NCBI GenBank assembly: GCA_947642445.1
Contig: CANRSF010000003.1
Coordinates: 62,001-126,000, forward strand
Origin: an uncultured Collinsella sp.
Lineage (GTDB): Bacteria; Actinomycetota; Coriobacteriia; Coriobacteriales; Coriobacteriaceae
Length of the DNA: 64,000 nucleotides
Direction: 5' to 3'
Both the position numbers and the translations under genes were made by a program. The notes beneath the pieces were generated by a model. It was not told the origin of the DNA, did not search any database, and saw only the letters and a list, made by a program, of their open reading frames with translations. This document shows positions 1-64,000 of this stretch, one piece after another (positions within the stretch are counted from its first letter, which is position 1; the number at the start of each line of letters is the position of its first letter).

Positions 1-540
1 GACGACCGCGCCGGTGTGTATGTGGTGACCGAGGCCATGAAGCGCCTGGCCAACACCCCGCACGCAGCCGAGCTGTGGTTCGCCGGTTCCTCTTCCGAGG
101 AGGTTGGCTGCCGTGGTGCTCAGACGGCTGCGGCGCACCTGGATGCCGATATCGTCATCCCAGTGGACATCGCTAATCCGCCCGAGTTCGATCGCGGTTG
201 GAATAACAGCCGCAAGAACGGCCACGGTCCCATGATCGTGCACTACGACCGCATGCATGTCCCCAACGAGAAGCTGCTGCACTTCATCGTGGACACCGCC
301 GAGAAGAACAACATCCCCTTCCAGCGTGACCTGTTCAAGGGCGGCGGCACCGATGCCGGCACCGCTCATCTAGTGGGAGACGGCAAGCTGGCAACGGTGA
401 TCGGCGTGCCGTTGCGCTACTGCCACGGTTCGTGGTCTGTCATGCGTGGTGCCGATTTGGACGCGGCAGTCGATCTGGTATGCGCGCTGGCAACCTCGAT
501 CGATCGCGTCACCTATGAGGAGCTTAAGAGCTTCGAGTAG
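1..540 (+). CDS. M42 family metallopeptidase (glutamyl aminopeptidase / endoglucanase-like), 3' part
   Basis: Partial gene: the reading frame is open from the first base, so the N-terminus lies outside the window. The visible 179 residues carry the co-catalytic metal-site motifs of M42 aminopeptidases: an initial DDRAG (bridging Asp), SSSEEVG (general-base Glu and metal Glu), PVDI (metal Asp) and CHG (last metal His). M42 enzymes are cytoplasmic di-zinc aminopeptidases that trim oligopeptides. The EIIA gene begins 80 bp downstream on the same strand, so the peptidase may be co-transcribed with the PTS, an odd pairing for which I see no direct functional explanation. The family assignment is firm; the substrate is unknown. 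Confidence 0.88.
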   Translation, partial: DDRAGVYVVTEAMKRLANTPHAAELWFAGSSSEEVGCRGAQTAAAHLDADIVIPVDIANPPEFDRGWNNSRKNGHGPMIVHYDRMHVPNEKLLHFIVDTAEKNNIPFQRDLFKGGGTDAGTAHLVGDGKLATVIGVPLRYCHGSWSVMRGADLDAAVDLVCALATSIDRVTYEELKSFE

Positions 541-619
541 CGCTTCGGCAGTCAACGGTTTCAATCGGGCGCGCCGTCAAAGCGGTGACGTGCCCGCCGA
601 GCAGAAAGGGATTATCCCG

Positions 620-952
620 GTGGAAAACAACGAACAGCAAATCATGACCATCATCGGCTCTGCTGGCGCCAGCAAGGGCAAGGCGTTCGCCGCGCTCGCT
701 TGCGTGCGTGAGCGCGACTACGAGGGCGCCCGTGCGCTGCTTGCCGAAGCCAAGGAGGCCGATCTGGCCGCCCATGCCGCCCAGACCGAGGTGATTACCC
801 GGGCCCTGTCCGGCGCGGAGAACGCCGCCGCTGCGAGCCTGCTTATGGTCCATGCCCAGGATCACTACATGACCTCTCAGCTCGCCCGTGACCTCATCGA
901 GGAGATCGTCAAGATCTTCGAGGAGCGCGACGCCGAGGCCAAGCAGGCGTAA
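620..952 (+). CDS. PTS lactose/cellobiose-family EIIA component
   Basis: A 110-residue, all-helical EIIA of the lactose/N,N'-diacetylchitobiose class. It accepts phosphate from HPr and passes it to EIIB. The phosphorylated His is predicted to be His78 in the VHAQDHYM motif near the C-terminus. The GTG start at 620 is chosen because a GAAAGGG ribosome-binding site lies about 10 bases upstream and the product then has the family length. It is first in an EIIA-EIIB-EIIC run. Substrate could be cellobiose, chitobiose or another beta-glucoside; nothing here decides this. Confidence 0.88.
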   Translation: MENNEQQIMTIIGSAGASKGKAFAALACVRERDYEGARALLAEAKEADLAAHAAQTEVITRALSGAENAAAASLLMVHAQDHYMTSQLARDLIEEIVKIFEERDAEAKQA

Positions 953-1045
953 GAAACACGTCTGCGAAGGAGCGATGCGCGCTACGAGCGCTGCGGTCCG
1001 TTCCTTCTCCAACAGTATTCAATTGCCGTTAGAAAGGGATAAACA

Positions 1046-1408
1046 ATGGCAAAGATGAACATCGTTTTGTGCTGTGCCGGTGGTTTCTCCACCACCATGC
1101 TGATGGATCGCATCAAGCAGACGATCCACAACAGCCAGAAGCTCAACGACGATGACTTTGAGCTCAAGGCCATCGCTGCCGACCTGCTGGACCAGGAGGT
1201 CGACCACATGGACGCGTTGATTATGGGTCCTCAGATCGCCCATAAGCTCGAGTCCATCAAGCCCCTGATTGAGCCTCGTCACATCCCATACGTGATCGTC
1301 GATCAGGAGACCTACGGCAAGATGGACGGTGCTACCGTGTTTAAGCAGCTGCTCATCGCCAAGAAGAAGGCTGACATGGCCCGCGAGGCCGCCGAGGCAA
1401 ACCAGTAA
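1046..1408 (+). CDS. PTS lactose/cellobiose-family EIIB component
   Basis: A 120-residue EIIB domain protein that relays phosphate from EIIA to the sugar bound in EIIC. The N-terminal beta-strand is followed by the phosphocysteine loop CCAGGFST. Cys10 has the C-x4-S spacing expected of the active Cys, and an extra Cys9 sits beside it. AGAAAGGG stands just upstream of the ATG. It lies between the EIIA and EIIC genes and is almost certainly co-transcribed with them. Family assignment is firm; the sugar is not known. Confidence 0.88.
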   Translation: MAKMNIVLCCAGGFSTTMLMDRIKQTIHNSQKLNDDDFELKAIAADLLDQEVDHMDALIMGPQIAHKLESIKPLIEPRHIPYVIVDQETYGKMDGATVFKQLLIAKKKADMAREAAEANQ

Positions 1409-1447
1409 GCCCCTGTTTGATATATCCTGAAGTGGAGGATGCGACGT

Positions 1448-2806
1448 ATGTCGGAAGCTGTAGAGAAAAAGCAGAGTGCCTTTGATAAATTCGAAAACCT
1501 GCTGAACACCTATCTTGGCCCTGTTGCCGAGAAGATGGACAAGCAACGTCACCTGTCCGCAGTTAAGAAGGCCATGATCGCCATGACCCCGCTGCTACTG
1601 ATTGGTTCGTTCTGCCTGATCCCGGCCGCCATTCCCAACATGATTGGCGAGACCAACCCCATCTCCGTTTGGATTCTGAACAACACCCAGTACTTCGATT
1701 TGGCCTATAACGTTTCCATGGGCCTGATGTCGGTCTTCGTTTCCGTCGTTACCGCCTACCACCTGGCCAAGTCCTATGAGCTGGACGCTCCCGGCTCCAT
1801 GTCCATGGCCCTCGTTGCCTTCCTGTTGCTCGGCATGGAAATGGACGAGGCCGGCGGCATCGCGCTGCGTGGCATGGGTTCCAAGGGTCTGTTTGTTGCC
1901 ATGGTCGCTTCGCTACTCGCGGTCGAGGTGTACCGTTGGTGCAAGAAGCGTCACTTCACCATCAAGATGCCTGATACCGTGCCCGACTTCATCTCGAGCT
2001 CCTTCGAGATCATCCCGGTCACCGCTATCGTCATCGGCCTGTTCTTGGGTATCCGTGTTCTGTGTCAGGGCGTTTTCGGCATCATGCCCAACGAGATCTT
2101 CTCGATCATCCTGGCCCCGCTCGTCGGTTCGATGGACAGCCCGCTCGCGGTTACCTTCTACCACATCCTGCGCTGCTTCATCTTCTTCTTCGGCATTCAC
2201 CCCTCCGTTCTGTCGCCGATTGTTCAGCCGATTTCCACGCAGTTCCTGGCTGAGAACATCGCTGCGGTTCAGGCCGGTGGTGTCGCTACCCACATCTTCA
2301 CCCCTGGCCCCATGTCCGCATTTGGCGGTTTCACCGGCCTGGGTGTGACCATGGGCGTTGTTATCTGGTTCATGTTCTCCAAGTCCAAGGTCCAGCGCGA
2401 GATCGGCCGCATCGCTTTCATCCCGTCGCTGTTCGGCGTAAACGAGCCGATTCTGTTCGGTGCTCCGATTGTTCTGAATCCGATTTTCTTTATCCCGTTC
2501 GTTATCTTCGGCGGCATCCTGTCCTCCATCCCGTTCTGGTTCATGAGCTGGGGCTGGGTACCCTGCTCTACCTTCACGCCTCCTTACGTCGGTGTGTTCC
2601 TGGAAGGCTTCCTGACCAACATGTCTTGGACCTCGATTGCGGCCAACGTGGTTCAGCTGGTCCTCGCACTGATCGTGTACTACCCCTTCTGCAAGGTTGC
2701 CGAGAAGCGTGCATTGGCTGAAGAGGCTCGTATGGCTGCCGAGAAACATTCCGAGATCTCTGCTGAGGACGAGGCTCTGCTCGAGGATCTTGACCTCGAC
2801 TTCTAA
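1448..2806 (+). CDS. PTS lactose/cellobiose-family EIIC permease
   Basis: A membrane permease of 452 residues with about ten hydrophobic segments. The diagnostic EIIC stretch GVNEPILFGAPIVLNP lies around residues 325-340. It transports and phosphorylates the incoming sugar together with the EIIA and EIIB encoded just upstream. The ATG at 1448 is preferred over the one at 1439, because the AGTGGAGG ribosome-binding site ends at 1438, touching the earlier ATG but ideally spaced for the later one. The C-terminal tail is acidic (EDEALLEDLDLDF) and cytoplasmic. The gene closes the three-gene PTS operon and is followed by a small hairpin. Confidence 0.9.
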   Translation: MSEAVEKKQSAFDKFENLLNTYLGPVAEKMDKQRHLSAVKKAMIAMTPLLLIGSFCLIPAAIPNMIGETNPISVWILNNTQYFDLAYNVSMGLMSVFVSVVTAYHLAKSYELDAPGSMSMALVAFLLLGMEMDEAGGIALRGMGSKGLFVAMVASLLAVEVYRWCKKRHFTIKMPDTVPDFISSSFEIIPVTAIVIGLFLGIRVLCQGVFGIMPNEIFSIILAPLVGSMDSPLAVTFYHILRCFIFFFGIHPSVLSPIVQPISTQFLAENIAAVQAGGVATHIFTPGPMSAFGGFTGLGVTMGVVIWFMFSKSKVQREIGRIAFIPSLFGVNEPILFGAPIVLNPIFFIPFVIFGGILSSIPFWFMSWGWVPCSTFTPPYVGVFLEGFLTNMSWTSIAANVVQLVLALIVYYPFCKVAEKRALAEEARMAAEKHSEISAEDEALLEDLDLDF

Positions 2807-2817
2807 TCAAGTGGAAT

Positions 2818-2845
2818 AGCAGGCGCCTGCGCCTGCTAATTTTGA
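2818..2845 (+). terminator. hairpin after the first PTS operon
   Basis: AGCAGGC (2818-2824) pairs with GCCTGCT (2831-2837) and is followed by AATTTT. It is weak as a terminator but sits 12 bases after the EIIC stop. Confidence 0.45.
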
Positions 2846-2910
2846 AAGTATGAAAGCCCGGCGATGGGGGAGACTTCGTTGTCGGGCTCCTTTGAAAGGC
2901 GCTACGTTCG

Positions 2911-3984
2911 ATGAATGCACATGTGGATAATATCCGTACCTTCTTGGACGAGCACGAGCTCGACGCATTGCTGATCAAGAGTAAAACCATGAAGCGCTAC
3001 CTGGGCACGTTGACCGGTAGCGGTTGCAAGGTGCTCATCACGCGTGACCGCGGTTTTCTCATCATGGACGGCCGCTATGTGAACGAGGCCCAGGGTCGCG
3101 AGTTCGATCTGGAGTTCCGTGTTCACGAGCAGGGGAAGAGCTATTTGGTCGAGCTCGAGCGTGCGCTCAAGGAGTGCGGCTGTGCCACGGTGGGCATCGA
3201 GGAGTCCGAAATCTCAATCTCGGAGTATCGCAACTTGGAGGGCTTGGGCTTTGGCACTACGCTGCTGGGCAGCGAGATGGCGCTGATGCGCCTGCGCAAG
3301 GACGAGGCTGAGATTGCTGCGGTCCAGCATGCGGTCGATGTTGCCGATGACGTGTACGCCAAGGTGATCGAGCAGTTGCACGTGGATATGACTGAATTTG
3401 AAATCTCCGCACTCGTGCACTATTACTCGATTGCCGCCGGTGCCGAGGCAATGTCGTTCGATACCATCGTTGCCACCGGCGAGCGCAGCGCCATGCCTCA
3501 TGGCCGTCCTACCGACCGTCGGGTCCAAGCACATGAGCCGATCCTGATTGACTTCGGTGTGCAGATCAACGGTTATCAGTCAGATATGACGCGCGTGTGC
3601 TTCCTGGGCGCCCCGACCGACCGGATGGCTCATGTGTACGAGACCGTTTTGAATGCTCATCTTGCAGGCATCGATACCATTCGTTGCGGTGTGGTGGCGC
3701 GCGATGTGGATGCGGCCGCACGTCGTGTAATCAACGAAGCGGGTTACGGTGAGTATTTCACCCATGGTCTTGGTCATGGTATCGGCATGGGTGGCGACTT
3801 GCCGCTGCTAAACCCCTCTGGTGAGATTGTGCTCGACAACGGAATGATCATGTCCTGCGAGCCGGGCGTATATATTCCTGGAGTCGGAGGCGTGCGCATT
3901 GAAGACGACGTCTTGTTGAAAGACGGCGTTGCATGCCCGCTTAACCATACTGATAAGCAGCTGCGCATTCTGAATGTGAGGTAG
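2911..3984 (+). CDS. M24 family aminopeptidase (Xaa-Pro dipeptidase/aminopeptidase type)
   Basis: A 357-residue cytoplasmic metallopeptidase with an N-terminal creatinase-like domain (about 1-125) and a C-terminal pita-bread domain. The metal ligands are visible: two Asp in the DFGVQINGYQSDMTR stretch, His in HGLGHGIG, Glu in SCEPGVY and Glu in RIEDD. Enzymes of this family cleave N-terminal residues next to proline or process small peptides. It follows the PTS genes on the same strand after a hairpin, and the RDD gene starts 3 bases after its stop, so these two are probably co-transcribed. Precise specificity (PepP or PepQ) cannot be told by eye. Confidence 0.9.
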   Translation: MNAHVDNIRTFLDEHELDALLIKSKTMKRYLGTLTGSGCKVLITRDRGFLIMDGRYVNEAQGREFDLEFRVHEQGKSYLVELERALKECGCATVGIEESEISISEYRNLEGLGFGTTLLGSEMALMRLRKDEAEIAAVQHAVDVADDVYAKVIEQLHVDMTEFEISALVHYYSIAAGAEAMSFDTIVATGERSAMPHGRPTDRRVQAHEPILIDFGVQINGYQSDMTRVCFLGAPTDRMAHVYETVLNAHLAGIDTIRCGVVARDVDAAARRVINEAGYGEYFTHGLGHGIGMGGDLPLLNPSGEIVLDNGMIMSCEPGVYIPGVGGVRIEDDVLLKDGVACPLNHTDKQLRILNVR

Positions 3985-3987
3985 CGC

Positions 3988-4674
3988 ATGGCTAAAAAGC
4001 GCAAGGAACGGCCGCGTGCGGCGACCGCGGAGCAGATGCCTTCTCCTGCGGCGAGCACTGTGAGCAAGATTCACAAGGAATCGAAGGCTAATGCATCCTC
4101 GATTCTGCCGGCGCCCCCGCTGTCGCGTTTGTACGCGTACGTTATCGACTGGATTTTGGGTGGTATTGTCTCTGGCTTGCCAGCCGTGTTGGTTTATCTT
4201 GCGCTGACCCACAAGAACGCGATGCTCCCCGACTTGTACGTGTTTGAGGCAATGGGGTATCCCTGGAGCGTCGGTATCGTGGTCGGACTATCGTGCGTGC
4301 TCGCCGCTATCGCATACTTTGTGCTGATTCCGTTGCTGGCGTGGCCGGGGCAAACGCCGGGCAAGCGCATCGCGCATGTTCGTGTCGCAACGCTTGATGG
4401 CGGCTTGCCTTCCGTCGGACGCTTGATTTGGCGTCAGGTTATCGTTGGCTTTTTGCTCGAAGGCAGCGGGTATGTGGTGTCCCGATATATTCGCGAGACA
4501 ATGGTGCTTGTCACCCGCGTTGACGTGAATTATTACTGGGAAATCGCGGGCATGATTATTACAGCGGTGTCTCTGCTCATGTTCCTGATCGTCCCCGCGC
4601 GCCGGTGCGTTCACGATTGCCTGGCTGGCACGCGCGTGGTTCCCACTGAGGGGCATCCGCTGTATCAGGACTAG
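3988..4674 (+). CDS. RDD family membrane protein
   Basis: A 228-residue protein with a basic, Ala/Pro-rich cytoplasmic N-terminus (about 1-45) followed by an RDD domain. The first helix carries the LSRLYAYVIDWILGG signature with the Arg and Asp of the family. There are about four hydrophobic segments, and the TPGKRIAHVRV motif lies between segments two and three. RDD proteins are small integral membrane proteins of poorly defined, probably transport-related function. The gene begins 3 bases after the M24 peptidase stop, implying translational coupling. A short GC-rich hairpin (about 4690-4712) follows. Confidence 0.85.
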   Translation: MAKKRKERPRAATAEQMPSPAASTVSKIHKESKANASSILPAPPLSRLYAYVIDWILGGIVSGLPAVLVYLALTHKNAMLPDLYVFEAMGYPWSVGIVVGLSCVLAAIAYFVLIPLLAWPGQTPGKRIAHVRVATLDGGLPSVGRLIWRQVIVGFLLEGSGYVVSRYIRETMVLVTRVDVNYYWEIAGMIITAVSLLMFLIVPARRCVHDCLAGTRVVPTEGHPLYQD

Positions 4675-4812
4675 TCACCTGTGAATTTGCCGCGGCGACG
4701 TTGTCCGCGGCCTACTTGTTGTATGCATGCGTAATGTCCGGCATGCTTCTACCTTGCCTAACGCGCGCGTTGGGCTAAATGAATTGGTCGGTCTACGACG
4801 AAGGAGTTAGAA

Positions 4813-5085
4813 ATGTATAGCAAGAACGTTATGGTCGTTAACCCCACTGGCCTGCACGCTCGCCCTGCAGCGACGCTGGCGACCGAGGCTGCTAAGTTTG
4901 CCTCGAAGATTGAGGTCCGCAACGCCTCCAAGGATGGTGACTTCAAGGACGCTAAGTCCATGATTGCCATCATGACCTCGGGTATTACCCAGAACGATGA
5001 GGTCGAGTTGCGTGCCGAGGGCGACGACGAGGTTGCCGCCGTTGACGCGTTGGTCGCTCTTATTGAGGGCGGTTTCGGCGAGTAG
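4813..5085 (+). CDS. ptsH: PTS phosphocarrier protein HPr
   Basis: A 90-residue HPr, the general PTS protein that takes phosphate from EI and hands it to all the EIIA domains. His15 in the GLHARPA loop is the phosphorylation site, and Ser49 in DAKSMIAIM corresponds to the regulatory Ser46 site. A strong AAGGAG lies upstream of the ATG. No EI gene (ptsI) follows in this window; instead a DeoR-regulator remnant sits directly behind it in the same reading frame. HPr would serve both PTS loci in the window. Confidence 0.95.
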   Translation: MYSKNVMVVNPTGLHARPAATLATEAAKFASKIEVRNASKDGDFKDAKSMIAIMTSGITQNDEVELRAEGDDEVAAVDALVALIEGGFGE

Positions 5086-5382
5086 CGCACTCTTGATGCG
5101 GACGGGTGCGCGTTCTTGCGCGCCGTCGATTTTGGCAAGAACGCCAATGCAGATGCCCTTCTCCGAGCGATCGGGGAGGGGCATTTTATTGTGAGTTTGA
5201 GTGGCACGTCCGCCGAGGTTCCTGATAGTTCGCGCTATCTTATCGCCGACTCCAGCAAAATCGGCAAGCGTGACTTCTGCACGTTCTGCCGCCTGGACAA
5301 TTTGGACGCCGTGGTGTGCGAGCCGGATATTGACGATGAGGATCGCGCCGCCATCGAGGAGCATACGCAGGTTATCTGCTAG
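5086..5382 (+). pseudogene. remnant of a DeoR-family regulator C-terminus
   Basis: After the HPr stop codon the same frame stays open for 98 codons. From about 5225 the residues match the C-terminal effector domain end of DeoR-type sugar regulators (YLIADSSKIGKRDF, then NLDAVVCEPDIDDED). There is no HTH, no good ribosome-binding site and only a TTG at 5116, so this is read as the decayed tail of a repressor once located after or within the ptsH region. A short expressed protein is possible but less likely. Decisive check: compare with the same locus in related genomes for a full-length deoR gene. Confidence 0.5.
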
Positions 5383-5531
5383 CGAGTGCTGCGGGAGATA
5401 CTTTTGCCCCTGCCATTGCGGAGTATTTACATCATCACGACGCATAATAGGTGCGCGTGCAGATTGCAGGTTCCCCTGTGCGATGAGTTGCAGCTGTTTT
5501 ACGGTGAGGCATAGCATCCGTTATGCGTAAA

Positions 5532-5649
5532 GCTCGGTATTACTGTATGTCTCAACCATTGCAATGGTCGGTATTTTTGTAACTATAAGCTCATTTAAAG
5601 CTCGGTATTTTTGTATTATTAGATATATCTGAAGGTCGGTATTTTTGTA
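5532..5649 (+). repeat. four-unit array with exact 34-bp period
   Basis: TCGGTATTTTTGTA (first unit TCGGTATTACTGTA) starts at 5534, 5568, 5602 and 5636, exactly 34 bases apart. The 20 bases between copies are AT-rich and unrelated. The last copy ends 32 bases before the ATPase start codon, so the array occupies its promoter/leader. It resembles an iterated protein-binding site more than a CRISPR: units are too short and no cas genes are present. Confidence 0.8.
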
Positions 5650-5681
5650 AACTAGCACGTAAATTATGCTGAGGTGAGATT

Positions 5682-7052
5682 ATGTTTAAACGGAAGGCAT
5701 ATGATCGTCTGCAGGAGTGGAAAGAACGCTCGCAAGGGCGCACTGCGGTGCTTATTGAGGGTGCAAGACGCGTTGGCAAAACGACGCTCGTCAAGTGCTT
5801 CGCGCAAAATGAATACAAGGATTATCTGTACATTGACTTTTCGGCTGCTAGCAAAGCCACGCTCGATATATTTCTGAACCATCGTGAAGATGTCAATCTT
5901 TTTTTACGCATGCTTCAGCTGCAGTATGGTAAGGCCCTCGAACCGAGAGAGTCGCTGGTCATTTTTGATGAAGTGCAGCGGTTTCCCATCGCGCGCGAAT
6001 ACATAAAGCATCTTGTAGAAGACGGCAGATTTGATTACATCGAGACAGGCTCTCTTGTCTCCATCAAAAAGAATGTCGATAGCATTGTCATACCGTCAGA
6101 GGAAGAAAGAATCCCTCTCGAGCCCCTCGATTTTGAGGAGTATCTTTGGGCGACCGGAAAAGATCTTTATGCAGAAGAGATCCGTAAAGCGCGCGAATCT
6201 CGGACCGCGCTTCCGGACGGCGTTCATGCGACGTGCATGAGATTATTTGATGAGTATATGCTTGTCGGTGGTATGCCTCAGTCGGTCGACTCCTTTGTGG
6301 CAGAGAATGATTTTAGAGGATGCGACAGGGTTAAACGGCAGATTATCGCACTGTACAGGGAGGACATTGCCAAGTTTGGAGGTTCGGACGCTAGACGTGC
6401 GCGGGCGGTTTATGACGATATTCCGGGTCAATTATCTGCGGCAAATAAACGGTTCAAATTTGACAGCGTGGAGAAGGGGTCCCGTTTTGAGACATATGAG
6501 TCGGCGTTAATCTGGCTTGAGGATGCGCGACTGATTAACCGTTGCTATTTATGCAGTGATCCGAGCGTGGGTTACCGCCTGCACGAGGACGCGTCTTCGC
6601 TTAAATGCTATATGGCGGACACGGGATTGCTCGTGAGCTTGGCGTTTGATGATGGTCCGGACCTTATGGATGTTCATAGAGACATTCAATTTGGAAGAAT
6701 TTCAATTAATAAAGGAATGCTAATCGAGAACATCGTGGCGCAGCAGCTTAAGAGTCTGGGGCATTCGCTTTTTTATTACAGCTGGCAGGAGCCTTCCAAA
6801 ACAGAGGGGAGTCGGCCCAGAACGCGTGAAATTGATTTTCTTGTTTCGCGCGGCTTTGAAGACGCGGCTGGAAAACCGCGGGTCACTCCTGTTGAAGTTA
6901 AATCTTCCAAATCGTATTCAACAATCTCGCTTGACGATTTCGGCAGACGATTCGAACGACGAGTCGGAGAAGAGATAGTTCTTCACCCAAAACAGCTCAG
7001 GGCTGAAGGGCATAGGATATATCTACCTCTGTATATGACGATCTTTATCTGA
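5682..7052 (+). CDS. ATP-binding protein, AAA domain plus DUF4143
   Basis: A 456-residue protein. The N-terminal AAA domain has Walker A GARRVGKTT (27-35), Walker B LVIFDEVQ (about 90) and the sensor-like IETGS. The C-terminal DUF4143 region ends in a PD-(D/E)xK nuclease-like signature (REIDFLV followed by PVEVKSS). Such proteins are common in anaerobes, have no agreed function and are often suspected of defence or mobile-element roles. The gene is clearly more AT-rich than its neighbours, suggesting transfer. It stands alone, preceded by the 34-bp array and followed by the 80-bp palindromic array. A second family member lies at 44747-45916. Confidence 0.88.
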   Translation: MFKRKAYDRLQEWKERSQGRTAVLIEGARRVGKTTLVKCFAQNEYKDYLYIDFSAASKATLDIFLNHREDVNLFLRMLQLQYGKALEPRESLVIFDEVQRFPIAREYIKHLVEDGRFDYIETGSLVSIKKNVDSIVIPSEEERIPLEPLDFEEYLWATGKDLYAEEIRKARESRTALPDGVHATCMRLFDEYMLVGGMPQSVDSFVAENDFRGCDRVKRQIIALYREDIAKFGGSDARRARAVYDDIPGQLSAANKRFKFDSVEKGSRFETYESALIWLEDARLINRCYLCSDPSVGYRLHEDASSLKCYMADTGLLVSLAFDDGPDLMDVHRDIQFGRISINKGMLIENIVAQQLKSLGHSLFYYSWQEPSKTEGSRPRTREIDFLVSRGFEDAAGKPRVTPVEVKSSKSYSTISLDDFGRRFERRVGEEIVLHPKQLRAEGHRIYLPLYMTIFI

Positions 7053-7116
7053 TCGGTGGAATGCGGCCAAAAAGGGGGCATGCGGCTGAGATTGTCAGCC
7101 CGGTCTATTTTATTTG

Positions 7117-7333
7117 TCTCGATCTGTAACAGCTAGGGGCGAAAACACAAGCTAGTTGTTACAGATTTAGATTGAGAGGGTTGGCTCGTGTGTTCATCTC
7201 GATCTGTAACAACTAGGACCCAAAAACTTAGCTAGATGTTACAGATTGAGACTGAGAGGATTGCCCTGTGTGTTCATCTCGATCTGTAACAGTTGGGGCC
7301 GAAACCGCGGGTCAGATGTTACAGATCGAGACA
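7117..7333 (+). repeat. three-unit 80-bp array of inverted repeats
   Basis: GATCTGTAAC begins at 7121, 7201 and 7281, an exact 80-bp period. Each unit is itself an inverted repeat: CTCGATCTGTAACA on the left and TGTTACAGATYGAG on the right, with a divergent middle of about 25 bases. The third unit is a perfect 14-bp palindrome arm pair. The joining stretch (about TGTGTTCATCT) is also shared by units two and three. The array lies between the convergent ATPase and lacG genes. Confidence 0.85.
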
Positions 7334-7362
7334 AACGGCTCCCGGTCCGCCCAAACACAAAG

Positions 7363-7400
7363 GCCGGGGGCGGCGCGCCGTGTGACGTGCCGCCCCCGGC
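7363..7400 (-). terminator. GC-rich hairpin after lacG
   Basis: GCCGGGGGCGGC (7363-7374) pairs with GCCGCCCCCGGC (7389-7400). On the minus strand it is followed by CCTTTGTGTTT, which suits termination of lacE-lacG. Confidence 0.65.
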
Positions 7401-7445
7401 TGAGAAATGGGGACAGGTTATGTGGGCAGGCAACCCCGCTAGTCT

Positions 7446-8885
7446 TTAGTCCAGACGACGGGTCTGCGCCACGTGCTTGTACCAGTAGGCGCTTGCCTTG
7501 GGCGTGCGCTTCTGGGTTTCAAAGTCAACGTAGAAGAAGCCGTAACGCTTGTTGTAGCCATTGGTCCAGGAGAACTGATCCTGCAGGCTCCACAGGAAGT
7601 AGCCGCCCACGTTGACGCCCACCTCCATGGCCTTGAGCAACCAGCGCAGGTGCTGCTCGATGTAGTCGATGCGCGGCTGGTCGTCAACGAAGCCGTCCTT
7701 GTAGGGGTCCTTGTAGCCCATGCCGTTCTCGGTGATGAAGATCTGCTTGTAGTTGGGGTAGCGCTGCTTAATGTAGACGAGCAGATCGAACAGACCCTCG
7801 GGATAGATGATCCAGTCCCAGTCGGTGGTGGGGATGCCGGGCTTGTTCACATGCTCGCCAATACCCTTGACGCGCCAGCGGCCGGTACCCTTCTCGCCCG
7901 TGCCGTTGTGGTGCAGGTCGTTCTCGCCGTCGTAGGCCTTGAGGAAGCGGCACTGGTAGTTGTTAACGCCCAGGTAGTCGTTGTAGAGCGCTGCCTCGCG
8001 CATAATCTCGAGGTCCTCGTCCAGGATCTCGATGGTGCCGCCCGAGACGGCAGCCAGGCGGTTGGCGCACTCGAGGGTGTCGGGAGCATAGTCCCCGCGG
8101 AAGGTGGCGTCGAGCAAGAACTGGTTCTGCAGCACGTGCTCGTTATTGGCGGCCTTGATGTCGGCGGGGTCGTTCTCGTTGAGCGGATACTTAAACTCCA
8201 GCGATTGAATGACGCCGATCTTGCCCTTAAAACCGCCGTTGTGGAAGGCCAGCACGGCCTTGGCGTGGGCGAGCATCATGTTGTGCTCGCACTGGAAGGC
8301 CTCGGCCAGATGAGCTTTGACGCCACCGGGGAAGGTGCCCTCGATGTAGGTGTTGGAGGCGTCCGCCCAGATCTCGTTAAAAGTGAACCAATAGGTTACC
8401 TGGTCGGCGTACTCCTTAAAGCAGAAGGTGGCAAAGTCCACAAAGGCGTCGATGGTCTCGCGATTGAGGAAGTCGCCCTTCTCAAAGAGGGGCAGCGGCG
8501 TGTCGAAGTGATGCAGCGTGACAAACGGCTCAACGTGGTGCTTGTGGCACTCGGCAAAGAGGTCGTGGTAGAACTGCACGCCCTCGGGGTTCACCTTGCC
8601 GGTGCCCTCGGGGAAGATGCGGCTCCAGGCGATGGAGAGGCGAATACCGTTGATGCCAAACTCCTCGCACAGCTCCAGGTCCACCGGATACTGGTTGTAG
8701 AAGTCGGAGGCGGGATCGGGAGAGAAGCGACCCTGGGCTTCCAGAAAGTCGTCCCAGGCAACCTTGCCCTTACCGTGAGTGCGGGTCTCGCCCTCTACCT
8801 GGTAGGCAGCAGTGGCGCCGCCAAAGACAAAGTCCTCGGGAAACTGCGCAGGCGGGTTGGTGACGCTAGCAGGGTTAACGGACAT
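7446..8885 (-). CDS. lacG: 6-phospho-beta-galactosidase, GH1
   Basis: A 479-residue family-1 glycosidase that hydrolyses lactose-6-phosphate delivered by the PTS to glucose and galactose-6-phosphate. The start FPEDFVFGGATAAYQ, the acid/base motif TFNEI and the nucleophile motif ITENGMGY are present. Long stretches such as AECHKHHVEPFVTLHHFDT and TDWDWIIYPEGL agree with LacG of lactic acid bacteria from memory, more than with 6-phospho-beta-glucosidases. It lies downstream of lacE on the same strand, separated by a 66-bp gap with a hairpin. The presence of lacA, lacB and lacC nearby supports galactosidase over glucosidase activity. Confidence 0.9.
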   Translation of the reverse strand: MSVNPASVTNPPAQFPEDFVFGGATAAYQVEGETRTHGKGKVAWDDFLEAQGRFSPDPASDFYNQYPVDLELCEEFGINGIRLSIAWSRIFPEGTGKVNPEGVQFYHDLFAECHKHHVEPFVTLHHFDTPLPLFEKGDFLNRETIDAFVDFATFCFKEYADQVTYWFTFNEIWADASNTYIEGTFPGGVKAHLAEAFQCEHNMMLAHAKAVLAFHNGGFKGKIGVIQSLEFKYPLNENDPADIKAANNEHVLQNQFLLDATFRGDYAPDTLECANRLAAVSGGTIEILDEDLEIMREAALYNDYLGVNNYQCRFLKAYDGENDLHHNGTGEKGTGRWRVKGIGEHVNKPGIPTTDWDWIIYPEGLFDLLVYIKQRYPNYKQIFITENGMGYKDPYKDGFVDDQPRIDYIEQHLRWLLKAMEVGVNVGGYFLWSLQDQFSWTNGYNKRYGFFYVDFETQKRTPKASAYWYKHVAQTRRLD

Positions 8886-8908
8886 GATGATCCAATCGTC
8901 TAAATCGA

Positions 8909-8942
8909 AGGGCCAGCCGGTCTTGGATGGTCGGCTGGCCCT
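8909..8942 (-). terminator. hairpin between lacE and lacG
   Basis: AGGGCCAGCCG (8909-8919) and CGGCTGGCCCT (8932-8942) form an 11-bp stem in the 66-bp lacE-lacG gap. There is no T-run, so it may stabilise or process the transcript, or attenuate lacG relative to lacE. Confidence 0.5.
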
Positions 8943-8951
8943 AGGCGTTAC

Positions 8952-10727
8952 TTACTTCGAAAGCTGCTCGGAGACGAAGGCGAGAGACTTGTCGCCGTTC
9001 TGGGAGAGCTCAATGTACTGCTTACCGCGGCAGGCGACGCACTTGTTGCCCACGCGCTCGCAGTCTTTCTGAAGGTCGGCCAGGTAGCTTGCGGCCTGCG
9101 GAGCCAGGACGACCAGGTCAAAGTCGGGGAGCATGTCCACGTGGTTGCCATATGCCTCGGCAGCGGTCTCAAGATTGATGCCGCGCTCCTTGGCAGCCTT
9201 GGCCAGTGCGTTGGCGAGCAGGCCCGAGGTACCGCCGCCCTGGCAGAGCACGAGCACGCGCTTGCCGTTGAGGTCGCTGGCGGTCGTTGCCTCGGCAGCG
9301 GATGCTGCAGAAGCGGCGGGGGAGTCGGCCTTCACGGCCTCGGCGGCGCCGCCGGCGGCAACACTCTTGGCGTCGGCCTTACCCTGGAAGGCGTCGTTGA
9401 GCTTGGCGGCCTTCTCGGCGTTCTTGGCGGCGAGCTCCTCCTGGGAGATCTCGGCCTCCTCGGCGCACTTCTGGGCGTCATAGGCACGGAAGAACGGGTA
9501 GTACAGGACAAAGTCGACGACCAGGATGAGGGCGAGCATCACAAAGGCGAGCGGCTGGAAGCCCAAGCCCATGATGGTGCCGATGGGGCCGGGGACGGTC
9601 CAGGGCAGGGTGTACATAAAGCCGTTCATGCCCAAGAAGTCGATAAAGATCTTGAGGATCCAGATGTTGGCGATCGGGGCAAAGACAAACGGGACAAAGA
9701 AGACGGGGTTGAGCACGATGGGCGCGGCGAACAGCAGCGGCTCGTTGACAGCAAAGCAGACCGGGACGATGGCGGCCTTACCGACGGCGCGCATCTCCTG
9801 AGACTTGGCCAGGAAGCAGAACATAAAGACCAGGACGAGCGTGGCACCGGTGCCGCCCATGCAGACGACGAAGTACTGGGCACCCTGGGTCAGGACAGCG
9901 GAAGCGTGCTGGCCGGCCTGGAACGCAGCCAGGTTGTCGGTCATGTTGGCAACGAGAGCGGCGGCGATGGCGGGCTCGACGATCGAAGGGCCGTGGACGC
10001 CCACGAACCAGAAGAGGCTCATGGCGCCGTAGATCACAGCGAGGCCGATGTAGCCGTCGGCAGCGGTGAACAGGGGCTGGAACACCTGGATGACGCCCTG
10101 GGCAAAGCAGAAGCCAAAGGCAGCGCGGAAGACGATGTCAAAGACCCAAAAGACGGTGATGCAGACGGAGAAGGGGATGATGTCCTTAAAGGTCTGCGAG
10201 ATGTTGGGCGGAACCTGCTCGGGCATCTTGACGGTGATGTTGCGCTTGATGAAGAACTTGTAGATGATGCCGGTCACAAACGCAGCGATAAAGGCGGTCA
10301 GCAGGCCTTTGGAACCAAGGTAGGTGGTGTTGAAGCCGCTGGCGGCGTCCGTGGCGATCGTGTCGCTCGAAAGGAGCAGGAAGCCGATGATGGCTGCGCA
10401 CATGCACGAGATGAAGTTGATCTGGTTGTTCTTGGGCAGGTCGCGGTTCTGAGCGTCGGCGAAGTGCTTGGCCGTGGTGGCGGCGCAGGCGATGGCCAGG
10501 ATGCCCATGGAGTAGTTGTAGCACTTCCACAGGGCGTTGTTGATGTCATCGGGCCAGTAGAAACCCCAGATGTTGGGGACCGAGGCTACCAGGCAGAAGA
10601 TGGACGAGAAGATGATGATGGGGATGACGGAGATAAAGCCGTCGCGGATCGCCTTGAGGTACTTGTTGCGGGCGATCGCGTTGAAAAAGGGTTGGCCCTT
10701 TTCGATGATGGCGATGAGTTGCTCCAT
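8952..10727 (-). CDS. lacE: lactose-specific PTS EIICB permease
   Basis: A 591-residue membrane permease fused to its own EIIB domain. The EIIC part (about 1-425) has roughly ten hydrophobic segments and the GVHGPSIVEPAIAA and FAVNEPLLFAAPIVLNP motifs. A linker rich in Ala/Glu/Lys (about 425-488) leads to EIIB, with the phosphocysteine predicted at Cys495 in VLCQGGGTSGLL. Start (IEKGQPFF) and domain order match LacE of Lactococcus/Staphylococcus from memory. It needs a separate EIIA, provided by lacF across the regulator gene. The gene is divergent from the LacI-type regulator, with two matching operator-like sites between them. Confidence 0.92.
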   Translation of the reverse strand: MEQLIAIIEKGQPFFNAIARNKYLKAIRDGFISVIPIIIFSSIFCLVASVPNIWGFYWPDDINNALWKCYNYSMGILAIACAATTAKHFADAQNRDLPKNNQINFISCMCAAIIGFLLLSSDTIATDAASGFNTTYLGSKGLLTAFIAAFVTGIIYKFFIKRNITVKMPEQVPPNISQTFKDIIPFSVCITVFWVFDIVFRAAFGFCFAQGVIQVFQPLFTAADGYIGLAVIYGAMSLFWFVGVHGPSIVEPAIAAALVANMTDNLAAFQAGQHASAVLTQGAQYFVVCMGGTGATLVLVFMFCFLAKSQEMRAVGKAAIVPVCFAVNEPLLFAAPIVLNPVFFVPFVFAPIANIWILKIFIDFLGMNGFMYTLPWTVPGPIGTIMGLGFQPLAFVMLALILVVDFVLYYPFFRAYDAQKCAEEAEISQEELAAKNAEKAAKLNDAFQGKADAKSVAAGGAAEAVKADSPAASAASAAEATTASDLNGKRVLVLCQGGGTSGLLANALAKAAKERGINLETAAEAYGNHVDMLPDFDLVVLAPQAASYLADLQKDCERVGNKCVACRGKQYIELSQNGDKSLAFVSEQLSK

Positions 10728-10786
10728 GCAATGCTCCTAAGAGTCGGTGGGTTAGCAACGATGGTAGCTTTTGACGTCTGGTTGCC

Positions 10787-10808
10787 AAAATGTTGACGTT
10801 GCCATTTT
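10787..10808. promoter_or_regulatory. LacI-type operator candidate, lacE side
   Basis: AAAATGTTGACGTTGCCATT lies about 60 bp before the lacE start. Its reverse complement recurs at 10907-10927 with two or three changes, giving the shared core AATGTTRACGTTGCCATT. A site pair in a divergent promoter fits repression by the adjacent LacI protein. Confidence 0.6.
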
Positions 10809-10906
10809 GCGACACAAAAAAGATGTGAATCGGTGGCCCCTGTGCCTGTAGACCGTCGATTCCTTGCGTGTAAACGATTGAGCCGCCCGGTGGCTCTGTG
10901 TTTGCA

Positions 10907-10927
10907 CAATGGCAACGTTAACATTTG
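10907..10927. promoter_or_regulatory. LacI-type operator candidate, regulator side
   Basis: CAATGGCAACGTTAACATTT is the inverted partner of the site at 10787-10808, 120 bp away. It contains a central AACGTT, typical of LacI-family operators. Confidence 0.6.
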
Positions 10928-10962
10928 AGCGACAAAAGCCGTTCGGCGAAGCAGAATTGTCG

Positions 10963-10972
10963 GTGAACGGTA
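10963..10972 (+). promoter_or_regulatory. GTGAACGGTA motif, copy 1
   Basis: Exact 10-mer shared with 14236, 20762 and 55831, all in intergenic promoter regions. Here it lies between lacE and the LacI gene. Confidence 0.5.
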
Positions 10973-11083
10973 GGTTTTGGGTGGTAAGCGTATTGAGGGG
11001 GAGGCGTTGGATATACTTGAAGACGTTTAAAATGACTGCGCAAGATGCCGTCAATGGCATCGTTGACATAGAAAGATCGACCT

Positions 11084-12088
11084 ATGACCGCTGTTAAAAA
11101 ATCGGTATCCGTTAAGGATGTGGCGCGCCTCGCGGGCGTCTCGGAACAGACGGTCTCGCGCACCGTGCACGATTCGCCCAGCGTGCGCCTCGAGACCAAG
11201 GAGCGCGTGCGCGCCGCCATGCGCGAACTTGGCTACCGTCCAAACTTTGCCGGCCGGTCACTGCGCCGCGGCAAGTTCAAGACGGTCGGCGTGGCCATGT
11301 TCAACATTACCGGCACCGGCAACCTCGACCGTATGGAGGGTTTTGCCGCCGCCGCCGACAAGCACGGCTATGCCATCACCCTTACTAAAGTAGATGGACA
11401 TCCCTATACCCTCGAGAGCGCATCGTCGCGCATGAGCGCGCTGCCGGTGGACGGCATGGTCGTGATCATGAACCGCATGCCGGCGGATTTTGGCACCTTT
11501 GAGCCGCTGCCCGGCATGCAGACGGTGCTCGTTACCATGTTGGAGCACCCGCTGTGCTCGACGGTCGACAACGACCAGTTCGATTGCTCGCGCCAGGTTG
11601 TCGAGTACTTGCTGGGGCAGGGGCACAAGACCGTACACTTTATCTCGTGCCCCGAGCGCTCGCTTTCGGGCATGCAACGCGAGGAGGGCTGGCGTGAGAC
11701 ATTGCGCGCGCATGGTATTGAGCCGCCGCGACTCGTCCGTGGCGATTGGACGGCACGGAGCGGGTATGCTGCCGGTCAGGCTCTGGCGGACGATCCGACC
11801 TGTACGGCCATTTATGCTTCCAACGATGCCATGGCCTACGGCTGCATTCGCGGGCTCGAGTCGTGCGGAAGGCGCGTGCCCGAGGACGTAAGCGTGGTGG
11901 GTGTTGACGATAGTTTGGGCGATATCGTGCCCGATCGTCGCCTGACTACGGTGCGCTTTGACAACAAGCGCGTCGGCATGTGGGCGGTCGACAAGATTGC
12001 CGGCGCCGAGGGCGCTGCACCCGGTGTGGAGCACATGCTGTTTCCGGGTGTGCTCGTCGAGGGCGATACGGTGCGCTATGTACGCTAG
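11084..12088 (+). CDS. LacI-family transcriptional regulator of the lac-PTS locus
   Basis: A 334-residue repressor. The N-terminal HTH (VSVKDVARLAGVSEQTVSR, about residues 7-25) is followed by the hinge helix and a periplasmic-binding-protein-like effector domain ending in the typical VPEDVSVVGVDDS. It is divergent from lacE and upstream of lacF, so it probably represses both. Known lactose-PTS operons of lactic acid bacteria use a DeoR-type LacR instead; use of a LacI protein here is a difference. Inducer unknown, perhaps tagatose-6-phosphate or galactose-6-phosphate. Confidence 0.9.
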   Translation: MTAVKKSVSVKDVARLAGVSEQTVSRTVHDSPSVRLETKERVRAAMRELGYRPNFAGRSLRRGKFKTVGVAMFNITGTGNLDRMEGFAAAADKHGYAITLTKVDGHPYTLESASSRMSALPVDGMVVIMNRMPADFGTFEPLPGMQTVLVTMLEHPLCSTVDNDQFDCSRQVVEYLLGQGHKTVHFISCPERSLSGMQREEGWRETLRAHGIEPPRLVRGDWTARSGYAAGQALADDPTCTAIYASNDAMAYGCIRGLESCGRRVPEDVSVVGVDDSLGDIVPDRRLTTVRFDNKRVGMWAVDKIAGAEGAAPGVEHMLFPGVLVEGDTVRYVR

Positions 12089-12302
12089 GGTGCGGACCTG
12101 TTTGGGTTGCCGCTAATTGTGTTCGAGAATGTTCAGATTGGTTTAAAAACCGTTCACGGGCGAAAAGCAACCGTTCATAGCTCGAAATTACGTTTTGCGC
12201 TGTTCTTTTTTGTTTGAATGTTAATGTTCCTGCCATACACAGCGCAGCGCGTATGCCCGGACGCGATGCTCTCCGTTGGTTCATATGTGAAAGGAACGCA
12301 AT

Positions 12303-12641
12303 ATGGCAACCAAAGAAGAAATCTCGATGGTTGGATTCGAGATTGTCGCATACGCGGGCGACGCCCAGACCGATCTGCTTGCAGCGCTCGATGCTGCTCG
12401 CGAGGGTGATTTTGAGAAGGCCGAGCAGCTGCACAAGGATGCCAGCGATGCACTTATCGGCGCCCACGACACGCAGACCAAGCTGCTTTCGCAGGAGGCC
12501 GGCGGCGGCGAGATGGAGATGACCTTCATCATGGCTCACGCTCAGGATACTCTCATGACCACCATGATCCTGGAGAAGCAGACCCGCTTTACCATCGATG
12601 CCTATAAGCGCATCGCCGCACTCGAGGCTAAGCTCGCCTAA
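12303..12641 (+). CDS. lacF: lactose-specific PTS EIIA component
   Basis: A 112-residue EIIA of the lactose class. Residues SMVGFEIVAYAGDA match the LacF start (LGFEIVAYAGDA) as remembered. The predicted phospho-His is His79 in MAHAQDTLMT. It supplies the EIIA missing from the LacE polypeptide. AAAGGAACGCAAT upstream of the ATG gives a fair ribosome-binding site. Its 214-bp upstream region has repeated TGTTC/ACCGTTCA elements, so it may have its own promoter apart from the LacI gene. A strong terminator follows. Confidence 0.9.
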   Translation: MATKEEISMVGFEIVAYAGDAQTDLLAALDAAREGDFEKAEQLHKDASDALIGAHDTQTKLLSQEAGGGEMEMTFIMAHAQDTLMTTMILEKQTRFTIDAYKRIAALEAKLA

Positions 12642-12669
12642 CGAGCTCTCACAACCAAGTCCCCTTCCA

Positions 12670-12706
12670 AAAGCTCTGCCGCTACCCGCGGCAGGGCTTT
12701 TTCTGT
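12670..12706 (+). terminator. rho-independent terminator after lacF
   Basis: AGCTCTGCCGC pairs with GCGGCAGGGCT across a TACCC loop and is followed by TTTTTCTGTTT. Confidence 0.85.
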
Positions 12707-12836
12707 TTACCCGGCACTTGGGGACGTTCCTTATCTGCCGGCAGTTTGGGACACTCCTGCCATGCATTCGATCCTTTGAGGATGGAAGAAACCGGGTCAT
12801 TAGGTTGGCTGCGGTGCCGACTCGGTCTGTCGGTTA

Positions 12837-12990
12837 CAAAACTATGCCGGTTTACTACGATGAATCGCATTCTTTCAACTATGGAAAGAACAGCGTTATC
12901 AAAGCCGCAGGTAGAAAGCTTGTCATTTTCTGCTAATAGCAAATGTGGTCGGTCCTATCGGTTTTATCGTAGTAAACCGGCATAGTTTTG
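12837..12990. mobile_element. 154-bp MITE-like element with perfect 25-bp inverted ends
   Basis: The left end (12837-12861, CAAAACTATGCCGGTTTACT...) and right end (12966-12990) are perfect 25-bp inverted repeats. A smaller inverted pair TTCTTTC/GAAAGAA lies inside at 12870-12890. No coding potential is apparent. It could be a non-autonomous transposable element or an RNA hairpin; copy number in the genome would decide. Confidence 0.6.
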
Positions 12991-13106
12991 AAATGGCACT
13001 ATTCGACTAGCAGCGTTATGGAGCTTCTGCACGCCCTCCCGTTCGGTTTTTTGCTGGGTGGGTATACTTCCATCCGCAATACAGACCGGACTGAGGAGGT
13101 ATCCAA

Positions 13107-14108
13107 ATGCCGGATAACGGGTCAATACAAAAAAGAGATGCGCGCGAGATGGCTCATGGGCGTCCTGTCCAGATAACCGAGCACACGACGGTAACCGAGC
13201 TGCAGCCCAGCCTGTCCGATGTCGTGTGCGCAAACAAAAAGCTGCAGATTGGCTTTATCGTTGCACTCGTGGTACTGGCGCTGCTGTCGGGCTTTGTGGC
13301 TCGTCCGCATTTTGCCGATACCAAAACATGGGACTCCACCATCGAGGTCATCGATCAAAAGAAAGGCAACGTACTGGCGCTCACGACCTCGTGCGTGGCG
13401 CTGTCTGCGGGCATTACCGCGCTGCCGGGTGATACGGGAACGCCGGTTGCCGAGCAGCTCGCGCAGCTTTCGGGTAACTTGGGCATCGTGCTTGCCGTGC
13501 TCTACCTCGAGAAATACCTGCTGACCATTTTGTGGTCGGTTGGCCTGGGCATCCTGATCCCGTTTGCGCTGGTACTCTTTGCGGTGTCGCTCGGCATTCA
13601 CGGGCGCTGGAGCACGAGCGCCGTCCTGCGCCGCGTGGCGACTCGCGTGCTGGTGGTTGCCGTGATCGGCATGGCGCTTGTGCCCGCGAGCGTATGGGTG
13701 TCGCAAAAGGTCGATGAGACGTATCAGGTGAGTATCGAGCAGACAGAGCAAAAGGCGACTGAAGCGAGCAAGGCGAGCTCCACAAAGAGCGAGAAGAAAT
13801 CCGAGACCACGGAAAACAAGAATGTGCTTGAGCAGCTGACCGATGGGGCATCGAGTTTACTCACATCGGTGACCGACAGTGCCAAGTCGATGACCGATAA
13901 GGTGGTGCAACAGGTGACCGATCTGATCGAAGGCGTCATCGTGATGATCGTGACCTCGTGCGTTATCCCGTTGCTGGTGCTCGCGGCGTTTCTGTGGCTG
14001 GGGCACACGCTGCTGGGGATCGATATTTCTGGCCCGGCGAACAATTTGACGGGCCGTTTTCTGAGGGCTCCGTCCAAACATGCCAAGAAGAGCGGACAGT
14101 CTGAGTAG
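13107..14108 (+). CDS. uncharacterised multi-pass membrane protein
   Basis: A 333-residue protein I do not recognise. Hydrophobic segments lie near residues 48-66, 122-137, 140-165, 173-195 and 277-303. A low-complexity charged stretch (about 212-240, rich in Lys, Glu, Ser and Thr) and an amphipathic region separate the fourth and fifth. The start is supported by GAGGAGGT six bases before the ATG. It stands alone between lacF and lacA with terminators on both sides, so a link with lactose use is only positional. Confidence 0.75.
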   Translation: MPDNGSIQKRDAREMAHGRPVQITEHTTVTELQPSLSDVVCANKKLQIGFIVALVVLALLSGFVARPHFADTKTWDSTIEVIDQKKGNVLALTTSCVALSAGITALPGDTGTPVAEQLAQLSGNLGIVLAVLYLEKYLLTILWSVGLGILIPFALVLFAVSLGIHGRWSTSAVLRRVATRVLVVAVIGMALVPASVWVSQKVDETYQVSIEQTEQKATEASKASSTKSEKKSETTENKNVLEQLTDGASSLLTSVTDSAKSMTDKVVQQVTDLIEGVIVMIVTSCVIPLLVLAAFLWLGHTLLGIDISGPANNLTGRFLRAPSKHAKKSGQSE

Positions 14109-14142
14109 GCGGCAAAGCGATCCTTGGAAGACCAACCGTAAG

Positions 14143-14182
14143 AAGGGCGGCCGAGACACGTTCTCGGCCGCCCTTTTGTTTG
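14143..14182 (+). terminator. strong terminator after the membrane-protein gene
   Basis: AAGGGCGGCCGAG pairs with CTCGGCCGCCCTT (14163-14175), followed by TTGTTT. Confidence 0.85.
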
Positions 14183-14235
14183 CTGAACACATGGTCGCTA
14201 CGTCTGCGCCGGGCTCAAACGGTCGCCAATCATCC

Positions 14236-14265
14236 GTGAACGGTATTTGTTCAAAAAAGAACAAA
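14236..14265 (+). promoter_or_regulatory. GTGAACGGTA motif (copy 2) and GTTC/GAAC palindrome before lacA
   Basis: GTGAACGGTA (14236-14245) runs directly into TTTGTTCAAAAAAGAACAAA (14246-14265), a good inverted repeat. Further TGTTC/GAACA elements follow to about 14325. This is a plausible operator cluster for the lacABXC promoter. Confidence 0.55.
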
Positions 14266-14415
14266 GATAAACAAATAATGGTTGCAGTCGCTGTTCGAAT
14301 GTGTTCAAATAAACATGAACAGTGAAGAACCGCACATTCAGATGCCCAGACCTGAACGCGATTCAACACTTCCAAACAGAAACTACGCACCTGCGTATCT
14401 CTCAAGGAGGATGTC

Positions 14416-14844
14416 ATGAGGGTTGTAATCGCTTCCGATGCCGACGGTATGTCGATGAAGGAGTCCATCAAGGAGATGCTCATCGCCGACGGTCACGAGG
14501 TCGTCGACTATTCCGAGACCCCTGCCGCGGACTTTGTCGATTCCGCGACCGCCGTTGCCAAGGACCTGCTGGAGCACAAGGATTCCCAGGGCTTCGCATT
14601 CGATAAGTACGGCGTCGGCTCCTATATGGCCGCCGTCAAGATCAAGGGCATGGTAGTCGCCAACATTTCCGACGAGCGTTCCGCTTACATGACCCGCGAG
14701 CACAACGGTTCGCGCATGGTCACCATGGGCCCGGGCGTTGTGGGCACCGAGGTCGCCAAGAAGATCGCCCGCGAGTTCCTGCGCGCCCAGTACGCCGGCG
14801 GCCGTCACCAGATCCGTGTCGACATGCTCAACAAGATGGCCTAA
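14416..14844 (+). CDS. lacA: galactose-6-phosphate isomerase subunit LacA
   Basis: A 142-residue RpiB/LacAB-family protein. With LacB it converts galactose-6-phosphate to tagatose-6-phosphate. The start MRVVIASDADGMSMKESI is LacA-like. AAGGAGG precedes the ATG. It leads the lacA-lacB-lacX-lacC run, in the order known from lactic acid bacteria except that lacD is missing. Spacing to lacB is 63 bp. Confidence 0.92.
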   Translation: MRVVIASDADGMSMKESIKEMLIADGHEVVDYSETPAADFVDSATAVAKDLLEHKDSQGFAFDKYGVGSYMAAVKIKGMVVANISDERSAYMTREHNGSRMVTMGPGVVGTEVAKKIAREFLRAQYAGGRHQIRVDMLNKMA

Positions 14845-14907
14845 CGAGAGCCACCGAGAACTCGAACTTCTACCTCAACTTGTGAATTCAGACGAAAGGA
14901 CGTTCTG

Positions 14908-15432
14908 ATGAAGAAGACCATCGCAATCGGTTGCGACCATATCGTTACGGACGAGAAGATCTATCTGGCCGACCGCCTGGAGCAGGCTGGCTACAAGGTG
15001 CTCGGCTGTGGCACCTACAGCCACACCCGTACGCACTATCCCATCTACGGTAAGGCCGTGGGCGAGGCCGTTGCCAGCGGCAAGGCCGACTTTGGCGTGG
15101 CCCTGTGCGGCACCGGCATCGGCATCACCAACGCCGTCAACAAGGTTCCCGGCGCCCGTTGCGCCCTGGTTCGCGACATGACCTCCGCCCTGTATGCCCG
15201 TCGCGAGCTCAACGCCAACATCGTGGGCTTTGGCGGCAAGATCACCGGCGAGTTCCTGATGGCCGATATCATGCTTGCCTTCCTGGAGGAGCCCTACGAG
15301 AAGACCCCCGAGCACGATGCCCTGATTGCCAAGATCGATGCCTGCAATAAGGCCGACGCTGAGGCTCAGGCTGACCCGCATTTCTTTGACGAGTTCCTCG
15401 AGAAGTGGGACCGCGGCGAATACCATGACTAG
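14908..15432 (+). CDS. lacB: galactose-6-phosphate isomerase subunit LacB
   Basis: A 174-residue RpiB-family partner of LacA. It shows IAIGCDHI near the N-terminus and the phosphate-binding [16 protein letters not shown] with the catalytic Cys of the LacB/RpiB fold, then [14 protein letters not shown]. Length and motifs agree with LacB. A GAAAGGACG lies upstream. It forms the heteromeric isomerase with LacA encoded just before it. Confidence 0.93.
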
Positions 15433-15551
15433 CGGGTATCCGGCGTAATTTACTAGTCCGTTGACGGCTCGCGTTTCTGTGAGGGGGCGCGGGCCGGTTT
15501 TCTATCAGCCCTATTGACTCGGCGGGCTGGCGTACGAAAGGGAAGGCTCCT

Positions 15552-16433
15552 ATGGAGTTTGTTCTTGATAACGGTTCTGTTCGTGTGACACTGAGCACGG
15601 CTGGCGGATCGTTCACTTCGATTAAAGCCAACGGTCGCGAGTACCTGTGGCAGGGCGATCCTTCGGTCTGGTCGGGCCAGGCGCCCATTTGCTTTCCGAT
15701 TTGCGGCGGCCTTCGTAACGGTCGCGCGATGACCATGGGCGGCCGCGAGGTCAAGCTTGCCCGCCACGGCTTTGCCCGCAAGCAGGAGTGGAAGCTCGAG
15801 GAGCAGGGTGACAACATGGTTGCGCTGAGCCTAAGCTCTGCCGACCACGCCGAGCTGCTCGAGCAGTATCCGTATCCGTTTAAGATTGTTGCTCGTTACA
15901 CGATCGATTCGGAAAAGGTGGCCGTGTCGTACGAGGTGACCAATGAGGGCACCGAGGACATGCCGTTTTTTGTGGGTGGCCACCCCGGCTTTAAGTGCCC
16001 GCTCGACGAGGACGAGTCCTATGACGACTATGAGCTTCGTTTTGATCAGCGTGAGGCCGCCGAGCTCTGTACTGCCGTTCCCTCGACGGGCCTGATTGAT
16101 GTCGAGCATCGCAGCAAGAACCCCATGATCGGTCAGAACCTGCCGCTGACCCACGAACTCTTCGACTTCGCGGAGACCATCTTTGACGTGCTCGACAGTC
16201 GCGTGGTTACGCTGACCAAGAAAACCGAGGACAAGGGCGTGCGCCTGACGTTCCCTGATATGCCATACCTGATTGTGTGGAGCAAGCCCGAGGGCGACTT
16301 TGTGGCCGTGGAACCGTGGGGCGGCCTGTCCACCTGCTCCGACGAGGACGATATTCTGGAGCACAAGCGTGGCTGCCTGGTTGCCAAGCCGGGGGAGACC
16401 GTCACTCGCGGTTTTGAGATCGAGATCCTTTAA
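15552..16433 (+). CDS. lacX: LacX-type aldose 1-epimerase family protein
   Basis: A 293-residue beta-sandwich protein of the galactose mutarotase-like fold. The N-terminus (STAGGSFTSIKANGREYLWQ) and the FVGGHPGFKCPL histidine motif are typical of LacX/YeaD-like members. It probably interconverts anomers of a hexose or hexose phosphate; LacX's exact role is not established. It lies between lacB and lacC. GAAAGGGAAGG precedes the ATG. Confidence 0.85.
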   Translation: MEFVLDNGSVRVTLSTAGGSFTSIKANGREYLWQGDPSVWSGQAPICFPICGGLRNGRAMTMGGREVKLARHGFARKQEWKLEEQGDNMVALSLSSADHAELLEQYPYPFKIVARYTIDSEKVAVSYEVTNEGTEDMPFFVGGHPGFKCPLDEDESYDDYELRFDQREAAELCTAVPSTGLIDVEHRSKNPMIGQNLPLTHELFDFAETIFDVLDSRVVTLTKKTEDKGVRLTFPDMPYLIVWSKPEGDFVAVEPWGGLSTCSDEDDILEHKRGCLVAKPGETVTRGFEIEIL

Positions 16434-16489
16434 CGAGCTATCGTATGTTTGGGGCTGCGCGTGTCGTGCCCCGGAAACAGGAGTTCAAC

Positions 16490-17425
16490 ATGATTCTGAC
16501 CGTTACCATGAACCCGTCGATCGATACGCGCTATCAACTCGACAAGCTGATTATCGACGACGTGAACCGCGTGACGCCCGAAAAGACCGCTGGCGGCAAG
16601 GGCCTCAACGTGAGCCGCGTGCTGCTGCAGTTGGGCGACGATGTGCTCGCGACCGGTCTGCTCGGCGGCCACATGGGTGCCTATATGGCCGAGCTTATGG
16701 ATGCCGACGGCGTCAAGAACGACTTTGTGCCCATCGCCGGTGAGACGCGCATTTGCCTGAATATTCTGCACGAGGGTAATCAGACCGAGCTGCTGGAGAG
16801 CGGCCCGCAGATCGCCCCGGCCGAGCTCGAGGCCTTTACGGCCAAGTTCGCCGAACTCGCGGCGAAGGCGGACGTTGTGACGCTTTCGGGCTCGCTGCCG
16901 CGTGGCGTCGATGCCGGCTACTATGCCGAGCTCGTCAAGATCGCCGAGGAGGCGGGCGCCAAGGTGCTGCTCGATACCTCGGGTGCATCGCTGGAGGCCG
17001 CGCTGGAGTCCGACGCTAAGCCTGAGCTCGTAAAACCCAACCTGACCGAGATTAACGGCCTGCTGGGTACGTCCTTTACGACCGATGATGTCGATGCCCT
17101 GCGCGAGGCGCTTGCCGCCGATGGCCGCTTTGCCGGTATCCCCTGGGTTGTCGTTTCGATGGGCGCTGCCGGTTCGGTGGGCTTCCATGAGGGTCGCGCG
17201 TTCCGCGCCAAGACGCCCGCGATTGCGGCTGTGAACGCAACGGGTTCCGGCGACTCGACCATCGCCGGTTTTGCGCATGCCATTGCTGCTGGTGCCGACG
17301 ACGTCACGGTGCTCAAGACCGCCAATACCTGCGGTAAGCTCAACGCCATGGATCCCAAGACCGGCCACCTGGTCATGGACCGCTGGGATGAAATCTTCAA
17401 CAACGTTGAGGTAACTGAGCTTTAA
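16490..17425 (+). CDS. lacC: tagatose-6-phosphate kinase (PfkB family)
   Basis: A 311-residue PfkB-family kinase that phosphorylates tagatose-6-phosphate to tagatose-1,6-bisphosphate. The N-terminal MILTVTMNPSIDTRYQLD, the GGKGLNVSR substrate loop and the C-terminal anion hole/catalytic motif NATGSGDST are visible. ATG at 16490 has an ACAGGAG site at good spacing and matches the family start; an in-frame upstream GTG region is not needed. 1-phosphofructokinases are close relatives, but the lacABX context favours LacC. It ends the operon; a hairpin follows. Confidence 0.9.
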   Translation: MILTVTMNPSIDTRYQLDKLIIDDVNRVTPEKTAGGKGLNVSRVLLQLGDDVLATGLLGGHMGAYMAELMDADGVKNDFVPIAGETRICLNILHEGNQTELLESGPQIAPAELEAFTAKFAELAAKADVVTLSGSLPRGVDAGYYAELVKIAEEAGAKVLLDTSGASLEAALESDAKPELVKPNLTEINGLLGTSFTTDDVDALREALAADGRFAGIPWVVVSMGAAGSVGFHEGRAFRAKTPAIAAVNATGSGDSTIAGFAHAIAAGADDVTVLKTANTCGKLNAMDPKTGHLVMDRWDEIFNNVEVTEL

Positions 17426-17426
17426 G

Positions 17427-17453
17427 GTTACGCGGGTTTACCAACCCGCGTAA
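17427..17453 (+). terminator. hairpin after lacC
   Basis: GTTACGCGGGTT pairs with AACCCGCGTAAC. There is no T-run, so termination is only likely. Confidence 0.5.
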
Positions 17454-17467
17454 CGGCTCGACGCTGC

Positions 17468-17566
17468 GCGGGCCGCATTTGGACAATCTGACGTTCAACT
17501 TCAAGGGCGCGACCAGAAGGTCAGCGCCCTTTCGTTTCGCGTCACCTTGTCTCAAATGCGGCCCGC
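17468..17566. repeat. long intergenic hairpin
   Basis: Outer arms GCGGGCCGCATTTG...GACAA and TTGTC...CAAATGCGGCCCGC enclose about 60 bases. The inside holds a second stem AGGGCGC/GCGCCCT. Architecture resembles the other nested intergenic hairpins in this window. Confidence 0.6.
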
Positions 17567-17612
17567 TCGCTGTCGTTGCCAAACATCGGCGTCGCCGTGG
17601 TTGTCACTTGGG

Positions 17613-17670
17613 GTAGTCATTGGGGACGTTCTTTAATGACTGGTCGTTTAAGAACGTCCCCAATGGCTAC
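17613..17670. repeat. 58-bp palindromic dispersed repeat, copy 1
   Basis: GTAGTCATTGGGGACGTTCT at the left end pairs with its near-complement at the right end. The same 58-bp unit recurs at 48429-48486 with a few changes. Confidence 0.75.
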
Positions 17671-17676
17671 ACTCAA

Positions 17677-17716
17677 AAACGGCGCCCGTCGGCGATGTTG
17701 CCGGCGGGCGCCGTTG
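17677..17716 (-). terminator. terminator after galT
   Basis: AACGGCGCCCG and CGGGCGCCGTT form a long stem; on the minus strand the stem ends in GTTTTTGAG. Confidence 0.75.
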
Positions 17717-17761
17717 TCTTGAAGACGAAATAGTCCGTTTTCCTCCGTCCCCAAGGGATCA

Positions 17762-19390
17762 TTACAGTGAGTCGATAAAGCGCTGCTGGGCGGCGCGGCC
17801 GGCTTCGTCCCACTTAAAGACGCCGGCGTTGTCGAGCACGTGGCCAAACACTACGCCGACTTCCTCGTGCAGGATGCCGATGGCGCTATCCGCCGTAAGC
17901 TCGTCGGCGCGGCGGGCATAGACATCCTCGGCCCACGCGGCATGGCTACGGCAGAGGTCGTCGCCCTCGAGCGCGCCGGCAAGGTCGTAGCTGGTATCGG
18001 CTTTGGCCGCCAGCAGGTGCTCGCGGACAGCGCCGAGCTCGGGAACCAGACGCGGCGGCAAAATGGCCAGGCCCATGACCTCGATCAGGCCGATGTTCTC
18101 CTTCTTAATATGGTGAAACTCGGCATGCGGGTGGAACACGCCCAGCGGGTGCTCGTCGGTCGTGATGTTGCAACGAAGCGCCAGGTAGGCCTCGTAGATC
18201 TCGCCGCCGGCATTGCCGCGGGAGTCGACGCGGCGGATGACGGGCGTCACGGTGTTGTGCGCTACGCCGTCGGCCGTGTGCGCGATAACGCCCACAGACT
18301 CGTCGGTCCACTCGCGCCAGGCGAGGATAATCTTCTCGGCAGCGTCGAGCAGCTGAGCGCGGTCATGCGAGCGCAGGCGCAGCACCGAGAGCGGCCACTG
18401 CAGCACGCTACCGCTGACCTGGTCAAAACCGGGTACGCTAAACTGCGAGACCTCGGCGGCGTGCATCATGGGGAACTCGTGTGCGCCGCCCTGGAAGTGG
18501 TCGTGCGACAAGATCGAGCCGCCCACGATGGGCAGGTCGGCGTTGGAGCCGATGAAGTAATGCGGGAACAGGTCCACAAAGTCGAGCAGGCAGGTCAGGC
18601 CCTTGCGGTCGACGTGCATCGGACGATGCTCGGAGCTCATGGCAATGCAGTGCTCGTTAAAGTACGCGTACGGGCTGTACTGGAAGCCCCAGCGCTCGCC
18701 GTCGAGCTGGATGGGGATAACGCGCAGATTCTGGCGGGCGGGGTGAGCTCCGCCGTCGGCTGCGGCGGAGCGTCCGGGATAGCCCTCGTTTTCGATGCAG
18801 AGCTGGCAGGCGGGATACTTCTCGTCCGTGTTCTTAGCTGCACCTGCCGCGGCGATATCGCGCGGGTCCTTCTCGGGCTTGGACAGGTTGATGGTGATCT
18901 CAAGATCGCCCCAGTTGGTGGGGGTGCTCCATTTGATGTTGCGCGCGATGGCGGCACGGCGCACGTAGCCGGCGTCGCAGCACAGGCCGTAGAACCAGTC
19001 GGTCGCGGCACGGGGCTCGTTGACGCCCATACGCCCATTGAATTCCTCGTTTACAACCGAAGGCCTCGGCATGAGCGCGCCCATGATGCACATGGCGATG
19101 CGATCGCGGCCCGACGCCGTGTCCTCGGCAGCACCGTTGGCAACGGCAGTCTCGGCAAGCGCGGCAAGCGTGCCTTCAAGGTCAAAGTCGGGCAGGGTAT
19201 CGGGGTGCAAGAGCGAGAGTTTCTCAACCTGGAGTGCCCAGGCCATGTCGAGTGCCGGCCCCGTGGCGCCGATGCACTCGAGAACGGTGTTGTATGCCCA
19301 GATGCGATCGTCCTGGCCGATCATCGATCGGTGGATGGCATATTCGATGAGGCCCTGCGCGGCCTCGCGCACATCAGTCATTACAGCCAT
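17762..19390 (-). CDS. galT: UDP-glucose--hexose-1-phosphate uridylyltransferase (Firmicutes-type GalT)
   Basis: A 542-residue enzyme of the Leloir pathway that exchanges UMP between UDP-glucose and galactose-1-phosphate. It belongs to the longer Gram-positive GalT class, recognised by GGSILSHDHFQGG (active-site histidines), VMGLAILPPRLVPEL and IHRSMIGQDDRIWAYN. The ATG at 19390 has a good AAGGGGG site and overlaps the galK stop by 10 bp. An internal ATG at 19381 would make a TAATG junction but has poor spacing. It follows galK; galE is not in the window. Confidence 0.93.
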   Translation of the reverse strand: MAVMTDVREAAQGLIEYAIHRSMIGQDDRIWAYNTVLECIGATGPALDMAWALQVEKLSLLHPDTLPDFDLEGTLAALAETAVANGAAEDTASGRDRIAMCIMGALMPRPSVVNEEFNGRMGVNEPRAATDWFYGLCCDAGYVRRAAIARNIKWSTPTNWGDLEITINLSKPEKDPRDIAAAGAAKNTDEKYPACQLCIENEGYPGRSAAADGGAHPARQNLRVIPIQLDGERWGFQYSPYAYFNEHCIAMSSEHRPMHVDRKGLTCLLDFVDLFPHYFIGSNADLPIVGGSILSHDHFQGGAHEFPMMHAAEVSQFSVPGFDQVSGSVLQWPLSVLRLRSHDRAQLLDAAEKIILAWREWTDESVGVIAHTADGVAHNTVTPVIRRVDSRGNAGGEIYEAYLALRCNITTDEHPLGVFHPHAEFHHIKKENIGLIEVMGLAILPPRLVPELGAVREHLLAAKADTSYDLAGALEGDDLCRSHAAWAEDVYARRADELTADSAIGILHEEVGVVFGHVLDNAGVFKWDEAGRAAQQRFIDSL

Positions 19391-20586
19391 GCCGCGTAAG
19401 CCCCCTTGTCAGAAATCGCGTAGTGGCGGGCAGAGCCCTCGCCAAGCCAGCCGTTCATCTTGGCAATGAAGGTGTCGACCAGCTCGAGCGGCACGAAGGC
19501 CTGGATGGTACCGCCAAAGCCGCCGCCGTGGATACGAACGGCGCCACGGCCGTCGAGCACATGCTCGGCAAGAGCAAGCGCGTACATGGAAGGCTGCTCG
19601 GCACCCAGTTTGGCAACAACATTCTGCAGGTACATGGCGGAGCTGGCGCCGGACTCACGCGTCAGGACCAGGAACTGGTCAATGTCGCCGGCGTTCAGGG
19701 CCGCCCAGCGCTTATCGACCAGGCCGTTCTCGTACCAGTAATGAACGGCGCGCAGGCAGGCGCGGTCGCCCAGCTTGGCGCGCAGCTCGGGGAGCTTGGC
19801 GTCAAAGTCCGCCACGTTTACCTCGCACAGGCGTGCCTTGCCAAACTCGGCGGCGACGTCCTGCATCTCGCGCGGAACAGCGGCGTAGTCGTCGGTGGCT
19901 GCCACATGGTCGGCGCCGACCTTGACGAGCACGAGCGCATAGCCGTGATCCTCAAAGTTGAGCTCGAGCTTCTGGGTCTTAGGCTGAGCCTGGTCCTCAA
20001 AGTCCATGTAGGCGAGGCCGCCCAGGCACACGGCAGCTTGGTCCATCAGACCGCAGGGCTTGCCGTAGTAGTTGTTCTCGGTGCGCTGGCTCATCTGGGC
20101 GAGTGCGACGGGTTCAATGGCGGGCGCGCCCCAGAGCGTCTCCATGGCGCGGCCGTAAGCCGCCTCGACAGCGGCGGAGCTAGAAAGGCCGCCACCCGAG
20201 GGGACGGAGCAGGTAAAGGCAAAGTCGAAGCCCTGGGGCTCAACGCCGAGACCTGCGACCTCGTGGGCCATACCGCGCACGAGGCTTGCGGACGTGCCCT
20301 TCTCGGACTCCTGAACGTCTAGCGTGTCGAGCGCGATCTCAAACGTGGGGTAGCCCTCGTCGGCAACGCGGACCTTGTTGGAATCGGTTGCCACGGCGAT
20401 GCCGTCAACAGCGACATCGAGCGAGCCGGCGATAACGTGGCCACCCTCGTGGTCGGTGTGGTTGCCGCTGATCTCGGAGCGGCCGGGCGCGTGCACATAG
20501 AGCACCTGGCGGTCGCCGATGGGGCCAAACTCCTCCTCAAACAGCTTGGTGAGCGTGGCGAGCGTCTTTTCGTCGGGGGTGGTCAT
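19381..20586 (-). CDS. galK: galactokinase
   Basis: A 401-residue GHMP kinase that makes galactose-1-phosphate from galactose and ATP. The galactokinase signature appears as GRSEISGNHTDHEGG (about 33-47) and the ATP-binding loop as PSGGGLSSSAAVEAA (about 120). IHGGGFGGTIQAF lies near the C-terminus. Start at 20586 is chosen for its GGAAAGGA site; an in-frame ATG further upstream would overlap the operator region. First gene of galK-galT, divergent from a LacI regulator, with three matching operator-like sites in between. Confidence 0.94.
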   Translation of the reverse strand: MTTPDEKTLATLTKLFEEEFGPIGDRQVLYVHAPGRSEISGNHTDHEGGHVIAGSLDVAVDGIAVATDSNKVRVADEGYPTFEIALDTLDVQESEKGTSASLVRGMAHEVAGLGVEPQGFDFAFTCSVPSGGGLSSSAAVEAAYGRAMETLWGAPAIEPVALAQMSQRTENNYYGKPCGLMDQAAVCLGGLAYMDFEDQAQPKTQKLELNFEDHGYALVLVKVGADHVAATDDYAAVPREMQDVAAEFGKARLCEVNVADFDAKLPELRAKLGDRACLRAVHYWYENGLVDKRWAALNAGDIDQFLVLTRESGASSAMYLQNVVAKLGAEQPSMYALALAEHVLDGRGAVRIHGGGFGGTIQAFVPLELVDTFIAKMNGWLGEGSARHYAISDKGAYAAWL

Positions 20587-20628
20587 GGGAGTCCTTTCCT
20601 TGGCGCGCACGGGTGAGTTTTGCGTCGT

Positions 20629-20646
20629 TATGAGTACGTTAACAAC
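20629..20646. promoter_or_regulatory. gal operator candidate 1
   Basis: TATGAGTACGTTAACAAC, 43 bp before the galK start. The core GAGTACGTTAACA recurs inverted at 20693-20710 and direct at 20818-20832. Confidence 0.65.
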
Positions 20647-20692
20647 TTGAAGCGGCATGAACCAAGTGTCCACGATACCGCACGTTACGGGC

Positions 20693-20710
20693 TATGTTAA
20701 CGTACTCATA
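20693..20710. promoter_or_regulatory. gal operator candidate 2
   Basis: TATGTTAACGTACTCATA, the inverted form of candidate 1, about 64 bp from it (near six helical turns). A spacing like this would permit looping by a LacI-family dimer of dimers. Confidence 0.65.
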
Positions 20711-20761
20711 ACACATCGCTTGTCACTTTTTGAGAATCTGGTAATCGGTAGAAATACAGCC

Positions 20762-20771
20762 GTGAACGGTA
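20762..20771 (+). promoter_or_regulatory. GTGAACGGTA motif, copy 3
   Basis: Exact 10-mer in the galK/LacI divergent promoter, between operator candidates 2 and 3. Confidence 0.5.
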
Positions 20772-20817
20772 CTGTCGTATGGACTTATAAAGCAGAAAAG
20801 ATGCAGATAGAAAAAGT

Positions 20818-20832
20818 AGAGTACGTTAACAT
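20818..20832. promoter_or_regulatory. gal operator candidate 3
   Basis: AGAGTACGTTAACAT, about 93 bp before the regulator start codon. Likely used for autoregulation. Confidence 0.6.
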
Positions 20833-20924
20833 GCGTCCGACGATAGCGGGCCTCGGTGCAGGGCGTGTTTCTGCCCAGGCCGGCATTCACGCTATTCAGA
20901 TCTCGCAAGGGTGAAGGTGATCCT

Positions 20925-21956
20925 GTGGCAAGGCGCCCGTCCAACGATACAGGTACGCGTCCGGTCTCCATGGCCGACGTCGCCCGCGCTGCTGGCGTTT
21001 CGCAGCAGACGGTTTCGCGCGTCGCCAACGGTTTGCCTAACGTCAACGAGCAGACGCGCCAGCGCGTGCAGGCCGCTATGCAAGAGCTCGGCTTTCGTCC
21101 GAGTTATGCCGGTCGCTCGCTGCGCGACGGCCGTTACCATTCGGTCGGCCTGTGCGTCAACGATGTCACCAAGTTTGGCAACCTCTCAATGATCGACGGC
21201 ATCGCCAGCGCTGCTCGCGAGCATAATTGCGCCATCACGCTGGTCGAGATGTCCAAGACCGAGGAGTTTTCGCTTGCCGAGGCCACGCGTCGTATGGCCG
21301 CGCTGCCCGTGGACGGCATCATTATCGGCATGAGTCGCATGGCACCCGATTTTGAGACGTTTGATCCGTTGCCGGGCATTGGCACGGTCATCGTTACCAT
21401 GTACGCGCATCCGCGCGTGACCACAGTCGATTCCGACCATTACGGCTGCTCGCTATTGCTTATGGATCACCTGTTTGAGCTGGGACACGATCAGATTCGC
21501 TATATTGGCGGCCCGTCGTTCTCGGTCGACGAGCAGTTTCGTCGCGCCGGTTGGCAGGATGCACTCGAGCGTAAGCACATTAAGCCGCAGGCGCCGCTCG
21601 AGGGCGATTGGTCTGCCAACAGCGGATACGAAGCCGGCAGATATCTGGCCGAGCACGACCGCACCATGACGGCGATTTACGCGGCAAACGACCAAATGGC
21701 AAACGGTGCCATCGCCGCGCTGCGCGATAGCGGCTTGCGCGTGCCCGAGGACGTGAGCGTGGTGGGCGTCGATGATTCGCTCGATGATTTTGTAGCACAC
21801 AACGAGCTCACGACCGTTCGATTCGACTTGCATCAGCGTGGGCGCGAGGTGTTTGAGCATGCGGTTCCCGAGGCGGGTACGGTGGGCAAAACCGTTGCCA
21901 TTCGTATTCCCGGCCAGCTCATCATTCGACATAGCACGGCGATACCGCGCTCATAG
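20925..21956 (+). CDS. LacI-family transcriptional regulator of the gal genes
   Basis: A 343-residue repressor, clearly paralogous to the one at 11084-12088. Shared stretches include RPSYAGRSLRDG against RPNFAGRSLRRG and VPEDVSVVGVDDS. The HTH is MADVARAAGVSQQTVSRVANG (about 14-34). The GTG at 20925 is preferred because GAAGG lies seven bases upstream; an in-frame upstream start would add residues without an HTH-family counterpart. It is divergent from galK, whose promoter holds three operator-like sites. Probable galactose-responsive repressor; effector not shown. Confidence 0.9.
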   Translation: MARRPSNDTGTRPVSMADVARAAGVSQQTVSRVANGLPNVNEQTRQRVQAAMQELGFRPSYAGRSLRDGRYHSVGLCVNDVTKFGNLSMIDGIASAAREHNCAITLVEMSKTEEFSLAEATRRMAALPVDGIIIGMSRMAPDFETFDPLPGIGTVIVTMYAHPRVTTVDSDHYGCSLLLMDHLFELGHDQIRYIGGPSFSVDEQFRRAGWQDALERKHIKPQAPLEGDWSANSGYEAGRYLAEHDRTMTAIYAANDQMANGAIAALRDSGLRVPEDVSVVGVDDSLDDFVAHNELTTVRFDLHQRGREVFEHAVPEAGTVGKTVAIRIPGQLIIRHSTAIPRS

Positions 21957-22085
21957 TTTGTGCTGGTAAACGGCGATTTATCGCATTTTAATAACAATCG
22001 GTAAGGATGCCGGCAGATAGCTGTTGGGATGCAGCCGAGTGCTATGATAGACGGGCTCTTTTGTCTATCTAGGAGGCTTTGCCTG

Positions 22086-23246
22086 ATGGAGATCACCAAG
22101 GATATCCGCTACGTTGGCGTCGACGATCACGACATTGACCTGTTCGAGGGCCAGTACGATGTGTCCGAGAACGGTATGGCATACAACAGCTACGTTATCT
22201 TGGGCGAAAAGATCGCTGTCGCCGATTCAGTCGATGGCGGGTTTGTCGACGAATGGCTCGGTAACCTCGAGGCTGTACTCGACGGTCGCACGCCCGACTA
22301 CCTGGTCATCCATCACATGGAGCCCGATCACTCCGCCGGCATCGCCGCCTTTATGGAGCGCTATCCCCAGGCACAGATTGTGGCAAGCATGGGCGCCTTC
22401 CGCATGATGGTTAACTACTTTGACACCGACTTCCCCGAGCGCAAGATGGTTGTCAAGGAGGGTGACGTGCTCGATTTGGGCGGCCACAGCCTAACCTTTG
22501 TCGGCGCCCCCAACGTGCACTGGCCCGAGGTGCTGTTCTCCTACGAGGCCACCGACAAGGTGCTCTTTAGTGCCGACGGCTTTGGTAAGTTTGGCGCCAA
22601 CGACATCGAGGATCCGGAAGGGTGGGCCTGCGAGGCGCGCCGTTATTACTTTGGCATCGTCGGCAAGTTCGGCAAGTTTGTGCAGGCCGCGCTCAAGAAG
22701 GCCGCCAATCTGGACATCCAGATCATCTGCCCGCTCCACGGCCCCGTGCTGACCGAGAACCTGGGCTATTACCTCGACACCTACAACACCTGGTCGAGCT
22801 ATCAGCCCGAGGACGAGGGCATCACGATTGCCTACGCGAGCGTGTACGGCCATCTGAAGGCTGCCGTTGAGGAGCTCGCATCTGCGCTCGAGGCTCGCGG
22901 CCAGAAGGTTTCCGTCTTTGACCTGGCTCGCGACGATATGGCCGAGGCCGTTGAGGACGCGTTCCGTTACGACCGCCTGGTGCTCGCCTCCATTACCTAT
23001 CAGGGCGAGATCTTCCCGTTCATGAGCACTTTTATCCACACGCTTGCCGAGCACGCCTACCAGAACCGTACGGTGGCGCTCGTCGAGGCCGGCTCCTGGG
23101 CGCCCGTCGCTGCCAAGGTTATGACCAAGGAGCTCGAGGGCATGAAGGACATCACCCTGGCGCAGAACAAGGTGACCGTCCTGGGCTCGCTCAACGACGC
23201 CTCGCGCGCTCAGATCGAGGCCCTCGCCGACGAGCTTTCCAAGTAG
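22086..23246 (+). CDS. flavodiiron protein (A-type flavoprotein, FprA-like)
   Basis: A 386-residue oxygen- or NO-reducing enzyme of anaerobes. The N-terminal metallo-beta-lactamase-like domain has the di-iron ligand motif HHMEPDHSAG (about 80) and SADGFGKFGA. The C-terminal flavodoxin domain (from about 245, starting ITIAYASVYGHLKAA) binds FMN. It is cytoplasmic and takes electrons from rubredoxin or reduced flavin. AGGAGG nine bases before the ATG fixes the start. A monocistronic unit with a terminator behind it; probably protects oxygen-sensitive enzymes such as the pyruvate formate-lyase in this window. Confidence 0.92.
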   Translation: MEITKDIRYVGVDDHDIDLFEGQYDVSENGMAYNSYVILGEKIAVADSVDGGFVDEWLGNLEAVLDGRTPDYLVIHHMEPDHSAGIAAFMERYPQAQIVASMGAFRMMVNYFDTDFPERKMVVKEGDVLDLGGHSLTFVGAPNVHWPEVLFSYEATDKVLFSADGFGKFGANDIEDPEGWACEARRYYFGIVGKFGKFVQAALKKAANLDIQIICPLHGPVLTENLGYYLDTYNTWSSYQPEDEGITIAYASVYGHLKAAVEELASALEARGQKVSVFDLARDDMAEAVEDAFRYDRLVLASITYQGEIFPFMSTFIHTLAEHAYQNRTVALVEAGSWAPVAAKVMTKELEGMKDITLAQNKVTVLGSLNDASRAQIEALADELSK

Positions 23247-23268
23247 CAATACTTCACTTTTGACGCGC

Positions 23269-23306
23269 AAACCACCACAAAGGGGACACCTTTGTGGTGG
23301 TTTTTG
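23269..23306. terminator. bidirectional terminator between fprA-like gene and deoR gene
   Basis: AAACCACCACAAAGG (23269-23283) pairs with CCTTTGTGGTGGTTTTT. Runs of A and T at the two ends suit both converging genes. Confidence 0.85.
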
Positions 23307-23307
23307 T

Positions 23308-24111
23308 TTACGCGCTGGCGACGATGAGGTTGGGGCGGGTGTTGTCGGCGATTTCGGCGATAGAGGTGGCAACGGCATCGTCGGGGTCGCGGTCCATGAC
23401 GATGGCGTTGACATCGACGAGCTCGGCAAAGCGGTACATGCCACGTCCGTTAACCTTGCTGGCGTCCATGAGGGCCACGCTTTGACGGGCGGCGCCGATC
23501 ATGGTCGTTTTGGTTTCGGCCATCTGGGGAAAGTCGGTGGTAAAGCCGCAGCCGGGAACAAAAGCGCCAGGGCACATGACGGCAAGATCGGCGTGGACCA
23601 TTTGGAGCGCCTGCATGGTAAGTGGGCCGTACAGATAGCGATGACCTTTGCGCAGTGCCCCGCCCAGCATGACGACATCGACCGAGGGCATGCTCTCGTC
23701 GATGTAATCGGCGATGGTGATATCGGCCGTAATGACGGTGATGCCGTCGCGCTGATCGAGCAGGCGGACGAACTCGAGTGCCGTGGTGCCGGAGTCGACG
23801 AGCAACGTGTCGCCGTCGCTGACGAGTTCAATGGCGCTTTGAGCGATGGCCTGCTTGGCGGCGACGTTGACGTTGATGCGCCGATCCTGCGTGGAGACCG
23901 TTAGGCGTTTGTGGAGCGACACGGCGCCGCCATGCGTGCGGCGTAGCTTACCGGACTCGGCGAGCGCGTCCAGGTCGGCGCGGGCAGTGACGGAGGAAAC
24001 GCCAAAGGTCTGGGCGATTTCTGCCACCTGCACGGAGGCGTTATGCTCGAGCATTTCCATGATGGCGGCACGTCGTTCGTCGGCGAAAGCTCGTGTTGTT
24101 GCGTGGGCCAT
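23308..24111 (-). CDS. DeoR-family transcriptional regulator
   Basis: A 267-residue repressor. The N-terminal DeoR HTH (RRAAIMEMLEHNASVQVAEI and GVSSVTARADLDAL, about 12-60) is followed by RRTHGGAV and the isomerase-like effector domain, with DSGTTALEF for sugar-phosphate binding. It is divergent from the class II aldolase gene and likely controls it and itself. The intergenic region has inverted TTTTCT/AGAAAA elements suited to DeoR binding. Effector perhaps a hexose phosphate. Confidence 0.88.
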   Translation of the reverse strand: MAHATTRAFADERRAAIMEMLEHNASVQVAEIAQTFGVSSVTARADLDALAESGKLRRTHGGAVSLHKRLTVSTQDRRINVNVAAKQAIAQSAIELVSDGDTLLVDSGTTALEFVRLLDQRDGITVITADITIADYIDESMPSVDVVMLGGALRKGHRYLYGPLTMQALQMVHADLAVMCPGAFVPGCGFTTDFPQMAETKTTMIGAARQSVALMDASKVNGRGMYRFAELVDVNAIVMDRDPDDAVATSIAEIADNTRPNLIVASA

Positions 24112-24168
24112 AGCTGCTCCATCCTCAACCTAAATTTGCAGGAATTATGTTGAAACCATTTTCGTTCA

Positions 24169-24225
24169 TTTTCTTTTCTAGCAAGAAAACGCCTTTCGAT
24201 TACTTATCTTTTCTACAAAAGAAAG
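24169..24225. promoter_or_regulatory. AT-rich inverted repeats in the deoR/aldolase promoter
   Basis: TTTTCTTTTCTAGCAAGAAA (from 24169) and CTTTTCTACAAAAGAAAG (24208-24225) are two related imperfect palindromes, 39 bp apart. Candidate DeoR operators. Confidence 0.45.
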
Positions 24226-24446
24226 GTGATTCGCTCGAAAACTGGGATATCGGATAGGGGGATTTGGTCCGATTCCCTTCCGTTTGCTTTTCAAAAACGA
24301 GCGTTTTGGCCTGCGTGCCGGCGATATCTCGTACATGCGACAGATGTGATTTTCATACAATGGGCGCAGCAAAACGCAAGGTAAAACGCCTTGCGGACAC
24401 GTACGCCCGATGTCCAGATGCGGGCGATGGAGAGGAGCAAACGCTC

Positions 24447-25304
24447 ATGGCACTTGTTACCACCGAAAAGATGCTCAAGGACGCTCAGGCCGGCCACTAC
24501 GCCGTCGGCGCGTTCAACGTCGAGAACCTCGAGTTTGTTATGGCCGTTCTGGCCGCTGCCGAGGAGACCAAGTCCCCCGTCATCATGCAGACCACCCCGG
24601 GCACCATCAAGACCGCTGGTCTGGACTACTTCTACGGCATGGTCAAGGCTGCCGCCGAGCGCACTTCCGTGCCCGTCGCTCTGCACCTCGATCACGGCGA
24701 TGGCTATGACCGCTGCATGCAGGCTTTCCGCACGGGCTACACCTCCGTCATGATCGACGGCTCGCACGAGTCCTTCGAGGACAACATCGCCCTGACCAAG
24801 TCCGTCGCCGACGCTGGCCGCGCCATGGGCGTGCCCGTTGAGGCCGAGCTTGGTAAGGTTGGCGGCAAAGAGGACGACGGTCCCGCGGTTGAGGGCGAGA
24901 GCCCCTACACCGATCCTGCCGAGGCCAAGGAGTTTGTTGAGCGTACCGGCTGCACCTCCCTCGCAATTGGCGTTGGCACCAGCCACGGTGTGTACACGAG
25001 CGATCCGCACATCGAGCAGTCCGTGGTCAAGGCCATCCGCGACGCCGTCGACGTGCCGCTGGTTCTGCACGGCACCTCCGGTGTGCCCGATGAGCAGGTT
25101 GCCGAGGCTGTGAAGAACGGCATCTGCAAGGTTAACTACGCCACCGAGCTGCGTCAGGCCTACACCAAGGGCTTCATGGCCTACATGGCCGAGAACCCCG
25201 CCTGCTTCGATCCCAAGAAGCCGGCCAAGGAGGGCATGCGCGAGATCACCGAGCTGGTTAAGATCCGCATGACCAACCTCAACTCTGTGGGCAAAGCAGA
25301 GTAA
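24447..25304 (+). CDS. class II fructose/tagatose-bisphosphate aldolase
   Basis: A 285-residue zinc aldolase splitting fructose- or tagatose-1,6-bisphosphate to dihydroxyacetone phosphate and glyceraldehyde-3-phosphate. Visible are HLDHGDGYD (catalytic Asp and zinc His), EAELGKVGGKEDD (zinc Glu), GVGTSHG (zinc His region) and LVLHGTSGVPDEQV. Length is that of the GatY/KbaY/short FbaA group. The ATG at 24447 follows GAGAGGAG; a longer frame upstream runs through the promoter and is rejected. With no lacD in the window, it is a good candidate for the last step of the tagatose route. It may equally be the glycolytic enzyme. Confidence 0.9.
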   Translation: MALVTTEKMLKDAQAGHYAVGAFNVENLEFVMAVLAAAEETKSPVIMQTTPGTIKTAGLDYFYGMVKAAAERTSVPVALHLDHGDGYDRCMQAFRTGYTSVMIDGSHESFEDNIALTKSVADAGRAMGVPVEAELGKVGGKEDDGPAVEGESPYTDPAEAKEFVERTGCTSLAIGVGTSHGVYTSDPHIEQSVVKAIRDAVDVPLVLHGTSGVPDEQVAEAVKNGICKVNYATELRQAYTKGFMAYMAENPACFDPKKPAKEGMREITELVKIRMTNLNSVGKAE

Positions 25305-25337
25305 CAGCAAGGGTACTCCGACTCAAAATAGATCCCG

Positions 25338-25462
25338 GGGAGGGATGAGGGCTTAGTTCCCCAATCGTCCTCGGGCATGCAAAAAGCCTCGCTGCGCACT
25401 TCGTGCGGCGAGGCTTTTTGCCCCCTGCGGAAAGATTGGGGAACTAAGCCCTCATCCCTCCC
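25338..25462. ncRNA. 125-nt perfect hairpin with conserved core, copy 1
   Basis: Arms 25338-25365 and 25435-25462 are perfectly complementary over 28 bp. The core (25366-25434) contains a second stem, AAAAAGCCTCGC...GCGAGGCTTTTT, with a GCGCACTTCGTGC cap. The core is shared with 58567-58635, whereas the arms are unrelated in sequence. It follows the aldolase gene and may act as a terminator, but its size and two-part conservation are unusual. Not a known RNA family to my recognition. Confidence 0.7.
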
Positions 25463-25514
25463 AAGTTGACCTACTCGAGGTCGTCGCCCTTGTGGCGTTA
25501 GGTCTGAAAATAAT

Positions 25515-25562
25515 AAGAAGCCTTCGCGCTGCGGAATGATTTTGGAAACTAAGTACGGGGAC
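25515..25562. repeat. degenerate partial copy of the hairpin element
   Basis: AGAAGCCTTCGCGCTGCGGA, then GATTTTGGAAACTAAG, resembles the right half of the adjacent hairpin (CTGCGGAAAGATTGGGGAAC). The phrase CGCCCTTGTGGCGTT flanks it on both sides (about 25485 and 25588). Confidence 0.4.
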
Positions 25563-25626
25563 CCGCCCAAGCCGTCCTGCTCAATCGCCCTTGTGGCGTT
25601 GGGGCTGAAAGGGTGGGACGCGTGGG

Positions 25627-26250
25627 TTATTTGGTTGTTAGGGTTAGCAGGTCGTTGGGGGTTTTGAGGTTGTAGGTGGCGTTTGGGATGTCTTGGTGTG
25701 ATCCCCATGCCGCTCTGGCAAAACTGACCCCTGCCGAAGTTGCGCATTGTTCGTCGTAGACGGTGTCGCCAACGTAGACGACGTTGCCAGGATTCGCGCC
25801 CGTACGCCGGAGATATTCGAGCATGGGTGCGGGTGCGGGTTTATGTTCGGTTGTGTCTTCGACAAGGATGATGTGCTCAAAATACTTATCGAAACCAAGG
25901 GGTGCAATTTCTTTTGTGTATTCGTCGCGCGCACGTGAGGAGACGATGCCAAGTTTGCAGCCGCTATCGGCGAGTGTTGCGATGACTTCAAGCAAACCTG
26001 GAAACACGCTGATGGTGCTTTTAAAGCTGGCGGCAACTTGGCACCAGCGATCCAACGTTGCCTGCGAGTAGATTCCAAGTTTCTCAAGGGCATCCTTGCC
26101 GGGTATGCCGAGGGCAAATTCAAGCTCGTGTCGGGGGAGCGTTTTGCTGGTCTCTTCTTGGACAATCTGGACAAGCGATGATAGAACGCTTTCTTCTGTA
26201 TCTGCCAATGTCCCATCAACGTCAAATACGATATGGTCAAAGTGCTTCAT
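25627..26250 (-). CDS. HAD-superfamily hydrolase (phosphoglycolate phosphatase-like)
   Basis: A 207-residue phosphatase. HAD motif I is DVDGTLADTE (about 10-19), motif II is IVSSR, motif III KPAP and motif IV VGDTVYDE. The cap is of the small helical C1 type. It probably dephosphorylates a sugar phosphate or similar; the substrate cannot be told. AAAGGAG precedes the ATG. It lies 56 bp downstream of the AraC gene on the same strand, probably in one transcript. Base composition is more AT-rich than the lac and pfl genes. Confidence 0.85.
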   Translation of the reverse strand: MKHFDHIVFDVDGTLADTEESVLSSLVQIVQEETSKTLPRHELEFALGIPGKDALEKLGIYSQATLDRWCQVAASFKSTISVFPGLLEVIATLADSGCKLGIVSSRARDEYTKEIAPLGFDKYFEHIILVEDTTEHKPAPAPMLEYLRRTGANPGNVVYVGDTVYDEQCATSAGVSFARAAWGSHQDIPNATYNLKTPNDLLTLTTK

Positions 26251-26306
26251 ATGATTGCTCCTTTCTGTTGTTTGCCTGCAAGTTTGATGCGGGGACAGAA
26301 GAAAGG

Positions 26307-27245
26307 CTAGCGGGATTTCTGCCTGGTGCTATCGAGATTCTGCCTCGCTGCTCGATAGCTCGAAGGAGTGCATCCCATTTGTTCTTTAAATACCTGGCCA
26401 AGATGGCTTGCTGTCGCAAAGCCGCATTGGCGCGCGACTGTCTGGACCGTTCGCGTGGTGTGTGTCAAAAGTTCGCAAGCACGGTTTACGCGGTATGCGC
26501 GCAGATATGCCGCCGGGGTCGTTCCTGCGCAAGCTTCGATAATGCGGTAACACTCTCTTTCGCTTACGCCGGCTGCAGATGCCATCTGGGGCACATCTAT
26601 AGCGGCTGCATAGTTCGCGCGGATATAGTCCAGGATTGCCTTGAACTGTACGTCGCGGTTGGTCATCCAAGAGGCGTTGTCGGAGGAAAAGAGCGGTTCG
26701 GCCTTGGCGTAAATCTGAATCCAGAGCTCTGACAAGCTATTCCGAAGCGCCATCTCGTTCTGCGGCCGTTGAAGGTCGTGGTTAAAGGAACTCTTTAGCA
26801 AATCGATAAAGGGCATATCGTCGGGGTTGGTGGGCGACCATTTGAGCACATCGACGCCTCGACATTGCAGTAAAGGATTGATATAGCGCTTTTGAAGGCG
26901 TCCCGCGGGATCGCCGAGCATCGACGGCTGAAAGATATGCAACATTTGAATGGCTGGTGCCGAATTGGGTGATTGCAGCGTGCTGTGCAAAACGCCGCCG
27001 TTGATAAAGCCGGCGGACCCTTCCTCAAAGCGTACGTGCTCATGAGCCGCGCGCGTTCGATAGTCAATCGCTCCCTGCTCCATGTAGAAAAGCTCAACTT
27101 CGGAATGCCAGTGCCAGGGGACGGAATTGCCCGGATAGCGAGCGAATTCTGCGCGTTCGGCAATATAGGGCCAGTCATCGGCGGTCTCGGGAAACGCTTC
27201 CTCGCGTCCTCCGCGGTGCAATTCTATGTGATCCATGTTTCGCAT
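26307..27245 (-). CDS. AraC-family transcriptional regulator
   Basis: A 312-residue regulator. The N-terminal cupin domain (WHWHSEVELFYMEQG, about 43-57; FINGGVLHS) binds a small ligand. The C-terminal double HTH (about 205-300) has VPQMASAAGVSERECYR and TVQTVARQCGFATASHLGQV. Upstream of the HAD gene, it may control it, but no other target is adjacent. Start is at the upstream of two nearby ATGs; the second (MDHIELH) is equally possible. Confidence 0.87.
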   Translation of the reverse strand: MRNMDHIELHRGGREEAFPETADDWPYIAERAEFARYPGNSVPWHWHSEVELFYMEQGAIDYRTRAAHEHVRFEEGSAGFINGGVLHSTLQSPNSAPAIQMLHIFQPSMLGDPAGRLQKRYINPLLQCRGVDVLKWSPTNPDDMPFIDLLKSSFNHDLQRPQNEMALRNSLSELWIQIYAKAEPLFSSDNASWMTNRDVQFKAILDYIRANYAAAIDVPQMASAAGVSERECYRIIEACAGTTPAAYLRAYRVNRACELLTHTTRTVQTVARQCGFATASHLGQVFKEQMGCTPSSYRAARQNLDSTRQKSR

Positions 27246-27270
27246 GGCATCAGTATAAAGCGCGATGGGC

Positions 27271-27480
27271 TTAGATTGCTCTTGCCTGTTCGGGGAACGC
27301 CTTGTTTAGGGATGCTTGGAGCTTTTCGAACGATGCTCGCAAGTTGAGGTTCTGGTCGGTTGAGCGTTTTGCTTTTGTGGTGGGGGAGTCGAGGAGGCCG
27401 TTTCTCTGTGTCGGGGGGAAGGAGAAAAGGTCTGCATGTGTTAGGGATGGCTGCTGTGTTGCGTCATTGGAAGAATGCAT
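27271..27480 (-). CDS. small hypothetical protein, doubtful
   Basis: A 69-codon frame starting MHSSNDATQQ and ending LNKAFPEQARAI. In its favour is a clean GAGGAGG ten bases before the ATG. I recognise no family, and it lies in a 488-bp stretch without other genes. A second open frame ends just before it (LLVDIEEAA at about 27487-27513) but lacks an evident start, so the region may hold decayed genes. Confidence 0.3.
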   Translation of the reverse strand: MHSSNDATQQPSLTHADLFSFPPTQRNGLLDSPTTKAKRSTDQNLNLRASFEKLQASLNKAFPEQARAI

Positions 27481-27733
27481 GCTTATGCGGCCTCCTCGAT
27501 GTCCACCAAAAGGTTGCGCACGGGGTCTGCTGCTAGGTCCCGTGCGTTGGCAGTATTATGCCGCGGCTGCTGCAAAGAAGCGCTAAAGAAAAGCTTAATG
27601 AGGTTTGACGTTGCGATGAAATCGCAGGTCAAAGCTATCGAGTAACACTCTTGAAAGGTTTGAGCTTAAGGGCTTTCTAAGGTTTGTGGCGCGGATGTGG
27701 CTCGCCTGTGTGGGGCGTGTGGACGGCTCGTTC

Positions 27734-28720
27734 CTAGCGCTGCGGCTCTGCGGCGCGCACCCGCTCGATGACCTTTTCCATCGTGGCGTCGATGCGGTCC
27801 TTTTTGAGTTCGCATTCCCAGATGGTTATGGGCGTCCAGCCCATTTGAGTGAGTGCTGCCACGGCAGCGCGGTCGCGCTCGACGTTGCGACGGAACTTTG
27901 CCTCCCAAAACTCAACGTTGCGCTTGGGCTGGCTAGGGTGGCACTTGGGGCAGCGATGCCAAAAGCAGCCGTTGACAAAGATGGCGATCTTGCGGCCGGG
28001 GAAGGCGATGTCGGGCTTGCCGGGAACCTTCCATTCCAGGCGATAGCCCGTAAGGCCCGCTGCGCGCAGGCGCTGTCGTACGAGCAGCTCGGGCTTGGTG
28101 TTGGCGCGCTTGTTGCCCTTCATGGACTTTTTGATGGCGGCGCGACGGCGGACCAGTTCGCGCTCGTCAGCGGAGAGGTCCGAGGTATCGATGCCGTCGA
28201 GCAGATCGGGCTTGGGACGCTTTTTGCTGCGGCGCTTAGGTTTGCGCTTGGGTTTGGCGGCGGGTTTGTCGGCTGTGTTGGGCGCGGCGTCATCGGCGGA
28301 GCTTGCCCCAAGTCGGTCTTCCTTCAGCTCAATTAGCGCATCGATGAGCCCCTTGTCGGCGGGCATCCATTCCACCGTGGCAAGCGAGGTGCGCGGAATC
28401 CAGCGGATATCGAGCTGGCGGTCGTGCTTCTGGGGCTCATCGGATTCATCGGCGAGCGAGCAGTAGTAGCACTCCATTGAGAGGTGGAAATCTGGGTAGT
28501 CATACTCAACGGTGTAGAAGTCACGCAGGTTGGTGACTTTGACCTGCAGCTCCTCCATGAGCTCGCGGCGCACGGCGTCTTCAGGTGTCTCGCCGCGCAT
28601 GAGCTTACCACCCGGGAACTCCCAAAGTCCCTGCATGTCGCCGTAGCCGCGCTGCACGGCCAGCAGCTCGTCGGATCCTTCCTTGCGAATGATCCCAGCG
28701 GCAACATGAACAGTCTTCAA
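27734..28720 (-). CDS. NUDIX hydrolase - Vsr endonuclease fusion
   Basis: A 328-residue two-domain protein. Residues 1-135 are a MutT-like NUDIX hydrolase with the complete box at 38-60 (GKLMRGETPEDAVRRELMEE). A Lys/Arg-rich linker follows (about 140-190). Residues about 190-320 are a very-short-patch-repair (Vsr) endonuclease: KRANTKPELLVRQRLRAAG, GKPDIAFPGRKIAIFVNGCF, WHRCPKCHP (zinc ligands) and ERDRAAVAALTQMGW. NUDIX domains of this type clean oxidised nucleotides; Vsr nicks beside T:G mismatches created by deamination of 5-methylcytosine. The TTG at 28720 is chosen for its AGAGGA site and the conserved KTVHVAAG start. No cytosine methyltransferase gene is nearby. Confidence 0.85.
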   Translation of the reverse strand: MKTVHVAAGIIRKEGSDELLAVQRGYGDMQGLWEFPGGKLMRGETPEDAVRRELMEELQVKVTNLRDFYTVEYDYPDFHLSMECYYCSLADESDEPQKHDRQLDIRWIPRTSLATVEWMPADKGLIDALIELKEDRLGASSADDAAPNTADKPAAKPKRKPKRRSKKRPKPDLLDGIDTSDLSADERELVRRRAAIKKSMKGNKRANTKPELLVRQRLRAAGLTGYRLEWKVPGKPDIAFPGRKIAIFVNGCFWHRCPKCHPSQPKRNVEFWEAKFRRNVERDRAAVAALTQMGWTPITIWECELKKDRIDATMEKVIERVRAAEPQR

Positions 28721-28868
28721 CAGGAGTCCTCTCTCAATATCAACACGTGACAGGCTAGCTACCCCTACCTTACACAACGGTAAGGCAAGCGTAAGCCATA
28801 TCGATGGTAGCCGACTCGTCTTCTTGCGACTATAGATGCCGTAGACTAATTGCAAGAAAGGACTCGGT

Positions 28869-29654
28869 ATGCAAACCACGCAAACGGCGACCCCGGTACT
28901 GGAGGTCGCGCATCTCGAAAAGGTATATGGAGCACTGGGCAACGTGACCCGCGCGCTCAACGATGTCAGCTTTACCGTCAACCGCGGCGAATTCGTCGGC
29001 ATCATGGGCGCCTCGGGCTCGGGCAAGTCGACGTTGCTCAACTGCGTCTCGACCATCGATAGCGCCACGAGCGGCACCATCCGCATCAACGGCCAGGACG
29101 TGACGCGCATGAAGCAGGCCAAGCTCTCGCAGTTCCGCCGCGAGGAGCTCGGCTTTATCTTCCAGGACTCCAACTTGCTCGATACGCTCACGGCGCGCGA
29201 GAACATCGCCCTGCCGCTCACCATCGCCCGCACAAACTCGGCAGAGATCTCGACCCGCGTGCAGGATGTGGCCGCGCGCCTGTCCATCAGTCAGGTGCTC
29301 GACAAGTATCCCTACCAAATGTCGGGCGGCCAGCAGCAGCGCGTTGCCGCGGCTCGCGCGCTCGTCACCGACCCCACCATGATCATGGCCGACGAGCCCA
29401 CCGGCGCCCTCGATTCCAAGAGCGCTCGCCTGCTGCTCGAGAGCCTGGAGGCCCTTAACCGCCGCCTGCGCGCCACGGTGCTCATGGTCACGCACGACAG
29501 CTTTGCCGCCAGCTACACGAGCCGTGTGCTGTTTATTCGCGACGGCAAGATCTTCACCGAGCTGCGCCGCGGCGACACCGACCGCCGAGAGTTCTTCGAC
29601 CGCATTATGGAGGTCGTTGCCATGATGGGCGGTGAGGGCTCCGATGCTCTGTAA
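28869..29654 (+). CDS. ABC transporter ATP-binding protein (BceA/FtsE-like)
   Basis: A 261-residue ATPase with Walker [10 protein letters not shown] (about 47-55), Q-loop FIFQDSN, signature [14 protein letters not shown] and Walker [13 protein letters not shown]. It belongs to the MacB/LolD/BceA group that drives FtsX-type permeases. AGAAAGGACTCGGT precedes the ATG. Its stop codon overlaps the permease start by 11 bases, so the two are translationally coupled. No sensor kinase of the BceS kind is encoded beside them. Confidence 0.93.
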
Positions 29655-31881
29655 ACTCGCTTGGGGTAACGTCCGCCGCGCCGGCCGCGATTACCTTGTC
29701 TACTTGCTGACGCTCACCCTGGGTGTCACGGTCTTCTATGCCTTCAATACCATCTCGATGCAGGTCGACATCGCCGGAATTGATGAAGAGGGCTTGGCGC
29801 AGGTTATGGGCAGTATGCTCGGCGACCTGACGTACTTTTTGGCCGGTGTCATGGCCTTTTTGATGGTGTACGCCAATAACTTCATCATGAAACGCCGCAA
29901 AAAGGAGTTTGGCCTGTACCAGGTGCTCGGCATGGGGCGCGGGCGCGTCGCCACGATCATGGCGCTCGAGACGGTGATTGTCTCGGTGGTGGCCTTTGTC
30001 GCCGGCATTGTGCTGGGTGTGGGACTCTCCCAGCTCATGACGTTCTTTACGGCCTCGCTCTTTAAGACGCAGATCGCCAATTTCCACTTCTTTTTTTCGA
30101 TGCATGCGTTCAATCTGACCCTTGCCTGCATGCTCGTAATGTTTGTGCTCACGCTGCTGCTGAACCTCCGCGCCGTGCGTCGTACCAAACTCATCGAGCT
30201 TATGGGTGCCGAGCGTCGCAACGAGAGCATCAAGACACGCAACCCCTGGATCGCGATTGCCATCTTTGCCGTGGGTGCGGTGCTTGTGGGCGTGGCCTAT
30301 TACCGTCTGCTACGTGATGGGTTCCCGCTAACCGCGACGGACAGCAAGCTGCAAGAGGCCATGAACCAGTTTGGTATTACGACCGCTATGGTTACCGTGG
30401 GCACCTTTGCCCTGTTCTGGGGACTCTCGGGCATGCTCATCAAGCTGCTGCAGAGCTTGCGCGGCGTGTATTGGCGCGGCCTCAACATGTTTACCGTGCG
30501 CCAGCTTGCGGCCAAGGTCAACACGGTGTGCTTTTCGATGGGCGTTATCGCGATGCTCCTGTTTTTGGCCATCACCTCGGTGACGTGCGGTATGTCGATT
30601 GCCAATGTGATGAACGAGAATCTGGAGCGCTATAACCCTGTTGACGTGTCTCAGACGTATGTCTATTACACGCCCGAAACGCTCGACTACTACAAGGAGT
30701 ATGTCAATCCGTCTGAGGCCGATCGCATGGTGCTGGCCGATGCAACGGTCGATTTGTACGCTGCATGGCATGGCGATCGTAAAGATCCCGATAACGTTGC
30801 AGACGGTATTAAGGGCAAGTCGGCGGACAACAACGACGAGACCGGCAAGAAGGTCAATATCGCCGATGTTGCCGGTGAGCATGTGCAGATCGATTCGTAT
30901 CTGAGTTACCCGCTTGGCGGCTCGGGCCCCTCGGTGGTGGCGGGTGAGATGTGCAAGACCATGGGCGAAAAGCTTCCGAAGGCGCTCGAGGGCAGCAATG
31001 CCGATGATATGGGCCTGTTTGTGACGCCGGCGAGCCAGTACAACAAACTGCGCCAGATGATGGGCGAGGATCCGGTGAGCATTGGTCGCGACCAGTACGT
31101 GCTTACGTGTGATATGGGCGGCGAGCTGGGCGACCTGTACACCAAATACATGGCTGGGGGCCATACCCTCACCTTGGGCGGGCATGAGCTCAAGCCCGCT
31201 GGCGACAAGTCGGACGAGGATACGGCTGCCATCGCCAACTCGGCGATGGGCAGCAATCCCGGTACCGTGGTCGTAGCCGATGAGCTGTTGTCCCAACTTA
31301 ATCTGCAGCCGTATTCCAGTAATCTGCTCGTTAACTACAAGCAGGGGATGGATGTGACCAAGGCAGACGAGAGCATTAAATACACCTTGCTCGACAATCT
31401 GCTCGTTGACGGCAAGGAGCCGGGGTCATGGGGAGTCTTCATCATGCGTTCCGAGATGTATACGCAGGCGGCGCATATGAACGGCATGATTAGCTATCTG
31501 GCCATCTATATTGGCTTTGTATTGGTCGTTGCGTGCGCGGCGATTCTGTCGATCCAGCAGCTCTCCAATGTGGCCGACGGCAGCCGCAGCTATCGTGTGC
31601 TGGCACAGATCGGCTGTGACGACCGTCAGATCCGGCATTCGGTGATGGCGCAGCAAGCGGTGTTCTTCCTGTTCCCGCTGGCAGTGGGCCTGGCGCACTC
31701 CTTTGTGGCGCTCAAGGTGATCATCGAGCTGGTGAGCATATTCGGAGATATGAGCATCGCCGGCACCGTGGGCCTCACCTGCGCGATTTTCCTGGCGGCC
31801 TATGGTGGCTACTTCCTGGTAACGTACCTCATGAGCGCCGGCATGGTACAAGCTGCCATCGCCACCCGCTACAGCGAGTAA
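29644..31881 (+). CDS. ABC transporter permease, FtsX-like (BceB-type)
   Basis: A 745-residue membrane protein with about ten transmembrane segments and two FtsX domains: segments near 18-40, 65-85, 110-145 and 165-185, a set at 200-325, and the last three at 610-740. A large extracytoplasmic region (about 330-605), longer than in typical BceB, lies before the final segments. BceAB systems remove or sense antimicrobial peptides such as bacitracin. ATG at 29644 with GGTGAGG six bases upstream is preferred over GTG 29632. Substrate unknown. Confidence 0.88.
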   Translation: MLCKLAWGNVRRAGRDYLVYLLTLTLGVTVFYAFNTISMQVDIAGIDEEGLAQVMGSMLGDLTYFLAGVMAFLMVYANNFIMKRRKKEFGLYQVLGMGRGRVATIMALETVIVSVVAFVAGIVLGVGLSQLMTFFTASLFKTQIANFHFFFSMHAFNLTLACMLVMFVLTLLLNLRAVRRTKLIELMGAERRNESIKTRNPWIAIAIFAVGAVLVGVAYYRLLRDGFPLTATDSKLQEAMNQFGITTAMVTVGTFALFWGLSGMLIKLLQSLRGVYWRGLNMFTVRQLAAKVNTVCFSMGVIAMLLFLAITSVTCGMSIANVMNENLERYNPVDVSQTYVYYTPETLDYYKEYVNPSEADRMVLADATVDLYAAWHGDRKDPDNVADGIKGKSADNNDETGKKVNIADVAGEHVQIDSYLSYPLGGSGPSVVAGEMCKTMGEKLPKALEGSNADDMGLFVTPASQYNKLRQMMGEDPVSIGRDQYVLTCDMGGELGDLYTKYMAGGHTLTLGGHELKPAGDKSDEDTAAIANSAMGSNPGTVVVADELLSQLNLQPYSSNLLVNYKQGMDVTKADESIKYTLLDNLLVDGKEPGSWGVFIMRSEMYTQAAHMNGMISYLAIYIGFVLVVACAAILSIQQLSNVADGSRSYRVLAQIGCDDRQIRHSVMAQQAVFFLFPLAVGLAHSFVALKVIIELVSIFGDMSIAGTVGLTCAIFLAAYGGYFLVTYLMSAGMVQAAIATRYSE

Positions 31882-31918
31882 CAAGCGGGCAAAACCGTCG
31901 CAAAATCAGAGCGAATAA

Positions 31919-31958
31919 CCGCCGCGAAGGGAGTCCAGCTCCCTTCGCGGCGGTATTT
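31919..31958 (+). terminator. terminator after the ABC permease gene
   Basis: CCGCCGCGAAGGGA pairs with TCCCTTCGCGGCGG, followed by TATTTTG. Confidence 0.8.
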
Positions 31959-31974
31959 TGCGTATCTAGAGCAT

Positions 31975-32204
31975 CTCAGATGCAAGTGAGTAGGCTTTTT
32001 TGGATCTGCCGAGCACATCGCGGCAAGTGCTCAATAAAATCGCAGGTCAGGGCTGTGGCGTTTTGAGGTGTGCTCGGCATCCCGCCAAAAGCCTACTCAC
32101 TTGGTTTTACTGCTAGAAAACCGCCGCGAGGGAAAGTAGCTCCCTCGCGGCGGTTTTTGGCGTTTGCGCAGATAAAACCTGCCAAAATAAACCTGTCCCT
32201 TTTT
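31975..32204. repeat. 230-bp dispersed intergenic element, copy 1
   Basis: From CTCAGATGCAAGTGAGTAGG to AAACCTGTCCCTTTT the sequence is closely repeated at 45993-46220. Inside, AAGTGAGTAGGCTTTT (31984-31999) is inverted at 32087-32102, and a CCGCCGCGAGGGA stem with a T-run follows (32117-32158). It fills the gap between two converging genes. Confidence 0.8.
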
Positions 32205-32210
32205 GGCAGG

Positions 32211-33176
32211 TTATCGCTTCCAAAAGTGGAGGATGAGCGTCGTGCGGTTTTGCTGTTCGGTTTTGACCAAGATGTTGTGGATGTGGGTCTTGACGGTGCC
32301 CACGGCAAGGAATAGCTCGTCAGCGATCTCTTGGTTCGATTTGCCCAGTACGACCAGACGCATAACTTCGGTCTCACGGTTGGAGAGCTTGTAGGCGTTG
32401 CGATAGAAGGGCATCTGCTCTTCGATGTGTCGATCAAGATCGCTGACGTTCTTTTCCTCGGGTGCCTCCTGCATGCGGATTGAAAGCACGTGATAGGCGT
32501 AGATAATGAGCAGGATCGCAAAGTAACACGCAAAGATGTTCTCGCTAAAGTTGCGCTCGGATAGGTACAGCTGCAGCCAGGAGGGCGCCAAGCTCATGGG
32601 GACCACCAGGATGTTGTAGAAGTCCTCGGCAACGATGCAACCGACCAGAATAGCGCCGATAATCAGGTGCTTTTGTTGGTTGTTAACGCGTGCCTTCAGC
32701 TCGACTTGTGTGCTCTTGCGTGCCGTCCAAAAGATATATAGCCCCACGAAAACAAGGAATACCTGACGCATCGTGTAGTAGAGCCATTGATGAATGGGGC
32801 CGTAGGGGACAGCGACGATAATCAGCAGCTCGCTCAGCAAGAACGTTGCGACGGGAATGACAAACTGCTTTTTTGAATGCTTGTCGAGCAAATCCATGGC
32901 AATGAGCCAAATAAAAGCCTGCGAAGCGGTCGCCACAAGGGTCCGCAACACAGGCATGGTAATTGAGTAATAGTCGCTGGCTGGAAAACTCTGGTTTTGC
33001 AGCGTGTATTCAAAAAAGAAAATCTCGGTCATCTCGATGGCATAGCAGATAAATACGCCGCTGCCATAGATAAAGAAGCGTCGACGGGACGAGGCATAGG
33101 CGGCAAGCGAAAGCACCGCCGTCACAATACAGATCACGAGTATCGCTAGGGTATAGAAGAACATCAGGGTGTTCAT
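32211..33176 (-). CDS. membrane-bound LuxR-type regulator (7TM + HTH)
   Basis: A 321-residue protein with seven predicted transmembrane segments (about residues 4-28, 33-61, 75-98, 107-132, 137-158, 176-200 and 219-240) followed by a cytoplasmic LuxR HTH at the C-terminus. The HTH holds LSNRETEVMRLVVLGKSNQE and VGTVKTHIHNILVK. It is a one-component regulator that may sense a ligand in the membrane. Divergent from ptcA; a related protein is encoded at 40063-41055 at the other side of the agmatine genes, so both are likely to control this cluster. GC content is lower than in ptcA. Confidence 0.85.
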   Translation of the reverse strand: MNTLMFFYTLAILVICIVTAVLSLAAYASSRRRFFIYGSGVFICYAIEMTEIFFFEYTLQNQSFPASDYYSITMPVLRTLVATASQAFIWLIAMDLLDKHSKKQFVIPVATFLLSELLIIVAVPYGPIHQWLYYTMRQVFLVFVGLYIFWTARKSTQVELKARVNNQQKHLIIGAILVGCIVAEDFYNILVVPMSLAPSWLQLYLSERNFSENIFACYFAILLIIYAYHVLSIRMQEAPEEKNVSDLDRHIEEQMPFYRNAYKLSNRETEVMRLVVLGKSNQEIADELFLAVGTVKTHIHNILVKTEQQNRTTLILHFWKR

Positions 33177-33506
33177 CTGTCACCGTCCCATCTCATTTAT
33201 TCTATGGCCGAGCTCTGTATACCTTGTGGGATATAGACGTCTCAACCCTTCGTTTCATTGCGGATTAGGCGCCGAGATACAGCATAGCCGTATACCGTTC
33301 GCGGTTCTAGATGGTAAACCCCCTGTAAACTCTTGACCTGCGGGTTTATATTGGTTTAGAGGGGGTGTAACTCCGTGAACGGTCTTTAATCCCGAATAAA
33401 CTAGGTAAAAATTGCATACGGGTGAATGATGGTCTTGTCAACACGAGGCGTGATGTTCGAGCGCCTCATAGTAATAGTCGGCAAGACCGGCGGAAAGGAA
33501 ATCGAC
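33177..33506. promoter_or_regulatory. luxR/ptcA divergent promoter region
   Basis: 330 bp without a gene. It contains GGTAAACCCCCTGTAAAC (about 33313-33330), GGGTTTATATTGGTTTAG (about 33342-33359) and GTGAACGGTC at 33375, one base off the shared GTGAACGGTA motif. Similar TAAACCTGC/GTAAAC elements occur before 41371, so a LuxR site is possible. Confidence 0.4.
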
Positions 33507-34580
33507 ATGGCACTGCCTAAGGATTTCATCGACACCAACGACTTCACCAAAGAGCAGATCCTGGCTATCGAGGATCTTGGCCTGGCAATGAAGAAGGCCA
33601 TCAAGGTTGACGGTTATTATCCGCACCTGCTCCGCAACAAGAGCCTTGGCATGATCTTCCAGCAGGTCTCCACCCGCACCCGTCTTTCCTTCGAGACCGC
33701 TATGACCGACCTCGGCGGCCATGCTCAGTTCTATGGCCCTGGCACCATCCAGCTCGGTGGTCACGAGTCCCTGGGCGACACCGCTCGCGTTATGGGCTCG
33801 CTGCTCGACATCATGATGGCTCGCGTTGACCGTCACAAGGACGTCGTCGGCCTCGCCGAGGGCTCCGCTGTGCCCGTCATCAACGGCATGTCCGAGTTCA
33901 ACCATCCCACGCAGGAGATGGGCGACCTCATGACCATGCTCGAGAACCTCCCCGAGGGCAAGAAGATCGAGGACTGCACCCTGGCCTTCATCGGCGACGC
34001 CACCCAGGTCTGCGTCTCCCTCATGTTCATCGCTTCCAAGGTCGGCATGAAGTTTGTCCAGTTTGGACCTAAGGGCCACCAGATCCCCGACGGCGGCCTG
34101 CACGTTGGCACCGTCGAGGAGCGCGCCGAGTTCGGCAAGCAGATGATGGCCATTGCCGAGGAGAACTGCAAGGTCTCCGGCGGCTCGGTCGTCATCTCCG
34201 ACGACATCGAGTGCATCAAGGGCGCCGACTTCATCTACACCGACGTGTGGTATGGCCTGTACGACGAGGAGGTCTCGGGCGAGAACTACATGGACGTGTT
34301 CTATCCCAAGTATCAGGTCACCATGGACATGATGAACTTCGCCGGTCCCAACTCCAAGTTCATGCACTGCCTGCCGGCCACCCGCAACGAGGAGGTCGTC
34401 GACGAGGTCATGGACGATCCCGAGCGCTCCCTGTGCTGGGTCGAGGCCGAGAACCGCAAGCACTCCATCCGTGCTCTCCTTGCCGCCCTGGGCAAGCGCA
34501 CCCCGCTCAACGACGAGGGTGTCGAGTACTCCGCCAAGGCTGAGCTCCACGCCGCTCTCGAAGCTCTCGAGCAGCTCTAA
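33507..34580 (+). CDS. ptcA: putrescine carbamoyltransferase
   Basis: A 357-residue carbamoyltransferase. The carbamoyl-phosphate site [11 protein letters not shown] (about 50-60) and HPTQEMGDL are general to the family. [36 protein letters not shown] and [16 protein letters not shown] agree with PTC rather than ornithine transcarbamylase, as does an extended C-terminal helix. In the agmatine deiminase pathway it phosphorolyses N-carbamoylputrescine to putrescine and carbamoyl phosphate. GGAAAGGAAAT precedes the ATG. First gene of ptcA-aguD-aguA; a carbamate kinase gene, normally the last member, is not present. Confidence 0.92.
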
Positions 34581-34713
34581 GCCTTAAGGCTTCTAAAAGC
34601 ACGTTTGCGGGCGGCGGATGCTCGTCTCCTGTCGCCCGCTCACCGAGGCCCAAGCAATTGCCTTAATACCTTAGGGCCTCGGATCTGTCCAAGACTGAGC
34701 GAAGGAGCTCATC

Positions 34714-36153
34714 ATGAGCGACGGAAAGAAAAAGCTTTCCTTCTTGACGGTCATTTCGACCATCATCTGCGTCGTCTTCGTTTGCGAGGCCGCCGCTCCT
34801 GCTGCTGCCATTGGCAACCAGCAGTTCTTCTGGTGGATCTTCCTGATCCTGACCTTCCTGCTTCCCTACGGCATGGTTGTTGCCGAGCTCGGTACCACCT
34901 ATGACGGCGAGGGCGGCATTTACGACTGGGTACGCGATGGCCTGGGCGACAAATGGGGCGCCCGCATCTCGTATTACTACTGGGTCAACTACCCGCTGTG
35001 GATCGCCTCGCTGGCTACCATGTTCCCCGACATTTTGGGCATGGTCTTTGGCGTCGAGTTCAACTTGATCGCCAAGATGGGTATCGATCTTGCCTTTGTG
35101 TGGATCGTCTACCTCATGGGCCGCTCCAAGGCGGCCGACTCCGAGTGGGTCCTTAACGGCGGCGCCATCATCAAGGTCGCCGTCGCCGTTATCGTTGGCG
35201 CTTTGGGCATTTGGTATGCCATGGAGAACGGTTTTGCGAACGACATGTCCGCTGCCACCTTCCTGCCCGAGCTCACCAACACCAACGCTCTCGGCTACCT
35301 GTCGATCATCATCTTTAACTTCATGGGCTTCGAGGTCATCTGCACCATGACCGACGACATGGCCGATCCCGCTCGCGATATCCCCAAGGCTATCATCGTC
35401 GGTGGCCTGTCCATCGCCGTGATCTACCTGTTCGCTGGCTTTGGCATCGGCGCCGCCGTGCCGGCCGACTCCATCGATCCCGACTACGGCATGATCGTCG
35501 CAGTCCAGACCATGGTGGGCGACTCCATGATCTTTAAGGTCATCTGCATCGCCTTCCTGATCACCCTGTTCGCCAACATGGCCGCTTGGTCCTTCGGCGT
35601 TAACTCTGTTGCTCGCTACGCTGCCGAGCACGGCAACATGCCCAAGGTCTTCGCCTCGATGATCTCGGATGACGACATGCCCAACGGCGCCAACCTGGTC
35701 AACGCCATCGTTGCCTCCCTGGTGCTGTGCCTGCAGCTCGTACCCATCGACGCCATCTCCAACGGTGTCTTCTGGATGCTCTTCGGCACCTCCGTCGTCT
35801 TCCTGCTGCTGACCTACATCCCGATGTTCCCGGCGTTCCTCAACCTTCGCAAGAACGACCCCAACCGCGAGCGTATCTTCACGTTCCCGTTTAAGGGCGC
35901 CATGATGAAGGTCATGCTGGCCATCCCTTGCATCGAGCTGATCCTGGCCATCGTTGCAACGCTGGTGCCGCTCTCTGCCGCTGAAATTGGCGACAAGCTC
36001 CCGATGATCGTTATCTTCATCGTGCTTCTGCTCATCGGCGAGGTTGTCCGCGTCGTCAGCGCCAAGGGCCGCGAGACCGAGTACAAGGGCCTCACTCCCG
36101 AGCTGGCAGCTCAGCGTCTCGCTGAGGAGGCCGCCGAGGCCGAGGAGAACTAG
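34714..36153 (+). CDS. aguD: agmatine:putrescine antiporter (APC family)
   Basis: A 479-residue permease with about twelve hydrophobic segments and the amino acid-polyamine-organocation fold. It starts LSFLTVISTIICVVFVCEAA and includes IGNQQFFWWIFLILTFLLPYG and NFMGFEVICTMTDDM. Placement between ptcA and aguA identifies the probable substrates. A close paralogue lies at 38298-39707. GAAGGAGCTC is upstream of the ATG. The 130-bp gap after ptcA has hairpin-forming sequence. Confidence 0.87.
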   Translation: MSDGKKKLSFLTVISTIICVVFVCEAAAPAAAIGNQQFFWWIFLILTFLLPYGMVVAELGTTYDGEGGIYDWVRDGLGDKWGARISYYYWVNYPLWIASLATMFPDILGMVFGVEFNLIAKMGIDLAFVWIVYLMGRSKAADSEWVLNGGAIIKVAVAVIVGALGIWYAMENGFANDMSAATFLPELTNTNALGYLSIIIFNFMGFEVICTMTDDMADPARDIPKAIIVGGLSIAVIYLFAGFGIGAAVPADSIDPDYGMIVAVQTMVGDSMIFKVICIAFLITLFANMAAWSFGVNSVARYAAEHGNMPKVFASMISDDDMPNGANLVNAIVASLVLCLQLVPIDAISNGVFWMLFGTSVVFLLLTYIPMFPAFLNLRKNDPNRERIFTFPFKGAMMKVMLAIPCIELILAIVATLVPLSAAEIGDKLPMIVIFIVLLLIGEVVRVVSAKGRETEYKGLTPELAAQRLAEEAAEAEEN

Positions 36154-36520
36154 AGCACCCGGTTCTGGGGCTCCAACCCTCCTCGCGTACCAACGTGCGC
36201 TTCGTCGGGCTTGTCGCTCCCGACTCCGGGCACTCTAGCCTCTTCGGAGACGTGCCCAAGCGACAGGTTTGCTAACCATTCCCCGGGGTGGGTGTGAGCG
36301 ATAGCTCCGGTAACCACCGCCCACCCCAATCTCTCTTCCGTATCCTTCGTGCGTTTTGTCTCCGCGCACTTGGTTACGTCGTCGCTTGCCGGTGCGATTC
36401 CGTGAAAACCGGCGTCGGGCGCCCCGACCTTTGCCGAGGAACGGGCGCCTACCATCTCTTGGTTTTAGGCTGCGGGCAACCCGCCCGCGGCAAGCGATCG
36501 TTCGATTTGGAGGAAATCTT
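36154..36520. other. 367-bp leader before aguA
   Basis: GC-rich gap inside the agu cluster with several weak stems, for example GGGGTGGG (36285-36292) with CCCACCCC (about 36321-36328). I see no gene and no recognised riboswitch. A long 5' leader or a separate aguA promoter is possible. Confidence 0.35.
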
Positions 36521-37726
36521 ATGCGTACGATCACCGAGTCCGAGTCCACCCCCAAGGCCGACGGCTTCTTTATGCCCGCTGAGTTCGCCCCGCAGGATCG
36601 CGTGTGGATGGGTTGGCCCCACCGCACCGACACCTGGGCCCACGGCGCCAAGCCGGCTCAGAAGCAGTATGCCGCCATCGCCCGCGCCATCGCCGAGTTC
36701 ACCCCGGTTACCATGTGCGCCAACCAGGTCGACTATGCCAACTGCAAGGCCGTCTTCGAGGAGGACGAGAACGTCACCGTCATCGAGATGACCACCGACG
36801 ACGCCTGGTTCCGCGACACCGCCGCCACCTACGTCATCAACGGCAAGGGCGAGAAGCGCGCCAACCACTGGCACTTCAACGCTTACGGTGGCCTTGTGGA
36901 TGGCCTCTATTTCCCGTGGGACAAGGACGAGCAGATCGCCCTTAAGATGGCTGAGCTCTCCGGCTGCCGTCGCTATCGTCCCGATGACATGATCCTCGAG
37001 GGCGGCTCCATCACCGTCGACGGCGAGGGCACCCTTGTCGTGACCGACCAGTGCCTGCTTTCCCCGGGCCGCACCTGCTCTGCGGTTCTGGAGGAGGAAG
37101 AGGATCCCGAGTCCATCTGGCCCAAGTTCCACAAGAAGTTTGAGCCCTGGAGCGAGGAGCTTCGCGCCTATATGGACGAGCACCTCAAGGATTACCTGGG
37201 TGTCGAGAAGGTCATCTGGGTCAAGGAGGGCATCGACCCCGAGGAGACCAACGGCCACATCGATGACGTCGCCACGTTCATCGCTCCGGGCGTCATGGCC
37301 TGCATCTGGACCGACGATCCCGAGTATCCGTTCTACGAGCAGTGCCACGCTGCCTACGAGACCCTCTCCAACGCCGTTGACGCTAAGGGCCGCAAGATGA
37401 AGGTCTACAAGCTCTGCATGCCCGTGAACCCGCTGTTCATGGACCAGGCTTCCTGCGACACCATCGACGCCGACGAGAACGCCGAGCCGCGCGTTCCCGA
37501 CGAGCCGCTGATCGCCTCCTACATGAACTACCTGGTCACCAACCACGGCGTTATCGTCCCGCAGTACGGCGACGAGAACGACCAGCTGGCCGTCGACACG
37601 CTCCAGAAGATCTATGACGAGGTCTGGGGCGAGGGCGTCTACAAGTGCGTCGGCGTTCAGTCCGAGCAGGTCGTCTTCGGCGGCGGCAATATCCACTGCA
37701 TTACGCAGCAGGAGCCCTCGGCGTAA
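36521..37726 (+). CDS. aguA: agmatine deiminase
   Basis: A 401-residue enzyme of the guanidino-modifying superfamily that hydrolyses agmatine to N-carbamoylputrescine and ammonia. Visible are MPAEFAPQDRVWMGWPHR, DDAWFRDTAATYV, LEGGSITVDGEG, TNGHIDDVATF (catalytic His/Asp) and the C-terminal GGGNIHCITQQEP with the nucleophile Cys393. It is somewhat longer than usual by an acidic insert (EEEEDPESIW, about 190). GGAGGAAATC precedes the ATG. With PtcA and AguD it turns agmatine into putrescine, ammonia, CO2 and carbamoyl phosphate. Confidence 0.95.
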   Translation: MRTITESESTPKADGFFMPAEFAPQDRVWMGWPHRTDTWAHGAKPAQKQYAAIARAIAEFTPVTMCANQVDYANCKAVFEEDENVTVIEMTTDDAWFRDTAATYVINGKGEKRANHWHFNAYGGLVDGLYFPWDKDEQIALKMAELSGCRRYRPDDMILEGGSITVDGEGTLVVTDQCLLSPGRTCSAVLEEEEDPESIWPKFHKKFEPWSEELRAYMDEHLKDYLGVEKVIWVKEGIDPEETNGHIDDVATFIAPGVMACIWTDDPEYPFYEQCHAAYETLSNAVDAKGRKMKVYKLCMPVNPLFMDQASCDTIDADENAEPRVPDEPLIASYMNYLVTNHGVIVPQYGDENDQLAVDTLQKIYDEVWGEGVYKCVGVQSEQVVFGGGNIHCITQQEPSA

Positions 37727-38297
37727 CTCAGGCACGCCACCTTGGCGTTCACTCGTCGCTTACGTAGCGTCAGTACGCTACGCTCCTCGTTCGCGCCAAT
37801 CTGGCGCACCTGAGCACGCCGAGTAAACGTCTGACTTTCCGAGCCGTGATGCTTCGGGAACCCAGCCGATCAATCGGACGGTCGGTGAATCGGACCATCT
37901 CGGGGCATTGATGGTCGGTTTATTCGATGTCTTGGTCGGCTGGGTTTTTCTTTGGGCACTCCGTTGCCTCCACTTCGGAGTGCCCGCCTCTTTGATTGAG
38001 TACGCGTCTGATCTGGGATTTATTGCGGGTTAGGCCAATTGTTCGCTTGAATTTCCCAGGTCAGACGCGTATTCAATTGCTGATAGTTTCCGGTTGCGAG
38101 CGCGACCGTTTTGATCGGAGTATCTATGTACCAGCGTATCGTTATCTACACGCGCCTGTTCCGCGAGCGTTGGTCCAACAATTGCATCCTCTCTTCTCTT
38201 TGGGATGGCACCTGCACCGGTGACGCGGCCTGCAACCCTACCTTGGGCTGCGCCTTCGGTACAGATGCCATCCTTTTTGCTGTAGGGGGAGCGTGCC
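37727..38297. other. 571-bp gap with a terminator and a long hairpin
   Basis: AACCCAGCCGA (37859-37869) pairs with TCGGCTGGGTTTTTC (37936 on), closing an aguA terminator with a second GACCATC/GATGGTC stem inside. Next, ATTGAGTACGCGTCTGATCT (from 37995) is inverted at 38054-38077, a 24-bp hairpin with two mismatches. No gene is visible. Confidence 0.6.
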
Positions 38298-39707
38298 GTG
38301 GCAGGTAAAAAGTTCTCCCTGTTCGAGGTCATCCTCTCGGTTATCTGCGTTGTCTTTACCATCGAGGCGGCCGCTCCGGCATCTGCCATGGGTAACGTGC
38401 AGTTCTTCTGGTGGATCTTCCTCATCATTACGTTTTTGCTTCCCTATGGCCTGGTGGTGGCCGAGCTCGGTACGGCGTTCGATTCCGAGGGCGGTCTGTA
38501 CGATTGGGTTCGCCTGGGCTTGGGCGACCGTTGGGGCGCTCGCTGCTCCTGGTGCTATTGGGTCAACTTTCCACTGTGGGTGGCAAGTATCGCCTGCATG
38601 TTCCCCAGTGTCATCAATGCGGTATGGGGAATCGAATTTTCGCTTGGGGTCCGAATTGCCATCGAGCTTGCCTTTGTGTGGGGCGTCACGGTCATGGCAA
38701 TGCAGCCGGTGGCCGAGGCCGATTGGGTCATGGATGGCGGCGCCGTCATCAAGGTGCTCATTACCGCCGTGGTGGGAATCGTCGGTATCTGGTTTGCCTG
38801 CAATAACGGCTTTGCCAACGATATGTCGTTTAAGACCTTTGTCCCCGATCTGGGAGACACTAACTCACTGACGTATCTTTCAATCATCCTATTCAACTTT
38901 ATGGGCTTTGAGGTGGTCGCGACCTTTGCCAGCACGATGAAGAACCCATCGCGCGATATCCCCAAGGCGGTTATCGCCGGTGGCGTTGCCATCGCGGCGA
39001 TCTACATTATCTGTGGCGTCGGTATTGGAGCCGCGGTTCCCACCGAGCAGCTTTCACTCGATTCGGGCATTGTGGACGCGGTTGCCGCCATGGTGGGGCG
39101 CGCTCACCCGCTGACGATGGTCGTGGGCGTGGCCTTTTTGGTGACGCTGTTCGCCAACATGATCTGCTGGAGTTTTGGCGTCAACAACGTGGCGAGCTAT
39201 GCCGCGCGCCACGGCAACATGCCGCGCCCCTTTGCGCTGGTGTCCAAGAAGACCGGCATGCCCAACGGCTCAGCACTCATTAACGGTTGTTTTGCCAGCT
39301 TGGTGCTGCTACTTCAGATTCCGCTGGGCGAAGGTTCCGACGTCTTTTGGGTTTTCTTCTCGATGAACGTCGTCTTTCTGCTCATGAGCTATATCCCGAT
39401 GTTCCCGGCGTTTTGGCGTCTGCGTAAATACGACGGTCGCCCGCGTGTGTTCCGCGCGCCCTTCGAGGGCAAGGTGCTTGCGGTAGCGCTTGCGGTGCCG
39501 GTGGTAGAGCTCGTGCTTTCGATTGTTGCGACAATCGTGCCGCTTAACAGCTCGCCCGCCGAGATGTCAAAGTTGCCGATCCTCATGGGTGTGGTGATCG
39601 GCGTGTTGCTGGGCGAGGTTTCGCGCCTCATATCGCGCCGCGGCCGCAGCATCGACAATCCCGGCGTTGGCGCAAGGGGGACAGGTCGCTTTGCACCAAA
39701 ACAGTAG
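38298..39707 (+). CDS. APC-family permease, AguD paralogue
   Basis: A 469-residue, about twelve-segment permease clearly duplicated from the aguD type: both share QFFWWIFLIxTFLLPYGxVV, DWVRxGLGDxWGAR and NFMGFEV. It could exchange agmatine/putrescine or a related amino acid/amine. GTG at 38298 is preceded by AGGGGGAGC. It lies after aguA, behind a 571-bp gap with a terminator, so it may be expressed separately under one of the LuxR proteins. Followed by a hairpin overlapping the stop (39706-39728). Confidence 0.85.
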   Translation: MAGKKFSLFEVILSVICVVFTIEAAAPASAMGNVQFFWWIFLIITFLLPYGLVVAELGTAFDSEGGLYDWVRLGLGDRWGARCSWCYWVNFPLWVASIACMFPSVINAVWGIEFSLGVRIAIELAFVWGVTVMAMQPVAEADWVMDGGAVIKVLITAVVGIVGIWFACNNGFANDMSFKTFVPDLGDTNSLTYLSIILFNFMGFEVVATFASTMKNPSRDIPKAVIAGGVAIAAIYIICGVGIGAAVPTEQLSLDSGIVDAVAAMVGRAHPLTMVVGVAFLVTLFANMICWSFGVNNVASYAARHGNMPRPFALVSKKTGMPNGSALINGCFASLVLLLQIPLGEGSDVFWVFFSMNVVFLLMSYIPMFPAFWRLRKYDGRPRVFRAPFEGKVLAVALAVPVVELVLSIVATIVPLNSSPAEMSKLPILMGVVIGVLLGEVSRLISRRGRSIDNPGVGARGTGRFAPKQ

Positions 39708-39728
39708 CGCCGCGAGTTGTGCGGCGCT
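39706..39728 (+). terminator. hairpin at the end of the AguD paralogue
   Basis: AGCGCCGC (39706-39713) pairs with GCGGCGCT (39721-39728). Confidence 0.5.
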
Positions 39729-39742
39729 AGTTGCATCTTGGA

Positions 39743-39934
39743 TTACTGCTCACGCTGCTCGGGATCAGATGCGAGCTTGGGTGCAAAGTAGGGGACGTGG
39801 CCCAGGTAGGGGCAGCTGTCCGAACGCGCCTCAACGGCGCAGGGGACATCGTCGTAGGTCATGGAAGAACCGAGTCGGGTGATGGCCTTGGCGGCGGGCG
39901 CGACGAGCATCTTGAGCGGAGCGATCGGTGTCAT
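39743..39934 (-). CDS. small 63-residue protein of unknown function
   Basis: A short gene starting MTPIAPLKMLVAP, with Cys32 and Cys41 in VPCAVEARSDSCPYLGHVPY. The start at 39934 is supported by AAAGGAG five to six bases upstream on the minus strand, which makes a real gene likely. No membrane segment is evident. It is convergent with the AguD paralogue and divergent from the second LuxR gene, so it may belong to that regulon. I do not recognise the family. Confidence 0.6.
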   Translation of the reverse strand: MTPIAPLKMLVAPAAKAITRLGSSMTYDDVPCAVEARSDSCPYLGHVPYFAPKLASDPEQREQ

Positions 39935-40062
39935 GGCATCTCCTTTCATCGGTGAGACACAGCTTGTTTATCTAAACGATACAGTACGTTTAATCGGTGA
40001 GTCTAATCTTGCGGCAAAGAATCTGTCAACATCCTCACAGCATCTAGACAGGGGAGGCGGGC

Positions 40063-41055
40063 ATGAGTTTCGCGTTCTATATCTACACCACGATTATCAT
40101 GGGTGTGGCTCTGGTGACCAGTGCCGTGGCATTGGTGGTTTGGCTCATGACGCGCCGTCGCGACAGCCTCGTGGCCGCGGCGGGTTTTTTGCTCTATATG
40201 CTCGATATGTCGGTCATCTTTTTTGACGAGTACAATCGGCTCAAATACGACTACGCCGTTACCTTTAGCGAGCCGCTGCAGCACCCCTTGCTGCGCTGCG
40301 TGCTTGGTATTGCCATCTATGCCTGCGTGGTGCTATGGATGTTTGCGCGCTTGCGCAAAAGGCCGACGTCGCGCATGCTCGGACTTGCTATCGTGCCGTT
40401 TTCAATCTTGCAATTGCTGCTGGTGCCTCGCAGCGGTGCTGCCGGAGAGATGCAGCAGTATCTCTTTTGGCTCACGCGTGACCTGGGCAATGTAGGATGT
40501 CTTGCCTATGCCGCCTGGCATTACCGGCACAGGGCCACGCGTGTTGAGAAACTCGACCTCGACCGCTCAAAGCTCTTTTGGAAGGTGGCACTCGTTCTTG
40601 CGTTTTGCGTAATCGCCGAGGACACCTACATGATTTTGCTCTGCCGCCCCGACTCTCAAAACCCCGTCATCAGCCTCTTTTTGTGGTATCTGTCCGAGCG
40701 CAATATCTCCGAAAACGTGCTGCTCGTGGTATGTGCGGTCCAACTCTTTTGCCAGTTTAGCCATATCCTGCGTGTGTATGCCCGTCATCCGCGTGCCGAT
40801 GAGGACGTGGCGGCCCAGAGCGCAAGCTCTGGGGACGACCTCGCATCGCGTGTGGTGATCTATGCCGATGCCCACAAGCTGTCGCGACGTGAGCAGGAAG
40901 TGCTCACGCTGGTGCTGAAGGGCAACGACGCCCAAAACATCGCCAGCGAGTTGGTCATCAGCCCTGGCACGGTCAAGGCACACTTGCATCGCATCTACGT
41001 TAAAAGCGGCGTCTCCAACCGAGATGACCTCATAGATGCCTTTTGGCGTTCCTAG
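40063..41055 (+). CDS. membrane-bound LuxR-type regulator (7TM + HTH), second copy
   Basis: A 330-residue protein with the same layout as 32211-33176: about seven hydrophobic segments in the first 240 residues, then a C-terminal LuxR HTH (LSRREQEVLTLVLKGNDAQN, ISPGTVKAHLHRIYVKSG). Shared features include LDMSVIFFDEY against IEMTEIFFFEY near segment two and LYLSERN/WYLSERN before the last segment. AGGGGAGG precedes the ATG. It may regulate the AguD paralogue, the small gene or the amidohydrolase-MATE pair behind it. Confidence 0.85.
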   Translation: MSFAFYIYTTIIMGVALVTSAVALVVWLMTRRRDSLVAAAGFLLYMLDMSVIFFDEYNRLKYDYAVTFSEPLQHPLLRCVLGIAIYACVVLWMFARLRKRPTSRMLGLAIVPFSILQLLLVPRSGAAGEMQQYLFWLTRDLGNVGCLAYAAWHYRHRATRVEKLDLDRSKLFWKVALVLAFCVIAEDTYMILLCRPDSQNPVISLFLWYLSERNISENVLLVVCAVQLFCQFSHILRVYARHPRADEDVAAQSASSGDDLASRVVIYADAHKLSRREQEVLTLVLKGNDAQNIASELVISPGTVKAHLHRIYVKSGVSNRDDLIDAFWRS

Positions 41056-41370
41056 TCCTATTCTTTCTTGCATGCGGGTCTTGCCGTGTGGGCGGGCACG
41101 CCGTTGGGCGTAATGACGCGGTAATAATCTCAGACAATAAACCTGCAGGTAAAGCGTGTAAACCTGCTTAAACTGACCGTTTGCGGTCCCTGGCCTTGGC
41201 ATGGATTTGCCCCTGTGTATCAATGGGTGTAGCGCGAAGCCGCGGACGTGGGACAGACGTCCGAGCACGGCTTGTAGGCACGCGCCGATGCGGGAGCGCT
41301 ACGCTCCCAACCGAGTGCCCACGCGGGCGGTGCGTCCGCGTTGCAACCAAAGATGCCTGAGGAGGCTCAC
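41056..41370. promoter_or_regulatory. promoter region of the amidohydrolase gene
   Basis: 315 bp without a gene. AATAAACCTGCAGGTAAAGC followed by TGTAAACCTGCTTAAACTG (about 41137-41176) holds a repeated TAAACCTGC element, recalling elements before ptcA. CGGACGT...ACGTCCG (about 41243-41262) and GGGAGCGCTACGCTCCC (41290-41306) are short stems near the gene. Confidence 0.4.
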
Positions 41371-42999
41371 ATGGACAAGGCTGATGTAGTTATCAAGAGC
41401 AACGCCGTTTTTACCGGCGATGGGCTCGAGCCGTTTAAGGGCGGCGTTGCCGTGCGGGGCGATAAAATCGTTGCCTGCGGTGACGATGCCCACCTGGCAC
41501 CGTTTATCGGTCCCGATACCGAGGTGCGCGACTTTGGCGACCAGCTCGTCATGCCCGGCCTGATTGACTCGCACACGCATTTTGCCCAGGGCGCGTTCAT
41601 GACCGACCCCGATTTTGCCGTCAACCTCATCGACTGCACCAGTTTTGAGATGGCGATGGAACGTGTCGTGGCGTTTGCGGCCGACCATCCCGATAACGAG
41701 TGGATCCTGGGCTGCCAGATTATCCAGTTCCAGTGGGATGTCCCCGAGATGCCCACAGCCGCGATGATCGATGAGTACATCTCGGACCGCCCGGTCTTTC
41801 TGCAGCAGGTTGACCTGCATACCTTTAGTGCCAATACCTGCGCCATCAACAAGGTGGGAGTAACTTCGCAGACGCCCGATCCCGCAGGCGGCAAGATCCT
41901 TAAGGATGCCGAGGGCAATCTGACGGGCGTGTTTTCCAACAACGCCGGCGTCTTCTTTATGGACGAGGTCTACGACCCAGCGCCCGAGGTTGTTGACGCG
42001 TCGTTTGCAAAAACCGCCCGGCGCGCCAATGCCCTGGGAATCACTACGGTCGGCATGGTCAATCCTACGTTTGTGAGCATGGAAAACCCGTATGCGGTGT
42101 TGGCAGGTCTTAATGCCAAGGGCGACTTGCCACTGCGCGTGTTCCTGTACACCGATCTGTTCGAAAACGAGTCCTTAATGCTCGAGCAGATCAAGGAGAA
42201 ATACGCCTTCTCGGGTACGCAGGTCGAGTGGCACGGCTTTAAGCAGTTTCTTGATGGCGTGTGCTCCGACCACACCGCTTGGATGCTTGAACCCTATTCC
42301 AACGCGCCCGATACCTGCGGTGAGCCCGCGGAGGATCCAGAGCGCATCCGTGCCGCCATTGTCAGGGCGCAGGAATGGGGCGTTGACACGCGCGTCCATA
42401 CGATCGGCGATCGCTCGGTGCGTTTTGTGCTTGATTGCTTTGAGGAGGGCGAGCGCTTGCATGGTAAGCGGGGTTGCCGCCACTCCATGGAGCACAACGA
42501 GACGGTTGAGCCCGAGGATCTGCCGCGCTATGCCGAGCTGGGTATATGCCCTGGTATGCAGCCGTGGCACATGCTGCTCGATATGGCTGACCTTGCCAAG
42601 GACGATGCCGTGGGCCCCGAGCGTGCTGCGCTTTCGTGGCCCCTGCATAGCCTGCTTGCCAGCGGTGCCGTGGTGCACCTGGGCAGTGACTTCCCCGTTG
42701 TGGGCTTGGAGCCCATGGAGGAGGTGTACGGCGCGGTCTTCCGCATGCTCGAGGACGGCTCCAACCCAGAAGGGTGGTTCCCGCAGGAGCGCATCACCAT
42801 GGCCGAGGCCCTGCGCGCCTACACCTACGGCAGCGCCTACGCCATGCATGCCGAGGATCGCATCGGTACGCTCGCATGCGGCAAACAGGCTGATATCTGT
42901 GTGCTCGACCGTAACCTCTTTGACTGCGAACCGGCTGAGGTCCTCGAGGCCACGGCGTCTCTCACGATGATTGCCGGCAAGGTGGTCTACGAGGCCTAG
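41371..42999 (+). CDS. amidohydrolase family protein (YtcJ-like)
   Basis: A 542-residue metal-dependent hydrolase. GLIDSHTHF (about 67-75) gives the first metal ligands; VHTIGDR and SMEHNE are later ones, and LGSDFPV carries the terminal Asp. It belongs to the YtcJ/amidohydrolase-3 type acting on C-N bonds of small substrates; the compound is unknown. GAGGAGG upstream defines the ATG. The MATE exporter gene follows by 96 bp, suggesting an operon in which a substrate or product is exported. The position next to the agmatine genes hints at amide or amine compounds, an inference only. Confidence 0.87.
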   Translation: MDKADVVIKSNAVFTGDGLEPFKGGVAVRGDKIVACGDDAHLAPFIGPDTEVRDFGDQLVMPGLIDSHTHFAQGAFMTDPDFAVNLIDCTSFEMAMERVVAFAADHPDNEWILGCQIIQFQWDVPEMPTAAMIDEYISDRPVFLQQVDLHTFSANTCAINKVGVTSQTPDPAGGKILKDAEGNLTGVFSNNAGVFFMDEVYDPAPEVVDASFAKTARRANALGITTVGMVNPTFVSMENPYAVLAGLNAKGDLPLRVFLYTDLFENESLMLEQIKEKYAFSGTQVEWHGFKQFLDGVCSDHTAWMLEPYSNAPDTCGEPAEDPERIRAAIVRAQEWGVDTRVHTIGDRSVRFVLDCFEEGERLHGKRGCRHSMEHNETVEPEDLPRYAELGICPGMQPWHMLLDMADLAKDDAVGPERAALSWPLHSLLASGAVVHLGSDFPVVGLEPMEEVYGAVFRMLEDGSNPEGWFPQERITMAEALRAYTYGSAYAMHAEDRIGTLACGKQADICVLDRNLFDCEPAEVLEATASLTMIAGKVVYEA

Positions 43000-43095
43000 C
43001 GGGGCTGCTGCATCGCTGGGCGGTGCCGCAGCCTGTGCGTGCCGCCCATCCATTCATGCATCCATTCATCAATCTCTCATGGAAAGGGGAGAACA

Positions 43096-44472
43096 ATGGC
43101 AGAAGAAACGACCGCCGCTGTTGAGGAGGAGCGTGAGCTTGCCTCGCAGCCGATTCCCGGCCTGGTGCGCAAGTACACCATCATCACCGGCCAGGGTATG
43201 CTCGCCCAGATTATCATGGTGGTCCTTGAGGGCCTCGTGATGGGTTGGGGCCTGGGTGCACACGGCCTGGCCTGTGTTTCGATCATCATGTCGGTCGAGT
43301 ACATTAACCTGGCCTTTGGCAACCTGTTTGGCACCGGCGTGCCCGCCGTGGTGGGCAACCTTTTGGGTGCCGGCGACATTAAGGGCGCCAGCAAGGCGTT
43401 TAGCCAGGGTTTTTGGCTTACCACGATTGTGAGTGTGCTGCTTGCTGTGGTGATGGCTGTGTTTACCGAGCCCATCTGCGCATTCTTCGGCGCCACGCCC
43501 GACATCATGGCCGATACCGTTGCCGGCGTGCGCACCTTCTCCGTGCTGCTGCCGCTCACGGTCATTGGTCAGATGGTCACCGCCGTCATGCGTGTGGACG
43601 AGAAGGTTCAGATCCAGGCCAACCTCATGACCGTGTCTGCCATCGTCGCTATCTGCTGGCTTGCGCTTTCCACGTTTGTGCTCAAGCTTGGCGTTATGGG
43701 AGCTGGTGTGTACTACGGTCTTTCCATCGGTATCTGGGCCATCGGTATCTTCTGGTTCATCGGCGGTAAGAAGTCGCAGCTCCAGATCAGCGCCGCCGAC
43801 CTCAAACTCGACATGGCCATCTGCGGCCAGATCATCAAGATTGGTTTCCCGTTCTTTTTGGTGCAAGCTGCCACGTTCATCTTCAACACCGTTGCCAACT
43901 CGTTGCTTGGCCAGCTCGGCGGCGACATGGGTTCGCTCTACATCGCGGCCTTTGGTGTGATCAACGGCTACATCCTCTACATTACCATGATGGTCGCCCA
44001 GTGCTTCTCGTACGGCCTGCAGCCCATTGCCGCCTTCAACGCCGGCGCCAAGGCGTGGGCGCGCCTCAAGGAAACGCTCTCCTGCACGCTTAAGTACCAG
44101 GTCGTGACGCTTGCTGCGGTGTCTGCTGTGCTATGGGTGGCCGCAACGCCGGTCTGCGCCTTTTTTGCTGGTAGCGATCCGGCGCTCGTCGAGGTTGCCG
44201 CCAACGCCACGCGCATCGTTATCCTGGCCGTGGCCCTGGGCTATCTTGCCATGACCATGTCGATGTACTTCCAGGCGGTTGAGAAGGTGGGTATCGCCAC
44301 GTTCACCGGTCTGCTCCGCTACGTGATCTGCTCCGTGCCGCTTATGTACCTGCTTGGCAACATGATGGGCGTTCAGGGTGTCTGGTTTGCCTTGGTGGCG
44401 GCTGACGCCATCACTGGTCTTATCTCCATCGCCCTCGCCGTCCGCGAATCCAAGCGACTTGCCACGCTCTAG
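43096..44472 (+). CDS. MATE family efflux transporter
   Basis: A 458-residue membrane protein with about twelve hydrophobic segments in two similar halves. It includes NLFGTGVPAVVGNLLGAGD, matching the MATE pattern, and GLQPIAAFNAGAKAWARLKE in the second half. Such transporters export cationic or drug-like compounds using Na+ or H+ gradients. GGAAAGGGGAGAAC is upstream of the chosen ATG; an earlier in-frame start is not supported. Probably co-transcribed with the amidohydrolase, and followed by a strong terminator. Confidence 0.9.
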   Translation: MAEETTAAVEEERELASQPIPGLVRKYTIITGQGMLAQIIMVVLEGLVMGWGLGAHGLACVSIIMSVEYINLAFGNLFGTGVPAVVGNLLGAGDIKGASKAFSQGFWLTTIVSVLLAVVMAVFTEPICAFFGATPDIMADTVAGVRTFSVLLPLTVIGQMVTAVMRVDEKVQIQANLMTVSAIVAICWLALSTFVLKLGVMGAGVYYGLSIGIWAIGIFWFIGGKKSQLQISAADLKLDMAICGQIIKIGFPFFLVQAATFIFNTVANSLLGQLGGDMGSLYIAAFGVINGYILYITMMVAQCFSYGLQPIAAFNAGAKAWARLKETLSCTLKYQVVTLAAVSAVLWVAATPVCAFFAGSDPALVEVAANATRIVILAVALGYLAMTMSMYFQAVEKVGIATFTGLLRYVICSVPLMYLLGNMMGVQGVWFALVAADAITGLISIALAVRESKRLATL

Positions 44473-44521
44473 ACTCGGACACGGCCGGCCCGCGATAGTC
44501 GAATAAGTCAACTCGCCTGCA

Positions 44522-44566
44522 AGCCACCACAATGGGGACAGTTCCCATTGTGGTGGCTATTGTTAT
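44522..44566 (+). terminator. terminator after the MATE gene
   Basis: AGCCACCACAATGGG (44522-44536) pairs with CCCATTGTGGTGGCT (44544-44558), followed by ATTGTTATTT. Confidence 0.85.
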
Positions 44567-44621
44567 TTAGGGTCTGAGATTTCGGCTCTATAAATAACGT
44601 TTTTGAACTGGGCTACTAAAA

Positions 44622-44736
44622 GATTGTGGAAAACACTACTACAAGATTATGGAAAACACTACTACAAGATTATGGAAAACGCTACTGCAAGATTATGGCA
44701 AATGATACTATACGATTATGGTAACAGCGTTATAAG
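44622..44736 (+). repeat. five tandem 23-bp repeats
   Basis: GATTATGG (GATTGTGG in the first) begins at 44622, 44645, 44668, 44691 and 44714, exactly 23 bp apart. The middle units are nearly identical over all 23 bases (GATTATGGAAAACACTACTA then CAA); the last one diverges. The array ends about 10 bp before the ATPase start codon and must overlap its promoter or leader. Confidence 0.9.
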
Positions 44737-44746
44737 GGGCGTTGAT

Positions 44747-45916
44747 ATGGCCGAGTACATTAACAGGGATTTGCATGAGTTGCTCATTCGCATGGCGGGT
44801 TGGTTTCCTGTTGTGTCGTTGACGGGGCCTAGGCAGAGCGGTAAGTCTACGCTGGTTAGGCATGCCTTTCCCGACTATTCCTATGTCACGCTTGAGGACC
44901 CCCAAACGAGGCGCGCGGCCTTGGAGGATCCGGTGAGTTTTATCCGCAACCGAAAGGGCGGACTCATCATCGATGAGGCGCAATACGCCCCGGATTTGTT
45001 CTCGATGATTCAGGTTGTTTCGGATGAGCGGGGAGACGCCGGTCAATACATCCTTACGGGATCGCAAAACTTTTTGATGATGAAAAGCATCGGCCAGTCT
45101 CTTGCCGGGCGAGTCGGGATCTTAAAATTGCTGCCATTTTCGTTTCGAGAAGCGGAGAGGGGCCAGCAGGGGCAGTTGGAAGTGGATTTGTTTGCGCTCG
45201 AAGGGGGATACCCTCGCCTGCGTTCCGCCGGAATGCCGTCCTCGGTTTATTTCCCCAGCTATATTGATACCTATGTTGAGCGCGATGTTGTGGGCTTGCT
45301 TGACGTGCGCAATAAAGCAGAGTTTCATAAGTTTCTGTCCATAATTGCCCAGAGCGCCGGTGCTCTCATTAATATATCTTCGCTTTCTCGAGATACGGGT
45401 GTGAACGTATCGACCATTAAAAGCTGGTTGTCTATCCTGGAGCAGAGCTACCTGACGTTTTCACTGCAGCCCTATTATGCAAATGCCAGGAAACGTTTGA
45501 CTAAAACGCCCAAGCTTTATTTTTACGACACGGGGCTGCTCTGCTACTTGCTCAAAATTGGATCACTGGAGCAACTTTTGGAGAGCCCTTATCTGGGGGC
45601 AGTTTTCGAAAACCTCATCGTTTCCGAAACGGCGAAGAGCCATCTCAACGTGGGCGAGAATCCCGAGTTGTATTTCTATAGGGACGACGGCAAGCGAGAA
45701 ATCGATTTGCTCGACTGCACAAACTCAGGGAGTCCCAAGGCTATCGAAATAAAATCATCCAGAACGTATCACGATAAGTACGCCCGCCATTTACAGGCTG
45801 TATGCGATGAGATCGACATTGCAAAAGATGCGCGCTATGTTGTGGCCCGCGTGGATTCAACGTATGAGTCGAAAGACTGTAGCGTGGTCTCGGCGCGTGA
45901 TTGGCTTTTGCGATAA
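44747..45916 (+). CDS. ATP-binding protein, AAA domain plus DUF4143 (second copy)
   Basis: A 389-residue protein with Walker A GPRQSGKST (about 27-35), Walker B GLIIDEAQ, sensor LTGSQNF and a C-terminal nuclease-like signature REIDLLD followed by AIEIKSS. It is the same family as 5682-7052 but only distantly similar to it. The ATG at 44747 is used; the frame is open further upstream through the 23-bp repeats but there the codons simply repeat. It is a stand-alone gene with its own terminator, AT-richer than neighbours. Function unknown. Confidence 0.88.
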   Translation: MAEYINRDLHELLIRMAGWFPVVSLTGPRQSGKSTLVRHAFPDYSYVTLEDPQTRRAALEDPVSFIRNRKGGLIIDEAQYAPDLFSMIQVVSDERGDAGQYILTGSQNFLMMKSIGQSLAGRVGILKLLPFSFREAERGQQGQLEVDLFALEGGYPRLRSAGMPSSVYFPSYIDTYVERDVVGLLDVRNKAEFHKFLSIIAQSAGALINISSLSRDTGVNVSTIKSWLSILEQSYLTFSLQPYYANARKRLTKTPKLYFYDTGLLCYLLKIGSLEQLLESPYLGAVFENLIVSETAKSHLNVGENPELYFYRDDGKREIDLLDCTNSGSPKAIEIKSSRTYHDKYARHLQAVCDEIDIAKDARYVVARVDSTYESKDCSVVSARDWLLR

Positions 45917-45939
45917 CAAGTTCGGCGTATTAACAACTG

Positions 45940-45976
45940 CCGCGAAGAGGATCGGACCCCTTTCGCGGCGGTTTTT
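45940..45976 (+). terminator. terminator after the second DUF4143 ATPase
   Basis: CCGCGAAGAGG pairs with CCCCTTTCGCGG, then CGGTTTTTT. Confidence 0.7.
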
Positions 45977-45992
45977 TGCCGATCCGGTGCGC

Positions 45993-46220
45993 CTCAGATG
46001 CAAGTGAGTAGGCTTTTTTGGATCTGTCGAGCACACCGCGACAAACGCTAAATAAAACCGCAGGTCAGAGCTGTGGCGTTTTGGAGTGTGCTCGGCCTCC
46101 TGCAAAAGGTCTACTCACTTGGTTTTTCGGCGAGAAGGCCGCCGCAAGGGCAAGCAGCTCTCCTCACGGCGGTTGGCGTTTGCCCAGATAAAACCTGCCA
46201 AAATAAACCTGTCCCTTTTG
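45993..46220. repeat. 230-bp dispersed intergenic element, copy 2
   Basis: Second copy of 31975-32204, with inverted arms at 46002-46017 and 46104-46120. It again lies between converging genes and behind a CCGCGAA-type terminator. Confidence 0.8.
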
Positions 46221-46275
46221 GCGTGGCTGATTGGTTTGGGCTGTTTTGGAGAAAGCCCATGAGGCGGCACTCAGG

Positions 46276-46926
46276 CTAATCCTGCGTGTCGCCTCCGTAC
46301 ATGTAGACGATAAAGCCGTCGCCGGTGTCTTGGCTGTGATCCTCCAGGATGCGTTTCATGTTGAGGTGCTCGTAGAACTGCCAGTCAGAGTTGCAGTCGC
46401 TCATCAGGAAGAACTTGGTGCACCCGGCTTTGGCGAGTTCGGCGCGCGCAAGGTCGATGAGCTCGCGGCCGAGTCCCTTGCCCTGCCACTCGGGCACAAT
46501 GATGATCAGGTTGAGCTGGCCCTGGGCATACTCGTCGCCCGTGGCGGCAAAGCGATCGGCCGTGGCCTTTTCGCGACTGTCGCCAAAGAGCGAGCCCTCG
46601 AGTTTGGCATCGGCGGTCTTTGCCATCTCGGTTGCCTGGGCGAACATCTCGTCGTAGCAGGGTACCCACGTGGGGTTGGTACGCGGCTTGCCGTCCTCGA
46701 AGATACCGATGCAGCAGGCGGCGATAATGCGGCCCTCTGCCTCGGCGACGAGCGCGATGGGGGAGCGCTGCAGCTGCATGGCAATGTTGAAGCGCGCGCA
46801 GAAATCGGCAGCTTCGACGTCGCCGCGGTTGCGCAGCGTGTTGCACCACAGCTGGTTGTAGATGGCGGCGATGCCAGCCAGGTCGTCGAGCGTGGCGGCG
46901 CGCAGGGTTACGTTGTCAAGGCTCAT
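46276..46926 (-). CDS. GNAT family N-acetyltransferase
   Basis: A 216-residue acetyltransferase. It begins LRAATLDDLAGIAAIYNQLW, and the acetyl-CoA-binding motif IIVPEWQGKGLGRELIDLA (about 145-163) is clear. CTKFFLMSDCNSDWQFYEHL follows in the C-terminal part. ATG at 46926 has AAGGAG five bases upstream. The acceptor substrate is unknown. It stands alone, convergent with the ATPase gene. Confidence 0.85.
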   Translation of the reverse strand: MSLDNVTLRAATLDDLAGIAAIYNQLWCNTLRNRGDVEAADFCARFNIAMQLQRSPIALVAEAEGRIIAACCIGIFEDGKPRTNPTWVPCYDEMFAQATEMAKTADAKLEGSLFGDSREKATADRFAATGDEYAQGQLNLIIIVPEWQGKGLGRELIDLARAELAKAGCTKFFLMSDCNSDWQFYEHLNMKRILEDHSQDTGDGFIVYMYGGDTQD

Positions 46927-47042
46927 GGAGGCTCCTTCCAAGGTGGGTCAGGCCACCTCTGAGTGTGACATGGGCGCACCGCTGCCGCATCAACCATTCG
47001 GTAGACGAGCTTCGATCTCTCGGGGACGGAGGAAAAGGGGCC

Positions 47043-47166
47043 ACGAGCGAGGATTTTCGGACGCTTGCTCGACGAGAGTGGATAATCTCCCGCTTTTAGC
47101 GCGAACATAGGTCAAAAACGGGAGATTATCCACTCTCGTTGGAAGCGCCCGAAAATCCTCGCTCGT
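47043..47166. repeat. nested long hairpin before the DAHP synthase gene
   Basis: Outer arms ACGAGCGAGGATTTTCGG (47043 on) and CCGAAAATCCTCGCTCGT (to 47166); inner arms GAGAGTGGATAATCTCCCG (from 47074) and its complement (to 47138). The inner arm recurs as a single half at 48403-48426. It lies in a 350-bp gap. Confidence 0.7.
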
Positions 47167-47276
47167 TATCCATTCCCTTTTTGGCTGGTTGTGCTTGCAC
47201 TTTAGCGTGCGACAGCGGATAATGCCGAGCATTCGACAATGTTCTCGTTGCCATCAATTGATTGAGGAGGCCCCGC

Positions 47277-48308
47277 ATGGCCATGGAATTTAAACGCAGG
47301 CTGCCGATCCCCATGGAGATCCGCGAGGAAATGCCGCTTTCCGCCGAGCTTACCGCTAAGAAGCAGGCATTCGACGCCGAGGTCGCCAAGGTCTTTACCG
47401 GCGAGGACGCGCGCAAGGTGCTCATCATCGGACCGTGCTCTGCCGACCGCGAGGACTCGGTCCTCGAGTACATGAACCGCCTGGCCAAAACCGCCGAGGA
47501 GGTCAAGGACAAGCTCATCATCATTCCGCGCGTCTACACCAACAAGCCGCGTACTAAGGGCACTGGCTACAAGGGCCTGCTGCACAACCCCGACCCCGAG
47601 GCGCCCGATGACCTGCTCGAGGGCGTTAAGGCCATCCGCCACATGCACCTGCGCGTCATCGAGGAGACTGGCTTCTTCACTGCCGACGAGATGCTCTACC
47701 CGTCCAACTACCAGTACCTCGTCGACCTGTTGAGCTACGTCGCCGTGGGTGCGCGCTCGGTCGAAAACCAGGAGCATCGCCTGGTGTCGAGTGGCATTTC
47801 GGTGCCGGTGGGTATGAAGAACCCCACTGCCGGTTCCACCACCGTCATGCTCAATTCCATCTACGCCGCCCAGGCGCATCAGAGCTTTATCTTCCGCAAC
47901 TGGGAGGTCGAGTGCGACGGCAACCCGCTCGCGCATGCCGTCATGCGCGGCTACATCGGCCTCGACGGTCGTACCTACCCCAATTACCACTACGAGCACC
48001 TGGAGCGTCTGGCCGAGCGCTACACCGAGCACGCCGGCTATGCCAATCCGGCAGCGGTCATCGACTGCAACCACGACAACTCGGGCAAGCGTCCGCTGGA
48101 GCAGTATCGCATTTGCAAGGAGGTGCTCGACAGCTGCCGCCGCAACGAAGCCATTTCAAGGCTGGTCAAGGGCTTTATGATCGAGTCCTACCTTGAGGAC
48201 GGCAACCAGCCGGTCGACGGCGGTGTCTTTGGCAAGTCGATCACCGATCCGTGCCTGGGCTGGGAAAAGACCGACTACCTCATTCACGAGATCGCGGAGC
48301 GGGTTTAG
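47277..48308 (+). CDS. 3-deoxy-7-phosphoheptulonate (DAHP) synthase, class I
   Basis: A 343-residue enzyme joining phosphoenolpyruvate and erythrose-4-phosphate, the first step of the shikimate pathway. Class I AroFGH-type motifs are visible: IGPCSADRE, RVYTNKPRTKGTGYKGL, GARSVENQEHR, VGMKNPTAG and DCNHDNSGK. An N-terminal segment precedes the barrel as in regulated members, but the feedback amino acid cannot be told. GAGGAGG lies upstream. No other shikimate genes are adjacent. Confidence 0.93.
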   Translation: MAMEFKRRLPIPMEIREEMPLSAELTAKKQAFDAEVAKVFTGEDARKVLIIGPCSADREDSVLEYMNRLAKTAEEVKDKLIIIPRVYTNKPRTKGTGYKGLLHNPDPEAPDDLLEGVKAIRHMHLRVIEETGFFTADEMLYPSNYQYLVDLLSYVAVGARSVENQEHRLVSSGISVPVGMKNPTAGSTTVMLNSIYAAQAHQSFIFRNWEVECDGNPLAHAVMRGYIGLDGRTYPNYHYEHLERLAERYTEHAGYANPAAVIDCNHDNSGKRPLEQYRICKEVLDSCRRNEAISRLVKGFMIESYLEDGNQPVDGGVFGKSITDPCLGWEKTDYLIHEIAERV

Positions 48309-48402
48309 TTACGCGGGTTTTCGCTGACTCTGCCAAGACATCGGCGGTCCCGTTGCTGCCGGGCACTCATTGGGGACCGACTTAAATGAGTGCTCGCAGA
48401 AT

Positions 48403-48426
48403 GAGAGTGGATAATCTCCCGTTTTT
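48403..48426. repeat. single arm of the 47043-47166 hairpin
   Basis: GAGAGTGGATAATCTCCCGT and following T's match the inner arm of the hairpin at 47074. No complementary partner lies nearby, so it looks like a fragment. Confidence 0.6.
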
Positions 48427-48428
48427 AA

Positions 48429-48486
48429 GTAGTCGTTGGGGACGTTCTTGTTTGACTGGTCGTTTAAGAACGTCCCCAATGACTAC
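48429..48486. repeat. 58-bp palindromic dispersed repeat, copy 2
   Basis: GTAGTCGTTGGGGACGTTCT at the left and its complement at the right, same length and middle (GACTGGTCGTTTAAG) as 17613-17670. Confidence 0.75.
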
Positions 48487-48500
48487 CCTGTTGGCCTTTT

Positions 48501-48748
48501 CCAGGCCCTGTGGGCAAAAAATGGCAAATATGAGTACTGTTGCTATCGTAGTGTCATATTGCCGGCATAAGATAATAGACATAACAGAAAATATGTTCAT
48601 TAACCTTAACACATATAAGCCCGCTATAGAACTATTTGAGTAATTTAGGGGCGCTTGCAAGCCGTGCGGGCAGCATATGGGGCTGTTTTGGCTGTTACTA
48701 AAAAGGTAACAGTACTCATATTTGCCATTTTTTGCCCACAGGGGCTGG
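48501..48748. mobile_element. 248-bp MITE-like element with 41-bp inverted ends
   Basis: The left arm 48501-48541 (starts CCAGGCCCTGTGGGCAAAAA) and right arm 48708-48748 are inverted repeats with one mismatch. The 166-bp interior is AT-rich and has no convincing gene. This size and structure suit a non-autonomous transposon; no transposase is in the window. Confidence 0.7.
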
Positions 48749-48802
48749 AAAGGACCGTCAATTCGGCTCCAGGGGATGCGGCCCAAGGGCCGCAGAACGA
48801 AA

Positions 48803-48837
48803 AATGGGGGCGCTGGTTGTCCTGCGCCCCCATTCTT
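48803..48837 (-). terminator. terminator of the ABC exporter operon
   Basis: AATGGGGGCGC (48803-48813) pairs with GCGCCCCCATT (48824-48834); on the minus strand the stem ends in ATTTTTCG. Confidence 0.8.
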
Positions 48838-48865
48838 TGGGTATTGCGGTTGTTTGCCGCCGGTT

Positions 48866-50722
48866 TTACGCCGCCTCGTCGAACTGCGAGTTGTACAGGT
48901 CGGCGTAGAAGCCGCCCTGGGCGAGCAGTTCGTCGTGTGTGCCCTTCTCGACGATGTCGCCGTCGCGAATCACCAAGATCACGTCGGCGTTGCGGATCGT
49001 GGACAGGCGGTGCGCGATGACAAAGCTCGTGCGGCCCTGCATCAGCGCATCCATGGCGCGCTGGATGAGCTCCTCGGTGCGGGTATCGACGTTGGAGGTT
49101 GCCTCGTCCAAAATCAGCGCCGGGCGGTCGGCCAAAATGGCACGGGCGATGGTCACGAGCTGGCGCTGACCCTGCGACAGGTTAGTGCCCTCCTCGTTGA
49201 TCATAAAGTCGTAGCCGCCGGCGAGCGTATGGATAAAGTGGTCGCAGCGTGCGGCGCGCGCGGCGGCCTCGACTTCGGCATCGCTCGCATCGGGGCGTCC
49301 GTAGCGAATGTTCTCGCGAATGGTGCCGTTAAACAGCCAGGTATCCTGCAGCACCATGGCAAACTCGCCGCGCAGTGCCGCGCGGTCCCAGTCGCGCACG
49401 TCGATGCCCTCGACGCGCAGCGAACCGCCGTCCACGTCGTAGAAGCGCTGCAGCAGCTTGATGAGCGTGGTCTTGCCAGCGCCGGTGGGACCGACGATGG
49501 CGATGGTCTGACCGGGCTGCGCCTCACAGCTAAAGTCGTGGATGATGGTCTTGTCCGGCGTGTAGCCAAACTTGACGTGGTCGAACTCCACGTGACCGGG
49601 GCGCTTCTCGGGGATCTGCGCGTCGGCCTTTTGCTCCTCCTCGGGCGCGGCCAGGAACTCAAACACGCGCTCGGTGGCGGCAGCCATCGACTGCATCGTG
49701 TTGCTCACGTTGCCCAGCTGCTGCACGGGTTGCGTAAAGTTGCGCACGTACTGAATGAAGCTCTGGATGTCGCCGGGCGTGGCGTTACCAGTCAGCGCGA
49801 GCTGCGCGCCCACCACGACGACGCCCACGTAGCCCATGTTGCCCACCAGGCTCATAAGCGGCATCATCAGGCCCGACAGGAACTGCGAGCGCCAACCGCT
49901 CATAAAGAGGCGGTCGTTCTCTTTGTCGAACTCCTCGATCGAGGCCTCGGCGCGGTCGAACACCTGAATGACGTTCTGGCCGGCAAAGTCCTCCTCGATG
50001 ATGCCGTTGACGGCGCCCAGGACCTGCTGCTGCTCGCGGAAGTACGGCTGCGAGAAGTGAATCATCACGGTCAGGATAATCGCGGCTGCCGGCAGCGTGA
50101 GCACGGTGACGCCGGTGAGCGGCAGACTGATCGACAGCATCATGACGAGCACGCCGATAATCTGCGTCACCGACGTGATGAGCTGCGTCACGCTCTGGTT
50201 GAGTGACTGACCCAGCGTGTCGACATCGTTGGTGATGCGGCTGAGCACGTCGCCCTTGCTGTGGCCGTTGAAGTAGCTCATCGGCACGACAGCGATCTTG
50301 GCGGCGATCTCCTTGCGCATGCGATAACAAATCTTTTGCGTGACGCCGGTCATGAGCCAACCCTGGATGAGGCTGCAGACAGAGCTTGCCAGATACAGGC
50401 AGAGCAAAAAGCCGAGCGTCTTGGCGATCCAGGCAAAGTTGACATCGCCGGTACCGTTGACCTTGGAGACCAGGCCTTCGAACAGTTTGGTCGTAACCTG
50501 GCCGAGCACCTTGGGTCCCACAATGTTAAAGATGACCGAGCACACGGCAAAGGCGACGGCGGCAAACACGGCAATCTTGTGCTGACCGATATAGCCGAGT
50601 AGCTGCCTCATGGTGCCCTTAAAGTCCTTGGCCTTTTCGCCGCGGCCCATGCCACCCATGCGGCCCATGGGACCGCGCCGGCGGGTGGGCTTGGGAATCT
50701 GAGTCTTGGTCTCGTCGGCCAT
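48866..50722 (-). CDS. ABC exporter, ATP-binding/permease subunit B
   Basis: A 618-residue half-transporter. A basic Gly/Met/Arg-rich N-terminus (about 1-35) is followed by six transmembrane helices (about 45-345) and an ATPase domain with Walker A GPTGAGKTT, signature LSQGQRQLVTIARA and Walker B LILDEATSNVD with the catalytic Glu. Its start overlaps the stop of the upstream ABC gene by one base (TAATG), which indicates a heterodimer. In such exporters this half carries the active ATP site. Probable multidrug exporter under the MarR protein. Confidence 0.92.
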   Translation of the reverse strand: MADETKTQIPKPTRRRGPMGRMGGMGRGEKAKDFKGTMRQLLGYIGQHKIAVFAAVAFAVCSVIFNIVGPKVLGQVTTKLFEGLVSKVNGTGDVNFAWIAKTLGFLLCLYLASSVCSLIQGWLMTGVTQKICYRMRKEIAAKIAVVPMSYFNGHSKGDVLSRITNDVDTLGQSLNQSVTQLITSVTQIIGVLVMMLSISLPLTGVTVLTLPAAAIILTVMIHFSQPYFREQQQVLGAVNGIIEEDFAGQNVIQVFDRAEASIEEFDKENDRLFMSGWRSQFLSGLMMPLMSLVGNMGYVGVVVVGAQLALTGNATPGDIQSFIQYVRNFTQPVQQLGNVSNTMQSMAAATERVFEFLAAPEEEQKADAQIPEKRPGHVEFDHVKFGYTPDKTIIHDFSCEAQPGQTIAIVGPTGAGKTTLIKLLQRFYDVDGGSLRVEGIDVRDWDRAALRGEFAMVLQDTWLFNGTIRENIRYGRPDASDAEVEAAARAARCDHFIHTLAGGYDFMINEEGTNLSQGQRQLVTIARAILADRPALILDEATSNVDTRTEELIQRAMDALMQGRTSFVIAHRLSTIRNADVILVIRDGDIVEKGTHDELLAQGGFYADLYNSQFDEAA

Positions 50723-53088
50723 TAGTGCTCGCCTCCTTCCATGACGGCTGCAATTTCTTCTTGGGTAAGCCCCAGCTCCTCGGCGGAAAGCTGCGACTGT
50801 GCGATCTCCAGGTACGCCGGGCAGCTGCGCAGCAGCTCCTCGTGCGTACCGGTGCCCACCACGTGGCCGTCGTCGAGCACGATGATCTGGTCGGCGTGCA
50901 TGATGGTCGCGATGCGCTGGGCCACGACCACGAGCGCAGCGTCAGTGACGTTTTTGGCCAGCTCCTCGCGCAGGCGCGCGTCGGTTTTGTAGTCGAGGGC
51001 GCTAAACGAGTCGTCGAACACCACGATCTCAGGCTTTTTGGCCAGGGCGCGGGCGATGGCCAAACGCTGACGCTGGCCGCCCGAGACGTTGGAGCCGCCC
51101 TGGCTGATGGGGGAGTCGTAGCCGCCCTCGCGCTCGGCGATAAAGTCCTCGGCCTGGGCGATGCGTGCGGCCTGGTGCATGTCGTCATCGCCCACCATGT
51201 CGCCGGCAAACTTGAGGTTGCTCTCGACGGTGCCCGAGAACAGGCGACCCTGCTGCGGGATGTAACCAATGCGGCGGCGAAGCTCGGAAAGGGTCATATC
51301 GCGCACGTCGATGCCGTCGAGCGAAATGCTGCCGCCGGTGACGTCGTACAGGCGCGGGATGAGCTGCACAAGCGTGGACTTGCCCGAACCCGTGGAGCCG
51401 ATGATGCCGAGCATCTGGCCGGCGTGCGTGGTGAAGTTCACACCGCTGATGACATCGGCGCGGGCATCGGGATACTGGAAGCTCACGTCGTGGAAGGCGA
51501 GCTCACCGCGCGGCGCGTTGGCCGCGGGCAGTTTGGGCGAGACGGGGTCGTTGATGCTCGTGGGACAGGTGATGACCTCTTCCACGCGCTCGGCTGCGAC
51601 TTCGGCGCGGGGCAGGATGACCGACACCATGGTGAGGATCATAAACGCCATGACGATCTGCATAGTGTAGGAGATAAACGCCATCATGTTGCCGACCTGC
51701 ATCACGCCGTCAGACACGCCCTGCGCGCCAAACCAGACGATAAGCACGGTGATGCAGTTCATAACGAGCATCATGAGCGGCATCATAAAGCTCATGGCTC
51801 GGTTGGTGTAGAGCTGCGTGGTCATAAGGTCGAGCGAAGCCTTGTCAAAGCGCTCGAGCTCATGCTCCTCGCGGTTGAACGAGCGGATGGGCATAAGGCC
51901 GTCGAGCAGCTCGCGGGCGGTAAGGTTCGCGCGGTCCACAAAGCTCTGCATCTTTTTGAACTTGGGCATGGTGAGGCCCATAAGCACGCCGACGACGGCC
52001 GAGACCGCGATGATGGCCACGGCGATGGTCCACTCCAGACCGGTGTGGTTGGCCAGGACACGCATGACAGCGACGACGCCCATGACGGGGGCCATCAGGC
52101 ACATGCGGATAAACAGGGTTGCGGCCATCTGGATCTGCTGAATGTCGTTGGTGCAGCGGGTGATGAGCGAAGCCTGGCTAAACTTGCCCACCTCGGCCGG
52201 CGAGAAGTGCATAACCTTGTTGAAGGTCTCGCGGCGCAGGTCGCGGGCGATGGAGCAGGCGGTGCGCGAAGCCACGGCGCCGGTCAGGATGGTGGCGACA
52301 AGCGACACCAGGCACAGGCCAAACATCGTGGTCGCCATGCGGCCCAGGTAGGCGTTCTGCACGTCGGCGGGGTCGATACCCTGTGCCTTGTACTCGTCCT
52401 GCACGTAGCTCACGGCGCGTTGGGTCACGATGGAGCCCGACATGGAGCCCATTTTGTCCGCCATACCGTTGGCGCCCTCGACGAGCTTGCCCTGGTCGAT
52501 TAGGCCGCCTTCAACGCCTAGACGCAGGCTCTTCATGGTGATCTTGCCGCCGTCGGCATCAATCTGCTTTTGCATATTCTGCGCCGCTGCGGCCTTTTGC
52601 TGCATCTCGGCGAGCTGGTCGGGCGTCATCGCTGCCATTTGCTCGGGCGTGGGCATGGCTTGGGCGTCGCTGTTGCCTTTCTCGCTGGACGCGCCCATCA
52701 TGTCGCCCATGGAGCTGGCGTCGATGCCTTGGTTGAGCGAAAGGACGACGGTCTCGGGCAGGCTCATGATATCGGCAATCTTGCCGCCGTCGGCGCGCTC
52801 ATCCTCGGTTCCCCTGTACGTGCGAATGCCGTTTTTGTCTGCCTTGCCAAACGCAGCTTCTACTGTCTTGGCGTCCTTGGCGCTCATAAAGAGTTCGAGG
52901 TCGTCGAGCGATTCGGCACGAATGGTGTCGGGCACGGGCGAGGCGATGCCGCCTTGCTGCACGCCCACGTCGACGATGTCGCTCATATAGGTAGGCAGTG
53001 CCAGATCGGCGTTACAGCTGATTACGATAAGTACGATAGCTGCGAACAGTGATGGGACATGCTTTTTAAAAAGCTTGAGAATCCTCAC
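50722..53088 (-). CDS. ABC exporter, ATP-binding/permease subunit A with large extracellular insert
   Basis: A 788-residue half-transporter, about 200 residues longer than usual. After the first transmembrane helix (about 14-32) comes an approximately 210-residue extracytoplasmic region, rich in Met, Gln and Ala (AMPTPEQMAAMTPDQLAEMQ). The remaining five helices follow (about 250-500). The ATPase has Walker A GSTGSGKST, signature VSGGQRQRLAIARA and Walker B IVVFDDSFSALD, where Asp replaces the catalytic Glu: the degenerate site normal for one half of heterodimeric exporters. It overlaps the MarR gene by 4 bp (ATGA) and subunit B by 1 bp. Confidence 0.9.
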   Translation of the reverse strand: MRILKLFKKHVPSLFAAIVLIVISCNADLALPTYMSDIVDVGVQQGGIASPVPDTIRAESLDDLELFMSAKDAKTVEAAFGKADKNGIRTYRGTEDERADGGKIADIMSLPETVVLSLNQGIDASSMGDMMGASSEKGNSDAQAMPTPEQMAAMTPDQLAEMQQKAAAAQNMQKQIDADGGKITMKSLRLGVEGGLIDQGKLVEGANGMADKMGSMSGSIVTQRAVSYVQDEYKAQGIDPADVQNAYLGRMATTMFGLCLVSLVATILTGAVASRTACSIARDLRRETFNKVMHFSPAEVGKFSQASLITRCTNDIQQIQMAATLFIRMCLMAPVMGVVAVMRVLANHTGLEWTIAVAIIAVSAVVGVLMGLTMPKFKKMQSFVDRANLTARELLDGLMPIRSFNREEHELERFDKASLDLMTTQLYTNRAMSFMMPLMMLVMNCITVLIVWFGAQGVSDGVMQVGNMMAFISYTMQIVMAFMILTMVSVILPRAEVAAERVEEVITCPTSINDPVSPKLPAANAPRGELAFHDVSFQYPDARADVISGVNFTTHAGQMLGIIGSTGSGKSTLVQLIPRLYDVTGGSISLDGIDVRDMTLSELRRRIGYIPQQGRLFSGTVESNLKFAGDMVGDDDMHQAARIAQAEDFIAEREGGYDSPISQGGSNVSGGQRQRLAIARALAKKPEIVVFDDSFSALDYKTDARLREELAKNVTDAALVVVAQRIATIMHADQIIVLDDGHVVGTGTHEELLRSCPAYLEIAQSQLSAEELGLTQEEIAAVMEGGEH

Positions 53089-53534
53089 TTGGCATTTCTC
53101 CTTTCTTGATTGCAGTCGATAATTTCGTTGAGACGCCTTAGAAGGCGCACCATCTCTTGGGTATCTGTTTCGCCGAGCTGCTCGAGGAAGGCCGCGGTGC
53201 GCTCCTCGAATTCCCGACGTTTGATTTCGAGATTCTGGAATCCCTTGTCGGTCATCGTGACGTGTACACGACGACGGTCGGTCTTTGAGTGCTCGCGCTC
53301 GACCCAGCCCTTGGCTTCGAGAGTGCGTAAGATATTGGCGATGCGGGCACTCGAGACCCAGGCGCGATTTGCGAGTTCGCTCGGCGTGAGCGAACCGCCA
53401 GCGAGCATGAGGGCGCGCATGACAGCCATCTCGCCGCCGAGAGCTTTGTCCGCAGAGCGTGAAATGCGATGATGCATGCTGCCAAACTCAGTTAAGAGCT
53501 GACGTCCAAGCTCATGGAAATCGGTATCTTCCAC
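53085..53534 (-). CDS. MarR-family transcriptional regulator
   Basis: A 149-residue winged-helix regulator. The recognition region is LTPSELANRAWVSSARIANI followed by the wing VEREHSKTDRRRVHVTMTDKG. It heads the marR-ABC-ABC operon with overlapping stops and starts, so it almost certainly represses its own exporter and is released by an exported compound. An imperfect palindrome around the start, AACTATTTTCGGTGAAAG and CACCGAAAACC (about 53530-53572), could be its operator. Confidence 0.9.
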   Translation of the reverse strand: MEDTDFHELGRQLLTEFGSMHHRISRSADKALGGEMAVMRALMLAGGSLTPSELANRAWVSSARIANILRTLEAKGWVEREHSKTDRRRVHVTMTDKGFQNLEIKRREFEERTAAFLEQLGETDTQEMVRLLRRLNEIIDCNQERRNAK

Positions 53535-53783
53535 CGAAAACCCCTAACACTAGAAACTATTTTCGGTGAAAGATGATACCCGCATATTCGGGCCTCATGC
53601 AGTGGGCAATATAAAGAGCGCATAAAGAGTTAAAAAATTCAATTGCTGAAGCGTTTCAAAGAACTACTATGCCCGCGGTTAGGCGAGGGGTTGTCACCAC
53701 CATGACGACTGGGACTCATTTATCGCCACGTGCGATGCTCCAACTTCCCGCAAGGAGACACCTGAATCAAGGGGGTTGGAGTC

Positions 53784-54533
53784 ATGGCATTTGACTTCAC
53801 GGGCAAAACCGCGATCGTTACCGGCGGCACTCAGGGCATTGGCCTCGAGATCGCCAAGGGCATCGTCGCGGGCGGCGGACACGTCGCGCTCATCGCAAGG
53901 AACGCTGCCAAGGGCGAGGCCGCTGTGGTCGAGCTTGGCGAGGGCAACAAGTTCTATCAGCTCGATGTTGCCGATGCGCCCAAGGCGCGTGAGACCGTCG
54001 AGCAGATTTTTACGGACCTGCCGCAAACCAACATCCTGATCAACTGTGCTGGCGTCATCAGCACCAAGAAGTTCGACGAGATCGATGACACCGAGTGGCG
54101 TCGTACCATCGACATCAACCTCAACGGTACCTTCACTATGATGAATGCTGTGTACCCGCACTTTAAGGCGGCCCATGCCGGCACTATCGTCAACGTGAGT
54201 TCCGTTGCGGGCAAGATCGGTGGCGGCCTGCTCGGCACCGCGGCTTACGCGAGCTCCAAGGCCGGTGTTAACGGTCTAACCAAGGCAGTCGCCAAGGAAG
54301 GCGGCAAGTTTGGCGTCCGCTGCAACGCCGTGTGCCCGTCGCTCACCCTTACCGATATGACCTCGATTCTCTCTGACGAGAACTCTCAGCGCATCATCAA
54401 CGGTATTCCTCTGGGCCGTGCCGCCCAGGCAAGCGAGCCCGCGCAGATGGTGCTCTTCTTTGCCTCCGACCTTGCCAGCTTCGTGAACGGCGAGATCGGT
54501 GACTGCGACGGTGGCATCGTTCTGGACGGGTAA
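53784..54533 (+). CDS. short-chain dehydrogenase/reductase
   Basis: A 249-residue NAD(P)-dependent oxidoreductase. Cofactor motif TGGTQGIG (about 13-20), NCAG (variant of NNAG, about 91), catalytic Ser in VSSVAGK and Tyr/Lys in YASSKAG are present. It resembles FabG-like and sugar-acid dehydrogenases. A KdgT-type permease gene follows by 108 bp, so a role in ketodeoxygluconate or related sugar-acid metabolism is plausible (KduD-like). That is inferred from context only. Confidence 0.85.
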   Translation: MAFDFTGKTAIVTGGTQGIGLEIAKGIVAGGGHVALIARNAAKGEAAVVELGEGNKFYQLDVADAPKARETVEQIFTDLPQTNILINCAGVISTKKFDEIDDTEWRRTIDINLNGTFTMMNAVYPHFKAAHAGTIVNVSSVAGKIGGGLLGTAAYASSKAGVNGLTKAVAKEGGKFGVRCNAVCPSLTLTDMTSILSDENSQRIINGIPLGRAAQASEPAQMVLFFASDLASFVNGEIGDCDGGIVLDG

Positions 54534-54641
54534 TACCCCGCGACGTTAATTCGGCGACGGCTCCTGCGACTCGGGACCGTCGCCTTCTTTCTGGCACAGG
54601 AGCGTGTGACCGCGTGTCGCACGCATCAAAAGGAGATATAA

Positions 54642-55658
54642 ATGAGTGAATCGACTGCGGTGGAGGCGCCGGCGGCAAAGGAGCCGTTCTTTAAGATGTC
54701 CTCCATCCCGGGTGCCAATATTTTGGTGCCGCTTTTGTTGGGCTGCCTGCTCAACACGCTGTTCCCCGACCTGTTCAAAACGCTCGGCAGCTTTACGCTC
54801 GGCATGACCCAGCAGGGCGCAGGCCCGCTTGTTGGCGCTTTTTTGCTCATCGTCGGTACGACGATTTCGTTTAAGAGCGCTCCTGCCGCCGCTGCCCGCG
54901 GCGCCATCATCATCGCCGTCAAGCAGATCGTGGTCGTTGCCGTGTCGCTGCTCATCCTTTATGTGTTCAACGACAACCTGTTTGGTATCTCGGCCATGGT
55001 GATGCTGGCCGCTTGCACGGGCGCGAACAACGCTATGTACGCTGGACTGATGGGCACCATGGGCAATGAGGCCGAGCGTGGCGCCGTCGCCATCACCACG
55101 CTGGTTGTCGGCCCTCCGGTCACGATGATCGTGCTCGGCGCTGCCGGTCAGGCTCCGATCGGCTGGTCGCTCGTGGGCGCCATCCTGCCGATCGTCGTCG
55201 GCATTATTCTGGGTAACCTCTTCCCCAGCTTTAAGAAGATGATGGCACCGGCACTTTCCGCCATCATCGTGCTCGTCTTCTTTGCCATGGGCTCGACCAT
55301 GACCTTTGGCCAGCTCATTAATGGTGGTCTTCCCGGTATTCTGCTCGGCGTGATCTGCTCGGTGGTCTTTGCAATTCCCGTTATCGCGGTCGATAAGCTC
55401 ACAGGCGGTACGGGTGTCGCAGGTGCGGCCATTTCGAGCTGCGCCGGAGCCAATGTGGCCACGCCTGCTGCCATGGCAAGCGTCAACGAGGCCTTGTACG
55501 GCGGTGTGGTGCTCGCGACGGCCACGGCACAGGTTGCTGCCTGTGCAATCGTGACTGCTATTTTGACCCCGCTGGTCACCAGCTGGTGCTACAAGCATTT
55601 TGAGGGCCAGCAGAGCAACAGCAAGGCAACGACCGACAAGGCCGCCTCAGCCGCCTAA
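54642..55658 (+). CDS. 2-keto-3-deoxygluconate permease family transporter
   Basis: A 338-residue membrane protein with about ten hydrophobic segments. The run from IPGANILVPLLLGCLLNTLF through KSAPAAAARGAIIIAVKQI, AACTGANNAMYAGLMG and CAGANVATPAAMASVN is typical of the KdgT family. It would import ketodeoxygluconate, a product of pectin or glycosaminoglycan uronate breakdown, with H+. AAAGGAG precedes the ATG. Paired with the SDR gene; no KDG kinase or aldolase is in the window. Confidence 0.87.
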   Translation: MSESTAVEAPAAKEPFFKMSSIPGANILVPLLLGCLLNTLFPDLFKTLGSFTLGMTQQGAGPLVGAFLLIVGTTISFKSAPAAAARGAIIIAVKQIVVVAVSLLILYVFNDNLFGISAMVMLAACTGANNAMYAGLMGTMGNEAERGAVAITTLVVGPPVTMIVLGAAGQAPIGWSLVGAILPIVVGIILGNLFPSFKKMMAPALSAIIVLVFFAMGSTMTFGQLINGGLPGILLGVICSVVFAIPVIAVDKLTGGTGVAGAAISSCAGANVATPAAMASVNEALYGGVVLATATAQVAACAIVTAILTPLVTSWCYKHFEGQQSNSKATTDKAASAA

Positions 55659-56124
55659 TGCCAAGCGGCAATCAAAGCTAAAAACTAGTCACGCCACAGG
55701 GCGGCCACGGGGGATCCCGTGGCCGCCCTGCAGTTTCTGTAGGGTCACTGGAACACTTTACCCTGCTAAAGCTGGCATAACAGCTAGAGTGAACGTCGTA
55801 CAAAGGCAAGGAAAAATACCAAACAAATCGGTGAACGGTAGTTGTTCGCGCTCGCATTTCCTGCGGGTTTGTAAAAAACGCCTTTATGATATAAAAAAAG
55901 AAACATATAACAGCCCAGATGGAGAGGGTCGCTATGTTATCCTTTTCAAACGGGTGAAATCTTGGGTTTTGGGTTGTAGTTCCAAGGTGGACAAACGTTT
56001 TCCCTGCACCAACGTGTGGTGAAGAACGGAAGAAGCCGGTAGTGCAAGCCGAACATTCAAGAATTCAATAAGCAGCGGTGTGAGAGAGCGCCGCATTACA
56101 CGTAACTAGGAGCGTGGTTACACA
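55659..56124. other. 466-bp pfl upstream region
   Basis: No gene is visible. A GGGCGGCCACGG/CCGTGGCCGCCC stem (about 55700-55728) probably terminates the permease gene. GTGAACGGTA (55831-55840) is followed by GTTGTTCGC. An AT-rich stretch with TTATGATATAAAAAAAG (about 55884-55900) may carry the promoter, leaving a leader of about 200 bases. Confidence 0.5.
55831..55840 (+). promoter_or_regulatory. GTGAACGGTA motif, copy 4
   Basis: Exact 10-mer upstream of pflB. As at 14236 it continues into TTGTTC, giving GAAC-N7-GTTC. Confidence 0.5.
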
Positions 56125-58176
<2,052 letters not shown>

Positions 58177-58178
58177 CT

Positions 58179-58238
58179 ATTGTTAGTGCTATACTAACAA
58201 TAACGATTACTGATTAGCGCGCCGGTTTCGGCCGGCGC
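58179..58238 (+). other. two small hairpins between the split pfl genes
   Basis: ATTGTTAG (58179-58186) pairs with CTAACAAT (58194-58201), and GCGCCGG (58219-58225) with CCGGCGC (58232-58238). With no T-runs they are more likely to tune stability or processing and so the ratio of the two subunits. Confidence 0.55.
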
Positions 58239-58261
58239 CTATCGATCGAAGGAGACACATT

Positions 58262-58513
58262 ATGAAGGTTTCTGAAGTTTCCGAGACTCAGGCCGATAAC
58301 CTGGTCCACATGCTCGACGCTTACGCCGAGAAGGGTGGCCACCACCTGAACATCAACGTCTTCAACCGTGAGACGCTGCTCGACGCTCAGGCTCACCCCG
58401 AGAAGTACCCGCAGCTGACCATCCGCGTTTCCGGCTATGCCGTGAACTTCCACACGCTCACCAAGGAGCAGCAGGATGAGGTCATTTCGCGTACCTTCCA
58501 CAACAAGTTCTAA
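58262..58513 (+). CDS. grcA: separate glycyl-radical subunit of pyruvate formate-lyase (GrcA-like)
   Basis: An 83-residue protein equal to the C-terminal domain of Pfl[35 protein letters not shown] and [13 protein letters not shown]. The radical-bearing residue is predicted to be Gly58. In E. coli the similar GrcA/YfiD is a spare part for oxygen-cleaved PFL. Here the neighbouring PflB has no such domain, so this protein must supply the radical in every active complex. GAAGGAG precedes the ATG. PflA, the activase, is encoded 1.5 kb downstream. Confidence 0.92.
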
Positions 58514-58536
58514 AGGGATTTAACTCCCGCAGGATC

Positions 58537-58665
58537 GCCGGGGCTGTTTGGGCTATCTCCCAAAACGTCCTCGGACATGCAAGAAGCCCTCGCTGCGCAC
58601 TTCGTGCGGCGAGGGCTTCTTGCGTCCTGCGGAAAGTTTTGGGAGGTAGCCCAAACAGCCCCGGC
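58537..58665. ncRNA. 129-nt hairpin with conserved core, copy 2
   Basis: Arms 58537-58566 and 58636-58665 pair over 30 positions with one T/C difference that still allows a G-U pair. The core (58567-58635) closely matches 25366-25434, including a compensated change in its inner stem (AGAAGCCCTCGC with GCGAGGGCTTCT). Arms differ entirely from copy 1. Lies right after grcA. Confidence 0.7.
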
Positions 58666-58956
58666 GGGGTCCTGTGTAGTCACCCTTTAGGCGGAACTCT
58701 CCTAATAGATTGATCGTTCGGGATTCTTTCTTGGTTGCGCTACCGTTCATCGCGTATAGCTACCGTTTGCGGAGTAAGTAACACTTAGCAATAAACCGTG
58801 TAGAATCTCAGTTAAGCACGGAGTTTTCCAGGGAGACGCTGTCCTTTGTTATGTGCAAAGGGCGGCGTCTCTTTGGCGCTTGGACGCCGTTGTGCAACAG
58901 TGCGCCGGGCGTGTGTCATGTAGTGAAAAGCCAACGTCGAGATGGTCGTGATAAGA

Positions 58957-59811
58957 ATGGGCAAGTACGTAATCGTGGTTGAGTCTGGGTCGGATGTGAC
59001 GCCGGAGCTCTGCGAGCGCTACGGCATCGTGCGCGTGCCTATGCATGTCACGATTGGTGACGAGACCGTCGAGGACGGCTCGATCGATCCGCTCGAGATT
59101 TACTCGCGCTGTAACGAGTTTGGCGTTATGCCCAAGACCAGTGGCTGCTCGCCTGCGGATTTTGCTCACGTGTACGACCGCATTCACGCCGAGCGGCCCG
59201 ATGCGACCATTTTGCATCTTGCGTATTCCGAGGTTACGACCTGCTCGCATCAGTCGTCGAAGATTGCGGCAAAGGGCCGCGATTACGTCTTCTCCATGGA
59301 TACGCGCTTTGTGTCGGTGGGCCAGTCGCTTGTCGCCGTTGAGACCGCCAAGTATATCGAAGCCCATCCGGATGCCACCGTCGACGAGATTTTCGCCTTT
59401 ACCAATTCGGTGATGGACCGCGTGCTGCTGGGCTTTGTTCCTACGGACCTTGCCTTCCTTAAGGCGGGTGGTCGCTTGTCCAACGTCGCGTTTCTTGGCG
59501 CCCATCTGCTCAAGATTAAGCCCTGCATTGAGGTAACGGGTGGCAAATTCGTGGCGACCAAGAAGCTCCGCGGCTCTATGCTCAAATGTGCCCGTGCCTT
59601 TATTGACCACATGGTTGCGAAGGGCGATATTGATTACTCGCACATTGGTTTGGCGTATTCAGTGGGCCTTTCCGAGGAGCTGCGCGACGATATGGAAGTC
59701 TATGCGCACGACCTGGGCTTTAAGGACGTTACCTGGACTCAGGTCGGCGGCGTCATCTCGAGCCACTGCGGCCCGACCGCCTTTGGCGCGGTGCTTACGC
59801 TTAAGGCGTAG
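58957..59811 (+). CDS. DegV family (fatty-acid-binding) protein
   Basis: A 284-residue two-domain protein. It starts GKYVIVVESGSDVTPEL, contains KTSGCSPADF, the lipid-site LHLAYSEVTTCSHQS and MDTRFVSVGQ, and ends VGGVISSHCGPTAFG: all DegV/FakB hallmarks. Such proteins present fatty acids to a kinase (FakA) or have related lipid roles. The ATG at 58957 fits the family start; one at 58942 would add MVVIR and cannot be excluded, since neither has a strong ribosome-binding site. It lies between grcA and pflA on the same strand, without an obvious functional link. ATGAACGGTA, one base off the shared motif, occurs upstream (58741-58750, minus strand). Confidence 0.88.
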   Translation: MGKYVIVVESGSDVTPELCERYGIVRVPMHVTIGDETVEDGSIDPLEIYSRCNEFGVMPKTSGCSPADFAHVYDRIHAERPDATILHLAYSEVTTCSHQSSKIAAKGRDYVFSMDTRFVSVGQSLVAVETAKYIEAHPDATVDEIFAFTNSVMDRVLLGFVPTDLAFLKAGGRLSNVAFLGAHLLKIKPCIEVTGGKFVATKKLRGSMLKCARAFIDHMVAKGDIDYSHIGLAYSVGLSEELRDDMEVYAHDLGFKDVTWTQVGGVISSHCGPTAFGAVLTLKA

Positions 59812-59998
59812 GGCCTGGCGTCTATCGATTTCTATTGCTTCGGCGGCGAGCGGGTTGTGACAACCTTCCCGCCGCTTTTGCGTGGAGTCAAATAGGACGA
59901 TCAAATTGACCGCTAAACCGTTTCGCCATCAGGCGTATGGGCTAGAATGGCTCTGGCATTTTAATTGACAAAAACCAAAGAGAGGCAAGGTTGCGGGA

Positions 59999-60817
59999 AT
60001 GGCTGAGATGACGCTTGAGGGTGTGGATGCTCATCCCGAGGACTCTGCGTATGCCCTGGGTCGCGTGCATTCGATCGAGACGATGGGAACGGTCGACGGT
60101 CCCGGCATCCGCTTTGTAGTGTTTGTTCAGGGTTGCCCCATGCGTTGTGCGTATTGTCACAATCCCGATACCTGGTCTGTTAACGGCGGCACGATGGTGA
60201 CCGTCGAGCATCTCATGGACGAGTTCCAGAGCAACCATGAGTTCTACCGTAGCGGCGGCATTACCGTTTCGGGCGGCGAACCGCTCCTGCAGCCCGAGTT
60301 TTTGGCCGACCTGTTCCGTGCAATGCACAACAACCCCGATGGCCGCGTACACACCTGCCTAGACAGCTGTGGCTATGCATTTGATCCCAAGCATCCGGAG
60401 AAGTTCGATGCTGTTCTCAACGAGACCGATATGGTGCTGCTCGACATCAAGCATGCCGATCCGGTTGAGCATAAAAAGCTGACCGGTTGCGATCCTGCGC
60501 GCATCCTGGCGTTTGGCGATGAGCTTGCCCGTCGCAAGATTAAGGTTGTTATTCGCCACGTGGTGGTGCCGGGTATCACCGATACGGCGGAGGAATGCGA
60601 GAAGCTCGGTCGCCTGATCGCTCCATGGCACAACGTGGTGGGCCTGGAAATGCTGCCGTATCACACGATGGGTGTCGTCAAGTACGAGCAGCTGGGTATT
60701 CCCTATAAGCTCGAGGGCGTGCCCCAGATGGATACCGCGGGCATGCCCGAGCTGCGCAACGCCGTCATGGCCGGCATGAAAAAGCGCCGTGCGGAGCTCA
60801 GGTCGGCCATTGGCTAA
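59999..60817 (+). CDS. pflA: pyruvate formate-lyase activating enzyme
   Basis: A 272-residue radical-SAM enzyme. The iron-sulfur cluster motif is CPMRCAYC (C-x3-C-x2-C, about 46-53); the SAM-binding ISGGEP equivalent appears as TVSGGEPLLQ, with VHSIETMGTVDGPG at the start. It abstracts hydrogen from the glycine of PFL, here Gly58 of the separate GrcA-like subunit. AGAGGCAAGG lies before the start; the first residues (MAEMTLEGVDAHPED) extend a little beyond E. coli PflA. Confidence 0.93.
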   Translation: MAEMTLEGVDAHPEDSAYALGRVHSIETMGTVDGPGIRFVVFVQGCPMRCAYCHNPDTWSVNGGTMVTVEHLMDEFQSNHEFYRSGGITVSGGEPLLQPEFLADLFRAMHNNPDGRVHTCLDSCGYAFDPKHPEKFDAVLNETDMVLLDIKHADPVEHKKLTGCDPARILAFGDELARRKIKVVIRHVVVPGITDTAEECEKLGRLIAPWHNVVGLEMLPYHTMGVVKYEQLGIPYKLEGVPQMDTAGMPELRNAVMAGMKKRRAELRSAIG

Positions 60818-60848
60818 CAAGCCCGTCCCAAATTGACTACCCTTTAAG

Positions 60849-61037
60849 ATGTGCAACAAGGTGGGTTGGGTCAGCGAGGATGGTTACTATTCGACATGCG
60901 ATGCGGGCCTTATCGACATCGATGGCCGTACCTATGTCATGAGCGTCATGACATCGATGCCGTGGAGCGACCGCTCGAGCGAGGTTACGGCCGCGATTGC
61001 AAAGGCTCTGTTTGATACGCGAGCTGCACTGGCTTAG
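60849..61037 (+). pseudogene. C-terminal remnant of a serine hydrolase (beta-lactamase-like)
   Basis: A 62-codon frame reading NKVGWVSEDGYYSTCDAGLI then DGRTYVMSVMTSMPWSD. This resembles the end of class-A-beta-lactamase-like serine hydrolases (the K-x-G region and the last strands). There is no N-terminal domain and no good ribosome-binding site, so it is probably the tail of a lost gene. Confidence 0.5.
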
Positions 61038-61115
61038 CGTGTTCGTTTGGCGAGGTCAAACAAAATGCTGGTACCATACCGTGGTTGAGAATTTCGTATA
61101 GGTTTGGGGAATGGT

Positions 61116-61856
61116 ATGGCTACCATCGCGATTATCGGTGCGCTCGAAAAAGAGATCATGCAGATTAAGGAAGAGCTGAGCGACGTTTGCGAGGCGCGGG
61201 AGGCAGGCTTGACCGTTGTGAGCGGTGAGCTCGACGGTCTGACAGTTGTCGCCACAACGGCGGGCATGGGCACGGTGAACGCCGCCGCTGCAACACAGCA
61301 CCTCATTAGCAAGTATGCTCCGCAGGCTGTTGTGTTTTCGGGCATTGCGGGCGGTTTGAACCCCAAGCTCCATATCGACGACGTGGTCATTGGCAAACGC
61401 CTACGCTATCTGGATACCGATACCGCGCTTATCGCCGAGTCCGCACCGGGGCTCGAGGAGTTTGGCTCGACACCCGCGCTGGTCGATATTGCCGTCGACG
61501 TGCTTGCTGAGCGTGGGTTTGTTGATGCTTCGACAAATGCAGCCGCTTCGAACGAGGGAGCCAAACAATTCCTGGTCGGCACGATTGCCACGGGTAACCG
61601 CTTTGTGACGGGCACCGCCATGCGCAACGACGCTATCGAGGCGACGCATGCCGATTGTGTCGGCATGGAGGGCGCGGCAATTGCCCATGTCGCAACCAAA
61701 AATGGTGTCGATTGCCTGGTGTTGCGCGCTATCAGCGATAATTGTGACGAGGCGTACGATGCAATTTGCGACCGAGAGTTCGATCTGTTCGAGTACGCGC
61801 GTGTCGCAAGTGACATCACGCTCGATATCGTCCGCCGCATTGCTGCTGCGCAATAG
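61116..61856 (+). CDS. mtnN: 5'-methylthioadenosine/S-adenosylhomocysteine nucleosidase
   Basis: A 246-residue enzyme releasing adenine from methylthioadenosine and S-adenosylhomocysteine, in the methyl cycle and autoinducer-2 route. ATIAIIGALEKEIMQIKEEL, TTAGMGTVNAAAATQHLI, FSGIAGGLNPKL, VGMEGAAIAHVA and LRAISDNCDE match MtnN/Pfs, including the catalytic Glu and Asp. ATG at 61116 follows GGGGA; TTG at 61104 is a less likely start. EngB follows by 38 bp. Confidence 0.92.
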   Translation: MATIAIIGALEKEIMQIKEELSDVCEAREAGLTVVSGELDGLTVVATTAGMGTVNAAAATQHLISKYAPQAVVFSGIAGGLNPKLHIDDVVIGKRLRYLDTDTALIAESAPGLEEFGSTPALVDIAVDVLAERGFVDASTNAAASNEGAKQFLVGTIATGNRFVTGTAMRNDAIEATHADCVGMEGAAIAHVATKNGVDCLVLRAISDNCDEAYDAICDREFDLFEYARVASDITLDIVRRIAAAQ

Positions 61857-61894
61857 CGCGCTCTTTTGTAAGAACCTACGACCAAGGAGTGTCC

Positions 61895-62485
61895 ATGGCC
61901 GATTCCATTAACTACCAGCTTGCCAAGTTCGTCGCCAGCTACGGCAAGGTTTCGCAGATTCTCGAGTCCACCTGCCCCGAGGTGAGCTTTGTCGGCCGCT
62001 CCAACGTGGGCAAGTCGTCGATTATGAACAAGCTCTTTGGCCGCAAGAACCTGGTCAAGGTTTCCAGTACGCCGGGCAAGACGAGCAACATCAACTTCTT
62101 TGAGGCCGACGACGTGCATTTCGTGGACCTGCCGGGTTACGGTTTCGCTCGTCGCTCCAAGGCCGAGCGCGACCGCTGGGCCGAGCTTATTGGCGACTTC
62201 TTTGACTCCGAGCGCAGCTTTAACCTGGTCGTATCGCTGGTTGACATTCGTCACGACCCCAGCAAGCTCGATCATGACATGATCGACTACCTGCAGGGCA
62301 ACGAGTTCAACTTTATCGTCTGCCTCACCAAAGCCGACAAGCTCAGCCGCACCCAGCAGGCCCGCCAGGCAGCAGCCATCAAAAAGCAGCTCAACGTCCC
62401 GGCCGAAAACGTAATCATCACAAGCTCCCAGACTGGCACCGGTATCGATGAACTCAAGCGCCGCATCGCCGAGGCCTGCCTCTAA
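61895..62485 (+). CDS. engB: ribosome biogenesis GTP-binding protein EngB/YsxC
   Basis: A 196-residue GTPase needed for 50S subunit assembly. G1 GRSNVGKSS (about 33-41), G2 region TPGKTSNINF, G3 DLPGYGFA, G4 TKADKL and G5 TSSQTG are all visible. AAGGAG six bases before the ATG sets the start. Probably co-transcribed with mtnN. Confidence 0.95.
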   Translation: MADSINYQLAKFVASYGKVSQILESTCPEVSFVGRSNVGKSSIMNKLFGRKNLVKVSSTPGKTSNINFFEADDVHFVDLPGYGFARRSKAERDRWAELIGDFFDSERSFNLVVSLVDIRHDPSKLDHDMIDYLQGNEFNFIVCLTKADKLSRTQQARQAAAIKKQLNVPAENVIITSSQTGTGIDELKRRIAEACL

Positions 62486-62518
62486 TCGGGCTGCAGCCCC
62501 TCAAAAGCTCTCATCTAT

Positions 62519-62561
62519 ATCACCCCAGTGATAGTTATTGGTAAACTATCACTGGGGTGAT
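62519..62561. promoter_or_regulatory. 18-bp perfect palindrome between engB and the HTH gene
   Basis: ATCACCCCAGTGATAGTT (62519-62536) and AACTATCACTGGGGTGAT (62544-62561) with a seven-base centre. ATCAC-N-AGTGAT is a palindrome within each arm, so it could be a double operator for the HTH protein, or a terminator of engB without T-run. Confidence 0.55.
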
Positions 62562-62698
62562 GTCAATTGGTTCCGAGTATTATCCCAGGCGTTTCGAGTG
62601 AGAGCAGAACGCGCGGCGCAAGTACTTGGACACTGTGAATGGATTCGATTCCGAAGGTGTCGACATTAGGGATTTGATGGCAGGGAGGGTTGATTTAA

Positions 62699-63397
62699 AT
62701 GATCCAAGAGTTAACGGATTGTGGGCCGAGTAGGACATACCCCGTCTACTACCTTGAGGATGCAATGAACAACCTCGGCGACTGCTTTGACTATGCCGTT
62801 AACGATTATGGGGCAGAAGGATCGGAAGTTGCTGAACTCTTTTGTCTGAGCGGCGTAGCCCGCGAGTTCGAACGCGGCAACGCATGGGTAGTGTCGGGAA
62901 AATCGGGCGTTGAGCTGTTCGCACTCATTGCCGAAAGGTCCGGCTATCAATCAAGGCCGATGCCAAATCGAACCTACCGATTCGAAAAGACACCGGAATA
63001 TTGGACAGGCTGGATATTGGCATACCTTCAGTGGCGCCTAGGAGAGTCTTTCGAAGATTTGCTGCATGTCGTTCCATTCGATGTGCTACGCAGTCTGTAC
63101 TACCCCTGGCACGAAGCCTCGGAGGAACGCGTGGCTCGCCTCGTCTGCGATATGGCGAAAAAAGCGTCCAGGCAAACCAAACTTGCGTTAGCAAGAAAGA
63201 GGCTCAAGAAAACCCAACAAGATCTGGCATACGAATCGGGTGTGTCACTCCGCTCAATCCAAATGTACGAACAGCGCCAGAGAAACATCAATGAAGCTTC
63301 GGTAACAAGCGTAAGAACCATAGCAAAAGCCCTCCACTGCAACATCGAAGACCTCCTAGAACCAGTCTTCGAATACAAAGAAACCAGCGCCGTGTAA
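62699..63397 (+). CDS. HTH (XRE-type) protein, antitoxin-like
   Basis: A 232-residue protein. The N-terminal domain (TYPVYYLEDAMNNLGDCFDY, GVAREFERGNAWVVSGKSG, EYWTGWILAYLQWRLGESF) is of a kind found in Firmicutes HTH proteins; its role is unknown to me. The C-terminal XRE HTH (about 168-222) reads LKKTQQDLAYESGVSLRSIQ, then EQRQRNINEA. Such genes often sit next to toxin-like partners, but the upstream frame (RRKYLDTVNGFDSEGVDIRD, to a stop overlapping this gene) is only a fragment. GGGAGG precedes the ATG. Lower GC suggests transfer. Confidence 0.8.
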   Translation: MIQELTDCGPSRTYPVYYLEDAMNNLGDCFDYAVNDYGAEGSEVAELFCLSGVAREFERGNAWVVSGKSGVELFALIAERSGYQSRPMPNRTYRFEKTPEYWTGWILAYLQWRLGESFEDLLHVVPFDVLRSLYYPWHEASEERVARLVCDMAKKASRQTKLALARKRLKKTQQDLAYESGVSLRSIQMYEQRQRNINEASVTSVRTIAKALHCNIEDLLEPVFEYKETSAV

Positions 63398-63518
63398 AGC
63401 GGGTATTGAACAACGATTGCGCAGATGAAAGCCTGTCAAAGCGCATTTCATACAGCGAAGCTAGATGGTTGATAGGGCATGTGGGTCTTGTAGGTATTCA
63501 CAAGTTCGCTTATGTATA

Positions 63519-63560
63519 AAAATGCCCCGATAAGCAAGAGTGCTCGGCGGGGCATTTCTT
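63519..63560. terminator. bidirectional terminator
   Basis: AAAATGCCCC (63519-63528) pairs with GGGGCATTT (63549-63557), then CTT. A and T runs on both sides suit the HTH gene and the converging gene at 63636. Confidence 0.7.
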
Positions 63561-63635
63561 AATCGATGACGCTAACGGGAGTTAAGCTTTAATAGCTTGC
63601 GACGGGAAGCACCCGTATTTGATGATCAAGGCCAA

Positions 63636-64000
63636 TTATTCGATTCGGGCGCTCAACCAGTACTCTCCATTCGAGGCTGCGATTGCGTACGTAATTCCAT
63701 TTTTGACGATTGGTTCATCTACGCAAGCAGCGCCGACTTGCTTGGCATCTGAAAACGAAAGTGTTGGATCAATCGCTTGTATGGTTGCTAATGCCGTTGC
63801 CGCGGCATAGTCTGAACTTTCGAAATACATGACTATATTCTTAAAGCAGTTTTCGGATCCAAGATAGCTAAATAGGATTTGGTTGCACGAGTCCGAAAAG
63901 AAACCTCCCACGCCTGCAAGCTTTGAGCCGTTTTTAATCTGGAGCTCGAGTCGTGTGCCGGTGTCGTCTAGTTCATAATCCGCTTTCATGCTGCTGCAAT
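63636..64000 (-). CDS. unidentified protein, probably cut by the window end
   Basis: At least 117 residues from an ATG at 63989 (MKADYELDDTGTRLELQ) to WLSARIE. The frame continues open to the window edge as Cys-Ser-Ser before this Met. A Cys-Ser-Ser sequence is common after the signal peptide of lipoproteins, but the preceding codon (xAT) does not fit the usual Gly/Ala, so that is uncertain. I do not recognise the family. GC content is lower than average. Confidence 0.55.
   Translation of the reverse strand, partial: CSSMKADYELDDTGTRLELQIKNGSKLAGVGGFFSDSCNQILFSYLGSENCFKNIVMYFESSDYAAATALATIQAIDPTLSFSDAKQVGAACVDEPIVKNGITYAIAASNGEYWLSARIE

Follow-up and report, generated by a model that had tools for sequence, protein, structure and literature searches.

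A stretch of 64,000 nucleotides from the genome of an uncultured Collinsella sp., referred to here as the window, carries a gene for a DUF4143 ATPase with a short motif repeated at regular steps just in front of it, raising the questions of what the array is for, which protein reads it, and whether it is peculiar to this gene. Comparison with homologous loci suggests that the repeats probably serve the ATPase gene as operators, forming a cognate array through which the gene would regulate itself.

The repeated unit is a 14-bp motif, TCGGTATTTTTGTA, and the step between neighboring copies is exactly 34 bp throughout (Table 1). An earlier reading, made from the sequence alone, described four exact copies at this step; the step holds, but three copies are exact and the first has two mismatches. 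Its placement of the end of the array 32 bp before the start codon agrees with the ATG at 5682. Conserved letters extend slightly past the 14 bp, with TAAAGC, TAAAGC, and TGAAGG preceding three of the motifs. The three-copy score is 42 of a possible 42, compared with a maximum of 33 over 1,000 dinucleotide shuffles, which rules out a chance origin, as that reading had also maintained. When the whole window was scanned, the two top places were this array and a second one, with a 23-bp period, in front of a second DUF4143 ATPase. The 13-mer core of TCGGTATTTTTGTA has no other site at ≤1 mismatch in the 2.02-Mb genome, and the 23-bp motif CAAGATTATGG has scattered matches with 1 to 2 mismatches and nothing better, so a genome-wide regulon is ruled out for both motifs. 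Among 43 genomes of the genus, the array recurs with its spacers in one other, before a 99%-identical ATPase, and a search of these genomes for a homing target or free-standing array found exact pairs solely in front of the ATPase. Viral contigs searched with two array patterns for phage decoy arrays gave zero matches. A CRISPR array was rejected as a candidate: it requires repeats of ∼21 to 48 bp and unique spacers of ∼26 to 72 bp, whereas here an imperfect motif of ∼14 bp alternates with spacers of ∼20 bp that are sometimes identical.

Table 1. Positions of the two arrays, their ATPase genes, and flanking elements, counted from the first nucleotide of the window
Feature	Position	Strand	Description
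deoR C-terminal fragment	5230-5396		just upstream of the TCGGTATTTTTGTA array
Repeat copy 1	5534..5547	+	TCGGTATTACTGTA, 2 mismatches to TCGGTATTTTTGTA
Repeat copy 2	5568..5581	+	TCGGTATTTTTGTA, exact
Repeat copy 3	5602..5615	+	TCGGTATTTTTGTA, exact
Repeat copy 4 (last)	5636..5649	+	TCGGTATTTTTGTA, exact; 32 bp to start codon
First DUF4143 ATPase, cognate to the TCGGTATTTTTGTA array	5682..7052	+	AAA_14 (aa 21-155), predicted winged-helix-like segment (~aa 234-311), DUF4143; PDC-S01
Three ~80-bp units with palindromes	7117-7332		right after the first ATPase; TCTCGATCTGTAACA...TGTTACAGATCGAGA
Second array, 23-bp period, ~5 units	44613..44721	+	CAAGATTATGG core at 44642, 44665, and 44688
Diverged units of the 23-bp array	44619 and ~44711	+	within 44613..44721
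Second DUF4143 ATPase, cognate to the 23-bp array	44747..45916	+	23% identical to the first ATPase

The earlier identification of the gene as a DUF4143 ATPase is supported by its AAA_14 and DUF4143 domains and by a full-length match to the PADLOC PDC-S01 models (E 3.7e-103), which places it in the PDC-S01 (AAA_14-DUF4143) family. PDC-S01 is a single-gene phage defense candidate of PADLOC and the fourth commonest defense across prokaryotes (29,494 bacterial and 9,986 archaeal systems); most PDCs await validation (PMC12988326). The Walker A/B residues K33, D96, and E97 are intact in 127 of 127 proteins, and the PD-(D/E)XK-like active site of the C-terminal DUF4143 part is almost as well kept (E383 in 125, D385 in 126, E405 in 126, and K407 in 127 of the 127). 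In the AlphaFold model (pLDDT 94.8, pTM 0.93) the ATPase part is N-terminal, and the secondary structure of the model displays a predicted helix-turn-helix-wing pattern at about residues 234 to 311. The closest solved folds to residues 1 to 322 are PABY2304 (2QEN; Z 16.6, rmsd 4.5, 267 aligned) and SSO1545 (2FNA; Z 15.2, rmsd 4.5, 265 aligned), followed by CED-4, plant NLRs, and Orc1/Cdc6, and the MalT-related structure 8BOB is among the Foldseek matches. None of the VIA-align matches listed covers most of the C-terminal domain, which may nonetheless have a known fold, and a search by sequence for solved structures of the ATPase returned weak, meaningless matches alone.

Arrays of this kind are widespread. 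The upstream regions of homologues had been proposed as the check on the first array, and periodicity was found in most of them: a strong array stands upstream in 141 of 189 loci, the bacterial ones coming from several phyla and at least one being archaeal. About one-quarter of the loci have no strong array, some of these having palindromes and some nothing clear. Strong three-copy arrays are present upstream in 58 of 79 cross-phylum loci, every one at a period of 33 to 34 bp, and the controls (shuffles, 0/79; gene-internal, 0/79; far upstream, 2/74; downstream, 3/73) include none at that period. A separate Coriobacteriia set has 48 of 54 loci at a period of 32.5 to 34 bp. In 123 nonredundant arrays, spacings of 32, 33, 34, and 35 bp occur 12, 178, 86, and 1 times, respectively, with 109 loci keeping one single spacing and three as the usual copy number. 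Candidatus Methanomethylophilus (L112) is a strong archaeal example, with a period of 34 and three copies, and arrays also occur on one plasmid each from Vibrio (32 bp) and Segatella and on phage-labeled fecal contigs. Homologues within the genus that are 29 to 52% identical have periodic repeats before the start codon but with different letters (AAGTTCTGGATATCGTGCA, ATAAACCTGCGGAAATGCA, CCGGAAAAGCTGCAAA, CCAATTTTTGTAT, AAATCTCTGCATTTCAT, CACATTTTCCGATGG, and GTATTTCAAGTAC), and one genome has 7 DUF4143 loci, the motifs of the array-bearing ones all being different. The 23-bp period belongs to a distant subfamily that includes the second ATPase of the window, and the two period classes are 11 bp apart (34 − 23), i.e., one helical turn.

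Other arrangements occur at the remaining loci. Three distant DUF4143 ATPases, L010 (G000:C11), L222, and L243, have long near-perfect palindromes (16 to 25 scored pairs) and no direct repeats; these palindromes enclose or adjoin a TATAAT-like box, and a palindrome at a promoter is the usual form of an operator. Loci L226, L188, L191, and L203 have mixed arrays, in which two copies run in the same direction at a distance of about 32 bp and another is inverted (e.g., TACGTCCTTATT, TACGTCCTTATT, and TAAGGACGTAAT), a form intermediate between the direct and the palindromic. In the subfamilies of L303 (on a Vibrio coralliilyticus plasmid), L192 to L199, and L205, the units are palindromes or close to it (TTTTATGCGCATAAAA, GTACTTGAAATAC, and ACCGATTTCGGT), and the spacing is still 32 to 33 bp.

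Motifs and spacers have evolved differently. Within arrays, identity is ∼0.83 for the motif and ∼0.39 for the spacers; between orthologues at 80 to 92% protein identity the values are 0.87 and 0.40, and at 70 to 80% they are 0.71 and 0.35. Spacers are saturated between close relatives that still share the motif, showing that selection acts on the motif. Spacers are identical or near-identical in L021, L007, L112, and L181, and near-identical genes in relatives (L134, L135, and L136) carry 23-bp arrays of 5, 4, and 3 units, from which it follows that arrays gain and lose whole units. After such a duplication, the motif and period alone are retained while the spacers drift.

The protein reading the motif is indicated by how motifs are distributed among ATPases. 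Motif similarity is 11.5 of 12 at ≥90% protein identity, 9.8 at 70 to 80%, and 8.8 at 60 to 70%, whereas paralogues in the same genome score 7.0 to 7.5 against a shuffled baseline of 6.9. A Mantel test of motif against protein gives an r of 0.36 (permutation maximum, 0.18), and its repeat in held-out loci gives an r of 0.26 (permutation maximum, 0.19). These comparisons show the motif tracking the clade of the ATPase and not the host genome. Because paralogues in one genome differ and close relatives elsewhere share a motif, the reader of the motif must travel with the ATPase, and the array-binding protein is probably the ATPase itself.

Covariation also suggests which domains might read the motif. 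With sliding windows over 66 cross-phylum loci, the GTG half of the motif covaries with residues 253 to 281 (partial r 0.45; permutation maximum, 0.26) and the other half with residues 367 to 413 (0.25; permutation maximum, 0.17). In half-samples of the cross-phylum set, the right motif half goes with 253 to 281 in 200 of 200 and the left half with 360 to 415 in 184 of 200. The domain windows were chosen on this discovery set, and the combined set is significant but contains the discovery data. In held-out Coriobacteriia, the helix at 253 to 281 gives a p of 0.05 with the right half (43 loci) and a p of 0.40 for the 32 anchored loci, other windows being higher, and a left-half peak near 361 to 367 is barely above the permutation 95% level; with anchored motifs (32 held-out loci of one class), neither this peak nor the helix signal persisted. 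Held-out motifs were aligned through a transferred profile, and several appear shifted by 1 to 3 bases. Since the held-out set gave no clear repeat, the domain assignment is a lead and not a result.

The position of the array relative to promoter-like boxes may fit an operator. Across the 123 loci, promoter-like −10 boxes are 3 to 5 times commoner than expected at the end of the array, falling in the last spacer 16 times (3.4 expected) and just after the last copy 19 times (6.0 expected); in the window, no good sigma-70 match was found on the + strand. Several ATPase molecules would occupy adjacent sites on the array, one to each unit of 33 to 34 bp, and would cover or flank, and so control, the promoter of their own gene, probably through a cooperative and ATP-tunable self-repression. 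Negative autoregulation is a reasonably likely effect of the array, and activation of the gene instead is possible. A motif private to each gene would insulate the paralogues, up to 7 of which share one genome. An ordered array of protein sites is well supported, because the period is kept across phyla, the motif is kept while the spacers are free, and the 34- and 23-bp classes differ by one turn. The sequence-only reading had put forward cooperative binding on one DNA face; the ordered array stands, but not the single face, as periods of 33 to 34 and 23 bp each leave a rotation of ∼50 to 85 degrees per copy (at 10.5 bp per turn). Speculatively, this twist could suit a helical or ring-like assembly better.

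Several other accounts of the array were weighed. That it is a functionless tandem duplication made by slippage, or phased bent DNA, is scarcely credible: the identical spacers and differing copy numbers of some relatives do attest to whole-unit duplication, but the disparity between motif and spacer identity within arrays, and the occurrence of one period with unrelated motifs across phyla, argue against it, and plain slippage is ruled out by the motif-specific conservation between orthologues. The earlier dismissal of slippage is thus half right, in that the motif is kept by selection and yet whole units have been duplicated, as spacers and unit counts attest. The same reading's suggestion of a replication- or partition-like iteron is not supported. 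The array does look like iterons, and Orc1/Cdc6 initiators likewise join an AAA+ domain to a winged helix, but the arrays are chromosomal and belong to single genes, with up to 7 per genome and different motifs, and the sites occur nowhere else in the genome (apart from the scattered imperfect matches of the 23-bp motif), so that a Rep/iteron or ParR/parC-like site is extremely improbable. A replication iteron or Orc1-type origin would come with a linked origin, a rep function, and one locus per replicon, and the loci do not have this form. A regulator encoded by the host might instead bind the arrays, but nothing beyond the array itself was found in its favor; it would predict the opposite of the observed likeness between motif and protein, since motifs are unrelated among the paralogues of a single genome and shared by ATPases of one clade in different genomes, and it is highly improbable.

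Two further accounts were considered. The last copy is often 10 to 25 bp from the start codon (<25 bp in 58 of 123), and one copy may hence be transcribed, in keeping with repeats that work in the mRNA leader, e.g., as sites for RNA-binding proteins or small RNAs. Promoter-like boxes, however, are often 3′ of the last copy, which would leave whole arrays upstream of the transcript, and the one-turn difference between the period classes and the promoter palindromes of other subfamilies also speak for DNA, making a role in the leader very unlikely. The array might instead be a storage site and sensor at the enzyme's own locus, where an inactive oligomer of a STAND ATPase-nuclease is parked and then freed upon disturbance (phage takeover or DNA breakage), regulation and defense being one switch. 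The STAND-like fold, the PD-(D/E)XK-like residues intact in nearly all of the 127 proteins, the membership of a defense-candidate family, and the privacy of the array to its gene are all consistent with this, but simple autoregulation accounts for the same anatomy in fewer steps, and the defense activity of PDC-S01 itself has candidate status (PMC12988326); we regard it as quite unlikely. A broader synthesis, in which the protein would be a DNA-reading STAND ATPase-nuclease, the array would act at once as an operator, a mark of self, and a store for the inactive enzyme, the winged helix and the nuclease-like domain would each read one half-unit, and coevolution of motif and protein would insulate paralogues, is rather unlikely in full.

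An autoregulatory operator, the preferred reading, has precedents. Direct-repeat operators through which a gene regulates itself are already known, as in plasmid iterons, ParR-parC, and MalT boxes. RepA iterons and ParR-parC sites, located on plasmids that carry rep or par functions, are direct repeats at a fixed helical spacing, and they overlap the promoter from which the protein that binds them is expressed. The ATPase arrays are similar in having direct repeats with fixed helical spacing on the promoter side of the gene, but differ in serving one chromosomal gene with many paralogues and in combining a fixed cross-phylum period with a changing motif. MalT, a STAND ATPase that oligomerizes, binds direct-repeat arrays and reads a fixed host regulon via a LuxR-type C-terminal domain. 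Here, in contrast with MalT-type regulators, the motif lies beside the gene and is private to it, and assignment to that type was rejected, the LuxR-type domain being absent and the C terminus being DUF4143 with its PD-(D/E)XK-like site. Orc1/Cdc6 initiators combine AAA+ with a winged helix and bind origin repeats, whereas the ATPase system has no origin, a C-terminal nuclease-like domain, and narrow private arrays. The fold likeness to the archaeal STAND/AAA+ ATPases SSO1545 and PABY2304 stops before the C-terminal DUF4143 part, and we know of no repeat array for either. The operator of a type II toxin-antitoxin system was also rejected; such systems are two-gene operons repressed by their own product, and the ATPase stands alone in the window.

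What appears to be new is that genes of a very common candidate defense family combine a period that stays fixed from phylum to phylum, archaea included, with a motif private to each gene. No description of such ATPase promoter arrays, and no mention of a promoter array for DUF4143 or PDC-S01, was found in the literature searched, a limited collection, and the term "direct repeat" was not found in PMC12988326. The conserved promoter array makes the mode of action of PDC-S01 directly testable, in terms of what binds it, what releases the binder, and whether such release sets off defense. Natural motif-protein pairs, each private to its gene, are numerous, and as a data set they could be used to work out how these ATPases recognize DNA and to build insulated regulators.

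The surroundings of the first ATPase have some features of their own. The deoR fragment in front of the array has a second copy 12 kb farther upstream (G000:C3:55429; ∼91% identity), which suggests that a rearrangement brought the ATPase here. Downstream, the next long open reading frame is a convergent 6-phospho-beta-glucosidase-like gene. The core 13-mer of the ∼80-bp units that directly follow the ATPase has 84 occurrences genome-wide (≤1 mismatch) in ∼20 clusters, mostly as opposed pairs ∼38 bp apart, as in a REP/BIME-like dispersed element.

What the first reader, a model, noticed from the sequence alone, without database searches (positions are those of the whole stretch)
58537..58665. 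Second copy of the covarying hairpin, directly after the split pfl genes
The 30-bp arms (with one G-U wobble) differ entirely from copy 1, but the core is conserved. Both copies follow highly expressed central-carbon genes, so a common 3'-end function such as termination, RNA stability or a released small RNA is possible.
Basis: partly seen in the sequence, partly recalled or inferred. Interest (0 to 1): 0.65.

Follow-up and report, generated by a model that had tools for sequence, protein, structure and literature searches.

The report
Conserved hairpin after housekeeping gene stops
Gut bacteria of the Collinsella group carry a large RNA-like hairpin just behind the stop codons of housekeeping genes; its central loop is conserved across bacterial families while the two arms of its stem change quickly but mostly in matching pairs, so it is a new candidate 3'-end element and a natural case for studying how perfect hairpins are kept.

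Summary
The hairpin is real: window 58536-58666, two 30-bp arms with one T.G, fold z -18. It is one of at least 15 copies in this Collinsella genome. It belongs to a wider family in the Collinsella family and some related families (71 of 396 Coriobacteriia genomes), with no Rfam 15 match. The invariant part is an internal loop, CGTCCTCG opposite TGCGGAAtG; outer and inner stems differ freely. Copies sit in sense, about 30-80 nt (stop to core) behind stop codons: 114 of 149 copies follow a same-strand gene, only 4 of 149 meet an opposite-strand gene end. The same hosts recur across genera (groEL, fba, PFOR, thrB, pta). Stem mismatches show no G.U excess (21 G.T, 19 A.C in 2470 pairs), and arms diverge as fast as flanking DNA but mostly in paired steps (weaker). 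I read this as an mRNA 3'-end element (end formation and protection) whose stems are kept matched by DNA template switching. Function is inferred; no expression data were available. An IS110-family element inserts in the core.

The parts
56125..58176 (+). pyruvate formate-lyase body lacking the glycyl-radical domain (683 aa)
   Evidence: NCBIfam TIGR01255, positions 1-665 of 744
58262..58513 (+). GrcA3-type glycyl-radical cofactor (83 aa); host gene of copy 2
   Evidence: NF038360 above cut-off, PF01228
58514..58535 (+). spacer between stop codon and stem; holds the degenerate 5' flank motif (CTCCCGC here; CTCCCACC-like in many copies)
58536..58565 (+). outer stem, 5' arm (30 bp, one T.G)
58566..58579 (+). 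conserved core, 5' side CGTCCTCGGACATG
   Evidence: invariant in alignment A2 except column 32
58580..58622 (+). inner hairpin (variable module; identical to the inner hairpin of the PEP carboxylase copy)
58623..58636 (+). conserved core, 3' side CGTCCTGCGGAAAG; the homologous IS110-family insertion point in relatives lies between 58629 and 58630
58637..58666 (+). outer stem, 3' arm
24264..25304 (+). class II fructose-bisphosphate aldolase, host gene of copy 1 (stop 33 nt before the arm)
25338..25365 (+). copy 1 outer stem, 5' arm (28 bp, perfect)
25366..25434 (+). copy 1 core and inner hairpin
25435..25462 (+). copy 1 outer stem, 3' arm

Best explanation
The hairpin is a member of an ancient structured 3'-UTR element of the Collinsella family and some related families. 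It is transcribed as the last part of the mRNA of a set of housekeeping genes, folds as one long rod right behind the stop codon, and serves as the protected 3' end of that mRNA: it helps to end transcription and/or blocks 3'-5' exonucleases. The conserved internal loop (CGUCCUCG opposite UGCGGAANG) is the recognition site of a so far unknown protein. The stems only need to be stems; their sequence drifts at about the neutral rate and is re-matched at the DNA level by template switching between the arms during replication, which gives paired, Watson-Crick-only changes. Shown here: structure, invariant core, sense placement behind stop codons, recurring host genes, paired drift without G.U excess. 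Inferred: that it is transcribed, that it ends or protects the mRNA, that a protein binds the loop, and that template switching is the re-matching process.
For: Placement: 114 of 149 distinct copies lie 5-110 nt behind a same-strand gene, 4 of 149 before an opposite-strand gene end; stop-to-core distance 30-82 nt, median about 46, in 66 of 72 copies of the short-inner type. Host genes recur across genera and families: groEL in six genomes (own, G029, G040, G137, G173, G361), fba, PFOR, thrB, pta, purL. Core invariant in 13 of 13 and 14 of 14 aligned copies; 34 of 50 pairs change on both sides, covariation score 0.697 against 0.212 shuffled and at most 0.167 slid; second alignment 0.493 against 0.147 shuffled and at most 0.176 slid. 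A model built without any long-inner copy finds the window copy at E 1.8e-5. At the pfl locus 6 of 8 parsed species without the element have an ordinary hairpin-plus-T-run terminator at that place. Mismatches 21 G.T, 19 A.C, 26 others in 2470 pairs. Template switching that creates and repairs stems is described in PMC8794818 (abstract and passages).
Against: No expression data: transcription is not shown. There is no U-run directly behind most long-inner copies, so a classic intrinsic terminator is not met, and by a loose test 47 of 92 copies have some hairpin-plus-T-run within 200 nt downstream, which could do the terminating. Two sites (G000 C29 minus copy and C22, with their orthologues; 16 of 108 copies) are not behind a sense gene. 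The paired share falls to 424 of 753 in a looser set of pairs, and the 463 pairs are not independent; exchange of whole alleles by recombination would look alike. Equal G.T and A.C also fits a DNA-only element.
Confidence: 0.5

Rival explanations
1. It is chiefly a DNA element: a REP- or MITE-like palindrome that spread behind genes and acts, if at all, as a DNA structure or protein site (cruciform, gyrase or insertion target).
For: Pairing is Watson-Crick only, no G.U excess; an IS110-family element uses the core as target, as known ISs use REPs (PMC1525189, abstract); inner hairpins are shared between sites within a genome.
Against: Strict sense orientation behind stop codons; same host genes across genera with unrelated arms, which fits vertical descent, not spread; few copies per genome; no such hairpin within 450 bp of RAYT-like genes in 20 regions from 14 genomes.
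Confidence: 0.2
2. It is an elaborate intrinsic terminator; the core loop has no partner and only shapes the hairpin.
For: It stands where other species have an ordinary terminator; several copies end in T-rich sequence, e.g. L309 of G016; some inner hairpins have A-tract/T-tract flanks, e.g. 25399-25413.
Against: An invariant asymmetric loop kept across families is not needed for intrinsic termination; most copies lack a U-run directly after the stem.
Confidence: 0.17
3. The long double strand is cut (for example by RNase III) and releases a stable small RNA or sets the 3' end.
For: A stem of 28-30 bp plus an inner stem of about 19 bp is a plausible substrate of a double-strand nuclease (sequence; the biology is recalled).
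Against: Arm and inner sequences are not conserved, so a base-pairing small RNA with kept targets is unlikely.
Confidence: 0.08

Closest known systems
REP / BIME (repetitive extragenic palindromes)
   Same: extragenic palindromes behind genes, targets of insertion sequences (PMC1525189 abstract)
   Different: REPs have conserved stem sequence, high copy number and RAYT linkage (recalled; start of abstract of PMC2817692); here arms are free, 15 copies were found, and no RAYT link was seen
Rho-independent (intrinsic) terminators
   Same: GC-rich hairpin behind the stop codon, at the place of an ordinary terminator in other species
   Different: much longer stem, invariant internal loop, mostly no U-run directly behind the stem
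Collinsella-1 RNA (RF01700)
   Same: structured-RNA candidate of the same genus (PMC2864571, passage)
   Different: the 22 listed RF01700 places (29 genomes searched) coincide with none of the listed places of models R1 and R2
Stems kept by template switching (PMC8794818)
   Same: multi-base compensatory changes, perfect stems
   Different: there 78.5% of two-step compensatory changes involved G-U or U-G pairs (passage); here G.T is 21 of 66 standing mismatches; the two counts are not the same quantity

Membership tests
REP element | conserved stem sequence shared by copies | tested here: not met
   outer arms differ between sites; the first 22 outer-stem pairs of A2 all vary
REP element | linked RAYT gene flanked by the element | tested here: not met
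   20 regions around Y1_Tnp genes, no core hairpin in the flanks
REP element | extragenic palindrome targeted by IS110-type elements | tested here: met
Rho-independent terminator | GC-rich hairpin directly followed by a U-run | tested here: not met
   no U-run directly after 58666 nor behind most copies; exceptions exist (L309)
Rho-independent terminator | RNA polymerase releases there | not testable with these tools
   no expression data
Rfam families (release 15) | score above a family's gathering threshold | tested here: not met
   0 matches in the window; on 20 loci only an FMN riboswitch away from the element; sub-threshold hits are typical of any long hairpin
Collinsella-1 RNA RF01700 | match to its covariance model at the element | tested here: not met
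   places differ from the listed R1/R2 places
integron attC site | cassette array with R-box ends (recalled) | tested here: not met
   copies lie singly behind scattered housekeeping genes; no integrase search was made

The most novel reading that the evidence does not exclude
Bacteria of the Collinsella family and relatives mark the 3' ends of a fixed set of housekeeping mRNAs with a dedicated RNA module: an invariant internal loop read by an unknown protein, carried on stems whose sequence is free and is continually re-copied from arm to arm during replication. The element would be both a new post-transcriptional 3'-end system and a replication-level hairpin repair process visible in living populations.
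Probability: 0.3. Interest if true: 0.75.

Novelty: new variant of a known kind. Interest (0 to 1): 0.6.

Why it matters
If true, a common gut genus and its relatives use a previously unnamed 3'-end element on groEL, glycolytic and fermentation genes, and its stems give a many-locus, many-species data set to measure how perfect hairpins are kept, a question usually discussed with rRNA. It also gives annotators a family to add (two covariance models were built) and explains a specific landing site of an IS110-family element.

Tried and rejected
REP/RAYT origin: Y1_Tnp is present in 37 of 43 genus genomes, and the 6 without it have no or only a weak hairpin match, but 20 regions around RAYT-like genes carry no such hairpin in the flanks; dropped. 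Rfam families: none. Mobile core inserted into old terminators: rejected, because outer stems have near-constant length (27-28 bp in 78 of 108 copies) and mostly no T-run behind. Window terminator scan: no more sites than in shuffles (20 against 18.8), so it decided nothing. First drift count (326 pairs, 424 paired, 329 unpaired) used ungapped flanks and kept mismatch-rich elements (at least 18 of 26 pairs); the second aligned the flanks, required at least 22 of 26 pairs, and dropped pairs with gene divergence above 0.15 or 3' flank divergence above 0.35. Both are reported; the second favours my reading. Literature: searches gave no description of this element; the supplementary tables of PMC8040213 (3161 candidates, 250 palindromic; passages) could not be read, so it may be listed there unnamed.

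Full report
Observation. The fold is far beyond chance (z -18.2). Copy 1 lies at 25338-25462. Copy 2 follows GrcA3 of a split pyruvate formate-lyase, copy 1 a class II fructose-bisphosphate aldolase. The arms of the two copies are not wholly unrelated (13 of 28 equal, shuffled mean 7.1).

Copies. A covariance model of 13 copies (R1) finds 13 places in the own genome (19 rows, 6 of them the other strand of the same place). A second model (R2), built from 14 copies of other species and genera with a tiny inner hairpin, adds 2 more, so at least 15 in all. R1 matches 34 of 43 genus genomes, of which 22 have 8 or more rows (both strands counted) and the rest 0-4. R2 matches 71 of 396 Coriobacteriia genomes, 13 of 153 genera, mostly in the window's own family f1 and some in f2; the tool scored at most 13 candidates per genome there, so copy numbers are lower bounds. 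The exact core pattern is in 63 of 396 genomes, some of them matches without a stem; the backward control pattern was present in about 11 (my count from the table). R2 finds the window copy independently at E 1.8e-5.

Anatomy. From 5' to 3': a degenerate flank (CTCCCACC-like), outer stem (27-28 bp in 78 of 108 copies), CGTCCTCG, inner hairpin, TGCGGAA(A/T)G, outer stem, and a flank resembling TGCGTTAAC. Three inner types occur: GGACATG...CGTCC-like (98 of 108), a longer type with a TGCTCC...GGAGC-like end (9 of the other 10; the tenth is L160), and the tiny type, common outside the aerofaciens group. In the tiny type many copies have a second internal loop (AC or TC opposite TTA, TCA or TC) about 5 bp below the core. 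At one site the inner hairpin can be of different kinds in different species (sites 2, 9 and 10), and the pfl inner hairpin of the own genome is identical to that of the PEP carboxylase copy.

Placement. In one search, 90 of 108 copies have a same-strand ORF of at least 50 codons ending close before the arm (one of the 90, L073, has only a doubtful 72-codon ORF). The 18 without are 16 copies from two sites (C29 minus, C22 and orthologues) and L080 and L106. In one search, 66 of 72 copies of the short-inner type have a same-strand ORF of at least 100 codons, stop to core 30-82 nt. Over both (genes of at least 100 codons with GC3 of at least 0.7): 149 copies, 114 behind a same-strand gene, 4 before an opposite-strand gene end (3 of them both), 34 neither. 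Hosts named by NCBIfam: PFOR, fba, OppF, GroEL, PEP carboxylase, PfkA, heavy-metal ATPase, Pta, ThrB, an esterase-like protein, LarD, IlvE, Asd, lactaldehyde reductase, GrcA3, and in other genomes PurL, alcohol dehydrogenase, PFOR, GroEL, flavorubredoxin-like, acyl-CoA ligase, fba, GlpK, rubrerythrin, ThrB, Pta, Xaa-Pro dipeptidase-like, GroEL; 2 of 20 proteins had no hit. I chose those 20 from the 66. That these genes are highly expressed is recalled knowledge, not a result.

At the pfl site the element-bearing group has it (four genomes carry a second, tiny-type copy in tandem, two carry an IS110-family insertion, one is broken at a contig end, one was not parsed), while in 6 of 8 parsed distant species a hairpin with T-run stands within about 55 nt of the stop.

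Drift. In A2, 34 of 50 pairs show changes on both sides, with no one-side (G.U) change in the 22 variable outer-stem pairs. Across 95 distinct elements and 26 outer pairs each, 2404 of 2470 pairs are Watson-Crick; the 66 others are 21 G.T, 19 A.C, 26 other; 55 of 95 elements have no mismatch. In 463 ortholog pairs the arms differ by 16.2%, the 3' flank by 11.7%; 1726 of 2138 pair differences keep Watson-Crick pairing, 908 of transition and 818 of other type. A looser set gave 424 of 753. The pairs overlap in sequence and are not independent. I read this as pairing that is restored on the DNA, most simply by template switching (PMC8794818; abstract and passages seen). Selection on the RNA for single pairs would favour G.U over A.C, which is not seen; but one mismatch in a long stem may be invisible to selection, so this says how the stem is kept, not whether the RNA is the working form.

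Insertion element. A 462-aa transposase with PF01548 and PF02371 (IS110 type) sits in the core at the pfl site of G026, and its left end at that of G009, where the contig ends. Left junctions were seen in seven genomes, six at the same point (...TG/AC-GCTCC) and one (L232, near a contig end) elsewhere in the inner stem; right junctions all read TGCGGA, one of them (L230) without a recognisable arm behind. Bridge-RNA-guided targeting of this family is known (PMC11208160; search listing with the start of the abstract); the guide of this element was not examined.

Mechanism. The sense placement, narrow range of distance to the stop codon and recurring hosts argue for a role in the mRNA; the place of an ordinary terminator at pfl argues for 3'-end formation or protection; the invariant asymmetric loop argues for a protein partner. 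Only structure, placement and evolution are shown; the rest is inferred. Not tested: expression, termination, half-life, binding.

Noticed in passing
L227:4101-5486 (G026) and junctions in L176, L177, L233, L234, L256, L257: IS110-family element whose insertions lie in the hairpin core at TG/CGGA; its target choice could be read from its bridge RNA.
   Followed up: partly
L180, L183, L185, L186 (pfl site): A second, tiny-type hairpin stands in front of a copy that has lost its 5' arm exactly at the core boundary.
   Followed up: partly
L127 (G000:C29) and L052: Two copies face each other about 300 bp apart; the second is not behind a sense gene.
   Followed up: no
window 48493-48756: Inverted repeat with 60-nt arms, 87% complementary, 144 nt apart, not the same element.
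   Followed up: no
window 58831-58875: A GAGACGC...GCGTCTC hairpin followed by TTTGG about 165 nt behind the element, before the next gene.
   Followed up: no
L128:1936-2128: FMN riboswitch behind the groEL copy.
   Followed up: no
L340 (G313): Two tiny-type copies in tandem 66 bp apart, in a genome with nine exact core matches.
   Followed up: no
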